From the NCBI GenBank assembly GCA_945877255.1, contig CAMCRE010000012.1, forward strand, positions 1-47,852: a DNA stretch of 47,852 bases. The letters are read 5' to 3'. Positions 1-47,852 of the stretch are shown here, one piece after another (the stretch's first letter is position 1; every line of letters begins with the position of its first letter). Source of the DNA: an uncultured Erysipelotrichaceae bacterium (lineage in GTDB: Bacteria > Bacillota_I > Bacilli_A > Erysipelotrichales > Erysipelotrichaceae). The notes under the pieces are model-generated. The model worked only from the letters and a program-made list of their open reading frames with translations. It ran no database searches and was not told the DNA's origin. The translations under genes and the position numbers were made by a program.

Positions 1-214
1 TACTATTAAAGCTATACTAAATAATATTTTTCTCATTTTTCTACCCTCAATTAGCACAATTATAGCATAGTTACTATTTGATTAATATTTATTTAACCAA
101 ATTACAACAAAATACTACAAAATTATTAAGAAATCATATTTAAAAAATAAAACATAATTTTTATTACATCACTATATTCGAACTACATAAAATTTGTTTT
201 TTTAATCAATTTAA

Positions 215-241
215 TTGTTTTTTTAAATATCGTGTTACAAT
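215..241 (+). promoter_or_regulatory. Possible promoter for the small leader ORF and 68-aa gene
   Basis: A TTGTTT element at 215-220 and TACAAT at 236-241 are separated by 15 bp, shorter than ideal. The rest of positions 1-240 is AT-rich and holds nothing else I can support; it probably includes the tail of a neighbouring transcription unit outside the window. Confidence 0.3.
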
Positions 242-253
242 AAAAACGGAGAA

Positions 254-301
254 AAACATTAATTTTGATTGGAGGTATGACTATGATAATAATTAATGTT
301 T
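254..301 (+). repeat. Inverted repeat flanking the ribosome binding site of a small ORF
   Basis: An 11-bp perfect inverted repeat, AAACATTAATT at 254-264 and AATTAATGTTT at 291-301, encloses a 26-nt loop that contains GGAGG (271-275) and the start codon (283) of a 19-codon ORF. A 13-nt direct repeat, ATAAAAACGGAGA, lies at 240-252 and 308-320. The arrangement could fold over the leader in mRNA, but AT-rich sequence makes such repeats fairly easy to find. Confidence 0.35.
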
Positions 302-342
302 CTAGATATAAAAACGGAGATTTCAATGTAATATCAAAATAA
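283..342 (+). CDS. Possible 19-residue leader peptide
   Basis: The ORF reads MIIINVSRYKNGDFNVISK. It has a good GGAGG seven bases ahead of its ATG; an in-frame ATG at 277 is too close to the SD. It sits 26 bp before the 68-aa membrane protein gene and within an inverted repeat, so it may be a leader peptide or a chance ORF. I recognise no family. The strong ribosome binding site is the only real support for translation. Confidence 0.3.
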   Translation: MIIINVSRYKNGDFNVISK

Positions 343-368
343 ATGTAAAATTTTGAAGGAGAAAAAAT

Positions 369-575
369 ATGAAAAATTTTTTAAAAATTATATTTATTAT
401 AGAATTTATAATTTGGTCTACCTGTTTTTTACTTTTAACAATATTTCACAACAAAATTAATCATTATACACTATATTTAATTGTATTAGTAAGTTTCGGA
501 ACCATCTTAGAAATAACTGACTTCGTATTGCGAAGAAATCATCATAAAACACATAAAAACAGCTGTCTCAAATAA
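369..575 (+). CDS. Small two-helix membrane protein, unknown function
   Basis: The 68-residue protein has two hydrophobic segments, about residues 4-26 and 34-54, joined by a short polar turn (HNKINHY) and followed by a basic, His-rich tail (RRNHHKTHKN). It is therefore probably an inner hairpin membrane protein with the tail in the cytoplasm. AAGGAG lies seven bases ahead of the ATG. A bidirectional hairpin terminator overlaps its 3' end. I do not recognise a family; size and shape resemble many small bacilliary membrane proteins of unknown role. Confidence 0.6.
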   Translation: MKNFLKIIFIIEFIIWSTCFLLLTIFHNKINHYTLYLIVLVSFGTILEITDFVLRRNHHKTHKNSCLK

Positions 576-583
576 TGACAGCT
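561..583. terminator. Bidirectional hairpin terminator
   Basis: AGCTGTC (561-567) pairs with GACAGCT (577-583) around a 9-nt loop, with a T-rich run on the right and an A-run on the left. It separates the rightward 68-aa gene from the converging htrA unit. Confidence 0.7.
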
Positions 584-590
584 GCTTTTA

Positions 591-779
591 TTAACTATCC
601 AACAAAACAATTGTTTTATTAGTTGTTTTATTAATTAATACATTCAATGCCGGAAAAAACACAAATGTATGTTTTTTTAATAATTCCATAATTGTGTATT
701 GTTTATCTTTTTTTTCTTTAAATTTTAATCCTACTATTTCATCTACACTATCTATTAATTTGTAGCTATTGTGTTCCAT
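591..779 (-). CDS. Small conserved-looking protein coupled to htrA, unknown function
   Basis: This 62-residue soluble protein starts eight bases after the htrA stop codon, and its SD (GGAGGAAAT) overlaps that stop, so it is very likely co-translated with the protease. It has no signal peptide or obvious transmembrane helix; the C-terminal half is beta-rich and hydrophobic (FVFFPALNVLINK). I do not recognise a domain. Its position suggests a role tied to HtrA or the envelope stress response, but this is inference from context only. Confidence 0.55.
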   Translation of the reverse strand: MEHNSYKLIDSVDEIVGLKFKEKKDKQYTIMELLKKHTFVFFPALNVLINKTTNKTIVLLDS

Positions 780-788
780 AATTTCCTC

Positions 789-1910
789 CTATTTCTCTGA
801 CTCTTTTAACACTACGTCAACTGTTATCTCTTTTTGTTCGCGTTCTACTTTTACTTTAATTGTGTCTTTAACTTTGTTTTTCTGAATTGCATTTAAAATA
901 TCTTGTGTTTCTTTAATTGCATTGCCATTCACTTCAATAATACGATCATATTTCTTTAAAGCTTCATTCGTTGATTTTACAACATAAATACCCGCTTTAA
1001 ACATATGCGTATCACGCTCTACAGTTTGCACCTGAATACCAATTGTTGGTCGACTTTTCACATAACCTTCTTTTATAATTTCTTTTGTGATTTCTGCAAC
1101 TACATTACTTGGAATTGCAAAACCTAACCCCTCAATTGAATTACCACTCGCTTTTTGTGTTACAATCCCGATTAATTGCCCACTTTCATTAAATAATCCA
1201 CCACCAGAATTTCCTCTGTTTACAGGTGCATCAGTTTGAATTAACGAAAGTTTAGCAGTCCCTACTTCTGATTCTCGATTAACTGCTGATACAATACCTT
1301 GTGTAACCGTTCCACCTAAAACACCTAGTGAATTACCTATTGCAATAGCTTTTTCACCAACGACAACTTTATCTGAATCTGTTAAAACCGCACTCGCTAA
1401 ATTTTTGGCCTCAATTTTTATTACCGCTAAATCAGTACGACTATCCACACCAACTATTTTAGCTTCATGTGTGCTACCATCTTTCAATTTCACTTGAATC
1501 TTGCTGTCACGACTATTTTGTATTACATGATAGTTCGTTGCAATATAACCATCCGTACTAATAATGACACCACTACCCGCAGAGTTAGAACCAAATAAAT
1601 CCGAAGAAACAGTTTCAATCTCAACGACTGTTTGACTAGCCTGCTGTGCTATTTGAACAGTATCATAACTTTCAGTCTTAGCAATCGGTGTCATATTTGT
1701 AATGACACGATTGACACTAGCTTGTTGATTGGTCATTTTAGCCGTAGCATAAGTTGCTAAAGGTGCTAGAAATAACGTTAAAGCACAACACCCCACCACA
1801 AATCTTTTATTTCTCTTTCTTTTTACTTCCTCTTCTTGAAATGCTGCTTGTAACTTCTCAAACATTATTTCTTCTTGCGTTTTAACTACTATAATCTCAT
1901 TTTTTACCAT
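789..1910 (-). CDS. htrA: HtrA/DegP-family membrane-anchored serine protease
   Basis: This is a surface quality-control protease degrading misfolded exported proteins. A cytoplasmic basic N-terminus is followed by a membrane anchor (about residues 39-60), a trypsin-like domain and a C-terminal PDZ region (about 290-370). Counted from the first in-frame ATG at 1916, the triad is His130 (ATNYH), Asp162 (SRTDLAV) and Ser237 (RGNSGGG). I choose the third-codon ATG at 1910 because AAGGGG then lies at a proper distance; 1916 would be almost on the SD. Its divergent neighbours are CiaR/CiaH-like regulators and its promoter carries a CiaR-type repeat, matching streptococcal control of htrA. The 373-residue length is normal. 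Confidence 0.93.
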   Translation of the reverse strand: MVKNEIIVVKTQEEIMFEKLQAAFQEEEVKRKRNKRFVVGCCALTLFLAPLATYATAKMTNQQASVNRVITNMTPIAKTESYDTVQIAQQASQTVVEIETVSSDLFGSNSAGSGVIISTDGYIATNYHVIQNSRDSKIQVKLKDGSTHEAKIVGVDSRTDLAVIKIEAKNLASAVLTDSDKVVVGEKAIAIGNSLGVLGGTVTQGIVSAVNRESEVGTAKLSLIQTDAPVNRGNSGGGLFNESGQLIGIVTQKASGNSIEGLGFAIPSNVVAEITKEIIKEGYVKSRPTIGIQVQTVERDTHMFKAGIYVVKSTNEALKKYDRIIEVNGNAIKETQDILNAIQKNKVKDTIKVKVEREQKEITVDVVLKESEK

Positions 1911-1963
1911 AATCATACCCCTTTAGTCTTTTATAATGTCGTAGCGTTTTTTGCTACAACAAT

Positions 1964-1996
1964 ACTATAACACGCCAACCTTAAATGAACCTTAAA
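1964..1996 (-). promoter_or_regulatory. CiaR-type operator and -10 of the htrA promoter
   Basis: On the minus strand TTTAAG-GTTCA-TTTAAG (1980-1996) exactly fits the CiaR consensus NTTAAG-N5-WTTAAG known from streptococci. Ten bases downstream is a -10, TATAGT (1964-1969), the spacing seen in CiaR-activated promoters, so the repeat replaces the -35. A small hairpin (GTAGC at 1941-1945 with GCTAC at 1953-1957) lies in the 5' UTR. Confidence 0.75.
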
Positions 1997-2007
1997 ATAC
2001 AAAAAAA

Positions 2008-2038
2008 TTTACTTTTTGGTACTTATTTGTGTTACAAT
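2008..2038 (+). promoter_or_regulatory. Probable promoter of the two-component operon
   Basis: TACAAT (2033-2038) is a good -10, with a weak TTACTT or TTTACT element about 18 bases upstream. The CiaR-type repeat ends at 1996, so the regulator could also influence this promoter. The regulator's SD (GAGGTGAT) follows at once, giving a very short 5' UTR. Confidence 0.45.
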
Positions 2039-2055
2039 ATTAATGAGGTGATATA

Positions 2056-2736
2056 ATGAAAATACTTGTAGTTGAGGATGAAATCCATATTGCTGAAGCG
2101 ATTAAAGAACTACTCACAAAAGAAAAACACCACGTACATTTAGAACATTCTGGTTACGATGCATACTATGAAGCAAGTAACGGTGCGTATGATTTAATTA
2201 TTTTAGATGTCATGTTACCTGAATTAAGCGGATTTGACATCACCACAAAATTACGCAATAAAAAAATATTTACACCTATTTTATTTTTAACTGCCAAAGA
2301 TACTATCGACGATAAAGTTTATGGATTAAATATTGGTGGCGACGATTACTTGAGTAAACCATTCAACGCAGCTGAATTAATTGCACGTGTTAAAGTATTA
2401 GGAAGAAGACATCAAGAAGTGATTGCTGATGAACTAATTTACGAAGATCTTAGATTAAATTTATCTACATTCGTTTTGACATGCAACGACAACTCTATCC
2501 CGCTAAGTCAAAAAGAATTTGATATTTTATCTTATTTTTTAAAAAACAGTACATTCGTACTCTCAAAAGATGATATATTATCAAAAGCTTGGGGATATTA
2601 TTCTGATGCAATCGACAACCATGTAGAAGTATATATTTCATTTATTAGAAAAAAATTAGCGCACTTAAATTCCATTGTGATAATCGAAACATTACGTGGA
2701 ATAGGCTATCGTTTAGGTACTAAAAATGTTGAATAA
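2056..2736 (+). CDS. ciaR: OmpR/PhoB-family response regulator, CiaR-like
   Basis: This 226-residue DNA-binding regulator is activated by phosphorylation from the kinase encoded next. The receiver domain (about 1-115) has the acidic pocket (VVEDE), phospho-acceptor Asp51 (ILDVMLP), Thr79 (FLTAK) and Lys101 (LSKPF). The C-terminal winged helix (about 130-222) includes the recognition-helix region VEVYISFIRKKL and ends in LRGIGYRL. The receiver and C-terminal details resemble streptococcal CiaR as I remember it. Adjacent htrA with a perfect CiaR-type direct repeat supports the name. It overlaps the kinase gene by 11 bp. PhoP-like regulators are the alternative. Confidence 0.85.
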   Translation: MKILVVEDEIHIAEAIKELLTKEKHHVHLEHSGYDAYYEASNGAYDLIILDVMLPELSGFDITTKLRNKKIFTPILFLTAKDTIDDKVYGLNIGGDDYLSKPFNAAELIARVKVLGRRHQEVIADELIYEDLRLNLSTFVLTCNDNSIPLSQKEFDILSYFLKNSTFVLSKDDILSKAWGYYSDAIDNHVEVYISFIRKKLAHLNSIVIIETLRGIGYRLGTKNVE

Positions 2737-3964
2737 GCTTAGATTAAAATTCGTAGGAATATCATTAACAGTATTCGGAATAGTTTTACTTTCGTTTTTT
2801 ATGGTTACATATCGTAACGCCACATTTGAAATAAAATCAAATTCCATTATGTTATTAGAACAACTTTCTAAAAACTTTGGAAAACAACTTTCTTCATATC
2901 CCACAAAAATCAATACGGTTATCCCACCGAATTTTACAATATTTTATGATGAAAATGGGAAAATCATTGAAACGCTCACTGTTTCAAACCCTGTTGGGTT
3001 TTCCGGCGACAACACCGTTCTGCTACAAAAACTCGTTGATACTGTTTTAGAAGGCGATACCCAAGAAGGTATTTTAACTATTTATGAGACACCTAGTTTA
3101 AGATATAAAATCGCTAAAGACACACTACCTAGAATAACTTTTATGTCACAGTCATACGAAAGAATGTCATTAGAAAAAGCATACACATCCGCAATTAAAA
3201 ATACGCTTTATTTAACGATTATTTTGTTACTCACAAGTATTATTTTATCGATTTGGACTTTTAAACCAATCAAAAAAGCTTGGGCAGCACAAAATCAATT
3301 TATTGCCGATGCATCACACGAATTACGCACACCACTTACTGCTATTCAAGCAAACTTAGATGTCGTACTTTCTGATGATTCTAAATCAATTGCCGAGCAA
3401 AAAAAATGGTTAATTTACATCAAAAATGAAGTGTCAAGAATGAAAAATCTATCTAATGATTTACTACTGCTTTTTAATAATGAATCTGTCGAAAAAAACA
3501 AACATCACATACCAATAGATTTATCAAATATTATATCTAGTACGGTACTATCATTAGAATCTTTAGCATTTGAATCTAATAAAGTTTTAGAACTTTCACA
3601 TTTGCCAAACGTTACAATAAATGGCGATAGCGATCAAATCAAACAACTACTTATCATTTTAATTGACAATGCAATTAAATATGCACCACATTTATCACAT
3701 ATCGAAGTTTCACTTTCAAAAAACAACAACCGTGTATTTATAAAAATTGAAAATGAAGTTGATGATAAAATTGACACTACAAAAATATTTGATCGCTTTT
3801 ACAGAGAAGATAGTTCTCGCAACAGAAAAAGTGGCGGTAATGGATTAGGACTATCTATCGCAAAAACAATCGTAGATAGCCACAAAGGTAAAATTTATGC
3901 CAAAAATGTTGATGACAAACTAATGATTACTTGTGCTATTCCGATTAAAACTAGACTAATTTAA
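2726..3964 (+). CDS. ciaH: Sensor histidine kinase, CiaH-like
   Basis: This 412-residue membrane kinase has TM1 at about 8-29, a roughly 130-residue extracellular sensor region, and TM2 at about 161-179. The HisKA H-box follows with phospho-acceptor His198 (DASHELRTPL). The HATPase domain shows an N-box (LIDNAIKYAP), a DRFYRED F-box and a G-rich GGNGLGLSIAKTIV. It ends in a short tail at 412. The gene overlaps the regulator gene, so they are co-expressed and probably translationally coupled. It probably senses envelope stress and sets htrA expression through the CiaR-like regulator. The signal cannot be read from the sequence. Confidence 0.85.
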   Translation: MLNKLRLKFVGISLTVFGIVLLSFFMVTYRNATFEIKSNSIMLLEQLSKNFGKQLSSYPTKINTVIPPNFTIFYDENGKIIETLTVSNPVGFSGDNTVLLQKLVDTVLEGDTQEGILTIYETPSLRYKIAKDTLPRITFMSQSYERMSLEKAYTSAIKNTLYLTIILLLTSIILSIWTFKPIKKAWAAQNQFIADASHELRTPLTAIQANLDVVLSDDSKSIAEQKKWLIYIKNEVSRMKNLSNDLLLLFNNESVEKNKHHIPIDLSNIISSTVLSLESLAFESNKVLELSHLPNVTINGDSDQIKQLLIILIDNAIKYAPHLSHIEVSLSKNNNRVFIKIENEVDDKIDTTKIFDRFYREDSSRNRKSGGNGLGLSIAKTIVDSHKGKIYAKNVDDKLMITCAIPIKTRLI

Positions 3965-4000
3965 AGAAATGAAAGTGACAACATCACTATTCATATAATA

Positions 4001-4040
4001 AAAGAATGTGTAATTTTTCAATTAAAACTACACATTCTTT
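4001..4040. terminator. Bidirectional terminator between ciaH and the LacI-family gene
   Basis: A 12-bp perfect stem, AAAGAATGTGTA (4001-4012) with TACACATTCTTT (4029-4040), has T-rich flanks in both directions and ends four bases before the stop codon of the converging gene. Confidence 0.85.
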
Positions 4041-4043
4041 TTA

Positions 4044-5048
4044 TTATAATTTTACTGATTCCTGCCAATTCACATCACACACTAAAATTTCTTTATGTTT
4101 AACAGGTTGTTTTTCAATTAAATCAATCAGCTTATTTGCAACAAGCACACCTTCTTCATATGCAGGTTGAACAATTGTTGTGATGCTAGGAGACACAAAT
4201 TTTGTCCATTCAACATTATCAAAACCTACAATACCTAAAGTATGTGGAATCAAATTGCGATATTTACTCAATAACCTAAAAACATTTGGCAACAACCAAC
4301 AATTAGCCACGAATATTAGTGTTTTTTTATCTAATTTAATCATCGAAATTAACTTATCGCTAATTTCTTGTTCACTAGCATTATTTGAAACCATAACAGT
4401 ACTATACGATAAATCTTTACGCATTAATGCATCCACAAAACCAGAAGCACGCTCTAATCTTGTACTTAAATCTTGTGGATTAGCTTGAATAATCACATAC
4501 TCATCATAATAGTTCTTTTCTAGTATCGCATTCATACAATCTAAAACAGAGTTATAATTGTCAGTTTTCACTGACGCAATTTCATTAGTATCCACATTAC
4601 TATCGATAAAAACCAACGATTTATTGTGCGATTGAATATATGGAATCAACGGTTCAAAATCACGTGTTGGTTGAACAATAAATCCATCTACACCTAAACG
4701 AATTAATCGCTCAATAAAAGATTTTTCTGTTTTTTTATCATAATTACTACTACCAATAATAATCTGGTATCCACGTTTAAGTGCGCTTTTTTCGATCCCT
4801 TTAACTAACTGGTTTGAAAAAGTATTTGTAATATCCCCAACCAAAACACCTAGTAAATTCGATGTCTGATTACTCAAAGAGCGTGCATTCACATTAGGGG
4901 TATAATTATATTTTTTAATAACTTTCTCAATTCTCTCGCGTGTTTCCTGAGACATGCTATCAAATTTTTTATTCAAGTAAAATGAAACTGTTGTTTTTGA
5001 AGTATTTGACAACTCCGCAATTTCCTTAATCGTTATTTTTTTACGCAT
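4044..5048 (-). CDS. regR: LacI-family transcriptional regulator of the glycosaminoglycan locus (RegR-like)
   Basis: The 334-residue protein has an N-terminal LacI helix-turn-helix (about 5-25, ITIKEIAELSNTSKTTVSFYL), a hinge region (YTPNVNARSLS) and a periplasmic-binding-like effector domain. In pneumococcus a LacI-family protein, RegR, sits by the same hyaluronan gene set and represses hyl; synteny argues for the same job. The likely operators are the CCGG-centred palindromes at 10150-10159 and 10254-10263. The inducer is probably an unsaturated uronate or a downstream keto-sugar acid, but that is inference. It is in the same orientation as the lyase gene and only 49 bp downstream of it with no clear terminator between, so readthrough from the PTS operon is possible. 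Confidence 0.8.
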   Translation of the reverse strand: MRKKITIKEIAELSNTSKTTVSFYLNKKFDSMSQETRERIEKVIKKYNYTPNVNARSLSNQTSNLLGVLVGDITNTFSNQLVKGIEKSALKRGYQIIIGSSNYDKKTEKSFIERLIRLGVDGFIVQPTRDFEPLIPYIQSHNKSLVFIDSNVDTNEIASVKTDNYNSVLDCMNAILEKNYYDEYVIIQANPQDLSTRLERASGFVDALMRKDLSYSTVMVSNNASEQEISDKLISMIKLDKKTLIFVANCWLLPNVFRLLSKYRNLIPHTLGIVGFDNVEWTKFVSPSITTIVQPAYEEGVLVANKLIDLIEKQPVKHKEILVCDVNWQESVKL

Positions 5049-5068
5049 ACTTTCACCCTTCCCAATAA

Positions 5069-5093
5069 ATTATATCATATTTAATTATGATAT
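5069..5093 (-). promoter_or_regulatory. Possible regR promoter with small inverted repeat
   Basis: A TATAAT -10 (5069-5074, minus strand) lies ahead of the regR SD. ATATCAT (5072-5078) and ATGATAT (5087-5093) form a 7-bp inverted repeat over it, a possible autoregulatory site. No good -35 is visible, and the AT-rich context weakens the call. Confidence 0.3.
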
Positions 5094-5097
5094 TAAT

Positions 5098-6879
5098 TTA
5101 AAAAGCTACTATTTTACACCACTTTTCATCATTTTTTTGATAAATTTGAATATTTTGCACAAATGCAATCTCATCCACGTGCAAACATTTTTGATTTTCA
5201 AAAATTTCTTCATGTTTAACAGCTAAAATATAGCACGATTTTTCTGTTTTAATCTCAAATGCCATTGCAACATTATCATCAACTACTTTATTGTTTTGCT
5301 TAACTTGAAGGTTAAGACATTGTGTACTTTTATTTAAAATCGAAAAATTTAAATGACCTGAATCCGTATATTTTTTTTCATACACCAACATTTTTGTTGG
5401 GGAGAGACAATTATATTTTTCAGAATATATCGCATCTTGCACAACGAATCCTTTTGACATATTCACATCGTCACTAACATCAATAATATCCGGATGTAGT
5501 TTCAGCGAACTCGAAAAACACCCTTCACCTTTAGAAAACACTGAATCAAACACAAACACATTGTCTTCAATGACAGCAATTCTTCTTCTAACGAGTGTGC
5601 AATTATAGTAATAACTCCCCTCCATAATAGCAATATTTTCATCACCAGCTACGCTTAAGTTGTTTACAACCGGATAATCAAAATATTCCCACGATCCCTT
5701 AACTAATGAATCTTTGAAAACTTGAATAGTATTATGCGAAACTAAATCTTTCAATTCATATCGCTGTTGATTTTCACAATAACTATATCTTCCACCGTCC
5801 ACAAAAATAGGTTTTTTTAAATAATAATTTAAATGCAATAAATCTAAATGTGTATGCGATGAACTCATGGATGTATTATAAAAACTAACGGAAAAATCAT
5901 TATTTCTTAAATGAATATACCCACTCTGCGACAAATCAAACAAACCATTATATTCTAACTTTTTATAACGATAGTTATCACAAAAATCACCACAAAACAT
6001 CATCACTTCCGCACTAAGCGGAAAGGTAGATTCCTGCAACAACAAACAATCACAAACTACTAAAAAATGACTAACATCTACAACATCACTATCTCCAAAA
6101 TTAATAATTTCACCATTTGGATAGTACAGTTTTTTAGTTGCATCTGCCATTAATTTTAAATAATGCAGTAATTGCTGATTACATCTATTATCTAACATAA
6201 TCACCCAAGATAAATATATCATTATTTCTAAATGATACAAATGTGATTTTTCCCAATGTAACCCTAAATCATCAATTTGAATAGATAATTGTGATATTAA
6301 CCGATTTATGCTGATATTTTTCAAAACACAATCATTAACATACCATGCATATGAATAAATACCACAATTAATCATAAACCCCCAATTACTCGCATCGTAT
6401 TTAGAAATGTAATGTTTTTCAAGATACAAATACGACGATTCTAAATGCTTAATTGCTTTATTTTCAAAAGTAGTCGTTAAATAATCGCATTCTTTTAAAT
6501 AAAGCAACGCTTTTACTATCGCAACCATACGAATACCTGTATCAAGCGTACGTGTTGATTTACTCAAAACTAAAGGTGTATGACAATTAATAAAATCATC
6601 TATCAAAGCGATAACTTTATCTAAAAACTTAAAATCTTTATTTTTTTCAAAGTTTAAAAATAACGAATCTAAATACATCATCCTACTACGCATATACACC
6701 CACTCATCATCGTCATTAAATGTTTTATCCCATGAAGAAAATATATGGAATGCTGTAAAACAGCATTCCATATCATAAGGGTGGATATATATGAAATTAT
6801 TATTGTACAATAATTTCCCTTGTTCTATGTATTGTCCGCTATTTTCAACTGCTTTTTGAAAATATCGACGAAACTTCAT
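5098..6879 (-). CDS. Heparinase II/III-family oligosaccharide lyase (oligohyaluronate lyase)
   Basis: The 593-residue protein has no signal peptide, so it acts in the cytoplasm on imported oligosaccharides. The N-terminal two-thirds is an alpha-rich toroid; around residues 340-390 lies the Hepar_II_III core with MSSSHTHLDLLHLNYY, FVDGGRYSY and SHNTIQVF, followed by a beta-sandwich. The pneumococcal hyaluronan cluster carries a homologue in the same place after EIID. I start at ATG 6879 (TAA-T-ATG coupling with the EIID stop); an upstream TTG at 6888 is the alternative. The enzyme should cut unsaturated glycosaminoglycan oligosaccharides by beta-elimination; chain-length and sulphation preference cannot be read here. 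Confidence 0.8.
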   Translation of the reverse strand: MKFRRYFQKAVENSGQYIEQGKLLYNNNFIYIHPYDMECCFTAFHIFSSWDKTFNDDDEWVYMRSRMMYLDSLFLNFEKNKDFKFLDKVIALIDDFINCHTPLVLSKSTRTLDTGIRMVAIVKALLYLKECDYLTTTFENKAIKHLESSYLYLEKHYISKYDASNWGFMINCGIYSYAWYVNDCVLKNISINRLISQLSIQIDDLGLHWEKSHLYHLEIMIYLSWVIMLDNRCNQQLLHYLKLMADATKKLYYPNGEIINFGDSDVVDVSHFLVVCDCLLLQESTFPLSAEVMMFCGDFCDNYRYKKLEYNGLFDLSQSGYIHLRNNDFSVSFYNTSMSSSHTHLDLLHLNYYLKKPIFVDGGRYSYCENQQRYELKDLVSHNTIQVFKDSLVKGSWEYFDYPVVNNLSVAGDENIAIMEGSYYYNCTLVRRRIAVIEDNVFVFDSVFSKGEGCFSSSLKLHPDIIDVSDDVNMSKGFVVQDAIYSEKYNCLSPTKMLVYEKKYTDSGHLNFSILNKSTQCLNLQVKQNNKVVDDNVAMAFEIKTEKSCYILAVKHEEIFENQKCLHVDEIAFVQNIQIYQKNDEKWCKIVAF

Positions 6880-6880
6880 A

Positions 6881-7687
6881 TTACGCAAATATTTTTAAAT
6901 TAAACGTTATGAAGGCAATCACAATCGTTAAAATAACTAACTGATATGTGTTCCATTTTTTCTTTTTCAATAAGTAGTACATTAAACCTGTGTATAATAC
7001 TGGTAATAATGCAGGTGCAATACCATCAATCATTTTTTGAAGTTGAACAACTTGTTCTTTGTCTCCAATTTTTTGAACATATTTAAATGGTACTCCAATT
7101 TTAACATGGTTCGTTACTAAACCAGAAATAACCATTACCCCAACGATACTTGCTGCATTCGTTAATTTACTCATTTGTGCAGATAATTTTTCAATAATGC
7201 TTGTTCCTAATTTATGACCATACATACCTGTTAAAATTTTAATCGTTAGTAAAATACCATTTAATCCAAGCAAGAATAATACCGGTCCACTGATTTGTCC
7301 GTTCATCGCTAATGTCGCACAAATAGTCGAGAACAATGGTGCTAATAAAAATTGTGATAATGAATCTCCAATCCCAGCTAACGGTCCCATCAATGCCATT
7401 TTCATATTTCTAACGTCTTCAGTTGCTACATCATTTTCTAACATTACTAATTGAATGTTCGTTACAAAAGGCACAAAGTGTGGGTTTGTATTATACATTT
7501 CTACGTTATCTAGTAATACTTCTTTTAATTTCTCAGGATTATCTTTATATATTTTTTTAAGTGCAGGATAAATAACATTAGCATATCCTGTTCCTTGATA
7601 GTTTGAATAGTTAAATCCGTTTTGTAGGAAAAATGCACGAAGCGTTGTATTGAAAAAATCTTTTTTAGTTAAAATATTAGATGCCAT
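6881..7687 (-). CDS. PTS mannose-family EIID component
   Basis: This 268-residue membrane subunit forms the sugar channel with EIIC. It begins MASNILTKKDFFNTTLRAFF, contains the EIID hallmarks GTGYANVIYPALKKIY, TNPHFVPFV and GPLAGIGDSLSQ, and has C-terminal membrane helices. The start at 7687 has GAGG eight bases upstream and overlaps the EIIC stop by 11 bp. Homologues in streptococcal hyaluronan clusters import the unsaturated disaccharide made by hyaluronate lyase. The partner EIIA is not in this window. Confidence 0.9.
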   Translation of the reverse strand: MASNILTKKDFFNTTLRAFFLQNGFNYSNYQGTGYANVIYPALKKIYKDNPEKLKEVLLDNVEMYNTNPHFVPFVTNIQLVMLENDVATEDVRNMKMALMGPLAGIGDSLSQFLLAPLFSTICATLAMNGQISGPVLFLLGLNGILLTIKILTGMYGHKLGTSIIEKLSAQMSKLTNAASIVGVMVISGLVTNHVKIGVPFKYVQKIGDKEQVVQLQKMIDGIAPALLPVLYTGLMYYLLKKKKWNTYQLVILTIVIAFITFNLKIFA

Positions 7688-8441
7688 CTTCAAAAACCTC
7701 ACTTTCTACTTTAGTTTCTTCTTTTTGATTAAAGATGAAGAATGCACATGCTGTCCCAATTAATGCAATCGCCATTACAGGTAATTTCATATATGCACTC
7801 GCAACATATCCAATTAACATAAATGGAATTAACTCTTTTTTAGACATCACACTTAAAATTGTTGCGAAACCAATTGCAGGTAACATTTTACCAGCTAATT
7901 GTAATGAACTTAATATTTCTTTTGGTAACTTATTCGCAAATCCAGAAATAACATCACTAGAAATTGCACTTGTAAATCCTAAAATAAACCCAAATACGAT
8001 AAATAAAATTAAAGTTGAATTCGCAATTAATCTAAACTTACCAAAACTTCCTGCTTTAATCGCTCTTTTTGCAGCTTCATGGTTCCCTGACATAATAACG
8101 TATAACGCTGTTTGAATAAATTGGAACGCAATCGCAAATGGAATAGATAAAGTAAACGCCGTTTCTGGTGCAATACCACCACGAATTGCCATTAAAGCCC
8201 CTACGATACCAGGTCCTAATGGTGATGGTGGAACTGTTCCTCCAGCCCCTACACCGAATCCCATAAACGCTAATTCAGCAATCGCACCAATCGTTAAACC
8301 TGTTGGAATATCTCCTAAAATAACACCTACTCCTGTTGCTAAAACAAGTGATCTAAATGTATATGTACCTAACAGCATTCCAGACCAACAAATACCTGTC
8401 CAAAGTCCAATCAATACTGCTTCTATAATTGTAATTGACAT
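7677..8441 (-). CDS. PTS mannose/N-acetylgalactosamine-family EIIC component
   Basis: This 254-residue integral membrane permease has about seven hydrophobic stretches. It carries the family signatures GDIPTGLTIGAIAELAFMG and GAGGTVPPSPLGPG. The SD AGGAGG is well placed for the ATG. It is co-transcribed between EIIB (11 bp upstream) and EIID (overlap). In the hyaluronan setting it should carry unsaturated glycosaminoglycan disaccharides. The charged C-terminal tail (EETKVESEVFEDG) is cytoplasmic or linker sequence. Confidence 0.9.
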   Translation of the reverse strand: MSITIIEAVLIGLWTGICWSGMLLGTYTFRSLVLATGVGVILGDIPTGLTIGAIAELAFMGFGVGAGGTVPPSPLGPGIVGALMAIRGGIAPETAFTLSIPFAIAFQFIQTALYVIMSGNHEAAKRAIKAGSFGKFRLIANSTLILFIVFGFILGFTSAISSDVISGFANKLPKEILSSLQLAGKMLPAIGFATILSVMSKKELIPFMLIGYVASAYMKLPVMAIALIGTACAFFIFNQKEETKVESEVFEDGI

Positions 8442-8451
8442 TTTTTACCTC

Positions 8452-8943
8452 CTATATATATTTTGTAATGTCTACTTCTACCGAACCATCTGCACCAGAT
8501 GGCGTTGTTTTTGTATCAAATGTAATGTTATAATCTACATGCAATTTTTTCAAAATCGCTTTATCATCATCGCCAATAAAAATTGAACGCGTGATTTTTT
8601 CTTTACCTTCACCATTGTGAATGTTACCGATATTAATATGGTGAATCGGTACACCACCAGCAATTAAGCGATACGCATCAGCACAATCTTTAATGACGAT
8701 AAATATTTTTTGTTTGGGATTAGCTTTTGAAATAATCTCAATTGTTTTATCCACTGAAAAGAATCGCAACGCAATTTCTTTTCCAACAACAGAACGCATT
8801 AAACTTTGTTGAATTGGATCATTACTTACTTTATCATTAACAACTAAAACCGTGTTCGCACCTAAGTATCTAACCCATAATTGACCTTGTCCATGTAGTA
8901 ATCTCTCATCTATTCTTGTCATCACAATGTTTACATTTTCCAT
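8452..8943 (-). CDS. PTS mannose-family EIIB component
   Basis: This 163-residue cytoplasmic phosphocarrier takes phosphate from EIIA and passes it to the incoming sugar. The active-site His17 lies in the motif TRIDERLLHGQG. The body shows the alternating strand pattern of the family (VLVVNDKV, KIFIVIKDC, HHINIGNIH). Length is normal for a free EIIB; no EIIA domain is fused to either end. AGGAG precedes the ATG and the gene is nine bases from ugl. Confidence 0.92.
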   Translation of the reverse strand: MENVNIVMTRIDERLLHGQGQLWVRYLGANTVLVVNDKVSNDPIQQSLMRSVVGKEIALRFFSVDKTIEIISKANPKQKIFIVIKDCADAYRLIAGGVPIHHINIGNIHNGEGKEKITRSIFIGDDDKAILKKLHVDYNITFDTKTTPSGADGSVEVDITKYI

Positions 8944-8952
8944 ATTTTACTC

Positions 8953-10137
8953 CTACCAATAAATTTCATGATCTTTAATATATCTTAAAAGTGCTTCAAA
9001 TAAGAAGTAATCACCCCAAATATTTCCTTCATCTAAACCTTTACCAGAATGCCATGAATAAACACCGTGTAATAATACACATCCTCCTGCCACAACATCT
9101 TGATTTAAATAGTGTTTAATTAAACTATTTAACATCGAATTTGCAGCATCTAAATGCTTAGCTTTATCTTCTATTGTTTCTGGTAAGTAACGCATCATTT
9201 CATTAATACCACATATTGCTATAGCAGCACTTGAAGAATCTTTGAAATGATTATCGCCATCATTAAATATTAAATCCCAATAACAAATGCAATCTTTTGG
9301 TAAACGATTAATAAAATAATTCGTCATTGCATGATAAAAGTGAAAACATTTCTCGTTTTTTGTATAACGATAATTTAATGCTATACCGTATATTCCCCAG
9401 GCTTGACCTCTAGCCCAAGATGAGTCATCACTAAAACCTTGTCTTGTTACACCTTTTAATGGTTTCCCAGTCAACATATCCATGTAAAACGTATGATATG
9501 CACTTGCATCATCTCGAATAACATATTTTAAACTCGTTTCAAAATGATTGTTGGCGATTTCTGCATATATATTGTTTCCACTAACTTCACTAGCCCAGTA
9601 CAACAACGGAATATTTAACATACAATCAATAATAAAACGATGATGATCTTGAGAATCAAGTTTACCCCACGCTTGAATGAACTTCGATTTCGCTTGATAT
9701 CTTGTAATTAATTTATCAGCTGCTAATAACGCTGCTTTTTTAGCGATGGCACTACCAGTCAACTTATACGCAGCAACACAAGATAATGAATACAAGAACC
9801 CTAAATCGTGATGATCAACTTCAATTTCATGCAGTATGCGATGATAGAAACTATTCACATGCTGCTCAGCAACATCACGATACTTTGGATTATTAGTATA
9901 CTCATACGCTAACCATAACATTCCTGTATAAAAACCATCTGTCCATTCAATATTATCAATTTTTGAATAAACGTTTTTATTTGTGGCACTGCTAGGAAAC
10001 TGTGTTCCGAAGTATGCTATATTCAAATCAAGTTGCGTCAAAACGTGATTTATCGCATTTTCTACATCTTCTCTTTTTACTTTTGTATTGGGTATAATAT
10101 GCGAATTTTTAATATCCTCTATATCTATTTTTCTCAT
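8953..10137 (-). CDS. ugl: Unsaturated glucuronyl hydrolase (GH88)
   Basis: This 394-residue cytoplasmic enzyme hydrates the unsaturated uronate of glycosaminoglycan disaccharides, releasing an amino sugar and a 4-deoxy keto-uronate. From ATG 10137 the catalytic aspartates are Asp111 (VDHHDLGFLYS) and Asp171 (RFIIDCMLNI), with the typical SSWARGQAWGIYG motif further on. That start is preferred because upstream codons would translate the operator; AGGAGG is only three bases ahead, slightly tight. It is first in the leftward operon and is followed by EIIB, EIIC, EIID and the lyase, so import and cleavage are co-expressed. Substrate sulphation preference cannot be judged. Confidence 0.92.
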   Translation of the reverse strand: MRKIDIEDIKNSHIIPNTKVKREDVENAINHVLTQLDLNIAYFGTQFPSSATNKNVYSKIDNIEWTDGFYTGMLWLAYEYTNNPKYRDVAEQHVNSFYHRILHEIEVDHHDLGFLYSLSCVAAYKLTGSAIAKKAALLAADKLITRYQAKSKFIQAWGKLDSQDHHRFIIDCMLNIPLLYWASEVSGNNIYAEIANNHFETSLKYVIRDDASAYHTFYMDMLTGKPLKGVTRQGFSDDSSWARGQAWGIYGIALNYRYTKNEKCFHFYHAMTNYFINRLPKDCICYWDLIFNDGDNHFKDSSSAAIAICGINEMMRYLPETIEDKAKHLDAANSMLNSLIKHYLNQDVVAGGCVLLHGVYSWHSGKGLDEGNIWGDYFLFEALLRYIKDHEIYW

Positions 10138-10147
10138 AACCCTCCTA

Positions 10148-10165
10148 ACAAACCGGTTTACTAAC
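10148..10165. promoter_or_regulatory. LacI-family operator O1 in the ugl 5' UTR
   Basis: ACAAACCGGTTTACTAAC contains the perfect palindrome AAACCGGTTT (10150-10159), a typical LacI-family site with a central CG step. It lies between the ugl -10 and SD, where a bound repressor would block elongation. The closely similar O2 is 104 bp away. Confidence 0.75.
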
Positions 10166-10171
10166 ACCTAT

Positions 10172-10200
10172 ATAATACACCTATTTTTTTGCGTTGTCAA
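10172..10200 (-). promoter_or_regulatory. ugl-PTS operon promoter
   Basis: On the minus strand a consensus -35 TTGACA (10195-10200) and -10 TATTAT (10172-10177) are separated by exactly 17 bp. O1 lies immediately downstream. Confidence 0.8.
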
Positions 10201-10247
10201 CCCCTTTTTGCAAATTTTTTAATTTTTTTTACAAAAATACGTTTGAA

Positions 10248-10276
10248 TTGACAAAACCGGTTTAGTAAAATAAAAT
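10248..10276 (+). promoter_or_regulatory. Aldolase-hysA operon promoter with operator O2 in the spacer
   Basis: A consensus -35 TTGACA (10248-10253) and -10 TAAAAT (10271-10276) have a 17-bp spacer. The palindrome AAACCGGTTT (10254-10263) starts directly after the -35, so a LacI-family repressor would exclude RNA polymerase. This is the strongest regulatory site in the window. Confidence 0.85.
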
Positions 10277-10284
10277 AAAAATGT

Positions 10285-10302
10285 ACAAACCGCATTACTA
10301 AC
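10285..10302. promoter_or_regulatory. Degenerate third operator O3
   Basis: ACAAACCGCATTACTAAC matches O1 at 16 of 18 positions but loses the right half of the core palindrome. It lies in the 5' UTR of the aldolase operon, 37 bp centre-to-centre from O2. It may be an auxiliary or weak site. Confidence 0.5.
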
Positions 10303-10321
10303 GATTTAACAGGAGTTACAT

Positions 10322-11143
10322 ATGGAGACACTTTATAAAAAATTAAATGAAATTGGTGTCGTTCCAGTAATCGCAATCGAAAACTTGGAAGATGCCATTC
10401 CAATCGCTAAACAATTTTATGATAATAATTTGAAAATAATGGAAATCACACTAAGAACAGCGTGTGCAGTTGAAGCGATTTATACTATAAAAAAACAATA
10501 CCCCGACATGATTATCGGTGTCGGAACAGTTATCAACACTGAACAAATTGATTTAATCAAAGATGCCAACATTGATTTTATTGTATCGCCAGGATTTAAT
10601 CCAAAAGTTGTACAATACGCACAACAACACAACATTATCATCATCCCTGGCGTCGACAGTCCGTCCACAATAGAACAAGCACTTGAACACGGATTAAAGT
10701 ACGTTAAATTTTTTCCCGCTGAAGCTAATGGCGGCGTCAAAAAATTAAAAGCTTTATCCGGACCTTACCCACAAATTAAATTTATGCCAACAGGAGGGGT
10801 AAATTTAAAAAACATTAATGAATATTTAGAATTAAAAAATGTGCTTGCTGTTGGTGGAACATTCTTCATCGAAAAACAACTGCTAACGCAAAAAAATTAC
10901 GAACACATCGCTAATAACTGCGTAAGTTGTATCAATACTATTTTAAATTGTAAAGTTGAAGAAATTCACTGCAACAATACATCAGGTTTAGAAGCAATAT
11001 TTAATTTACAAAAACAAAATATTATGCATTCTAACGAAAACAAAATTATCATCAGCACCAATAATATTAAAAGATACTTACATTACTATCCAAATGCACA
11101 TTTTTTTGGATTAACGATCGAAATTAAGGAGAAACTAAAATGA
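10322..11143 (+). CDS. kdgA: 2-keto-3-deoxy-6-phosphogluconate aldolase with C-terminal extension
   Basis: The enzyme splits KDPG into pyruvate and glyceraldehyde 3-phosphate, the last step of uronate breakdown. The aldolase barrel covers about residues 1-205: catalytic Glu41 (IMEITLRT), Schiff-base Lys129 (KYVKFFPAE), and phosphate-loop glycine motifs (SPGFNP, MPTGGVN). Usual length is about 205-215 residues; this one has 273, with a roughly 65-residue C-terminal tail (CVSCINTILNCKVEEIHC onward) that I cannot assign. SD AGGAG precedes the ATG. It overlaps kdgK by 4 bp (ATGA). Confidence 0.9.
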   Translation: METLYKKLNEIGVVPVIAIENLEDAIPIAKQFYDNNLKIMEITLRTACAVEAIYTIKKQYPDMIIGVGTVINTEQIDLIKDANIDFIVSPGFNPKVVQYAQQHNIIIIPGVDSPSTIEQALEHGLKYVKFFPAEANGGVKKLKALSGPYPQIKFMPTGGVNLKNINEYLELKNVLAVGGTFFIEKQLLTQKNYEHIANNCVSCINTILNCKVEEIHCNNTSGLEAIFNLQKQNIMHSNENKIIISTNNIKRYLHYYPNAHFFGLTIEIKEKLK

Positions 11144-12159
11144 AAATTATCACATTTGGAGAAATTATGCTCCGATTATCCACAAATGGTTATCTACGAT
11201 TTAACCAAAGCGATAACTTATCTGCTACATATGGTGGGGGAGAAGCAAACGTCGCTGTTTCACTCGCACAATTTGGACATGATGTACAATTCGTATCGAA
11301 AATCGTAAATAACGCAATTGGCGACTGCGCAATTCAATCGCTCCGAAAATTAAACGTCGATACAAGTAAGATTACAAGAGGAGGAGACAGATTAGGAATC
11401 TATTATTTAGAAAAAGGAGCAAGTCAAAGACCATCGAAAGTAATATACGATCGTGCTAACTCCTCAATCTCATTAGCTAAAAAAGAAGATTTCAATTGGG
11501 AAGCACTATTTGAAAATGCAGATTGGTTCCATTTTACTGGTATTACACCAGCACTAGGTGAAAACTTAGTTGAAATACTACTAGAAGCATTAGACTATGC
11601 AAAAAAATGCAATATCACAGTAAGTTGTGATTTAAACTATCGAAAAAAATTATGGACAAAAGAACAAGCCAACAAAACAATGTCAAAATTGATGCACTAC
11701 GTTGATGTTTGTATTGCGAATGAAGAAGATGCTGCTGATGTATTTAATATCCACAGCCAACAAAGCGATATTACATCAGGTGTATTAAATAAAGAAGGAT
11801 ACATTGATGTGGCAAAACAACTAACAGAAAAATTTGGTTTTAAATTCGTTGCAATCACATTAAGAAAATCAATTAACGCTAATATTAATCACTGGTCAAG
11901 TATGCTTTACACTAATCACACTGCATATTTTTCTAAAGAATACACCATACATATCGTAGATCGCGTTGGTGGCGGTGATTCATTTGGTGCAGGATTAATT
12001 CATAGCCTACTCACAAGTAAAACACCACAAGAGGCAATTGAATTTGCGACAGCAGCAAGCTGTTTAAAACATACAATTGAAGGTGATTACAACTTAGTTA
12101 GCGAAGAAGAAGTGAATCAATTAGTTGCCGGAAACGGTAGCGGAAGGGTACAAAGATAA
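11140..12159 (+). CDS. kdgK: 2-keto-3-deoxygluconate kinase (PfkB family)
   Basis: This 339-residue ribokinase-fold kinase phosphorylates KDG to KDPG for the adjacent aldolase. It shows the N-terminal PfkB signature ATYGGGEANVAVSLAQFG and the C-terminal ATP/anion-hole motif DRVGGGDSFGAGL, whose Asp is the catalytic base. It begins inside the aldolase stop (ATGA), and its stop is one base before dhuD. Order and content match the hyaluronan locus of streptococci. Substrate assignment rests on that context, because PfkB kinases are hard to separate by sequence. Confidence 0.9.
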   Translation: MKIITFGEIMLRLSTNGYLRFNQSDNLSATYGGGEANVAVSLAQFGHDVQFVSKIVNNAIGDCAIQSLRKLNVDTSKITRGGDRLGIYYLEKGASQRPSKVIYDRANSSISLAKKEDFNWEALFENADWFHFTGITPALGENLVEILLEALDYAKKCNITVSCDLNYRKKLWTKEQANKTMSKLMHYVDVCIANEEDAADVFNIHSQQSDITSGVLNKEGYIDVAKQLTEKFGFKFVAITLRKSINANINHWSSMLYTNHTAYFSKEYTIHIVDRVGGGDSFGAGLIHSLLTSKTPQEAIEFATAASCLKHTIEGDYNLVSEEEVNQLVAGNGSGRVQR

Positions 12160-12160
12160 C

Positions 12161-12931
12161 ATGACAAACTTTATAGAACAATATTTCTCATTACAAGGGC
12201 AAGTATCAATCGTTACAGGCGGAAACACTGGAATTGGTAAAGCGTACGTTCAAGCACTAGCACAAGCCGGAAGTCATATTTGTATTAGTGCATTCGATGA
12301 TGATTACCAAGAAATCGAGCAATTCGTTAAATCACAAAACGTAGAATTTTTATGTGTGAAAGTAGACTTAACAACACATGAAGGACGTACAAAATTAGTT
12401 GATGCATGCTTAAAAAAATTCGGAAAAATTGATATTTTAGTCAATAATGCAGGAACGATTAAACGCAATCCACTGCTAGAATACACCGAAAAAGATTGGA
12501 ATACGGTAATGGACATTAATATTAATGCTGTTTATTTCCTATCACAAGCAATCGCAAAAATAATGGAACAACAAGGCGGTGGAAAAATCATTAACATCGC
12601 ATCAATGCTTTCATTCCAAGGTGGAAAATTCGTTCCGGCATACACAGCAAGTAAACACGCTGTAGCGGGAATCACAAAAGCATTCGCTAATGAACTCGCA
12701 AATAAAAACATTCAAGTTAACGCTATTGCACCAGGATATATTGCAACAGCAAACACTGCACCAATACGTGCCGATGAACAACGTAACGCCGAAATTTTAA
12801 GTCGTATTCCTGCTGGATACTGGGGACAACCCGAAGACTTAATGGGCACAATTATTTTTCTAGCAAGTAAAGCAAGCAACTATGTCAACGGTCATATATT
12901 AGCTGTTGATGGCGGTTGGTTAACAAGGTAG
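12161..12931 (+). CDS. dhuD: SDR dehydrogenase DhuD/KduD-type (keto-deoxy-uronate reductase)
   Basis: This 256-residue short-chain dehydrogenase has the cofactor motif TGGNTGIGK, NNAG at residues 95-98, and the catalytic set Ser148, Tyr161 and Lys165 (YTASK). In streptococci DhuD reduces the 3-deoxy-hexulosonate from DhuI to 2-keto-3-deoxygluconate. The start at 12161 is the first ATG after the kdgK stop. AAGGG lies 12 bases upstream, rather far, but an earlier TTG start would reach back into kdgK without any family match. Confidence 0.88.
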   Translation: MTNFIEQYFSLQGQVSIVTGGNTGIGKAYVQALAQAGSHICISAFDDDYQEIEQFVKSQNVEFLCVKVDLTTHEGRTKLVDACLKKFGKIDILVNNAGTIKRNPLLEYTEKDWNTVMDININAVYFLSQAIAKIMEQQGGGKIINIASMLSFQGGKFVPAYTASKHAVAGITKAFANELANKNIQVNAIAPGYIATANTAPIRADEQRNAEILSRIPAGYWGQPEDLMGTIIFLASKASNYVNGHILAVDGGWLTR

Positions 12932-12939
12932 GTGATATT

Positions 12940-13575
12940 ATGAAAATTGCTTTAATAATGGAAAACTCACAAGCAGATAAAAATGAAATTGTGTATAAAC
13001 AACTTCAAGAAGTTACAAACCAACACGGACATACATTATATAACGTTGGAATGTTTTCAAGTAAAGATGCACACCAACTAACGTACATTCAATTAGGTAT
13101 TTTAAGCTGCCTATTACTAAATTCTAAAGCTGTTGATTTCGTTGTGACAGGATGTGGAACAGGACAAGGTGCAACAATGGCTTTAAACGCATTCCCAGGC
13201 GTAACATGTGGGCATATTACAAATCCAAGCGATTCATTCTTATTCACACAAATTAATGCTGGAAACGCCGTAGCACTTCCTTATGCACAAGGATACGGTT
13301 GGGGAGGCGAACTAAATATCAAATTCACATTTGAAAAACTATTTGAATTCCCATTAGGAAACGGCTATCCAAAAGAAAGAGCAGAAATTCAACAATGTAA
13401 CGCTAAAATACTAGATAAAATAAAAAAAGATATTACACCCGATTTAATTGAAGCACTAAGAAGAATTGATCAAACACTACTAAAAAACGCAATTGCACAC
13501 CCAACATTCCAAAAAGTGTTTTTTGAGAACGCCACAGATATGCAATTAATTAAATTTGTGGAAGAATACATATGA
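12940..13575 (+). CDS. dhuI: RpiB/LacAB-fold uronate isomerase, DhuI
   Basis: This 211-residue protein has the RpiB/LacAB fold: an N-terminal MKIALIMENSQADKNEIVYK, the loop VVTGCGTGQGATMALNAFPG, and GHITNPSDSFLFTQINAGNA. Streptococcal DhuI, an RpiB-like enzyme, isomerises the 4-deoxy-keto-uronate released by Ugl, replacing the unrelated KduI of enterobacteria; no KduI is present here, so this gene fills that step. I choose ATG 12940 (AGGTAGGTGAT just upstream) over in-frame alternatives inside dhuD. Its stop overlaps the hysA start (ATGA). Confidence 0.87.
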   Translation: MKIALIMENSQADKNEIVYKQLQEVTNQHGHTLYNVGMFSSKDAHQLTYIQLGILSCLLLNSKAVDFVVTGCGTGQGATMALNAFPGVTCGHITNPSDSFLFTQINAGNAVALPYAQGYGWGGELNIKFTFEKLFEFPLGNGYPKERAEIQQCNAKILDKIKKDITPDLIEALRRIDQTLLKNAIAHPTFQKVFFENATDMQLIKFVEEYI

Positions 13576-16500
13576 AAACTAAGTTATTAAAACTAATTTG
13601 TTGCTTAACGTTGTTGCTTACTTTATTGAACATTAAACCACAAGCAAATAATGACATTAATGCAACAATTAAATCAAACTTACTACAAATGATTAGCGGA
13701 TCGCAACAATTAAATCAAAACCCTGAACTCGCTAAAAAAATTAGATACATTCATAGCGAAGCACAAAAAGTCAATAAAATTGATATCGTTGATAATGAAT
13801 TTTCAACATTACCGCTACTTAAAGACAATCAAATAAATGACATCAACACAAACAACACTTTTATAAACATTTATAAACTAGCTTTAGCTTTTAACACATA
13901 TACTAATACGATTATTCAAACTGATGACAAACAAAAACTACACCCAGATTTATACCAAAATGAAGCAGTTAAAAATAAAATTATTTCATTAATGGAAAAC
14001 ATATATGAAAAACACTTAAAAGATAAAACTAAAACATATACAGGTAACTGGTATTTCTGGGAAATTTCATTGCCACAAAACATTTCCAAAACAATTATTT
14101 TAATGGAGAATCACCTTAGTAATGAACTAATTCAAAAATATATCAAATTTATGGACGAAAATTTACGTGCTGGTTTAAAAGATAACACGATTACTGGAAA
14201 CATCGTTTTAGATTCAAAATATCACACTGGTGCAAATTTAATGGACATCTCATTAAACAGAATATTACAAGGTGCCATTACTAAAAATAACGATAGAATA
14301 GTTGACGCAGTTAAAAAACTACAAACAGCACTCGTTAAGATTGATCCAAACAACATCGTTAATAATAATGTTGATGGCGTATATGCTGATAACTCATTTA
14401 TACAACACCTTAGTGTTGCATATTCTGGATCATATGGAAAAGTATTTATTGATAAAATTATTCAAAGTTTATTTATATTAAAAAATACTAACGCTGATAT
14501 CAAACCGCAATCATTCCAGTTTATATTTGATTTATATGAAAAAACATTTTTACCAATTATATATGAAGGATATGTTTTAGAGAATGTTAAAGGTCGCGCA
14601 GTATCAAGAACAGCAACGGGATATTCTGATGGATTAGTTTTCTTAGAATCATTAGCTGTATTCTCAGAAATATTAAATGATGCTACACTAAAACAAAAAG
14701 CACAACAATACGCAAAATATCTTGATAGCAAAATACCAACATACGCAGCAAGAAATTTCAACAACTTATCAACGTTTGATATTATTAATAACATTAAACA
14801 AGATCAAGCAATAAAAGCAACATACATTCCACAAAAACATTACGCCTTTAACTTAATGGATCGCAACGTTGCTACACACGACGATTACTTATTCACAATT
14901 AGTAGAAGTAGTAATCGTATCAGCAAGTATGAATACATGTCAAAAGAAAACACAAAACCTTGGTTACAAGGAGATGGTATGCACTACTTATACTTAAAAG
15001 GTGAAAAACATGATATTCACTATGGAAATGCTTATTTCAACACAATCGATGCTTTAGAATTACCTGGCACAATCAAAACAAGTGAAGAGCGAATCGATCC
15101 AGTAACGTTATTAGGTGCAAACTTCAACTTTGATAGCCATAAAGAAAAACGAAATGAGTTTTTATTCTTCCCGAGAGCAACAAATACTATATCATCAAGT
15201 ATTGCATTAGAAAACACTACTTTCGCCAGCATGCAATTAGGAGATGATGAAGGATATATAGAATCACTGAATCCAAATTCAATTTACTTACCAAAAGAAT
15301 TTAAAACATATAAAAATGTTGAAGGAAATAAATCATGGTTAATGTTGGATGGTGAAATAGTTGTGTTAAACTCTAATATCACACACCCAAACAAACAATT
15401 TACTATCACTAATACAATTGATAACCGTAAATTTAACGAAAAAGACAAAATATTCATAACAACATTTAAAGATAACGTTAGTACAGAAGTTGATAACAAT
15501 ACAAAATCTACTACACCGCTTGTAACGACTAATATTGATAAAGTGTCATTGACAACAGGCGGAAGAGGAAAAATTGGTTACTATTTCTTTGATTCACCAA
15601 CTGTTTCAATCACAAATGAAATTAGAAAGGGAAATAATACTACTGTAAGACCAATTGGTAATGCAACAAACCAATATACTAATCAGTATTTTAAAATGCA
15701 AGTTGACCAAACAAATACACCGAATTTAGCATACGTTATTTTACCAAACAAAGATAAAGCATTCGTTGAAAAATACAAACCAAGCTTTAAACTACTGCGA
15801 AACGATCAAGTACATCACCTTAAAAAAGGTAATGTAGAATACATTTCATTTTTCGCACAAGATACTGCTTCAATATTCAAACCGCAACAACCCGTTATTA
15901 TAATCAACGAACAAGTTGACGATAATACATTTGTGTTGAAAATCAATGATTCTACACTAACACAAAAAAATCTAAAAATTGAATTAATTTGTGAACCACA
16001 CGAACAATTCGTCGTTACAAATTCTGATACAGACGCTACAATTAAAAATAATGTATTAAATATTGCTACAGAAAAAAACACTGGAAAAACTTATACTGTT
16101 GCAATTAAAAAAGTTAAAAAGATTGTGTTAAATAATGATAAAGTTACTTTATCTACGCACTCAGATAATATACCTGAAAACACACAACTTGCAATAACTA
16201 AAATAAGCGATGTTCACGCCGATTTAAAAAACTTAGATTTAGAAACATTCGACATTAAACTTATGCACAACAATGTTGAAATTCAACCTAAGCATAACGT
16301 TGAAATAAAAATACCTTTAACAAAAGAAAGAAAATTTGTGGGGGTTTATTACATCAGTAATGGAAAAAGCCAAAAAATACCACACACAGTAGAAAATGAT
16401 ATCGTAACATTTGAAACAAACCACTTCTCAATTTATGCTCTAGCATATCAGAAAGCAACTATTACACCTAAACAAAATGACACAAAACAAAACGTCGACA

Positions 16501-16598
16501 CGTCCAATCAAAATAATAATTTACACATCATTTTATTATTGAGTGCAATAGTATTACTTATTAAACTAAAAACATCAAACAAAAAAGAAATCTATTAA
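13572..16598 (+). CDS. hysA: Secreted PL8-family hyaluronate lyase with C-terminal membrane anchor
   Basis: This 1008-residue extracellular enzyme cleaves hyaluronan (perhaps chondroitin) by beta-elimination to unsaturated disaccharides. A signal peptide (about 1-26, KLICCLTLLLTLLNIKPQA) precedes the alpha/alpha toroid with GNWYFWEISLP and catalytic residues Asn222 (HTGANLMD), His279 (NSFIQHL) and Tyr288 (YSGSYG). The His-Tyr spacing equals that of pneumococcal lyase. Beta-sandwich domains follow, then a C-terminal module ending FETNHFSIYALAY and a hydrophobic segment (about 984-997) with a basic tail. There is no LPXTG, so it is probably a plain membrane anchor. It is the last gene of the operon. 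Confidence 0.92.
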   Translation: MKTKLLKLICCLTLLLTLLNIKPQANNDINATIKSNLLQMISGSQQLNQNPELAKKIRYIHSEAQKVNKIDIVDNEFSTLPLLKDNQINDINTNNTFINIYKLALAFNTYTNTIIQTDDKQKLHPDLYQNEAVKNKIISLMENIYEKHLKDKTKTYTGNWYFWEISLPQNISKTIILMENHLSNELIQKYIKFMDENLRAGLKDNTITGNIVLDSKYHTGANLMDISLNRILQGAITKNNDRIVDAVKKLQTALVKIDPNNIVNNNVDGVYADNSFIQHLSVAYSGSYGKVFIDKIIQSLFILKNTNADIKPQSFQFIFDLYEKTFLPIIYEGYVLENVKGRAVSRTATGYSDGLVFLESLAVFSEILNDATLKQKAQQYAKYLDSKIPTYAARNFNNLSTFDIINNIKQDQAIKATYIPQKHYAFNLMDRNVATHDDYLFTISRSSNRISKYEYMSKENTKPWLQGDGMHYLYLKGEKHDIHYGNAYFNTIDALELPGTIKTSEERIDPVTLLGANFNFDSHKEKRNEFLFFPRATNTISSSIALENTTFASMQLGDDEGYIESLNPNSIYLPKEFKTYKNVEGNKSWLMLDGEIVVLNSNITHPNKQFTITNTIDNRKFNEKDKIFITTFKDNVSTEVDNNTKSTTPLVTTNIDKVSLTTGGRGKIGYYFFDSPTVSITNEIRKGNNTTVRPIGNATNQYTNQYFKMQVDQTNTPNLAYVILPNKDKAFVEKYKPSFKLLRNDQVHHLKKGNVEYISFFAQDTASIFKPQQPVIIINEQVDDNTFVLKINDSTLTQKNLKIELICEPHEQFVVTNSDTDATIKNNVLNIATEKNTGKTYTVAIKKVKKIVLNNDKVTLSTHSDNIPENTQLAITKISDVHADLKNLDLETFDIKLMHNNVEIQPKHNVEIKIPLTKERKFVGVYYISNGKSQKIPHTVENDIVTFETNHFSIYALAYQKATITPKQNDTKQNVDTSNQNNNLHIILLLSAIVLLIKLKTSNKKEIY

Positions 16599-16613
16599 CA
16601 CATAGATTTCTTT
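16584..16613 (+). terminator. hysA operon terminator
   Basis: AAAGAAATCTAT (16584-16595) pairs with ATAGATTTCTTT (16602-16613) over a 6-nt loop and is followed by a T-run. The left arm includes the end of the hysA coding sequence. Confidence 0.9.
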
Positions 16614-16618
16614 TTTTT

Positions 16619-16632
16619 ATTTCCTAGGAAAT
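16619..16632. promoter_or_regulatory. Noc-box-like palindrome 1
   Basis: ATTTCCTAGGAAAT is a perfect 14-bp palindrome that differs from the B. subtilis Noc site (ATTTCCCGGGAAAT) only in the two central bases. It sits between the hysA terminator and the brnQ stop. Similar sites occur at 29441 and 44600. Confidence 0.55.
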
Positions 16633-16638
16633 AATGTT

Positions 16639-18024
16639 TTACTCTGGTAAAATCTCTTCTTTATCAAACTCCAACAATGTTTTATTTTGAGATTTTAAAT
16701 AAATCACTCTACTAACTGTTGCAACCACAAACGTAATAAACGCTGGAACTAACCATGGTAATCCTTCTTTAGCTAACGGCAACATATTAATCGCTGCTAC
16801 TAAAAAATTATTTTTTGTGAAGATAAGTTTCAATAAAGGAACCATTGGCAACGTTGATATCGTAGACACAATTAAAGTTACATAAACTACAGATTTATAA
16901 ATAACAACATCTTTCCCGATCCATTTTTGAACTAAAACTAAGCAAATCAACACTAATGCTGGCGGATATAAAATTAATAATACCGGAATAGAATACTCTA
17001 AAATTTTTGATAACCCATAATTCGCTAAAACATAAGAAACAATCGTTATCGCAATTAAGTATTGATTGTAACTAATTTTATTGTATAAATCATGGAAAAA
17101 CTTCGAACAAGATATTAATAACGCTACAACAACACTAAAACATGCAATACTAAATATTACAGGTATAAATACTAATCCAATATCACCTAATAAATAGTAA
17201 CTAACATTTCTTAAAATTGCAGCCCCATTTGACGGATTTGGGAATAAATTAACACTCATCGCTCCTAAATGCGCACTCATTAAATAAATCACACCAAGCA
17301 ATAAACATGCACACATACCTGTTAAAATCGTTAATTTAATTGTTTTTTCTTCTTTTAAATTAAACTGCTTAAAAATAACTAATATTACTGTACCATATGT
17401 AATTGCAGCTGTAACATCTAATGTTTCATAACCATCTAAAAACCCTCTAACAACTGGATTAGCACTGTATATCTGTGCTGGCACTTGATAATCACCCATC
17501 GGTTTAAACAACGACGCCACAAATAATGTAACAATTAATCCAATTAAAATAGGCGACATAATTTTTCCTAAACGTTGTACTAATTTATTCGGATTTTTCG
17601 CAAAATAAAATGCCGCAATAAAGAAAACAGTTGTAACACCCCCCAGTAACAAGTGATAATGTAAACTTCCTTTTTGAACAGTGTCACTAATTAACGGATA
17701 AATCGTCATCTCAAATGGTACACTCGCATTTCGTGGAATCGCTAATAAAGGTCCAATCGCTAATAAAATAAATGTAATAAAAAATACAGCAAAGCGTGGA
17801 CTAACTCTTTCACATAAATTTCTTAATCCTTTACTTTTTGAAACAGCCACAACACCTAAAATCGGGAAAATCGCAGCACTAATAAAAAACGGAATAAACA
17901 CTAATAATAAGTTCGTTCCTGAATTCGCCCCTAACATTGGTGGAAATATTAAATTTCCTGCACCAAAAAACATCGAAAATAATGTTAATGAGATGTAAAT
18001 AAAATCTTTTTTTGTAAAATTCAT
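16639..18024 (-). CDS. brnQ: Branched-chain amino acid transporter, BrnQ/LIVCS family
   Basis: This 461-residue, about 12-helix cation symporter takes up leucine, isoleucine and valine. The N-terminal MNFTKKDFIYISLTLFSMFF followed by GAGNLIFPPMLG is the family signature, and PLLAIPRNASVPFEM is also typical. I start at ATG 18024 because CAGGAG lies seven bases upstream and the family begins here; a longer frame would run through the promoter. It is monocistronic and converges on the hysA operon. I see no T-box or obvious CodY box. Confidence 0.92.
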   Translation of the reverse strand: MNFTKKDFIYISLTLFSMFFGAGNLIFPPMLGANSGTNLLLVFIPFFISAAIFPILGVVAVSKSKGLRNLCERVSPRFAVFFITFILLAIGPLLAIPRNASVPFEMTIYPLISDTVQKGSLHYHLLLGGVTTVFFIAAFYFAKNPNKLVQRLGKIMSPILIGLIVTLFVASLFKPMGDYQVPAQIYSANPVVRGFLDGYETLDVTAAITYGTVILVIFKQFNLKEEKTIKLTILTGMCACLLLGVIYLMSAHLGAMSVNLFPNPSNGAAILRNVSYYLLGDIGLVFIPVIFSIACFSVVVALLISCSKFFHDLYNKISYNQYLIAITIVSYVLANYGLSKILEYSIPVLLILYPPALVLICLVLVQKWIGKDVVIYKSVVYVTLIVSTISTLPMVPLLKLIFTKNNFLVAAINMLPLAKEGLPWLVPAFITFVVATVSRVIYLKSQNKTLLEFDKEEILPE

Positions 18025-18048
18025 GTCAAATCTCCTGTAAATGATTAC

Positions 18049-18078
18049 ATTATATACTAAATCACACTGCAAAATCAA
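18049..18078 (-). promoter_or_regulatory. brnQ promoter
   Basis: TTGATT (18073-18078) and TATAAT (18049-18054) on the minus strand are separated by 18 bp. The promoter lies just ahead of the brnQ SD. Confidence 0.6.
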
Positions 18079-18134
18079 GTATAATCATCTGTGATTTTTT
18101 TGAGTGCTTAATTCTTCGTTTTTAAGCATATTAC

Positions 18135-18161
18135 TTTACTATATATATATATATATATAAT
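18135..18161 (+). promoter_or_regulatory. Promoter with a (TA)10 spacer ahead of the femX pair
   Basis: TTTACT (18135-18140) is a fair -35 and TATAAT (18156-18161) a consensus -10. Between them is little but the TA tract, with a spacer of 15 bp at ten repeats. The SD AAAGGA follows at 18175-18180. Loss or gain of TA units changes the spacing in 2-bp steps, as in known phase-variable promoters. Confidence 0.6.
18140..18159. repeat. Dinucleotide microsatellite (TA)10
   Basis: Twenty bases of uninterrupted TA lie directly in the promoter region of the femX-like genes. It is the only long dinucleotide tract I noticed in the window. Such tracts change length by slipped-strand mispairing. Confidence 0.9.
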
Positions 18162-18187
18162 TGGTTTGTATTCGAAAGGAAATTAAC

Positions 18188-18658
18188 ATGCTTAAACTTA
18201 TTGATATCACAAACCAAAACATTAATTTATCACACATGAATAAAAATAAACTTCTATCATCACTAGAATTTAATAACTTTTTAATGCAAAAAGGAACTAA
18301 AGTATTATGCTTTGGTCTTTATAACGATTCTCAACTTATTGACTATATCCATGTTGTTGTTTATCCAGTTAAAAAAATATTTAAGATTGGTGTTATACAC
18401 TATATGACCACAAACTTCATTCAAAGTTTGAATATAATACATAAACAACTAAAACAACTATTAAAAAAATATAAAATTATTCATTTATATATGACTACCG
18501 AAGAATATGCAGCAACTTATGACATTGAATCTGAAACAACTATAATAAACCCACCATTTGAAATTATTGACAAAATACTACAACAACACAACTTCATAAA
18601 AACTAATCCAAAACACGGTGCTGTAAAAGATATTTTATGGCAATATAAAAAAGATTTA
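18188..18658 (+). repeat. Direct repeat, copy A (471 bp, 5' part of femX copy 1)
   Basis: From the ATG to 18658 the sequence appears identical, silent sites included, to 19368-19838. Identity begins exactly at the start codon and stops abruptly inside the gene. By eye I found no mismatch. Confidence 0.9.
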
Positions 18659-19348
18659 ACTAACTTTAAAACAGAAGAAGATTTATTAGCTTCTTATTCG
18701 TCTACACGTCGAAAAGAAATCGCTAGAGCTAAAAAATTAGGTTGTAATATCGTTGAATTAAACTACAACCAGTTGCATCGCTTTATTAGTTTATACAATG
18801 AAACTGCAAAAAAACATCACACTGTTCAATATGATATTGATTATATCCAAAATTTATATCACGCTTTTAACCCCACCAACAAAATTACAGTTGCTGTATG
18901 TGAAATGGATATTCAAACATGTTTAAATTACTTAAATGATTTAAAAACAAAACTCGCAAAAGAAGGGACATTTCAAAATAAACTCGATAAAATACAAGCA
19001 CAAACTAATAAATTGTCGAATATGCTAAAAAAACAAAAAACTATCGATCTTTCAAGTGGTGTTTGTTTTCAAGAAAAAGACGAATATATTATTTTTATCA
19101 GCGGTAATAGTGAGGAATTTTCTGATTATTACGGATGCAGTTTCTTGCAACATTCCATGATAAAGAAAGCTCTGGATTTAAACTTACCATATTTTAATTT
19201 TTATGGCACACCAGGAACATATGGAGATTACACAAACCAAGGATATGGTGTATATGAATTTAAAAAAGCTTTTAGAGGCTTCCCAATACAATACCCTCAC
19301 TATTCATACGCACTAAATAAATTTTTGAGCAAAATATTTAAATTATAA
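18188..19348 (+). CDS. FemABX-family peptidoglycan bridge aminoacyltransferase, copy 1
   Basis: This 386-residue tRNA-dependent ligase should add an amino acid to the lipid II stem peptide in the cytoplasm. It has the FemABX double GNAT-like layout: domain 1 about 1-160, domain 2 from about 165 (SYSSTRRKEIARAKKLG), a two-helix coiled-coil insert about 248-285 (LNDLKTKLAKEGTFQ onward) and the closing FNFYGTPGTYGDYTNQGYGVYEFKKAF motif split across domain 2. I start at ATG 18188 (AAAGGA seven bases upstream). Residues 1-157 are identical to copy 2. Which amino acid is added, and at which bridge position, cannot be read; tandem pairs often act sequentially. Confidence 0.88.
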   Translation: MLKLIDITNQNINLSHMNKNKLLSSLEFNNFLMQKGTKVLCFGLYNDSQLIDYIHVVVYPVKKIFKIGVIHYMTTNFIQSLNIIHKQLKQLLKKYKIIHLYMTTEEYAATYDIESETTIINPPFEIIDKILQQHNFIKTNPKHGAVKDILWQYKKDLTNFKTEEDLLASYSSTRRKEIARAKKLGCNIVELNYNQLHRFISLYNETAKKHHTVQYDIDYIQNLYHAFNPTNKITVAVCEMDIQTCLNYLNDLKTKLAKEGTFQNKLDKIQAQTNKLSNMLKKQKTIDLSSGVCFQEKDEYIIFISGNSEEFSDYYGCSFLQHSMIKKALDLNLPYFNFYGTPGTYGDYTNQGYGVYEFKKAFRGFPIQYPHYSYALNKFLSKIFKL

Positions 19349-19367
19349 ATATATTACGGAGAATATC

Positions 19368-19838
19368 ATGCTTAAACTTATTGATATCACAAACCAAAAC
19401 ATTAATTTATCACACATGAATAAAAATAAACTTCTATCATCACTAGAATTTAATAACTTTTTAATGCAAAAAGGAACTAAAGTATTATGCTTTGGTCTTT
19501 ATAACGATTCTCAACTTATTGACTATATCCATGTTGTTGTTTATCCAGTTAAAAAAATATTTAAGATTGGTGTTATACACTATATGACCACAAACTTCAT
19601 TCAAAGTTTGAATATAATACATAAACAACTAAAACAACTATTAAAAAAATATAAAATTATTCATTTATATATGACTACCGAAGAATATGCAGCAACTTAT
19701 GACATTGAATCTGAAACAACTATAATAAACCCACCATTTGAAATTATTGACAAAATACTACAACAACACAACTTCATAAAAACTAATCCAAAACACGGTG
19801 CTGTAAAAGATATTTTATGGCAATATAAAAAAGATTTA
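19368..19838 (+). repeat. Direct repeat, copy B (471 bp, 5' part of femX copy 2)
   Basis: This is the partner of 18188-18658, offset 1180 bp. Recombination between the copies would delete one gene's worth of DNA and leave a single hybrid gene with the copy 2 C-terminal half. Confidence 0.9.
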
Positions 19839-20531
19839 TCTAATTTTAAAACAGAAGAAGATCTATTAACTTCTTATTCTTCTTCGTATAGAAATAAAAT
19901 ATCAAAAGCAAAAAGATTTGGTTGTAAAATTGTTGAATTAGAGTACAATCATCTAGAACGTGTACTTAAGTTGTATACTGAATCAGCAAGAAAGCATAAT
20001 TTCCCTCAATTCACAACTGACTTTATAAAAAATCTACATAATGCTTTTCAACCATCGAATAAAATAACACTTGCAATATGTGAAATGGATATACAAACTT
20101 GTCTAGATTATTTAAACAATTTAAAAACGAAACTTGAAAAAGATTCTTTAAACAAGCAACTAGAACTAGAAAAACTACAAAAAAATATCATTAAATTACA
20201 AAATGCAGCAAAAACTCAAAAAACAATAGATCTTTCAAGCGGAATTTTTATCCAAGAAAAAAATGAATATATTTTTTTCATAGGTGGCAATAGTACAGAA
20301 TTTTCAAATTACTGTGGTTCACATTTTTTACAACACGCTATGATGCTAAAAACTTTAGATCTAAAGTTGCCGTGGTATAATTTTTACGGAACACCTGGAC
20401 CGTATGATGATTATTCCCATATAGGAAATGGCATATATGAATTTAAAAAATTATTTAAAGGCATTCCTATTAAACACCCACACTATTCATACGCACTAAA
20501 TAGATTTTTAAGTAAAATATTTAAACTATAA
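19368..20531 (+). CDS. FemABX-family peptidoglycan bridge aminoacyltransferase, copy 2
   Basis: This 387-residue paralogue follows copy 1 by 19 bp, with its own SD (CGGAG). Residues 1-157 are identical to copy 1; after that identity falls sharply (for example SYSSSYRNKISKAKRFG against SYSSTRRKEIARAKKLG), although the order of elements is the same: coiled-coil insert about 248-286 and C-terminal FYGTPGPYDDYSHIGNGIYEF. Divergence in the second domain and coiled coil suggests a different amino acid, tRNA or bridge position. The conserved first half is best explained by gene conversion. It is probably co-transcribed with copy 1. Confidence 0.88.
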   Translation: MLKLIDITNQNINLSHMNKNKLLSSLEFNNFLMQKGTKVLCFGLYNDSQLIDYIHVVVYPVKKIFKIGVIHYMTTNFIQSLNIIHKQLKQLLKKYKIIHLYMTTEEYAATYDIESETTIINPPFEIIDKILQQHNFIKTNPKHGAVKDILWQYKKDLSNFKTEEDLLTSYSSSYRNKISKAKRFGCKIVELEYNHLERVLKLYTESARKHNFPQFTTDFIKNLHNAFQPSNKITLAICEMDIQTCLDYLNNLKTKLEKDSLNKQLELEKLQKNIIKLQNAAKTQKTIDLSSGIFIQEKNEYIFFIGGNSTEFSNYCGSHFLQHAMMLKTLDLKLPWYNFYGTPGPYDDYSHIGNGIYEFKKLFKGIPIKHPHYSYALNRFLSKIFKL

Positions 20532-20534
20532 ACA

Positions 20535-20566
20535 AAAACATTACATCATCAGCGATGTAATGTTTT
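20535..20566. terminator. Terminator after the femX pair
   Basis: AAAACATTACATC (20535-20547) pairs with GATGTAATGTTTT (20554-20566) over a 6-nt loop. The symmetrical A/T flanks can serve both the femX genes and the converging HAD gene. Confidence 0.85.
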
Positions 20567-20569
20567 GCT

Positions 20570-21379
20570 TTAATTAATTTTATTTTTTAAAATATAGTCT
20601 ACAATATGATCTTTCGCATGTATTCCAGAAGATTTAACTTGTGTTTTCACAGCATCACTAGCATTATCCAACAACAAGCCTAAACCAACTTTTTTAAGCA
20701 TATTAACGTCATTACCACCATCACCACAAGCAATAACTTCCGACAAATCAATATTCAATGTATTCATTAAATATTCTAAAGCAATACCTTTATCTGCTTC
20801 AATATGTGTTATATCCAAAAAGATATCATTATTTCTTGCAATACTTACACCTACTAAAGAATTATGCAACACTTTTTCTAATGAATCAATTATTGACCCT
20901 TCTTCAGTAACCATAACACGATATGTTGGCGTATTAAAATGTTTCTTAATATCTTGTGGCCAATAAAAATCGTAATCAATTTTATCATGATCGTGTTGAA
21001 TGCCGTATTGATTGTATTTTGACATTACCGCAAATTCTTTTTGATTTAATAAATAAGCAGCTTGACCCGAAACTAGATCATCAATTTGAAACAAATAATG
21101 ACTATCAACTGTTTTAGAATAAATTTCTTCATTGTTTCTTAAATCAAATATTTGAGCACCATTATTACATATCGCAAAACTCGCCACTTTATCTAAACCA
21201 AGCAACGGAATTAAATGCTTAATTCCTTGGAAAACTCTTCCGGTTGCCAACACAAATAAAATACCTTTTTCATGTAATTGATGTATCGCATCAATATTTT
21301 CTTGCGAAATAGTTTCTCTACCCGGTGCAATTAATGTGCCATCAATATCACAAACGACTACTTTATATGAACTACGCAT
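20570..21379 (-). CDS. Cof-type HAD-superfamily phosphatase
   Basis: This 269-residue soluble hydrolase has HAD motif I VCDIDGTLIAPG, motif II ATGRVF, and motif IV ACGDGGNDVNML near residue 215. The large cap between motifs II and III marks the Cof (IIB) subfamily, whose members dephosphorylate sugar phosphates, FMN or pyridoxal phosphate; substrate cannot be told here. Its ATG overlaps the tpx stop by 8 bp, so it is the last gene of the long leftward run. Some GC-poor Bacilli carry many Cof paralogues. Confidence 0.85.
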   Translation of the reverse strand: MRSSYKVVVCDIDGTLIAPGRETISQENIDAIHQLHEKGILFVLATGRVFQGIKHLIPLLGLDKVASFAICNNGAQIFDLRNNEEIYSKTVDSHYLFQIDDLVSGQAAYLLNQKEFAVMSKYNQYGIQHDHDKIDYDFYWPQDIKKHFNTPTYRVMVTEEGSIIDSLEKVLHNSLVGVSIARNNDIFLDITHIEADKGIALEYLMNTLNIDLSEVIACGDGGNDVNMLKKVGLGLLLDNASDAVKTQVKSSGIHAKDHIVDYILKNKIN

Positions 21380-21860
21380 CTTTTAATACTCTTCTTACCG
21401 CATCATAATCAGGGTGATCACTATTCACTTCTAAATATTCAACGTGTAAAACAACATTATTTTCATCTAACACAAATATAGAACGATTTAATAGTTGGAA
21501 CTCATTAATTAAATTACCGTATTTAGTCCCAAAATCTTTTAAACGATGATCAGATAGCATCACAATATTAGCTAATCCATTCGCCCCACACCATCTCGCT
21601 TGTGCAAAAGGCAAGTCCATTGAAATCGTAATAACTGTTAAATTATCTACATTAGCCATTTCTTCATTAAATTTTCTAGTTTGAAAATCACACACACCAG
21701 TATCAATAGAAGGAATCACACTAATCAATTTCTTACCTTTAAAATCAGCTAATGATACTTCATCTAAATCATTATTTATTGCTTTAAAAACAGGTGCAAT
21801 ATCCCCAACGTTTAAACGTTCCCCGAATAAACTCACATTTTTCCCTTTAAAAATTGGCAT
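21372..21860 (-). CDS. tpx: Thiol peroxidase
   Basis: This 162-residue atypical 2-Cys peroxiredoxin reduces H2O2 and alkyl hydroperoxides using thioredoxin. Peroxidatic Cys57 lies in VIPSIDTGVCDFQTRKFN and resolving Cys91 in ARWCGANG, the usual Tpx spacing. No signal peptide. The start is placed one base from the flavodiiron gene stop, with GAAATAAA and a GGAG-like SD (AAAGGAGAAA) in the previous gene's end. Association with a flavodiiron oxidase points to oxygen and peroxide defence. Confidence 0.95.
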   Translation of the reverse strand: MPIFKGKNVSLFGERLNVGDIAPVFKAINNDLDEVSLADFKGKKLISVIPSIDTGVCDFQTRKFNEEMANVDNLTVITISMDLPFAQARWCGANGLANIVMLSDHRLKDFGTKYGNLINEFQLLNRSIFVLDENNVVLHVEYLEVNSDHPDYDAVRRVLKDA

Positions 21861-21861
21861 T

Positions 21862-23064
21862 TTATTTCTCCTTTAAACTCTCTAAAATTGCATCAGCGAA
21901 ACACGTTAATTCGCTAATTTGGTTTTCTTTCATACTAGATTGGATATTGAAATCTTCTGCAATATATTCAATATTTTTATTTTTTGAAAAAATTTCTTTT
22001 GCTTGAGCTAATGCAGTTCCACCCCAAGTCATATTGGTAATGAAACACATCTTTCTGTTTTGAATATTCAAAAACGCTAGTTCACTCAAAAAAGATTCCA
22101 TCGGAAAATACAATCTCGTATTATAGTTCGGTGTTGCAACAACTAAATTCGAATACTTGAACACCTTCTCAATAATATATGACGGATGCGTATGTGAAAC
22201 ATCAAAAATTTGAATATCTTTAACACCACGCATCGCTAAATAAGTCGCTAACTTTTGACAAACTTCAGCTGTATTTCCATACATTGAAGCATAGGCAATA
22301 ACCACACCACTACACTCACTTTGATATGTTGACCATAAATGATATAAATTTAAAACTGACGATACTGCACTGCCAACATGAACAACACCATGTAACGGTG
22401 CAATAATTTTAGGATTGAGTGCATGAATTTTTTTCAAAAGTGCTTGAACATTACTACCAAATCTAGCAATGACGTTACTATAATACCTTCTAAATTCATT
22501 GACATTAAATTCAACTTCATCACTAAAAATATTGCCGTTAAGTGCACCAAAATTACCGAAAGCGTCACTAGAAAACAAAACATTATTTTTTTCTTCATAC
22601 GTTACCATTACCTCCGGCCAATGTACCATCGGCGCTAGATGAAACGACAACTTACGACTACCTAAATCTAAAATATCTTTATCTTTAACTAATAAATAGC
22701 TGTCAACAGAAATACCATCATAAAATTGCTCTAAAAATTTAAATGTCTTTGCATTTCCCACAATTTTTACATCCGGATAGCGTAACACAACATTTCTAAT
22801 ATTTGCACAATGATCGGGTTCCATATGATTAACTACTAAATAATCTAACGTTCTTCCTTGCAACAAGTATTCAATATTTTCTAAAAACACTCCCCCAACA
22901 GCATTATCTACAGTATCAATTACAGCTGTTTTTTCATCTAATATCAAATAAGAATTATATGCAATCCCCTCATTTAATGGAAACATATTTTCAAATCGTG
23001 CAACAATTCTATCACTAGCACCAATCCAATAAATATTATCGCACACTAATCGTGTATTATGCAT
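21862..23064 (-). CDS. Flavodiiron protein (A-type flavoprotein, oxygen or NO reductase)
   Basis: This 400-residue cytoplasmic enzyme reduces O2 to water or NO to N2O. The N-terminal beta-lactamase-like domain has diiron ligands His80, Glu82, Asp84 (NHMEPDHCAN), His148 (PMVHWPE), Asp167 (SSDAFG) and His225 (APLHG). The C-terminal flavodoxin domain (about 253-400) begins IAYASMYGNTAEV. No rubredoxin domain is fused. It starts one base after the parB stop and is followed by tpx, so an oxygen-detoxifying pair is attached to the chromosome-segregation genes. Confidence 0.93.
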   Translation of the reverse strand: MHNTRLVCDNIYWIGASDRIVARFENMFPLNEGIAYNSYLILDEKTAVIDTVDNAVGGVFLENIEYLLQGRTLDYLVVNHMEPDHCANIRNVVLRYPDVKIVGNAKTFKFLEQFYDGISVDSYLLVKDKDILDLGSRKLSFHLAPMVHWPEVMVTYEEKNNVLFSSDAFGNFGALNGNIFSDEVEFNVNEFRRYYSNVIARFGSNVQALLKKIHALNPKIIAPLHGVVHVGSAVSSVLNLYHLWSTYQSECSGVVIAYASMYGNTAEVCQKLATYLAMRGVKDIQIFDVSHTHPSYIIEKVFKYSNLVVATPNYNTRLYFPMESFLSELAFLNIQNRKMCFITNMTWGGTALAQAKEIFSKNKNIEYIAEDFNIQSSMKENQISELTCFADAILESLKEK

Positions 23065-23065
23065 C

Positions 23066-23914
23066 TTACTCCTCCAATAATCCCAAGATTTCTAAAATTC
23101 GATTCAGATCCGATACATCAGTATACTTAATAACTAATTGACGCTGATCAACTTTAACACTTGTTTGTAGTTTTTCTTGTAATAAATCTTGTATCCTAAC
23201 AAAACGCTCATCAACCATCTTAACAACTTTTTTATTATCCGACAACAAACGCTTAATTAAATCTTCAACTTCACGAACACTTAAATTTTCTTGAATAATT
23301 TTTTCTGAAATATCCACAATTAAATTCTCGTTTTCAAGTGGTAATAATGCTCTAACATGTCCCATCGTTAATTTTCGATCCATCACTAATTGTTGGGTTG
23401 GTTGCGGTAATTTTAATAAACGCAAAACATTCGCAACATAAGAGCGAGATTTCCCAAGTCGACTTGCTAATGATTCTTGTGTATATTGATGTGCCGTCAT
23501 TAATTTTTCATACGCTTGTGCTTCTTCAATGACACTTAAATTTTCACGTTGGATGTTTTCTAGCAATGCAATTTCCATCATTTGTTGGTCGTTGAATTCA
23601 ACGATAACAGCCGGAATATACATTAAATTTGCCATTTTAGACGCACGTAAACGACGCTCCCCAGCAATTAGCTCATATCCATCTACCGTTTCACGAACTA
23701 AAATCGGCTGGAACACACCATGTGTCTTAATCGACTGTGATAACTCTTGTAACTTCTCCTCATCAAAAGATTTTCTAGGTTGATATGGATTTAAGCGTAT
23801 TTTATCAATCTCAATTTCCAATTTCTTTTCACGATGATTTTCAATTGAACCAATTGCTTTCTCAAGACCTTCACCAAATATCGCTTCTAGCCCTTTACCT
23901 AATTTTTTGCTCAT
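23066..23914 (-). CDS. parB: Chromosome-partitioning protein ParB (Spo0J)
   Basis: This 282-residue parS-binding CTPase clamp loads SMC and works with ParA. It opens MSKKLGKGLEAIFGEG, the ParA-stimulating tail, and then carries the CTP-binding region (NPYQPRKSF, ELIAGERRLRAS, LLENIQRENLS), the helix-turn-helix (ESLASRLGKSRSYVANVLRLL) and a C-terminal dimerisation domain. The overlap with parA is ATGA. I found no convincing parS (TGTTTCACGTGAAACA-like) in the window; the best match is 13 of 16 near 29593. Confidence 0.95.
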   Translation of the reverse strand: MSKKLGKGLEAIFGEGLEKAIGSIENHREKKLEIEIDKIRLNPYQPRKSFDEEKLQELSQSIKTHGVFQPILVRETVDGYELIAGERRLRASKMANLMYIPAVIVEFNDQQMMEIALLENIQRENLSVIEEAQAYEKLMTAHQYTQESLASRLGKSRSYVANVLRLLKLPQPTQQLVMDRKLTMGHVRALLPLENENLIVDISEKIIQENLSVREVEDLIKRLLSDNKKVVKMVDERFVRIQDLLQEKLQTSVKVDQRQLVIKYTDVSDLNRILEILGLLEE

Positions 23915-24693
23915 TGTTTCACCCTCCTTCCACTGTTGCTTTTAATAACTTCTGCCGATAGCTCTGCATACGCCTTTGCACCTTCACACCTAATATCATA
24001 CTCGAAAATTGATTTTGACACCGAAGGTGCTTCACTTAAACGAATATTTCTCGGTATATGCGTATTATACACAGTGTTTTTAAAATGTTTTCTGACTTCT
24101 TGTTGCACTTCAACAGATAATTTTGTTCGTGCATCAAACATCGTTAAAACAACACCTTCAATTTCTAAATTTTTGTTAAATAACTGCTGTACTAATCGAA
24201 TCGTTAAAAGCAACTGTGTCAAACCTTCTAATGCATAATACTCACACTGTACTGGAATTAATACCGAATCTGCTGCAGTCAGTGCATTAGTATTGAGTAA
24301 CCCTAAGGAAGGTGGGCAGTCTATAATAATGTAGTCATACTTATCTCGAACTTCATCTAATTTCTTTTTAAGCAATAATTCTTTACCAGATTGATATTTA
24401 GCCATCGCTAAATCAGCTCCAGCCAAATTAATATTCGCCGGTAATAAATCAATTGGCGGTGCTTGTAAATGATGTACGATATCCTCTACTTTATAATGAT
24501 CCAAAAGTAAATTATACGTACTTAAATTAACATCTTCTTTACTCATCACACCTTGTGTTGCATTACCTTGAGGATCAAAATCAACTAATAACACCTTTTT
24601 TTTAAGATATCCTAATCCCGCTGCTAAATTAATACTTGTTGTTGTTTTTCCAACTCCACCCTTTTGATTAGATATCGCTATTATTTTTGCCAT
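23911..24693 (-). CDS. parA: Chromosome-partitioning ATPase ParA (Soj)
   Basis: This 260-residue deviant Walker ATPase drives origin segregation and can regulate DnaA. Deviant Walker A NQKGGVGKTTTS (about 8-19), switch I DFDPQGNAT and Walker B YDYIIIDCPPS are intact. The C-terminal region has PRNIRLSEAPS, typical of Soj. Its start is eight bases after noc, with an AGGAG SD, and it overlaps parB by 4 bp. Length is normal. Confidence 0.96.
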   Translation of the reverse strand: MAKIIAISNQKGGVGKTTTSINLAAGLGYLKKKVLLVDFDPQGNATQGVMSKEDVNLSTYNLLLDHYKVEDIVHHLQAPPIDLLPANINLAGADLAMAKYQSGKELLLKKKLDEVRDKYDYIIIDCPPSLGLLNTNALTAADSVLIPVQCEYYALEGLTQLLLTIRLVQQLFNKNLEIEGVVLTMFDARTKLSVEVQQEVRKHFKNTVYNTHIPRNIRLSEAPSVSKSIFEYDIRCEGAKAYAELSAEVIKSNSGRRVKQ

Positions 24694-24701
24694 AAAACCT
24701 C

Positions 24702-25463
24702 CTATCGTTTAATTTTAATGACGATTTGGTATTCATCCTCTAATTCCTTAACATCTTTACTAACTTTTACTCCTACTGATTTAATCATATCTAATGCTGA
24801 TGAAATCGATTTATTCATCGTATTAATAGCAATACGCATATCACCAGAGTAACCTTTAAACACTTTTTTCTCTTCAACCTGTTTAACTTTTTTAATTAAT
24901 TTTTTTTCTAATTGTTCCACTGTCCAACTTTCATTCACAACTTTTTTTGCTAATCGACGTTGTGCACGAACATCACAATCTAAAAGCAAGCGCGCATGTC
25001 TTTCACCTAATTCTTTAGATTGAATTAATTTCTGAACTTTTTTATCTAACTTTAATAATCGTATTTTATTCGCAATCCCAGACTGAGAAACACCTAACTT
25101 AATCGCTAATTCACTTTGTGTCGTATTAGTTAAATTTAAAATTTCTTGATATGATCTCGCTATTTCTATTGCACTTAAATCTTCTCTTTGAAGATTTTCA
25201 ATTAAAGCTAATTTCGCAGATTCAGTATCATCTTTCTCAACAATTAAGACCGGAACTGTTGTTTTACCTAGTAAGCATAACGCCCTAAAACGTCTTTCTC
25301 CTGCAATAATTTCATATTTTCTGCCTTTTTCACGAACAGTAATCGGTTGTAATAATCCATTCTCACGAATACTATTAGCTAACGCCATTAACTTATCATC
25401 ATCAAAATGTGTTCTTGGTTGATATTTATTCGCAATGATTTTATTTATTGATACTTCTCTCAT
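24702..25463 (-). CDS. noc: Nucleoid occlusion protein Noc, lacking the N-terminal membrane-targeting helix
   Basis: Noc is a ParB paralogue that binds NBS sites and stops Z-ring assembly over the nucleoid. Here the 253-residue protein has the CTP-binding motifs (NKYQPRTHF, EIIAGERRFRAL, LIENLQREDLS), an HTH (SELAIKLGVSQSGIANKIRLL) and ELGERHARLLL, characteristic of Noc rather than Spo0J. It begins directly at the CTPase domain (MREVSINKII). The amphipathic helix and linker of B. subtilis and S. aureus Noc (about 25-30 residues) are absent. The upstream frame, read inside rsmG, has no usable start before a stop codon, and GGGAG is correctly placed for 25463. Confidence 0.88.
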   Translation of the reverse strand: MREVSINKIIANKYQPRTHFDDDKLMALANSIRENGLLQPITVREKGRKYEIIAGERRFRALCLLGKTTVPVLIVEKDDTESAKLALIENLQREDLSAIEIARSYQEILNLTNTTQSELAIKLGVSQSGIANKIRLLKLDKKVQKLIQSKELGERHARLLLDCDVRAQRRLAKKVVNESWTVEQLEKKLIKKVKQVEEKKVFKGYSGDMRIAINTMNKSISSALDMIKSVGVKVSKDVKELEDEYQIVIKIKR

Positions 25464-26164
25464 TTCTTTCTCCCTACTAGTGGTTCTTTTTTTATTTTTC
25501 CATAATTTCTTGGATATTTAAGTGGTGTATTTTTTACTTTTTTAAATTGAAAATTATTGCGCGTTGCATCCCCTAATAAATATTCACTTTTACGAACCAA
25601 CTCTACACCTAACTCTTTTAAAGCAAAACTAGCTTCAGCTAATTCTTCGTCCCCTTTTTGCCCTTTTAACGCAATGAAAAAACCATCTTTTTTTAATAAC
25701 GGAATACAAATTTCCGATAAAACTGTTAAATTTGCAACTGCTCTAGCACAAACAACATCAAAAAATTCACGTTTTTCTAAAACAAATTCTTCACTACGTT
25801 TGTTTTCTAACGTTACAGTAATATTTAATTCGTCAATTAAATGTGTTAAAAATTGAATTCTTTTTTTTAATGGCTCAACAATTGTAATATTTAATTCTGG
25901 ATATACAATTTTTAATGGAATACTCGGGAATCCTGCACCTGCACCAACATCGCACACGTTACCAAAAAAATCGTGCTCAAAACTTGGTAATACACTATCT
26001 AAAAAATGTTTTTCATAAATTTCATCAATATCTTCAATAGCCGTTAAATTCATTTTCTGATTCCATTCAACAAGTAATTTTGCGTACATATCGAATTGCT
26101 GTATTTGTTGCTGAGACAATTCAACGCCATGTTTTTTTAATATTTCGATAAATTTCTGTTTCAT
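25460..26164 (-). CDS. rsmG: 16S rRNA (guanine-527-N7) methyltransferase
   Basis: This 234-residue SAM-dependent methyltransferase modifies G527 of 16S rRNA; its loss gives low-level streptomycin resistance in other bacteria. The SAM-binding loop VCDVGAGAGFPSIPLKI and LERA-like catalytic-region motif CARAVANLTVLSE are visible, with the C-terminal GRKK tail. The start is one base after the preceding stop, SD GAGG. Order rsmG-noc-parA-parB is the classic origin-proximal block of Bacillales, suggesting the chromosome origin lies nearby. Confidence 0.96.
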   Translation of the reverse strand: MKQKFIEILKKHGVELSQQQIQQFDMYAKLLVEWNQKMNLTAIEDIDEIYEKHFLDSVLPSFEHDFFGNVCDVGAGAGFPSIPLKIVYPELNITIVEPLKKRIQFLTHLIDELNITVTLENKRSEEFVLEKREFFDVVCARAVANLTVLSEICIPLLKKDGFFIALKGQKGDEELAEASFALKELGVELVRKSEYLLGDATRNNFQFKKVKNTPLKYPRNYGKIKKEPLVGRKK

Positions 26165-26165
26165 G

Positions 26166-27338
26166 TTACCTCACTAAATCCCACAATATTGCAAATTGTG
26201 TTCCAAAATTATCATCCTGCATCACTGTTAAATCGTTTTTAGCAAATCCAAACATTAAAAACAATGTATTCACACCATACTTATTATTTTTAGCGAAACT
26301 ATTCGTCATACTCATTTTAGAAAATACTCCAGCTTGGGTAGCATATCCACCACTTTCTCTTATGTAATTATTACTGTCAAAAAAACGTTTCGTTAGTTCA
26401 CTTTTAATTAGCCACGAGCGTATTACACCATACTCATTAACGTTTCTTTGATTTGATTTTTTGTAGTTCGTCTTTTTTACTAACTGATACATTAAACTAT
26501 TAACAATATTTTTAGAAGAAAAATGAGAATTTTCTATTGCTATTCCACTTCCGTTATTAACTTCATCCATTGCTAACACAAAATAATATTTAGCCTGATT
26601 ACGATATAATTGCGATAAGCTCCCATTTTCACCATATACTTTATCAATGTTGTTTAATACTTTAGAACGATATCCTAATGTATTTAATTGACGAGAAATT
26701 GCTTCCGCCTGCAACAAACTCACATTTTTTCCAACACCTGTATTTGTGAGATCTTGATGTCCATAATCAATCTCTAAAAATATATCGGTTTTTTCTTTTG
26801 GAGAAGAAACTTCTTCAACTTTTAAATGCATCACGCCGAATTTATTTTTAATAAACGATACAGCTTTATGTTTATCGTTTTTTGTAATAGTGTTAAAAAC
26901 AGGAATATCTAATTTTGTTGTTAAAGCCTTCTTAACTAAAGTTTCGTTGATGTACATTTTATACATGCCTGGTTCAATTTTAGATAAATCTAGATGTCTA
27001 TCAATAAACTGTTCTAATGTAAAAATATATTCTTCATCATTGCATAGATTAACTAAAATAATTGATTTTGCAGTCGTTGCATCAGATACACCTAATTCAT
27101 AAGTTTTATTTTTTATATTCAATACATCACCATAAAAAAAGTAATCTGAAAATTCAAATACTTCTGTTGGTTCAGCATTAAATTTTAAATCATACTTTTC
27201 TTGCGATAAACTACATATAACGATTGGAGAAGCTTTTTTTCGAAACAAAAATAAACTTCCCCCAACTATAACAATAATAATGATAAATATTAATAAAAAA
27301 TGATTTTTTTTACGTTGTACTGCACGAACGTATTGCAT
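26166..27338 (-). CDS. Membrane-anchored protein with a degenerate amidase_3-like domain
   Basis: This 390-residue protein has a basic N-terminus and one transmembrane helix (about 13-31), so most of it is outside the cell. About residues 185-390 follow the pattern of zinc N-acetylmuramoyl-L-alanine amidases: IFLEIDYGHQD in place of the DPGHGG loop, and LLQAEAISRQLNTLGY with a possible Glu ligand. The strand that should carry the second zinc His reads YYFVLAMDEVNNG, with no His. I therefore call it amidase-like and probably altered or inactive; a cell-wall binding or regulatory role is possible. It lies one base from each neighbour (asnS, rsmG). Confidence in the fold is modest. Confidence 0.5.
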   Translation of the reverse strand: MQYVRAVQRKKNHFLLIFIIIIVIVGGSLFLFRKKASPIVICSLSQEKYDLKFNAEPTEVFEFSDYFFYGDVLNIKNKTYELGVSDATTAKSIILVNLCNDEEYIFTLEQFIDRHLDLSKIEPGMYKMYINETLVKKALTTKLDIPVFNTITKNDKHKAVSFIKNKFGVMHLKVEEVSSPKEKTDIFLEIDYGHQDLTNTGVGKNVSLLQAEAISRQLNTLGYRSKVLNNIDKVYGENGSLSQLYRNQAKYYFVLAMDEVNNGSGIAIENSHFSSKNIVNSLMYQLVKKTNYKKSNQRNVNEYGVIRSWLIKSELTKRFFDSNNYIRESGGYATQAGVFSKMSMTNSFAKNNKYGVNTLFLMFGFAKNDLTVMQDDNFGTQFAILWDLVR

Positions 27339-27339
27339 A

Positions 27340-28719
27340 TTAGAACATTAAATTACGTGGTGTTCTCGCAAATGCCTGAACATCACGAATATTTGAAATA
27401 CCTGTTAAATACATCAAGAAACGCTCAAACCCTAATCCAAATCCTGCGTGTTTCACACCACCGTATTTTCTAAGATCGACGTACCATTGCAATGTTTCAA
27501 TTTCCATTCCTAATTCTTCCATACGTTTCACCAACAAGTCATAACGCTCTTCGCGTTGACTTCCCCCAACAAGTTCTCCAACGGAAGGAACTAACAGATC
27601 ACAAGCTGCAACAGTTTTAGCATCGTCATTTAAACGCATATAAAACGCTTTAATGTCTTTTGGATAATCTGTTAAGAAAACAGGTCCATTTACCACTTTC
27701 TCACAAATATATCTTTCGTGTTCTGACTGTAAGTCCATACCCCATGATACAGGATATTCAAATTTTTCTTCACTCGCTTGTAATAATTCAATCGCTTTAG
27801 TATATGTCATTCGCTCGAATTTAGAAGTTCGCACTTTTTCAATTCTTTCTAATAATGTATTATCAATCACATCATTAAAAAACTTCATTTCTTCACTAGC
27901 ATTTTCTAATACGTATTCAATACAGTATTTAACCATATCTTCGATTAAATTCATATCATCTTCTAAATCAGCAAATGCAATTTCTGGTTCAATCATCCAA
28001 AACTCTGAAGCATGTCTAGTCGTATTTGAGTTTTCAGCTCTAAACGTAGGACCAAACGTATAAATGTCACGATAAGTCAATGCGAATGCTTCACCGTGTA
28101 ATTGTCCTGTTACTGTTAAAAACGCATCTTTGCCAAAGAAATCACTGTCAGGATTATATTTTTCTTGTGTCGTTACCCTAAACATTTGTCCTGCACCTTC
28201 ACCATCATTTCCAGTAATAATTGGTGTATGTACATACACAAATCCTTGATTTTGGAAAAATTCATGAATTGCCATTGATAAAACAGAACGCACTCTAAAC
28301 AACGCATAGAACGTATTTGCTTTTGGTCTTAAGTGTGCTATTTCTCTTAAGTATTCAAATGAGTGTCTTTTTTTCTGTAATGGATAATCACTCGCACAAT
28401 CGCCTTCTAATTCAAATTTAGTTGCAACAATCTCAAACGGTTGTTTACCGTTTTCTGTACGCACAAATTCACCATAAACTGTTATCGCACTTCCTGTTGA
28501 AAATTTACTAGCGATATCAAAATCACTTATCTCTTCCTTATACACAATTTGGGCGTTTTTAAAATATGTGCCGTCATTTAATTCAATAAACCCAATTTTA
28601 CCATTATTACGATTTGTTCTGATCCACCCTTGTAATTGAACAGCTTTTAAACTATCTAATTCTATTTCATTTCTTGCTTTTATAATTTCGTATAATTCTC
28701 TTACTGTAATAAACTCCAT
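27340..28719 (-). CDS. asnS: Asparaginyl-tRNA synthetase
   Basis: This 459-residue class IIb enzyme charges tRNA-Asn. The N-terminal OB anticodon-binding domain (about 23-105) is followed by the class II core, with motif 2 [19 protein letters not shown] and motif 3 [14 protein letters not shown]; the [11 protein letters not shown] context distinguishes AsnRS from AspRS. Length is normal. I see no T-box leader ahead of it; it is 11 bp from rex and reads as part of the rex-led operon. Confidence 0.97.
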
Positions 28720-28730
28720 ACTTTCTCCTC

Positions 28731-29351
28731 TTATCTATTAGCGTTAGTTTGAAAAACAATTTCTTGTATCGTTGCCACAACATCAACAGCTTTCACATTA
28801 ATGTTGGATGGCACTTCAATGTGTTCATGTGTGAAATCCACAATCCCTGTTATGCCACACGCGATTAATCTATCAACGGTGTTTTGAACATCGGTAGAAA
28901 CTGTTAATATCGCAATGCGACATTCTGATGGTATCTTTGTTTCTAGATCATCAATGTGGTATACCGGAACAGTGTTTTGCTCAGACACTTTATTAATATC
29001 GGCATCGAATGCACACACAATTTCACCAACTACATTATCCCATTTATTATAATTTAATAATGCTTTCCCTAAATTTCCAACACCGACTAAAATAATTTTT
29101 TCGTCATATGTAATACCTAATTCTTCGTTGAATATGTTTATTAAACCGTCTACATCATAACCATATCCTTGTTTACCCAAATTTCCTAAAAATGTGAAAT
29201 CACGTCTTATTGATGTTGATTTAATTCCTAGAATTTGACCTAAATGCTCTGATCTCACTCTAGTTACACCGTTTGTTTTTAGCTTACGTAATGCTTTCAA
29301 ATATAGCGGATATCGCTCTAATGTCGCTTTTGGCACATTATTTCTACTCAA
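28731..29351 (-). CDS. rex: Redox-sensing transcriptional repressor Rex
   Basis: Rex represses anaerobic and fermentation genes and is released by NADH. This form has an N-terminal winged helix ([21 protein letters not shown]), then a Rossmann domain ([13 protein letters not shown]). I place the start at TTG 29351 (206 residues, beginning (f)[21 protein letters not shown]), with AGGTGGAG five to eight bases upstream. The longer frame starts at ATG 29393, which lies upstream of the -10 element and so would not be in the mRNA. It heads the ten-gene leftward run. Confidence 0.92.
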
Positions 29352-29376
29352 GTTCTCCACCTGCCTTTTCGCATTA

Positions 29377-29417
29377 ATTATATCATAATTCAATTATTTT
29401 GTGAAATCTTAACACAA
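29377..29417 (-). promoter_or_regulatory. rex promoter overlapped by a Rex-like operator
   Basis: On the minus strand -35 TTCACA (29400-29405) and -10 TATAAT (29377-29382) are 17 bp apart. The -35 lies in TTGTG-N9-CACAA (29399-29417), near the Rex consensus TTGTGAAWWWWTTCACAA but with one extra base between half-sites. It suggests autoregulation, with reduced affinity from the spacing. Confidence 0.6.
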
Positions 29418-29440
29418 AGTTTTTTTTATGAAAATGCTAT

Positions 29441-29454
29441 ATTTCCTGGGAAAT
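29441..29454. promoter_or_regulatory. Noc-box-like palindrome 2
   Basis: ATTTCCTGGGAAAT differs from the B. subtilis Noc site by one base and lies just upstream of the rex promoter, in the operon that encodes Noc. Confidence 0.6.
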
Positions 29455-29492
29455 AAAAATATTAATCAAACTAATTTTTCTAATATATAAAA

Positions 29493-29521
29493 ACTACCCG
29501 TAGCTAAATACTGCGAGTAGT
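29493..29521 (-). terminator. Terminator below the MoaF-like pseudogene
   Basis: ACTACCCGTAG (29493-29503) pairs with CTGCGAGTAGT (29511-29521), an 11-bp stem with one mismatch and one wobble. T-runs flank both sides, so it may work in either direction. Confidence 0.65.
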
Positions 29522-29527
29522 AATTTT

Positions 29528-29870
29528 TTATTCAACAATCTCAAACGTTCCTTGCTGTAAGATGCTTCCTCGGTTTCCTCTTGCACTATCGTCGTTCCAC
29601 GTTAAAAACACATACACTTTTTTTGATTTAAAATCAACGATTTGTGATGCTGTCATGCCATCTTTTTTCAATCCAATTTATGTTGTAGATTTCATCAGAA
29701 ATTTTGTAAGCGAAAAACGGCTCAACTCCTTCACTCGCTTCTCCTTCCGCCAATTCACCTAGTGCTTCCCATTTTAATTCTGTTTCTGACAAGTATGTCA
29801 TTTTATAATGTGCCCCTGTCTCATATTTAATTTCTAATTTTTTCCGTTCATTTTCCCAAACATATTACAT
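29528..29870 (-). pseudogene. Frameshifted MoaF-like (lipocalin-fold) gene remnant
   Basis: Reading leftward, one frame gives YVWENERKKLEIKYETG...YKMTYLSETELKWEALGELAEG to EIYNINWIEK, then breaks at a run of six A. Removing one A joins it to KDGMTASQIVDFKSKKVYVF and LTWNDDSARGNRGSILQQG, ending TFEIVE-stop at 29528. The whole resembles small MoaF/calycin-type domains from memory. A second lesion lies at the 5' end: the ATG at 29868-29870 behind AAGGAGA is followed at once by TAA, and a nearby ATG (29861-29863) is out of frame. Both lesions point to a decayed gene. Positions 29400-30007 hold otherwise only the terminators and the Noc-like box. Confidence 0.7.
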
Positions 29871-29974
29871 TCTCCTTTTTCGAATATTATATATGTTAAT
29901 AATTTTAATTTCAAAAAATAAGCACTTCACAATTGTAAAAGAAATTTAAAAATACTAATAAATATAAAATAAAA

Positions 29975-29999
29975 CGACACAATCATCATGATTATGTCG
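29975..29999 (-). terminator. nagZ terminator
   Basis: CGACACAATCAT pairs with ATGATTATGTCG with one mismatch and a one-base turn, followed on the minus strand by TTTTATTTTAT. Confidence 0.75.
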
Positions 30000-30007
30000 C
30001 TATTATA

Positions 30008-32416
30008 TTATTCTTTGTTTTTAGTAAGTATAACTAAACCTACCAATGATACTGCCATCGCTAATGCAAATGGTAATACTAATACATCGGAAGTTCTCAC
30101 ATTTTCCTTAACTGTAGTTGCTACTACCGGCGTTTTATAACTTACACCATATAGTGAGAAGTGTTTAGCAGTGAATGTTACAGAATCTTTAGTACTTGTA
30201 AATTCAACTGATTGAACTTCACCTTTTTCAGTAACGTGGAATACAGACGCTATTTCTTTATTTGCATCTTTTTTCAATGTAACTTTATATTCACCTGCAC
30301 CAATATCAACAGGACTTCCATTTTCGTTAGTAAATGTAATATCATACAACTCAACATCTTTTCCTTCTAAAGCTTTAAACTTAGAAGCATCTACTTTCTT
30401 AGCTTCAACATTTATAACATTATCATTAATGATGTTTTCAACTTTCACAACATCATTCGTTGCTGTTTGTGGTTTTGGTTGGTAATTTAAACCGTGATCA
30501 CGTGCTATCGCAATTTCATTTGTGTATTTTACTACCCATTTACCATCAACTAACTCTTTAGCAATCACTGGTAAATTAACTGGCAATTTACCTTCAGATT
30601 TTCTTCCTAAAATTACTTCAACACCAGCTGGAATATTTGGTCCAAATGTCGCTTCAGGTTGTAACGCTTCTGTCGGATCCATTCCTTTTGCTCCATATGC
30701 CACAACAACAGCTTTAGCTTCAGGATAATTTGTAGCATCATATGGATGTGAAATACTTAATACCGCTACAGGTTTGTTTTGTGTATTTCCTAACTTAACA
30801 ACTTCTGTTGGAATGCTTGTCAACCAGAAATCAGGCGCCAATCTTGCGACACGATTAATTTCAGAAATTACAATCACATGTGTTGCAGCATCAATTTTAG
30901 GTTTAATTTCTTGCTCAAAGTTTGTAGTTGCAGCATATCTAAATGATTCAAATTGTACAGTATTAGGGATTTTACCTTCAGCAATTAAACGACGCATTGA
31001 TAATTCCATTCCTGGTTTTTCATTGTTGTACGCAGCTAATAATAACACTTTAGAATCACCATTTAATTTAAATGGTAAAGTATTATTCTCGTTTTTAACT
31101 ATTGTAACTGCTGCTGCAGCTATATCACGCTCTAAATCTCTATTTTGTTTTGAACCAACTTGTTGTAAAGCGTTCGCTAATTTTTGTTCTAATGTGCGTG
31201 TATCATTAGTGTAATTTAAAATACCACGTTTTTCCTTCAATTTTAGTACACGTTTAACAGCAGTATTCAACATCTCTTCTGTTATCGTACCATCAGTTAA
31301 CGCTGTTTTAATATTCGCAATAATGGCATCTAATTTAGCTAAATCAGATTCACTTCTTAAAATCGTTGGCATTAACACAATATCTACACCAGCTTGAATA
31401 GCCTTAACTGTCGATTCCCCCTCACCAAAGTGATCAGAAATAGCTTGCATATTCATTGCATCAGTAATAATAATACCATCATATTTCATTTCTTTTCTTA
31501 CTAAATCTGTTAAAATTGGTTTAGATAAAGTTGCAGGTAAAAATATCTCGCTACCATCTTTTTTAGAAATAACTTTAGTGCCATCTAATTTAGGATATTG
31601 AATATGAGCAGTCATAATCATATCTACACCTTCTGCCATTGCTTTTTTAAATGGTGCTAATTCTAATTTCATTAAATCTTCTTTTGTTTTGTCGACGAAC
31701 GGCAACCCAACATGTGAATCTGTTGCAGTATCACCATGCCCTGGGAAATGCTTAGCTGCTGTAATAACGTTGTATTCTTGCATTCCTTTCATCATTGCAG
31801 TTCCTAATTGACCTACTAATCGTGGATCATCACTAAACGATCTTAAACCAATTACTGGATTCTGTGGATTATTATTAACGTCTAAAACTGGTGCGAAGTT
31901 AGTATTAATACCTAATGCACTTAATTCTCTACCAATAATACGACCTGCATCAGTAGCATATTTTTCACTTCTTGTTGCACCTATTGCCATGTTACCTGGT
32001 AATGAAGTACCTGTCCCTAATCTAGTAACAATTCCTCCTTCTTGATCGATTGTTAGTAGTAATGGTAAATTACCATTACCTTCAGCATTTGTAACTGCGG
32101 CTTGTTGGAAAGCTTCGGTTAATCGCAATGTTTGCTCAGTTGTCTTAACATTTTGAGCGAATAAAATTACGCCCCCTAAATCATATTTATCAACGATGCG
32201 TTTTACTTCATCATTCATCACTGTAAAGTCTGATTCAGCTTCTTCTCCTGCTTGTTTCCATTTTCTAAAATCAGGCATCAAAATCTGACCAATTTTTTGG
32301 TCTAATGTCATGTTAGATAATATTTCATCGACTTTGTTTGATGCTTTAACTGTTGTGAATGGTGAAAACGCACCCACCAACAATGCACTTGCTAAAATTA
32401 TGTTTCTTTTTTTCAC
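30008..32416 (-). CDS. nagZ: Secreted GH3 beta-N-acetylhexosaminidase (NagZ-like) with C-terminal anchor
   Basis: This 802-residue exported enzyme should remove terminal N-acetylglucosamine from muropeptides or glycans. A signal peptide (about 1-26) precedes the GH3 barrel, with KHFPGHGDTATDSH (acid/base His235, Asp233 pair) and nucleophile Asp319 (IITDAMNMQA). A second GH3 C-terminal domain (about 430-640) follows. The tail has the same type of beta module as hysA, ending FTAKHFSLYGVSY, then a hydrophobic helix (about 778-798) and TKNKE. LPXTG is absent. It starts at GTG 32416, with the strong SD AAGGAGGGG. Monocistronic. Confidence 0.88.
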   Translation of the reverse strand: MKKRNIILASALLVGAFSPFTTVKASNKVDEILSNMTLDQKIGQILMPDFRKWKQAGEEAESDFTVMNDEVKRIVDKYDLGGVILFAQNVKTTEQTLRLTEAFQQAAVTNAEGNGNLPLLLTIDQEGGIVTRLGTGTSLPGNMAIGATRSEKYATDAGRIIGRELSALGINTNFAPVLDVNNNPQNPVIGLRSFSDDPRLVGQLGTAMMKGMQEYNVITAAKHFPGHGDTATDSHVGLPFVDKTKEDLMKLELAPFKKAMAEGVDMIMTAHIQYPKLDGTKVISKKDGSEIFLPATLSKPILTDLVRKEMKYDGIIITDAMNMQAISDHFGEGESTVKAIQAGVDIVLMPTILRSESDLAKLDAIIANIKTALTDGTITEEMLNTAVKRVLKLKEKRGILNYTNDTRTLEQKLANALQQVGSKQNRDLERDIAAAAVTIVKNENNTLPFKLNGDSKVLLLAAYNNEKPGMELSMRRLIAEGKIPNTVQFESFRYAATTNFEQEIKPKIDAATHVIVISEINRVARLAPDFWLTSIPTEVVKLGNTQNKPVAVLSISHPYDATNYPEAKAVVVAYGAKGMDPTEALQPEATFGPNIPAGVEVILGRKSEGKLPVNLPVIAKELVDGKWVVKYTNEIAIARDHGLNYQPKPQTATNDVVKVENIINDNVINVEAKKVDASKFKALEGKDVELYDITFTNENGSPVDIGAGEYKVTLKKDANKEIASVFHVTEKGEVQSVEFTSTKDSVTFTAKHFSLYGVSYKTPVVATTVKENVRTSDVLVLPFALAMAVSLVGLVILTKNKE

Positions 32417-32437
32417 GTTTTGCCCCTCCTTGTCTGA

Positions 32438-32466
32438 ATTATATCATTTTATTTTTTATTTGTAAA
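32438..32466 (-). promoter_or_regulatory. nagZ promoter
   Basis: On the minus strand TTTACA (32461-32466) and TATAAT (32438-32443) lie 17 bp apart, followed directly by the SD. This short UTR leaves little room for other control. Confidence 0.75.
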
Positions 32467-32601
32467 TACTTTTTTTGAAATTTTTGATTATATTGCAATT
32501 CATACAGTCATCTTACCATAATGAAATATTGCAAAAAACAACATAAAAAATTTAGTTTTTGTTGTTTAAACATGTAATTTTTTTATCAAAAACGCCAAAA
32601 T

Positions 32602-32642
32602 TGAAAACGTTTTATTTACATCATTATTATATGTGTTATAAT
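32602..32642 (+). promoter_or_regulatory. Promoter of the secreted-protein/ABC cassette with possible cre site
   Basis: -35 TTTACA (32615-32620) and -10 TATAAT (32637-32642) are 16 bp apart. TGAAAACGTTTTAT (32602-32615), centred on the palindrome AAAACGTTTT and abutting the -35, matches the CcpA cre consensus except for the last two positions, so catabolite control is possible. Confidence 0.6.
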
Positions 32643-32699
32643 AACGATGTAAGGATGCCGATAAATTTGCAGAATAATATGAAAAATAAGGAGGACAAT

Positions 32700-33056
32700 A
32701 TGAAGTTTAAAAAATTTTTGAAGTTTGTTTTTGTGTTTAGTTTATTTGGTAGTATGATTTCTGATATTAAAGCTCAAAATATTGGAATAATTGAAGATTT
32801 TAGAATTAGTTTTTGGCATCCTGGTTATACAACTTATGTGTATAAAATCACAACGAATAGACCTCATGTATTAAATTTAAGAAATACTGGTGGTGCAAGA
32901 ATTAATGTGTTTTATACACTATTAAATTCCAATGATGAAGCTAAAAGTACCGAAGCGAAAATGGCAACTCGTGATATCGGCTACGCTTCAAATACAGGTC
33001 AAGCTGGATATAAGTATAAATTAAAAATTAGACGAGAATACTTTTCTACTATTTAA
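32700..33056 (+). CDS. Small secreted protein of a secreted-protein/ABC-transporter cassette
   Basis: The 118-residue precursor has a signal peptide (KFLKFVFVFSLFGSMISDIKAQ, cleavage probably after about residue 25 at KAQ). The mature part, about 93 residues, is beta-rich with no cysteine: aromatic FRISFWHPGYTTYVYK, basic end KYKLKIRREYF. The layout recalls small secreted proteins of the DUF2712 type or lactococcin-972-like bacteriocins that travel with ABC transporters, but I cannot confirm homology. ATG 32700 has a strong AGGAGG; the longer frame runs through the promoter. The three following genes are an ABC transporter, so export, immunity or sensing is likely. Confidence 0.7.
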   Translation: MKFKKFLKFVFVFSLFGSMISDIKAQNIGIIEDFRISFWHPGYTTYVYKITTNRPHVLNLRNTGGARINVFYTLLNSNDEAKSTEAKMATRDIGYASNTGQAGYKYKLKIRREYFSTI

Positions 33057-33126
33057 ACTCCTGATAGAAAATAATGAAGTAGTTTTTAATCTGCACCTTA
33101 CACATTACCAAGGAGAACGTTATAAT

Positions 33127-33915
33127 ATGAAAAAAATTATCCCATATAAGTCATTATTTTTATTAATTATATTCGCATTTATATTTTTAGTGTTTAAAGA
33201 TGCTATACATCATCAATTAACTTTTAATATTCATGCTCCTGATCTTTCAGGAAATGGTCTTGAAATTAAAGCTGACTTCCTTCGAAGTCACCTTAGTTTA
33301 GACTCACTACTTTCTCGCTTTAACATGTGGCAATCTATTTTAATTCCGTTATTAATTATTTTAACAGTTAGCCAGTATATTTTTATGAAAAGATGTGTAA
33401 TAAAAAATTATATTGGAAAAACGATTGGAAATTTATATTCAAAAAATATATTTAAAACGAAACTATATTTTTCTTGTATAAACGTAGTAATTTTCTTATT
33501 GCTTTTTATAATTATAACGGTTACTTCGTTTTTATTAGGAAATTTTGAATTTTTGAATATTCGTGATTATTTCCCTGAAAATAGTTTTTTACATAATACG
33601 ATTACAGACATCTGGACTTACTTAATATATTATATAACTACAAAATCATTAGCTATTTTTTCACTTTCAATGTTGGCATATTATTTAGCTGATTACTTTA
33701 ATAGTTTTATTCATGCTTCACTTTCATTTTTATTTATTGTGTGGCTTGCAACACCGGTTTTACATCGTTTTCTACCATTTTATCTCATACCATTAGTATC
33801 TTTAATGGTAACGAGCTTCTATGATGTGTATTTTTGGCAAATTATAAGTTTAAATGCTGTAATATGGTTTATGATACTACTCATAAAATGGAGAAACAAA
33901 TATGAAGTGGATTAA
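33127..33915 (+). CDS. ABC transporter permease-like membrane protein
   Basis: This 262-residue protein has about six hydrophobic helices: one at 8-24, then an extracellular loop of roughly 45 residues, then 67-83, 108-133, a paired stretch about 160-190, and C-terminal helices to 255. This resembles ABC-2-type bacteriocin/peptide transporter subunits with a large first loop. AAGGAG precedes the ATG by 11 bases. It overlaps the next membrane gene by 14 bp. I do not recognise a named family. It probably forms the channel with the next protein and the ATPase. Confidence 0.75.
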   Translation: MKKIIPYKSLFLLIIFAFIFLVFKDAIHHQLTFNIHAPDLSGNGLEIKADFLRSHLSLDSLLSRFNMWQSILIPLLIILTVSQYIFMKRCVIKNYIGKTIGNLYSKNIFKTKLYFSCINVVIFLLLFIIITVTSFLLGNFEFLNIRDYFPENSFLHNTITDIWTYLIYYITTKSLAIFSLSMLAYYLADYFNSFIHASLSFLFIVWLATPVLHRFLPFYLIPLVSLMVTSFYDVYFWQIISLNAVIWFMILLIKWRNKYEVD

Positions 33916-34513
33916 ACGTCATTTAGCTATCATTATTATTGTTACACTTATCGTGCATATGCTATTTTCAAGCATATTAAAATTCGCTCCCGTAAATTAC
34001 GCTTATCGTGATGTGATGGATGATTTTTTTAATAATCTATTTCGCTATGGCATATCCGATATCAACTTCATGTTAGTTGTATTAGTTCTAGGTATTAACT
34101 ATTGTGCATTTTATTATGTTATTACATTAATGCTCGACTTCACAAAAGGTGTTAAAGATTTAGTTCGTTATACTAGTCGTAATCTACTTATTTTTAACTT
34201 TAAAATGCTTAAATTAATCGCAACCCAGTACATTACAAAATTTATACTGTTCATTAGCATTACAATGCTATTACATGTTATATTGTTTAATTACCAAATT
34301 CAATATTTAGATATTGTGTATGTTGTATTGTGGGGAATATGTGATATTGTTGTTTTATATTTAATACAAAGATTCATCCACGTTGAAACACTAACGATAT
34401 TTGCGTTGTCAATGTATTTCTTAATGCGACGTCATGTATTTAATTTTTGGATTTTATTTATTATATTTATAATTTTACATTTATTATTTGACACATATAG
34501 AAAGGAGAAGTAG
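33902..34513 (+). CDS. Second ABC permease-like membrane protein
   Basis: This 203-residue protein has about six hydrophobic helices and a short charged middle loop (KGVKDLVRYTSRNLL), then a Lys/Glu-rich C-terminus (TYRKEK). It starts with its own GGAG inside the end of the preceding gene and ends directly before the ATPase start. Paired, unequal permeases with one soluble ATPase suggest a heteromeric transporter. It shows no clear similarity to the first permease and no recognised family. Confidence 0.75.
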   Translation: MKWIKRHLAIIIIVTLIVHMLFSSILKFAPVNYAYRDVMDDFFNNLFRYGISDINFMLVVLVLGINYCAFYYVITLMLDFTKGVKDLVRYTSRNLLIFNFKMLKLIATQYITKFILFISITMLLHVILFNYQIQYLDIVYVVLWGICDIVVLYLIQRFIHVETLTIFALSMYFLMRRHVFNFWILFIIFIILHLLFDTYRKEK

Positions 34514-35149
34514 ATGTTTAAAATACAAAATGGGTTTAAAATTTATAATAAAAATGCTGTTTTAAAAAATATTAACTTAAATTTTATGGACGGAAAAATT
34601 TATGGACTAGTCGGCACAAATGGATGTGGTAAAACACTAATCTTAAAATCATTATCCGGATATATCAAATTAGACAAAGGAAACACTTATCAAGATACTA
34701 CAGAGTTACGTGTTAAAAATAATTACGTTGTTGATACTGGTATTTTAATAGAAAATCCAGATTTTATCTCGCATTTATCTTTGTTAGAAAACTTACTACA
34801 ATTAAGTAAAATGTGTTCTAATAAAGTAGACATCCATAAATGGATTGCAACTTATAATTTGGAGGAATATAAAAACACTAAATATAAACATCTATCATTA
34901 GGTACTAAAAAGAAAATGGCACTTATTCAAGCATTTATGAGCGAACCAACGCACTTAATACTTGATGAACCGATGAATGCTCTAGATGAAAAAAGTGTTA
35001 CTGTCACAAAATCAATTATCAAAGATATTTTGACACAAAAAAATGGTGTTGTCGTTATTACATCACATCATTCACAAGACATTGAAGACTTATGTGACGA
35101 AGTCATCTTTGTTGAAAACGGTGAAATCATACGTCAAACATCTAAATAA
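34514..35149 (+). CDS. ABC transporter ATP-binding protein
   Basis: This 211-residue soluble ATPase has Walker A VGTNGCGKTLIL (about 33-44), signature-like LSLGTKKKMALIQA (in place of LSGGQ), Walker B LILDEPMNALDE and switch His in VITSHHSQDIEDL. The SLGTKKK signature is common in bacteriocin self-immunity/efflux and ABC-2 systems. It is the last gene of the cassette and powers the two membrane proteins ahead of it. A strong terminator follows. Confidence 0.92.
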   Translation: MFKIQNGFKIYNKNAVLKNINLNFMDGKIYGLVGTNGCGKTLILKSLSGYIKLDKGNTYQDTTELRVKNNYVVDTGILIENPDFISHLSLLENLLQLSKMCSNKVDIHKWIATYNLEEYKNTKYKHLSLGTKKKMALIQAFMSEPTHLILDEPMNALDEKSVTVTKSIIKDILTQKNGVVVITSHHSQDIEDLCDEVIFVENGEIIRQTSK

Positions 35150-35150
35150 T

Positions 35151-35179
35151 TAATGCACCTTCTTTAGGAAGGTGCATTA
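35151..35179. terminator. Bidirectional terminator between the ABC cassette and tsaD
   Basis: TAATGCACCTTC (35151-35162) pairs perfectly with GAAGGTGCATTA (35168-35179), with a 5-nt loop and T-rich flanks. It overlaps the tsaD stop. Confidence 0.9.
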
Positions 35180-36190
35180 TATTTTATTGTCTTTTGAAAT
35201 ATTTAATGATGGTTTGGCTGCTAAATCATATTTTGAAAACAATTTTCTTAAATATGCTTGATACCCAGCAGATGCAATCATTGCTGCATTATCAGTACAG
35301 CAATAAAGTGGTGGAATCGTCAATTTTTGCGATTTTCCTGCCATATATTGTTCCATTTTTTCTCTCAAACGAGAATTAGCAGCAACACCTCCAGCTAACA
35401 CGACATGGCTAACTTCATAATGATTAATCGCTAAATCTACTCTTTTAATTAATTCATCTAATGCTCTTTCTTGAAAAGAACAAGCAATATCTTCAATACG
35501 ATACTGTTGTTGCGTTCTTTGGAGTCGTGAAATTAATTGCAATACAGATGATTTTAAACCACTAAACGAAAAATCAAACGGATTTTCTGTTTTTATTGCT
35601 GGTAAAGTATAAATATTATCACCATTTTTTGCTAAACGATCAATATGCGGTCCACCTGGATAAGGTAAACCTAGTACTTTGGCAACTTTATCGTACGCTT
35701 CTCCAATTGCATCATCTTGTGTTTGTGAAATCACTTCAAAATGATAATGCTCTTTCATGTATATTAATTCGGTATGCCCACCAGATACGACTAACGCTAA
35801 TAACGGAAATTTTAGCTCATCCACAAATTCATTTGCATAAATATGTCCTGCTATATGATGGACTGCAATTAACGGTTTATTATAACTCATTGATAATGTT
35901 TTCGCACAAATCATACCTACATGTAGACTTCCGATTAGTCCCGGTCCTTGTGTTACTGCAATCGCATCAATTTCTTCCATTGTAATATTTGCAGTTTGGA
36001 GTGCTTCTTTTAAAACCATACTGATATTTTCAATGTGTATTCTTGATGCAATTTCTGGTATAACGCCACCATATTTTTCATGCACTTTTGCTTGCGAAGC
36101 AATAATATTTGACAATATTTGGTTTCCATTTTTTACTACTGCTATTGCTGTTTCATCACAACTTGATTCAATTCCTAAAATTATACACAT
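35177..36190 (-). CDS. tsaD: tRNA N6-threonylcarbamoyladenosine transferase TsaD
   Basis: This 337-residue catalytic subunit of the t6A complex transfers threonylcarbamoyl to A37 of ANN-decoding tRNAs. It begins MCIILGIESSCDETAIAVV. Metal ligands His111 and His115 lie in VHHIAGHIYAN, and the late aspartate in CTDNAAMIA. It is typical in length and the last gene of tsaE-tsaB-rimI-tsaD, eight bases after rimI. Its partners TsaB and TsaE are in the same operon; TsaC is not in this window. Confidence 0.97.
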   Translation of the reverse strand: MCIILGIESSCDETAIAVVKNGNQILSNIIASQAKVHEKYGGVIPEIASRIHIENISMVLKEALQTANITMEEIDAIAVTQGPGLIGSLHVGMICAKTLSMSYNKPLIAVHHIAGHIYANEFVDELKFPLLALVVSGGHTELIYMKEHYHFEVISQTQDDAIGEAYDKVAKVLGLPYPGGPHIDRLAKNGDNIYTLPAIKTENPFDFSFSGLKSSVLQLISRLQRTQQQYRIEDIACSFQERALDELIKRVDLAINHYEVSHVVLAGGVAANSRLREKMEQYMAGKSQKLTIPPLYCCTDNAAMIASAGYQAYLRKLFSKYDLAAKPSLNISKDNKI

Positions 36191-36198
36191 ATACTCTC

Positions 36199-36627
36199 CT
36201 ATATACCGATACCCATTAATACTGCATCTTCATTTCCGTAATAATTTTTACGTTCGCCTAATTTAATAAAACCATGTTTTTCATATAATTTTTGAGCTGT
36301 TATGTTAGATTTTCTAACTTCTAAAGTAATACTTTCGCACATACACGACTTAATATTATCCATTGCGAATAATAAAAGTTTATCCCCAAAATAATTTCCG
36401 CGATATTTCTCTTTCACTGCAATCGTTGTAATTTGTGCTTGGTCAAATAATACCCAAAACCCAACATACCCAACTATTTCATTATTGATTTCAATGACAT
36501 ATAAATGGGCGTATGGATTATCTAATAATTCATATTCAAAATGAGATATCGTCCAGCCTGGATTAAAAGTTACTGATTCGATGTCATATACCACCGGTAT
36601 ATCCTCTACTGTCATTTTTCTAATCAT
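36199..36627 (-). CDS. rimI: Ribosomal-protein-alanine N-acetyltransferase-like GNAT protein
   Basis: This 142-residue GNAT protein has the acetyl-CoA pyrophosphate loop VKEKYRGNYFGDKLL (motif A) and LYEKHGFIKLGERKNYY near the C-terminus, the RimI pattern. It starts within the tsaB stop (ATGA overlap) and sits between tsaB and tsaD, as is common in Firmicutes. It probably acetylates S18 or other protein N-termini; the true substrate is unproven. Confidence 0.9.
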   Translation of the reverse strand: MIRKMTVEDIPVVYDIESVTFNPGWTISHFEYELLDNPYAHLYVIEINNEIVGYVGFWVLFDQAQITTIAVKEKYRGNYFGDKLLLFAMDNIKSCMCESITLEVRKSNITAQKLYEKHGFIKLGERKNYYGNEDAVLMGIGI

Positions 36628-37175
36628 ATCGCCTCTTTTAAATAATGTGGCACAATCGCATCAACGTTTTCTTCTTTATGCCATAAATGTTTTTTATTAA
36701 TAAATTCGTGCGCAATAATAATTTTTTCAGAATCACGATTAATTAAATACGTATCTCCACAAACTGTTTTATTACTACAAAATTGTTTTGCTTCTGATAC
36801 ACTAATTATTTTTTCTTCTTTTTCTTTAATAAAAACTTTATCACTTTTAGCATCTAGTAATACAACATCCGCAATTTGATATAATTCTAATGTTGAAATT
36901 GTGTAGATATTTATGTTTCTTATTGCTGCCATTACTTTTGCGAATGTCATCGCAATTCGTACACCAGTATAACTTCCTGGCCCTTTAGTAACAACAATAT
37001 TATTAATGTTATTTATTGTTAAGTGATTTTTCTTAAAAATAGCTTCAATTTCTGGAAAGAGCATTTCTGATTGTTTTCTTTCACTTTCAATTTCAACATT
37101 GTCAATTAAACTATCGGCTTTATAGATTGCTATAACTAGATGTTTGTATGATGTATCAAGACATAAACTCAGCAT
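36624..37175 (-). CDS. tsaB: t6A complex protein TsaB, short form
   Basis: This 183-residue ASKHA-fold protein is the non-catalytic dimer partner of TsaD. MLSLCLDTSYKHLVIAIY starts the fold and TKGPGSYTGVRIAMTFAK is the TsaB signature. ATG 37175 has AGGAGG at the proper distance; upstream frame codons lie within tsaE. It is shorter than many TsaB proteins (about 220-230 residues), mainly in the C-terminal half. It overlaps tsaE by 20 bp. Confidence 0.92.
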   Translation of the reverse strand: MLSLCLDTSYKHLVIAIYKADSLIDNVEIESERKQSEMLFPEIEAIFKKNHLTINNINNIVVTKGPGSYTGVRIAMTFAKVMAAIRNINIYTISTLELYQIADVVLLDAKSDKVFIKEKEEKIISVSEAKQFCSNKTVCGDTYLINRDSEKIIIAHEFINKKHLWHKEENVDAIVPHYLKEAI

Positions 37176-37605
37176 AAATTTCCTCCTTGATTCGTTGATA
37201 GGACAATCCTTCACTACTAAAATTAAACAATCTTTTTTCATCATCTAAAAACGTAATATCAATTTTTAAGAAAGTTTGTGGAATTATTTGCTGAATAAAC
37301 TTTGCCCATTCAATAACACATAGTTTTTCTTCATCAAAAATTTCTTCAAACCCTAAATCTTGTTCTATTGATTCTAAACGATATGCGTCAATATGATTCA
37401 ATTTATCATATTGTTTTAATATTGTGAAAGTTGGTGAATTAACTGTTTGTGTTTCCCCTAAAAAGTGTGCTAATGCTTTTGTGAACGTAGTCTTACCAGC
37501 TCCTAGATCACCTTCTAATAATAAAATAAAATTTCCTGTTACTTTGCTAGCTAATATTTTAGCTAATTTCTTTGTTTCTTCTAAACTATTGATTAATATT
37601 TCCAT
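37156..37605 (-). CDS. tsaE: t6A complex ATPase TsaE
   Basis: This 149-residue P-loop protein has Walker A EGDLGAGKTTFTKALA (Gly32-Thr39 core), SPTFT and HIDAYRL motifs, and CVIEWAKF typical of TsaE. It is first in the operon and resets the TsaB-TsaD complex through ATP hydrolysis. Length is normal. Confidence 0.96.
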   Translation of the reverse strand: MEILINSLEETKKLAKILASKVTGNFILLLEGDLGAGKTTFTKALAHFLGETQTVNSPTFTILKQYDKLNHIDAYRLESIEQDLGFEEIFDEEKLCVIEWAKFIQQIIPQTFLKIDITFLDDEKRLFNFSSEGLSYQRIKEEIYAEFMS

Positions 37606-37624
37606 GTTACCACTTCCTGATGTA

Positions 37625-37630
37625 ATTATA
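37625..37630 (-). promoter_or_regulatory. -10 element of the tsaE operon
   Basis: TATAAT on the minus strand lies 20 bases before the tsaE ATG, between a terminator and the SD. No good -35 is visible at 16-18 bp (best is TATCAT). Confidence 0.5.
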
Positions 37631-37652
37631 CCATATTTTTAGTAGAAATGAT

Positions 37653-37677
37653 AAAAAGGCGTTTTTTCCGCCTTTTT
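37653..37677. terminator. Bidirectional GC-rich hairpin terminator
   Basis: AAAAAGGCG (37653-37661) pairs with CGCCTTTTT (37669-37677), 7-nt loop. It overlaps the stop of the 72-aa gene. Confidence 0.85.
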
Positions 37678-37894
37678 AAGCATCATTTTCATCATCTTTG
37701 TACAGTTCTCTTAACTTAAAAGCAACAAGTGGTAAAATAAAATAACTAAATATAACACATGATAATGCTTCAACATACATGCCATTGATAATGAAAATTA
37801 AAACTGCTTTACCTGTTATAGCAAATGCAATCAACCACTTTTTAAGTGATTTTACCACCCTAAGACGCAGTTTTTCATGTTTTGGGACGCTCAT
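37676..37894 (-). CDS. Small two-helix membrane protein, unknown function
   Basis: The 72-residue protein has a basic amphipathic start (KHEKLRLRVVKSLKKW), two hydrophobic helices (about 20-37 and 42-59), and an acidic tail (ELYKDDENDA). AGGGAGG lies eight bases ahead of the ATG. It is monocistronic with its own terminator and convergent with nothing. Size and charge resemble holin-like or small regulatory membrane proteins, but I do not recognise it. Confidence 0.6.
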   Translation of the reverse strand: MSVPKHEKLRLRVVKSLKKWLIAFAITGKAVLIFIINGMYVEALSCVIFSYFILPLVAFKLRELYKDDENDA

Positions 37895-38068
37895 TTCATT
37901 CCCTCCTTTATTAAATTATACATCGTTTTTTGTTGTGTTGCAATATCAATTTTTGTAAGAAAACAGCTTAAAATTACACGAAATTTAAACTACGATATAT
38001 TTCAGATGTTTGCGTATGAAGCATATTAAACCGTTTTGGAGTACAAATTACAAAACAAACAAATTTAT

Positions 38069-38098
38069 TTGAATTTAACCATAATATAGTGCTATAAT
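38069..38098 (+). promoter_or_regulatory. metG promoter within the 37895-38163 intergenic region
   Basis: TTGAAT (38069-38074) and TATAAT (38093-38098) are 18 bp apart. The 269-bp gap between the divergent 72-aa gene and metG shows no T-box features. An AAACCGTTTT sequence near 38026 has a single mismatch to the sugar-locus operator core and is probably chance. Confidence 0.6.
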
Positions 38099-38163
38099 TT
38101 TATTACATACAATCATGGTAAATTTACATTAAATATGCTATTATGTAACAGTGGAGGAACATT

Positions 38164-40065
38164 ATGAAAAAATATTATATAACAACTGCAATTGCCTACA
38201 CATCTAGTCAACCACATATTGGAAACAGTTATGAAATTGTGCTTACCGATGCAATCGCCAGATACAAAAGACTTCAAGGATATGATGTTTTTTTTCAAAC
38301 AGGAACAGATGATCATGGTCAAAAAATCGAAGAAAAAGCTAAGCAAAATAACATGCATCCAAAACAATATGTTGATGTTATGGCAAAAAACATTCAAAAT
38401 AATTTTGATTTATTAAATACATCTTACGATAAATTCATACGTACAACAGATACATATCACGAACAACAAGTAAATAAAATATTCAAAAAATTTCTTGACA
38501 ACAACGACATCTACAAAGGATACTATGAAGGTTTATATTGTAAAGCATGTGAAAGTTTTTTTACTGAATCACAACTTGTTGATGGAAAATGTCCTGACTG
38601 TGGCGGAAAAGTTGAATTAGCTAAAGAAGAAACTTATTTCTTTAACTTAGCAAAATATGCCGATAGATTAGTTGAATACTATAACAATCACCCAGAATTC
38701 ATTAAACCAGAATCTAGAAAAAATGAAATGATTAATAACTTTATCAAACCCGGTCTAACAGATTTATCAGTATCACGCACAAGTTTTACTTGGGGAATAC
38801 CACTAACATTCGATCCAAAACACGTCGTTTACGTATGGATTGATGCATTAAGCAACTACATAACAGGAATCGGTTATGACGTTGACGGAAATCATGATGA
38901 ATTATACAAAAAATACTGGCCAGCAGACGTACACGTAATTGGGAAAGATATTATACGATTCCACACAATTTATTGGCCTATCATGCTAATGGCATTAAAC
39001 ATCCCGTTACCAAAAACTGTGTATGGCCACCCTTGGTTGTTAATGGATGGTAATAAAATGTCGAAATCAAAAGGTAACACTATCTACGCTGAAGATCTTG
39101 CTAAATTCTTTCCAATCGACTCAATTAGATATTACTTGTTAGAAGAAATGTCATACGCTAATGATGGAAACATCACTTGGGAAAGTGTAATTGAAAAAGT
39201 AAATACTGACTTAGCAAATGTACTAGGAAATTTAGTAAATCGAACAATCTCAATGGCAAACAAATATTTCAACGGAACAATCTCTAATAAAAATGTTTAC
39301 TCTGAATATGACACAAATCTAACAGAAATTAGAAATAACGTATATAATAAAGTAACGTTAAAAATGGATGAATTCAAAATTAGTGATGCTTTAAAAGAAA
39401 TATTTGTGTTATTAAAACGATGCAATAAATACATTGATGAAACAACACCATGGGCATTAGGTAAAGATGAATCCAAAAAAGACTTGCTTGAAACTGTACT
39501 ATGGCAACTATTAGAGTCAATTCGTGTTAGCGGAATTTTATTACAATCATTTATCCCTGATTCTGCTCATGCAATATTAAATCAAATTGGTGCTGTAGAA
39601 AAAACATTTGACACACTAACTACACCACAAATCCAATTTAACGTAACAAATCAACCAACTATTTTATTTGAACGATTTGATGTTGAAAAAACACTTAACT
39701 TAATTAAATCAACTTTTGAAAAAGAAGAAAATCCTTTCAAAGAAAATATCACATATGACGATTTTTCTAAACTAGATTTAAGAGTAGGAAAAGTATTAAA
39801 TTGCAATAAACACCCTAATGCCGATACATTACTCGTATTTGACATTGATTTAGGTGTCAAAAAAGTAACAATCGTAAGTGGTATAGCCGAATTTTACAAA
39901 CCAGAACAACTTATCGGAAAACAAGTAATTGTTGTGTGTAACTTACAACCGCGTAAAATTCGTGGAATTTTAAGTGAAGGAATGATTTTATCAGCTGAAT
40001 CTTCAGGAAATTTATCCGTAACAACCGTAGAAAAAGAGGTTGAGAATGGCTCGCAAATTTCGTAA
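38164..40065 (+). CDS. metG: Methionyl-tRNA synthetase with C-terminal tRNA-binding domain
   Basis: This 633-residue class I enzyme charges tRNA-Met. It has the HIGH motif (PHIGNSYE, about 17-24), the zinc knuckle (CKACESFF...CPDCGG, about 127-149), KMSKSKGN near residue 300, and an OB-fold EMAP/Trbp111-type tRNA-binding domain at about 535-633 (LDLRVGKVLNCNKHPNADTL, QPRKIRGILSEGM). The SD GGAGG precedes the ATG. The 3' end overlaps the nuclease gene by 20 bp, so the two are co-expressed. Confidence 0.97.
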   Translation: MKKYYITTAIAYTSSQPHIGNSYEIVLTDAIARYKRLQGYDVFFQTGTDDHGQKIEEKAKQNNMHPKQYVDVMAKNIQNNFDLLNTSYDKFIRTTDTYHEQQVNKIFKKFLDNNDIYKGYYEGLYCKACESFFTESQLVDGKCPDCGGKVELAKEETYFFNLAKYADRLVEYYNNHPEFIKPESRKNEMINNFIKPGLTDLSVSRTSFTWGIPLTFDPKHVVYVWIDALSNYITGIGYDVDGNHDELYKKYWPADVHVIGKDIIRFHTIYWPIMLMALNIPLPKTVYGHPWLLMDGNKMSKSKGNTIYAEDLAKFFPIDSIRYYLLEEMSYANDGNITWESVIEKVNTDLANVLGNLVNRTISMANKYFNGTISNKNVYSEYDTNLTEIRNNVYNKVTLKMDEFKISDALKEIFVLLKRCNKYIDETTPWALGKDESKKDLLETVLWQLLESIRVSGILLQSFIPDSAHAILNQIGAVEKTFDTLTTPQIQFNVTNQPTILFERFDVEKTLNLIKSTFEKEENPFKENITYDDFSKLDLRVGKVLNCNKHPNADTLLVFDIDLGVKKVTIVSGIAEFYKPEQLIGKQVIVVCNLQPRKIRGILSEGMILSAESSGNLSVTTVEKEVENGSQIS

Positions 40066-40528
40066 AAAATATTCGTTTATTGCAACAGCAATCGTATTAA
40101 TTTCTGGAGTTTTGATAAATCACTTCAAACCTAAAAATGATGTACTGTTAATTAACTGTATTGATGGTGATACTGCAACTTTCAAAGTCGCCAACAAACA
40201 AGAAAAAGTTCGCTTTCTAGCAATAGATACACCAGAAATCGCAAAAGAAAATGTAGCAGCTCAACCGTATGGAAATGAAGCAAAACAATATACATGTCAT
40301 GCACTTAAAAATGCAAAAAAAATTCATCTTGAATATGAAAAGGAAAAATACGACCGACACGGTCGATTACTCGCATGGGTTTTTGTTGATGGTGAGTTAT
40401 TAAACGAACAACTTGTAAAAGAAGGATTAGCAAAAGTAGCATATTTGTACGGAAAATACACATACACGAATATTGTTAAGCAAGCTGAAAAACACGCTCA
40501 AACGAATAAAAAAAATATATGGAAATAA
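40046..40528 (+). CDS. Membrane-anchored thermonuclease-like (SNase) protein
   Basis: This 160-residue staphylococcal-nuclease-family enzyme degrades DNA and RNA outside the membrane. A basic start and one hydrophobic helix (about 10-27) form a signal anchor. The SNase core has INCIDGDTATF, catalytic Arg and Glu in VRFLAIDTPEIAK, and second Arg in YDRHGRLLAW. The start is ATG 40046, where GAGG lies six bases upstream. It begins inside metG. It may release nucleotides for uptake or help remodel extracellular DNA. Confidence 0.9.
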   Translation: MARKFRKKYSFIATAIVLISGVLINHFKPKNDVLLINCIDGDTATFKVANKQEKVRFLAIDTPEIAKENVAAQPYGNEAKQYTCHALKNAKKIHLEYEKEKYDRHGRLLAWVFVDGELLNEQLVKEGLAKVAYLYGKYTYTNIVKQAEKHAQTNKKNIWK

Positions 40529-40564
40529 AAAACTTTAAACTAGCAATTTAGTTTAAAGTTTTTT
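40527..40564. terminator. Bidirectional terminator after the nuclease gene
   Basis: AAAAAACTTTAAACTA (40527-40542) pairs with TAGTTTAAAGTTTTTT (40549-40564) over GCAATT. It overlaps the ends of both converging genes. Confidence 0.88.
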
Positions 40565-41330
40565 AATATAAATTTTTCAGTCTTTTAAGATAACTATATT
40601 TTCTAAATCGAATAAATTGAATTTGTTTGCGGCTTGTTGTACAACGCACACTCTTAACGTTTTCCATTTTAAGATGTTTGTGATCGAAACAAATATACGC
40701 CTCTTTAAAACTATCACTCGTTACCTTTATCTTTCGTGAACATTTCATAATATATGGATTACCTAGTGAATGGGAATATTTATGATGAATACCTGTTATT
40801 TCACTCAGTTGCAATAACTGAATACCATCATCAACAACAGCACCATTAAGTGCACGATTCATCGCAGTCGATCCTGCCTGCGTACTAATGCAAACCCCAG
40901 ATCCAACAATTGTTTCAAAATATTCATTATCAATATGAATATCTAATTTTTGAGTATAAATAATGCTTTCTATTCGCATTTCATTTAACGCATGATAATG
41001 CATAATTTTATCATCATATTCGATTGCAATATCTAATAAATTGCTTTTATATATTTCGTATTGATGCGATTGAATATGATTAATTAATATATCAACCTCT
41101 TCTTTTGTATAGTCGGTTAAAAAACCCAAATTCCCAGTATGTATACCTACGAATTTCAAAGTGTCGATTTTATCTAAATATTGATGCATTGCTCGCAATA
41201 CCGTACCATCTCCACCAACACATATCACTATTTCTGGATTGTCTTCATTATATCCTGATAAATTATCTTTTATGTGCTGTGCTAATTGTTGTGAAACTAC
41301 ACTTTCTTTACATACAATAGTATACTGCAT
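40563..41330 (-). CDS. nadK: NAD kinase
   Basis: This 255-residue enzyme phosphorylates NAD to NADP. The GGDGTVLRAMH loop holds the catalytic Asp, and ALNEMRIES and GSTAMNRAL motifs follow as in the NadK family. I choose ATG 41330: it follows the MurE-like stop as TAA-T-ATG and GGGTG lies seven bases upstream. A GTG at 41339 is the alternative. Length is normal. Confidence 0.95.
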   Translation of the reverse strand: MQYTIVCKESVVSQQLAQHIKDNLSGYNEDNPEIVICVGGDGTVLRAMHQYLDKIDTLKFVGIHTGNLGFLTDYTKEEVDILINHIQSHQYEIYKSNLLDIAIEYDDKIMHYHALNEMRIESIIYTQKLDIHIDNEYFETIVGSGVCISTQAGSTAMNRALNGAVVDDGIQLLQLSEITGIHHKYSHSLGNPYIMKCSRKIKVTSDSFKEAYICFDHKHLKMENVKSVRCTTSRKQIQFIRFRKYSYLKRLKNLY

Positions 41331-41331
41331 A

Positions 41332-42855
41332 TTATTCACCCGCTATTCTTGAATTGACGAGATCATTTAATAAATGTGTTTCATTAATGATTTTTCTATC
41401 TTTTAAAATATCACGTAATAATTTTGCACCATTATCCATTCCTTGACATCCAGCTAAAACAACTAAATCATTTTCATTTACAACATCTAAACCAAAAGCT
41501 ATAGCATCATGTAATTTATCTTTATATGTAAACGAAATGTTGTTTTGCGTTAAATATTCAAAAACAAATTGTTTTTCTTGTTCTGTTACAACATTATTTT
41601 TAATATCAAAATCGGTATAACTTGTTACAATAAAGCGATCAATATGCAGCATATTTTTCCATTTAAGCATCGTATGAAGTACATCATAATTAATATCAGT
41701 ACCTCGACTACCTCTAATCGCCCACACAAAAATTAATTGTTGGTATTGCATCAAAGAAATCGACTTCAACGTTGCATCAACGTTTCCTTCATTCGCGAAG
41801 TGATCGTCATAAACTTTGAATGATTCATCATAAATTAATTGAAATCGACGCTCAACACCACTAAAATCAAAAATACCAGCTTGTACAACTTCCAAATCAA
41901 CGTTTAATACTAACGCTGCCATAATTGCAGAAATAGCGTTTGTGATTGAATGTAATCCACCTGTTTTTAATTTGAAATCAACTCTCTGTGGAAAACAATT
42001 TCCTATTTTTTCATTAATAGCAAGTGTAAATGTTGCATTTTGAACGTCATACTTCTCACAAAAAACAGATGCAGTCGAATCAATTATAGAGTAAGTTAAA
42101 ACTTTCGCTTTTGTTTGTGTTGCTAATTCAAAAACTAAACTATCGTCTTTATTTAAAATAACTACAGCATCTTTTTTTGCTAGTGTCACTAACTTTTTCT
42201 TATGTAAAAAATAATTCTCAAAAGAGCCATGTTGTTCCATATGTTCTTTAGAAATATTATTCATAACCACAATATCAAAATCTACATCTTGTACACGTTT
42301 TAATTCTTGAGACGCTGATGAAACTTCCATTGTGCACACATCAACTTGTTTATTAACCATTTTATGAAATAATGCTTGTAGTTCTTTTGATTCCGGTGTT
42401 GTTAATACCGATTTCTCAATTTCATCTCCCACTTTATTTACAACCGTTCCTAATAAAGCCGTTTTGAAATTGTTTTTGTTTAAAATACTATCTAACATCA
42501 TCGTTGTTGTCGTTTTACCATTCGTTGCAGTTACACCAACAACTTTTATTTTATTAGACGGATAATTTTCAATCACTGCCGACAATTTTGAAAGTGTACT
42601 TCTGGAATCTTTTACTTTTATTTGCGGAATATTTAATTCAGCATTAAATTCATTAACGACTACTGCAACAGCACCTTTTTTAACAGCATCTACAATAAAG
42701 CGGTGTCCATCAGTTTGATAGCCTTTTATCGCCACAAATAAACTATTTTTTGTCACATTTTTAGAGTTATAATCAATTTGATCAATCACAACATTTTCAT
42801 CAACATTAATATAATCTTCATATTCTATACAACTCAATAATTGCTTAAGTAACAT
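41332..42855 (-). CDS. Divergent MurE-like Mur ligase
   Basis: This 507-residue ATP-dependent ligase has a MurE-like N-terminal domain (YNSKNVTKNSLFVAIKGYQTDGHRF), P-loop VTATNGKTTTTMML (about 108-121) and a likely carbamylated Lys near 219-221 (FLHKKKLV). Several MurE hallmarks have changed: EVSSH is EVSSA (177-181), the HxxDH-type motif is ISKEHMEQH, YAHTP is DDHFANEGN (349-357), and the DNP amino-acid loop is replaced by VTSYTDFDIKN (409-419). GVERRFQ/VYDDHFA look more like MurC/Mpl. It may be a paralogue with another amino acid or substrate. It overlaps the arginase gene by 11 bp and is followed by nadK. Confidence 0.75.
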   Translation of the reverse strand: MLLKQLLSCIEYEDYINVDENVVIDQIDYNSKNVTKNSLFVAIKGYQTDGHRFIVDAVKKGAVAVVVNEFNAELNIPQIKVKDSRSTLSKLSAVIENYPSNKIKVVGVTATNGKTTTTMMLDSILNKNNFKTALLGTVVNKVGDEIEKSVLTTPESKELQALFHKMVNKQVDVCTMEVSSASQELKRVQDVDFDIVVMNNISKEHMEQHGSFENYFLHKKKLVTLAKKDAVVILNKDDSLVFELATQTKAKVLTYSIIDSTASVFCEKYDVQNATFTLAINEKIGNCFPQRVDFKLKTGGLHSITNAISAIMAALVLNVDLEVVQAGIFDFSGVERRFQLIYDESFKVYDDHFANEGNVDATLKSISLMQYQQLIFVWAIRGSRGTDINYDVLHTMLKWKNMLHIDRFIVTSYTDFDIKNNVVTEQEKQFVFEYLTQNNISFTYKDKLHDAIAFGLDVVNENDLVVLAGCQGMDNGAKLLRDILKDRKIINETHLLNDLVNSRIAGE

Positions 42856-43759
42856 CGTTATACTCCTTTAAACTTTCTAATATACACGTTATAATCTCCA
42901 TTGTATAATATGCCGTTTGATTGTTGTTATCTATACGTGGATTTAACTCAACTACATCAATGCTATACACTTTTCCAGTTGCGATAATATTTTTAATAAT
43001 GTATTTTAATTGTTCAATATTAAAACCATCTTCTACTGGTGTTCCTGTTCCTGGCACATATTTTTTATCTAATGCGTCAACATCTATTGATAAATGTATT
43101 TTATCAATTTTTTTATTTTCTAATTCGGTTAATGCAGTTTTTATTATATTTTCTAATCCTTTTTCATGAATTTTTGGCATATCAAACAAATTAACTCGAT
43201 ATTTATCACAAATTTCATATTCTCCTGAATCAATATCTCTTGCACCAACAATAAATATATTTTCTGGATTTAATTTTTTTTCTTTATAAATTTTAGTAAA
43301 TTCACTATCACCTAATCCACATGCAAAAGCTAACGGCATACCGTGGGCATTTTTGGTGAATGATGTGTGTTCGGTATTAATATCACAATGTGCATCTATC
43401 CAAAACACACCTAAATTTTCGCTGTTTTGAATACTTCCCATAATCGAACCTAATCCTAAAACGTGATCACCGCCTAAAATTAATGTGATAGGCGTATTTT
43501 TAGTACACTCGTCAACTGTTTTTGCTAAGTTTTTGTTTATTAGTAAATTTTCATCATGATATTTGATTAATTCATTTTTATCTAATTTATTAATTTCAGA
43601 AGCAATTGGAATATATATTTCATTAATGTGATTTATTTCAAAACCGTATTTTTTTATTAGTTCATATAAGCCCATCTCTTCAATTTTACGTGGACCGTAC
43701 TCTACTCCTGATTTAGAAGAACCGTACATTACAGGCACTTTTATTACATTTATTTTCAT
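42845..43759 (-). CDS. rocF: Arginase-family ureohydrolase (probably arginase)
   Basis: This 304-residue Mn-dependent enzyme should split arginine into ornithine and urea. The metal motifs are LILGGDHVLGLGS, WIDAHCDINTEHTSFTKNAH and LSIDVDALDKKYVPGTGTP. The TSFTKNAHGMPLAFA region is the arginase-type loop rather than agmatinase. ATG 43759 has GAGGTG four bases upstream; an in-frame GTG at 43771 overlaps that SD. It is the first gene in an operon with the MurE-like ligase and nadK. No urease or arginine transporter genes are nearby. Confidence 0.88.
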   Translation of the reverse strand: MKINVIKVPVMYGSSKSGVEYGPRKIEEMGLYELIKKYGFEINHINEIYIPIASEINKLDKNELIKYHDENLLINKNLAKTVDECTKNTPITLILGGDHVLGLGSIMGSIQNSENLGVFWIDAHCDINTEHTSFTKNAHGMPLAFACGLGDSEFTKIYKEKKLNPENIFIVGARDIDSGEYEICDKYRVNLFDMPKIHEKGLENIIKTALTELENKKIDKIHLSIDVDALDKKYVPGTGTPVEDGFNIEQLKYIIKNIIATGKVYSIDVVELNPRIDNNNQTAYYTMEIITCILESLKEYNDVT

Positions 43760-43846
43760 ATAACACCTCACAACTATTATACCACAATTAATTTCTAAAA
43801 TGAAAAATTAGTTTATTTTTGGTATAATAATTTAAGAGGTGGTAAA
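43760..43846. promoter_or_regulatory. Divergent promoter region, arginase and CYTH gene
   Basis: The 87-bp gap holds TATAAT at 43823-43828 for the rightward gene and a GGTATAAT element on the minus strand just ahead of the arginase SD. Neither has a strong -35. No clear operator is visible. Confidence 0.5.
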
Positions 43847-44395
43847 ATGCAATACCAAATAGAAAAAGAATTTAAAGTGTTATTAACTGAAAAGCAATAT
43901 AATTTTTTTAAAAACAATGAATATAAACATATTCAATCATTTCATCAAAAAAATGTGTATTATGATACATTGAACAATGATTTATCTAAGCGAAAAATCG
44001 CACTGAGAATCAGAACGGTGTTTAATCAAAAATTTATTACTATAAAATATTATGAAAACAATGATTTAATTGAAATTGAAAAAGAAGTTTTCGTTGAAAA
44101 CCCTTTTTTAGATGACTTCAATGTGCGTGAAACATTAAAAAAACTAGCAATCACAAACAATCTTTTTCCTGTTGTTACTATTCATACAGAGCGAATATTA
44201 GTAAAAGGAGAATATGCCGAAGTGTGTGTAGACAAAAATACATTTGATGATAATTCTGTTGATTATGAATTAGAATATGAAGTTAAAAAACCGCACGATG
44301 ATATTGTTGTTTTTCAATCGATTTTAAATAAAGTACATATCACATATTCAAAAAATTGTGCTTCTAAATTAGCACGTGCATTGGTGAAAAAATGA
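43847..44395 (+). CDS. CYTH-domain phosphatase-like protein
   Basis: This 182-residue tunnel-fold protein has the CYTH signature EKEFK at residues 6-10 (ExExK), arginines in ALRIRT and Lys/Glu pairs in TIKYYENNDL, IEIEKEV and ELEYEVKK lining the tunnel. Related proteins are inorganic triphosphatases, thiamine triphosphatase or adenylate cyclase type IV. In Firmicutes it is usually assigned triphosphatase activity. It overlaps the next gene by 4 bp (ATGA). Its exact substrate is unknown. Confidence 0.85.
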   Translation: MQYQIEKEFKVLLTEKQYNFFKNNEYKHIQSFHQKNVYYDTLNNDLSKRKIALRIRTVFNQKFITIKYYENNDLIEIEKEVFVENPFLDDFNVRETLKKLAITNNLFPVVTIHTERILVKGEYAEVCVDKNTFDDNSVDYELEYEVKKPHDDIVVFQSILNKVHITYSKNCASKLARALVKK

Positions 44396-45126
44396 TTGGA
44401 TTAAGAGTATTGAAATCTGGTGTAGCTGTCTTTTTAGCTGCCGTTGTTTCTGATTTATTAAATTTTTCAACACCTTTTTTTGCGTGTATGACTGCTTTTA
44501 TTTCTATGGAAAAAACTTTATTAACATCACTTCAATTAGGAAAAAATCGTGTTCTTGGAACAGCAATAGGTGCTGTTGTTGGTGGTTTGCTTTCGTTCTA
44601 TTTCCCAGGAAATAAAATTGTTGCTGGTATTGCGGTCATGATTTGTATTAAAATCTGCACAAAATTAAAATTACATGGTGCAATTTTCATTAGTGGGATT
44701 GTTTGTATTGCGTGTTTAATACATAATAAATCTATTAGTGGTATTGAATATGCATTTGATAGAACATTACATACATTTGTGGGGATGGTTATTTCCATAA
44801 TGTTAAATGTACTCCTATTACCTTATTACAATATTTCTCGTCTAGCACAACTTCAAGACAAATTAATTTCTGCTATAAAATCACAAGATTTTGGTAAAAT
44901 CGAACAAAGTTTTGTTTGTTTTAAAGAAAATGTTGAACTTTATAGAAATGAAATTTTAAAAAAATCAAAAAAAATTGTAATTGAAAAATATTATAACAAT
45001 CTCTCTTCTTTTGAAAAAATATACGATATTTTTAAAGTTCTAAATTCAATTGATGATGTTAATACATCTGAAGTTTTAAATAAAAAAATCAATCAATACT
45101 TGAAACAAATTGATTCTAATATTTAA
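44392..45126 (+). CDS. Aromatic acid exporter-like membrane protein
   Basis: This 244-residue protein has an N-terminal membrane domain (about residues 1-142, roughly five to six helices) in the ArAE/FUSC style: MIGLRVLKSGVAVFLAAV, FFACMTAFISMEKT and GKNRVLGTAIGAVVGGLLS. A helical cytoplasmic region (145-244) follows. Family proteins are often about 320-360 residues, so this one is short at the C-terminus, though it has an intact stop. It starts in the CYTH stop. A Noc-box-like palindrome lies in its coding sequence. Confidence 0.78.
   Translation: MIGLRVLKSGVAVFLAAVVSDLLNFSTPFFACMTAFISMEKTLLTSLQLGKNRVLGTAIGAVVGGLLSFYFPGNKIVAGIAVMICIKICTKLKLHGAIFISGIVCIACLIHNKSISGIEYAFDRTLHTFVGMVISIMLNVLLLPYYNISRLAQLQDKLISAIKSQDFGKIEQSFVCFKENVELYRNEILKKSKKIVIEKYYNNLSSFEKIYDIFKVLNSIDDVNTSEVLNKKINQYLKQIDSNI
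44600..44613. promoter_or_regulatory. Noc-box-like palindrome 3
   Basis: ATTTCCCAGGAAAT is the exact reverse complement of the site at 29441 and one base from the B. subtilis Noc site. It lies inside the exporter-like gene, as Noc sites often do. Confidence 0.55.
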
Positions 45127-45146
45127 ATAAAACATTAAAAACTAAT

Positions 45147-45215
45147 AAAAGAACATGTCCGATTTTAACTGAACACATTTATTTTGGTGTCTAGTTTCTG
45201 ATGACATATTCTTTT
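45147..45215. other. Long imperfect hairpin between converging genes
   Basis: AAAAGAACATGTC (45147-45159) can pair at 12 of 13 positions with GACATATTCTTTT (45203-45215). Inside, AACT/AGTT and ACAC/GTGT may extend the stem. It lies between the exporter-like gene and the leftward paralogue cluster, so a bidirectional terminator is the simplest reading. It could also be a mobile palindromic unit. Confidence 0.5.
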
Positions 45216-45229
45216 ATTTAAATATATAA

Positions 45230-45742
45230 CTACTTAAACTTATCTTGATAAATCAAATTAAATAACCATTGTAAATTGATAAGTGGTTCTGATTGTGTAT
45301 TGACTATCGGAGATAATAACTTATCTATTTTTGCGATAATTTCTTCTTTGTTCACTTTTGAAATGTCGATACTTTTATATTCATTAAAATCAAAAGCATG
45401 TAATAACCTGAAGTTTTTATTAAAGGCATAGGAAGTGTCTTTCCCATCTGAATAAATATACTCTGTTTCTTCGTCATATGAATTTCCAAATGTTTCATAA
45501 TTGTTTGTGTACTTCATCACAACTTTTGTTCCATCAATTTTATACTCTATCCCATCAATATCTGGTTTAATAATTGAATCTAAATTTTCAATCAACATTA
45601 TCCATTCAGGATGTTGCCCTTCTCCTCTTGGCATATTCTTTGCATAATATACAGAATTTGTTTTTAAATTTTCAATAACTAAAAACAATAAAATTAGACT
45701 TATACCTAAAAATATTAGTATTCTTTTGAATATTCTTTTCAT
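45230..45742 (-). CDS. Small membrane-anchored protein, tandem paralogue 1 (possible immunity protein)
   Basis: The 170-residue protein has a basic start and one hydrophobic helix (about 8-24) and then faces outward. A conserved motif follows (NSVYYAKNMPRGEGQHPE) and the C-terminus is NLQWLFNLIYQDKFK. It is almost identical to paralogue 3 (46255-46770) and more distant from paralogue 2. SD AAGGTAAG is seven bases ahead. No family recognised. Tandem multiplication behind a large basic membrane protein suggests immunity function, by inference only. Confidence 0.65.
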   Translation of the reverse strand: MKRIFKRILIFLGISLILLFLVIENLKTNSVYYAKNMPRGEGQHPEWIMLIENLDSIIKPDIDGIEYKIDGTKVVMKYTNNYETFGNSYDEETEYIYSDGKDTSYAFNKNFRLLHAFDFNEYKSIDISKVNKEEIIAKIDKLLSPIVNTQSEPLINLQWLFNLIYQDKFK

Positions 45743-45755
45743 TTCTTACCTTCTT

Positions 45756-46241
45756 TTATTTAAATTGATCTTGGTAAATCAAATTAAATAACCATTGTAA
45801 GTTGATAAGCGGTTTCTTTTGGTTATCAATAATTGGTTGTAATAATTTTCTTATATTAAACATTACTGTTTTTTCTTCGTTAAAGTCTACTTTATAACTC
45901 CTTAAAATAGACATCTCAGTTGCATCAATAATATTAAGATTCTTATTTAATAAGTACGAAATACCATTATCTGCAAAAATAAATTCTGTATCACCACTAG
46001 TACTTATTATTAAATTTTGCCTATTTGTTATACTAACGTTTCCATCAAAATCAAAACTTAAATCATTAGTATCAGAAATATATAGATATTTTAAATTAAT
46101 TATCGCCATAACTAACTCAGGATGTTGTCCTGCTCCTCTTGGCATATTCTTTGCATAATATACAGAATTTGCTTTTATATTATAATAAACTAAAAACACT
46201 GCAATTATAATAATCCATATTCTTGTTAATATTTTTCTCAT
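45756..46241 (-). CDS. Small membrane-anchored protein, tandem paralogue 2
   Basis: This 161-residue relative of the flanking genes has an N-terminal helix (about 5-20), the shared block NSVYYAKNMPRGAGQHPE and C-terminus NLQWLFNLIYQDQFK. The middle differs strongly (SDTNDLSFDFDGNVSITNR, ISTSGDTEFIFADNG) while keeping the same arrangement of Tyr/Phe-rich strands. It uses the same type of SD (AAGGTAAG). The variable middle with conserved ends is what one expects of proteins recognising different variants of a partner. Confidence 0.65.
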   Translation of the reverse strand: MRKILTRIWIIIIAVFLVYYNIKANSVYYAKNMPRGAGQHPELVMAIINLKYLYISDTNDLSFDFDGNVSITNRQNLIISTSGDTEFIFADNGISYLLNKNLNIIDATEMSILRSYKVDFNEEKTVMFNIRKLLQPIIDNQKKPLINLQWLFNLIYQDQFK

Positions 46242-46254
46242 TTCTTACCTTCTG

Positions 46255-46770
46255 TTATTTAAATTCATCTTGATAAATCAAATTAAATAACCATTGTAAA
46301 TTGATGATAAGCGGTTCTGATTGTGTATTGACTATCGGAGATAATAACTTATCTATTTTTGCGATAATTTCTTCTTTGTTCACTTTTGAAATGTCGATAC
46401 TTTTATATTCATTAAAATCAAAAGCATGTAATAACCTGAAGTTTTTATTAAAGGCATAGGAAGTGTCTTTCCCATCTGAATAAATATACTCTGTTTCTTC
46501 GTCATATGAATTTCCAAATGTTTCATAATTGTTTGTGTACTTCATCACAACTTTTGTTCCATCAATTTTATACTCTATCCCATCAATATCTGGTTTAATA
46601 ATTGAATCTAAATTTTCAATCAACATTATCCATTCAGGATGTTGCCCTTCTCCTCTTGGCATATTCTTTGCATAATATACAGAATTTGTTTTTAAATTTT
46701 CAATAACTAAAAACAATAAAATTAGACTTATACCTAAAAATATTAGTATTCTTTTGAATATTCTTTTCAT
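46255..46770 (-). CDS. Small membrane-anchored protein, tandem paralogue 3
   Basis: This 171-residue protein is nearly identical to paralogue 1, differing by one inserted codon near the 3' end (SEPLIINLQW against SEPLINLQW), a DEFK/DKFK change and silent differences. Its start has GGAGA eight bases upstream, overlapping the stop of the preceding large gene, so the two are translationally coupled. The 3' part around AAGCGG matches paralogue 2 rather than paralogue 1, a trace of mosaic exchange. Confidence 0.65.
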   Translation of the reverse strand: MKRIFKRILIFLGISLILLFLVIENLKTNSVYYAKNMPRGEGQHPEWIMLIENLDSIIKPDIDGIEYKIDGTKVVMKYTNNYETFGNSYDEETEYIYSDGKDTSYAFNKNFRLLHAFDFNEYKSIDISKVNKEEIIAKIDKLLSPIVNTQSEPLIINLQWLFNLIYQDEFK

Positions 46771-46782
46771 TTCATATTTCTC

Positions 46783-47852
46783 CTATCTTTTTCCAAATAA
46801 TTTATTAAAAATATTTCCAATTGGTTTAATGATATTTTTGTTTATAAAATTACCAACAGGTTTTATAACCTTGTTGTAAATTGGTTGAACTAATGTATTG
46901 TAAACAGGTTTTACTATTTTATGACTAATAAAATGCTTAACCTTTTTTATAGTCTGCACTATTTTTTTACTAGTTCGTTTAATTATTTTTTGAACATGTT
47001 TTTTAATTACCTTAATTTTATGAGGTATATTGATAATACTTTTTTTAACTTTTTCACTTATCTTTTTAATTGATGATTTTGTTTTAGTGTTAAATTTTAA
47101 TATTGCATTTTTTATATTTTGTGATGTATTGACTATACGCGTTTTAACACTTGAATATATGTGGTTTAATTGTGGCTTAATATGTTCGTATATCTTTTTA
47201 GACATTAAATACAATGCACCTAGTGTTGCAAATGTTGCTCCCATCAACCATGCCAAATAATCTTTTCTTGTTCGATGATGTTTTTTCGCTTTTATTTCTA
47301 GCGTTTCATTATAAAATTGTGAACGATATTTATCTAAGTTTTCAATATGATAGTATTTCTCTATTCGCTCATCAAGTGTATAGTCTTTAAATTTTGGATG
47401 ATATTTTAAAATATATGCATCTTGATTAGATTTTACATCTTTTTCGTTGATAGTTGTGAGTTGATCTCCAACCATTGAATTTAACTGAAAAAATGTGTCT
47501 TTTGGTGGCACACCTTTTAAGTTAAATCCTACCACAAATTTTATCGCTTCTTTCAACCACACACTTTTTTCTGATGTTGCAAGTGGTGCAGCTAAATGTG
47601 GGAAGTCTATTTTGTAATCATCATTGTTATAGATTTTTTTTATTAATTCTTCCATTTTACTACTTAAATACTTTGGCGTTTCTCCAAAATCATTCGTTAA
47701 ACTCTGCAAAAAATCATCATGGTAAACTTCATACGCAATTGCATTCGCTATTATATGATTAATCTTATTAAAATTGTCTGGATATTTTTCTTTTGCGTCT
47801 TTGGCAACAGACTTGATATAATTAAAGAAAGTTTCTTTTTCTTCTTTTGTCA
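46783..47852 (-). CDS. Large basic membrane protein, toxin-like, 5' end at the window edge
   Basis: The frame stays open to the right edge; the last bases read (?)TG-ACA-AAA-GAA, so the start may be an ATG right at the edge, giving about 356 residues. The N-terminal half is soluble and alpha-helical (EYVY-like helices, HLAAPLATSEKSVWLKEA, FQLNSMVGDQL). One transmembrane helix lies after RKDYLAW (LMGATFATLGALYLM). The rest, about 140 residues, is very Lys-rich and helical, with repeats of the type KPVYNTLVQPIYNKVIKPVG. It lacks an evident signal peptide. The FPHLAAPLAT stretch recalls secreted LXG/type VII effector-like proteins from memory. It is first in an operon with three immunity-like paralogues. 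Confidence 0.55.
   Translation of the reverse strand, partial: TKEEKETFFNYIKSVAKDAKEKYPDNFNKINHIIANAIAYEVYHDDFLQSLTNDFGETPKYLSSKMEELIKKIYNNDDYKIDFPHLAAPLATSEKSVWLKEAIKFVVGFNLKGVPPKDTFFQLNSMVGDQLTTINEKDVKSNQDAYILKYHPKFKDYTLDERIEKYYHIENLDKYRSQFYNETLEIKAKKHHRTRKDYLAWLMGATFATLGALYLMSKKIYEHIKPQLNHIYSSVKTRIVNTSQNIKNAILKFNTKTKSSIKKISEKVKKSIINIPHKIKVIKKHVQKIIKRTSKKIVQTIKKVKHFISHKIVKPVYNTLVQPIYNKVIKPVGNFINKNIIKPIGNIFNKLFGKR

What the first reader, a model, noticed from the sequence alone, without database searches (positions are those of the whole stretch)
18135..18161. (TA)10 tract as spacer of the femX promoter: probable phase variation
An uninterrupted 20-base TA tract lies exactly between a fair -35 (TTTACT) and a consensus -10 (TATAAT). 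At ten repeats the spacer is 15 bp; one more unit gives the optimal 17 bp. The downstream genes modify peptidoglycan cross-bridges, so tract slippage could switch wall cross-linking, lysin sensitivity and beta-lactam response. Dinucleotide spacer switches are known elsewhere (H. influenzae hif); I know of none for FemABX genes.
Basis: partly seen in the sequence, partly recalled or inferred. Interest (0 to 1): 0.72.

Follow-up and report, generated by a model that had tools for sequence, protein, structure and literature searches.

The report
TA repeat inside femX operon promoter
A run of ten TA units, far longer than chance allows, sits in the likely promoter of the only two wall-bridge (FemABX) genes of a small Erysipelotrichales bacterium, whose other long TA runs mostly lie in front of surface-protein genes, so repeat slippage could tune its cell wall as it tunes Haemophilus fimbriae, but no length variation could be checked here.

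Summary
The (TA)10 tract is real (18140-18159). It overlaps TTTACT (18135-18140) and supplies the first four bases of a perfect TATAAT (18156-18161): a 15-bp spacer, 26 bp before the femX1 start. Tracts of at least 9 units are expected less than 0.001 times in this 1.26-Mb genome, yet it has five. The other four stand before a GA/FIVAR adhesin, a YSIRK-DUF1542 protein, a small surface protein and an exported esterase-like protein. Across the order Erysipelotrichales, long TA tracts carry TATAAT at the end facing the downstream gene far more often than at the other end (15 of 29 versus 2 of 29; 13 discordant, all one way). The -10 side of the promoter reading is thus well supported; the -35 is no better than random flanks. 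femX1 and femX2 are the genome's only FemAB genes. Phase variation itself is untested: no second strain or reads were available, MutS and MutL are intact, and femAB depletion is lethal in S. aureus, so graded tuning is likelier than hard OFF. Best reading: a hif-type promoter-spacer contingency locus on a peptidoglycan-bridge operon, a new member of a known kind, about 50% confidence.

The parts
18140..18159 (+). (TA)10 tract, 15 of its 20 bases form the putative promoter spacer
   Evidence: expected far below one per genome
18135..18140 (+). candidate -35, TTTACT (4 of 6)
   Evidence: no better than control flanks
18156..18161 (+). -10, TATAAT (6 of 6), first four bases belong to the TA tract
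   Evidence: strand-asymmetric TATAAT at TA tracts across the order
18175..18180 (+). Shine-Dalgarno AAAGGA of femX1
   Evidence: sequence
18188..19348 (+). femX1, FemAB family protein of 386 aa
   Evidence: PF02388 E 2.1e-36; closest solved relatives are S. aureus FemX and FemA at low similarity; no NCBIfam equivalog reached its cut-off
19368..20531 (+). femX2, FemAB family protein of 387 aa, 19 bp after femX1
   Evidence: PF02388 E 3.1e-35; only these two FemAB genes in the assembly
20535..20566 (+). stem-loop, probable operon end
   Evidence: a terminator-like match only
16639..18024 (-). brnQ, divergent branched-chain amino acid transporter
   Evidence: PF05525
18049..18078 (-). brnQ promoter TTGATT-18-TATAAT, independent of the tract
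18080..18085 (+). second TATAAT in the gap, no usable -35; rival start site

Best explanation
The (TA)10 tract is the -10-proximal part of the sole promoter of the femX1-femX2 operon. It belongs to a set of five long TA tracts that this genome keeps at gene starts, mostly of surface proteins. Slipped-strand gain or loss of a unit would change the -35/-10 spacing by 2 bp (13, 15, 17 or 19 bp for 9, 10, 11 or 12 units) and so shift transcription of all FemABX activity of the cell up or down, more as graded tuning than as a hard ON/OFF. Shown: the tract and its excess over chance; its place next to the TATAAT; the operon; that these are the only FemAB genes found; the sibling tracts; the strand asymmetry across the order. 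Inferred: TTTACT as -35, slippage in nature, effect on expression, effect on the wall.
For: Five tracts of at least 9 units where <0.001 is expected; 214 of 245 family genomes have none. All eight tracts of at least 6 units are intergenic and upstream of a gene, unlike three of four 5-unit tracts. Neighbours are surface or exported proteins. TATAAT abuts the gene-facing end in 15 of 29 assignable tracts and the other end in 2; 13 discordant all one way, p = 2e-4. No + strand promoter with 16-18 bp spacing in the gap reaches 9 of 12; the best candidate spans the tract. A duplicated leader (C17/C3) is identical over 142 bp but has tracts of 22 and 14 nt. Precedent: hif (TA)9-11 (PMC2651432; PMC7911514).
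Against: No repeat-number variation could be observed. The -35 is not better than control flanks. MutS and MutL are intact. 76 FemAB relatives have no long TA run upstream, so the tract is not conserved at femX. femAB loss is lethal in S. aureus (PMC6428869), so a full OFF state may not be tolerated. At C13 the tract is against the Shine-Dalgarno and at C2 it is 227 bp from the gene, so the siblings do not share one layout.
Confidence: 0.5

Rival explanations
1. Neutral microsatellite: the TATA of a -10 element seeds slippage, so tracts grow next to promoters in AT-rich intergenic DNA, and their length has no selected effect on expression.
For: TA tracts abut -10 elements across the order whatever the gene; the tract is absent upstream of other FemAB genes; the -35 side is no better than chance; tracts of up to 34 nt exist, too long for any spacer.
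Against: Tracts in this genome cluster at surface-protein genes and at similar lengths (18-22 nt), and most relatives have none.
Confidence: 0.25
2. Structural role: the tract is an easily melted, flexible stretch that makes a constitutive promoter work, kept for composition and not for switching.
For: Strand-specific placement at the -10; intact mismatch repair; need for steady FemABX supply by analogy with S. aureus (PMC6428869).
Against: Composition alone would not require a perfect uninterrupted dinucleotide repeat; most promoters of the window lack one.
Confidence: 0.15
3. The start site is elsewhere: an upstream promoter (TATAAT at 18080) drives femX and the tract lies in the 5' untranslated region, acting, if at all, on mRNA folding as may happen at the C13 locus.
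For: A second TATAAT exists. On C13, TTGACA-17-TACAAT lies about 100 bp upstream and the tract touches GGAGG.
Against: At 14-20 bp before 18080 no hexamer matches TTGACA in more than 2 of 6 positions. At femX the tract is 15 bp before the Shine-Dalgarno, not against it.
Confidence: 0.1

Closest known systems
H. influenzae hifA/hifB fimbrial promoter, (TA)9-11 (van Ham et al. 1993, as cited in PMC2651432 and PMC7911514)
   Same: Uninterrupted TA tract of about ten units, part of the spacer between -35 and -10, in a gap between divergent genes; each unit shifts the spacing by 2 bp.
   Different: There both divergent genes are controlled and variation is shown; here brnQ has its own promoter, the target is a cytoplasmic wall enzyme operon, and variation is unseen.
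Mycoplasma iowae synthase gene with a poly(TA) stretch (PMC11658790)
   Same: Low-GC relative in the wide sense; TA number differs between two published genome versions and is proposed to cause phase variation.
   Different: The tract is described at the 5' end of the gene, not in a promoter spacer; the organism has no wall.
S. aureus ica promoter TATTT repeat (PMC7911514) and pneumococcal murMN operon (PMC4483231)
   Same: The first is a promoter repeat switch in a low-GC Gram-positive. The second is an operon of two FemABX enzymes whose level changes wall branching.
   Different: The ica repeat acts on regulator binding; no repeat switch of a FemABX operon was found in the papers searched.

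Membership tests
Simple-sequence-repeat promoter-spacer phase variation (hif type) | uninterrupted short-unit repeat far longer than chance | tested here: met
   (TA)10, expectation below 1e-4 per genome
Simple-sequence-repeat promoter-spacer phase variation (hif type) | repeat directly upstream of a -10 element on the gene's strand | tested here: met
   TATAAT at 18156-18161; asymmetry 13:0 across the order
Simple-sequence-repeat promoter-spacer phase variation (hif type) | -35 element at the other end of the repeat | tested here: inconclusive
   TTTACT is 4/6; flanks not significantly better than controls
Simple-sequence-repeat promoter-spacer phase variation (hif type) | repeat number varies within or between strains | not testable with these tools
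   no other genome of the genus held, no reads
Simple-sequence-repeat promoter-spacer phase variation (hif type) | expression changes with repeat number | not testable with these tools
   needs reporter or RNA data
FemABX aminoacyltransferases (PF02388) | sequence match over nearly the whole family profile | tested here: met
   profile positions 13-384 of 406 and 13-381 of 406
FemABX aminoacyltransferases (PF02388) | membership in a named equivalog such as FemX | tested here: not met
   NCBIfam matches far below cut-off; so 'femX' is a label for the family only
FemABX aminoacyltransferases (PF02388) | aminoacyl transfer to lipid II / cross-bridge synthesis | not testable with these tools
   no muropeptide or enzyme data

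The most novel reading that the evidence does not exclude
This bacterium keeps a set of TA-tract contingency loci (adhesins, YSIRK surface protein, exported enzyme) that also includes its whole FemABX capacity, so cells of one clone differ heritably and reversibly in peptidoglycan cross-bridge content, alongside surface proteins, despite intact mismatch repair.
Probability: 0.3. Interest if true: 0.72.

Novelty: new member of a known kind. Interest (0 to 1): 0.5.

Why it matters
If true, cell-wall cross-bridge synthesis would be a bet-hedged, reversible trait. That bears on lysis by phage and host enzymes, on cell-wall antibiotics, and on presentation of wall-bound surface proteins. It would extend dinucleotide promoter switching to a walled low-GC Gram-positive order for which the papers searched gave no example. 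The strand-asymmetric link of TA tracts to -10 elements gives a simple way to list further candidate loci.

Tried and rejected
Strain comparison failed: no other genome in the genus, no flank match in viral contigs, no FemX relative there. A table scoring the promoters at other repeat counts had an error in how the tract was cut out; it is disregarded and was not repeated, and only spacer arithmetic is used. A mismatch-repair defect as the source of instability was rejected: MutS1 and MutL are full length. The idea that the tract also drives brnQ, as in hif, was rejected: brnQ has its own 10/12 promoter about 60 bp away. Conservation of the tract at other FemAB genes was rejected. The LPXTG profile PF00746 was tried for counting anchored proteins and found only two weak hits, so the surface-gene enrichment was not given a formal p-value. 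Asymmetry beyond the order: the few extra class-level tracts gave no clear signal.

Full report
Observation. The tract is as described: (TA)10 at 18140-18159, TTTACT at 18135-18140 and TATAAT at 18156-18161, with 15 bases between the hexamers. The tract overlaps both hexamers rather than lying between them. An AAAGGA Shine-Dalgarno follows, and the ATG of femX1 (18188) lies 26 bp after the -10. Under Markov models of order 1 to 5 fitted to 129 kb of the same genome (30% GC), tracts of at least 9 units are expected 4e-4 to 9e-4 times in 1.258 Mb and tracts of at least 10 units 4e-5 to 9e-5 times.

Surroundings. femX1 and femX2 (PF02388, 126 and 122 bits) are tandem and 19 bp apart. A stem-loop follows at 20535-20566. 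brnQ is divergent (ATG at 18024) and has its own promoter TTGATT-18-TATAAT. A search of the whole assembly (98% complete) with the FemAB profile found only these two genes. In the 163-bp gap no + strand promoter with 16-18 bp spacing reaches 9 of 12. The best candidate is TTTACT-15-TATAAT; a second TATAAT at 18080 has no usable -35.

The tract is one of a set. The genome has five places with at least 9 TA units. The other four lie before a GA/FIVAR giant surface protein (C2, 227 bp), an exported esterase-like protein (C6, about 50 bp), a YSIRK-DUF1542 surface protein (C13, directly against the Shine-Dalgarno) and a small surface protein with an anchor-like C-terminal end (C17, about 70 bp). 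Shorter tracts of 6-8 units lie before a paralog of the C17 gene (C3), a 168-aa protein (C11) and the gene after recA (C8). All eight are intergenic and upstream of a gene, whereas three of the four tracts of only 5 units are inside reading frames. Of 245 family genomes, 214 have no tract of 9 units, and most of the others show one place; base composition was not controlled. In the wider class the pattern recurs mainly in a few very small genomes.

Link to the -10. For 48 long TA tracts, nearly all from the order, 29 could be assigned to a gene on one side only. TATAAT touches the tract end facing the gene in 15 and the opposite end in 2; all 13 discordant cases point the same way (p = 2e-4). 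Two of the 13 (C3 and C17) are paralogs, so 12 are independent. femX itself was set aside as two-sided and would add another case. This supports the promoter reading of the femX tract. The -35 side has no such support: 71% of flanks hold a match of at least 4/6 against 53% of controls.

Variation. No second strain is held, so repeat-number variation, the core of the claim, could not be tested. The nearest thing is the C17/C3 pair: leader and gene start are identical over 142 bp, but the tracts are 22 and 14 nt. The sequences upstream of the tract differ too, so this is suggestive only. MutS and MutL are intact, which argues for modest slippage rates. 76 more distant FemAB genes (mostly 21-32% identity) have no TA run above 8 nt upstream.

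Mechanism. Most likely each gain or loss of a unit moves the spacing in 2-bp steps (13, 15, 17, 19 for 9 to 12 units) and tunes the operon, as in hif, where TA10 to TA9 has a large effect and TA10 to TA11 a moderate one (PMC7911514; PMC2651432). Because these are the only FemAB genes, and femAB depletion is lethal in S. aureus (PMC6428869) while pneumococcal murMN can be deleted (PMC4483231), graded change is likelier than a full OFF. Whether these proteins build a cross-bridge here is inferred from the family; the nearest solved relatives are S. aureus FemX and FemA at low similarity.

Known or new. The mechanism would be of the hif kind. The papers searched gave no case for a FemABX operon or for this order; subscription literature was not covered. 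I file it as a probable new member of a known kind, not as proven phase variation.

Noticed in passing
window 18188-18658 and 19368-19838: femX1 and femX2 share a perfect 471-bp direct repeat from the ATG, 1180 bp apart, then diverge to about 70%: recent gene conversion or duplication, and a possible site of recombination that would fuse the two genes.
   Followed up: partly
L020 4041-5073 (C17) and L133, minus strand (C3): Two copies of a small surface-protein gene share an identical leader and gene start and then diverge; the C3 copy is interrupted by a frameshift, and the identity begins inside the TA tract.
   Followed up: partly
L137 162-3276 (C13): The YSIRK-DUF1542 surface-protein gene behind the (TA)9 tract has an in-frame stop at codon 849, after which the same repeat frame continues.
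   Followed up: no
L019 4031-4060 (C13): The (TA)9 tract touches the GGAGG Shine-Dalgarno, with a TTGACA-17-TACAAT promoter about 100 bp upstream, so any effect there would be on translation rather than promoter spacing.
   Followed up: no
L020 2049-2552 and 3022-3525 (C17): Two identical copies of a 167-aa exported protein gene lie 973 bp apart in tandem, each followed by a similar 96-aa gene.
   Followed up: no
window 45230-46770: Three adjacent genes of 161-171 aa with the same 11-base repeat at regular spacing look like tandem paralogs.
   Followed up: no
L162-L168: Some 0.7-1.3 Mb genomes of the class hold several long TA tracts, some upstream of lipoprotein-like or cytosine-methyltransferase-like genes whose frames are longer under code 4.
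   Followed up: partly
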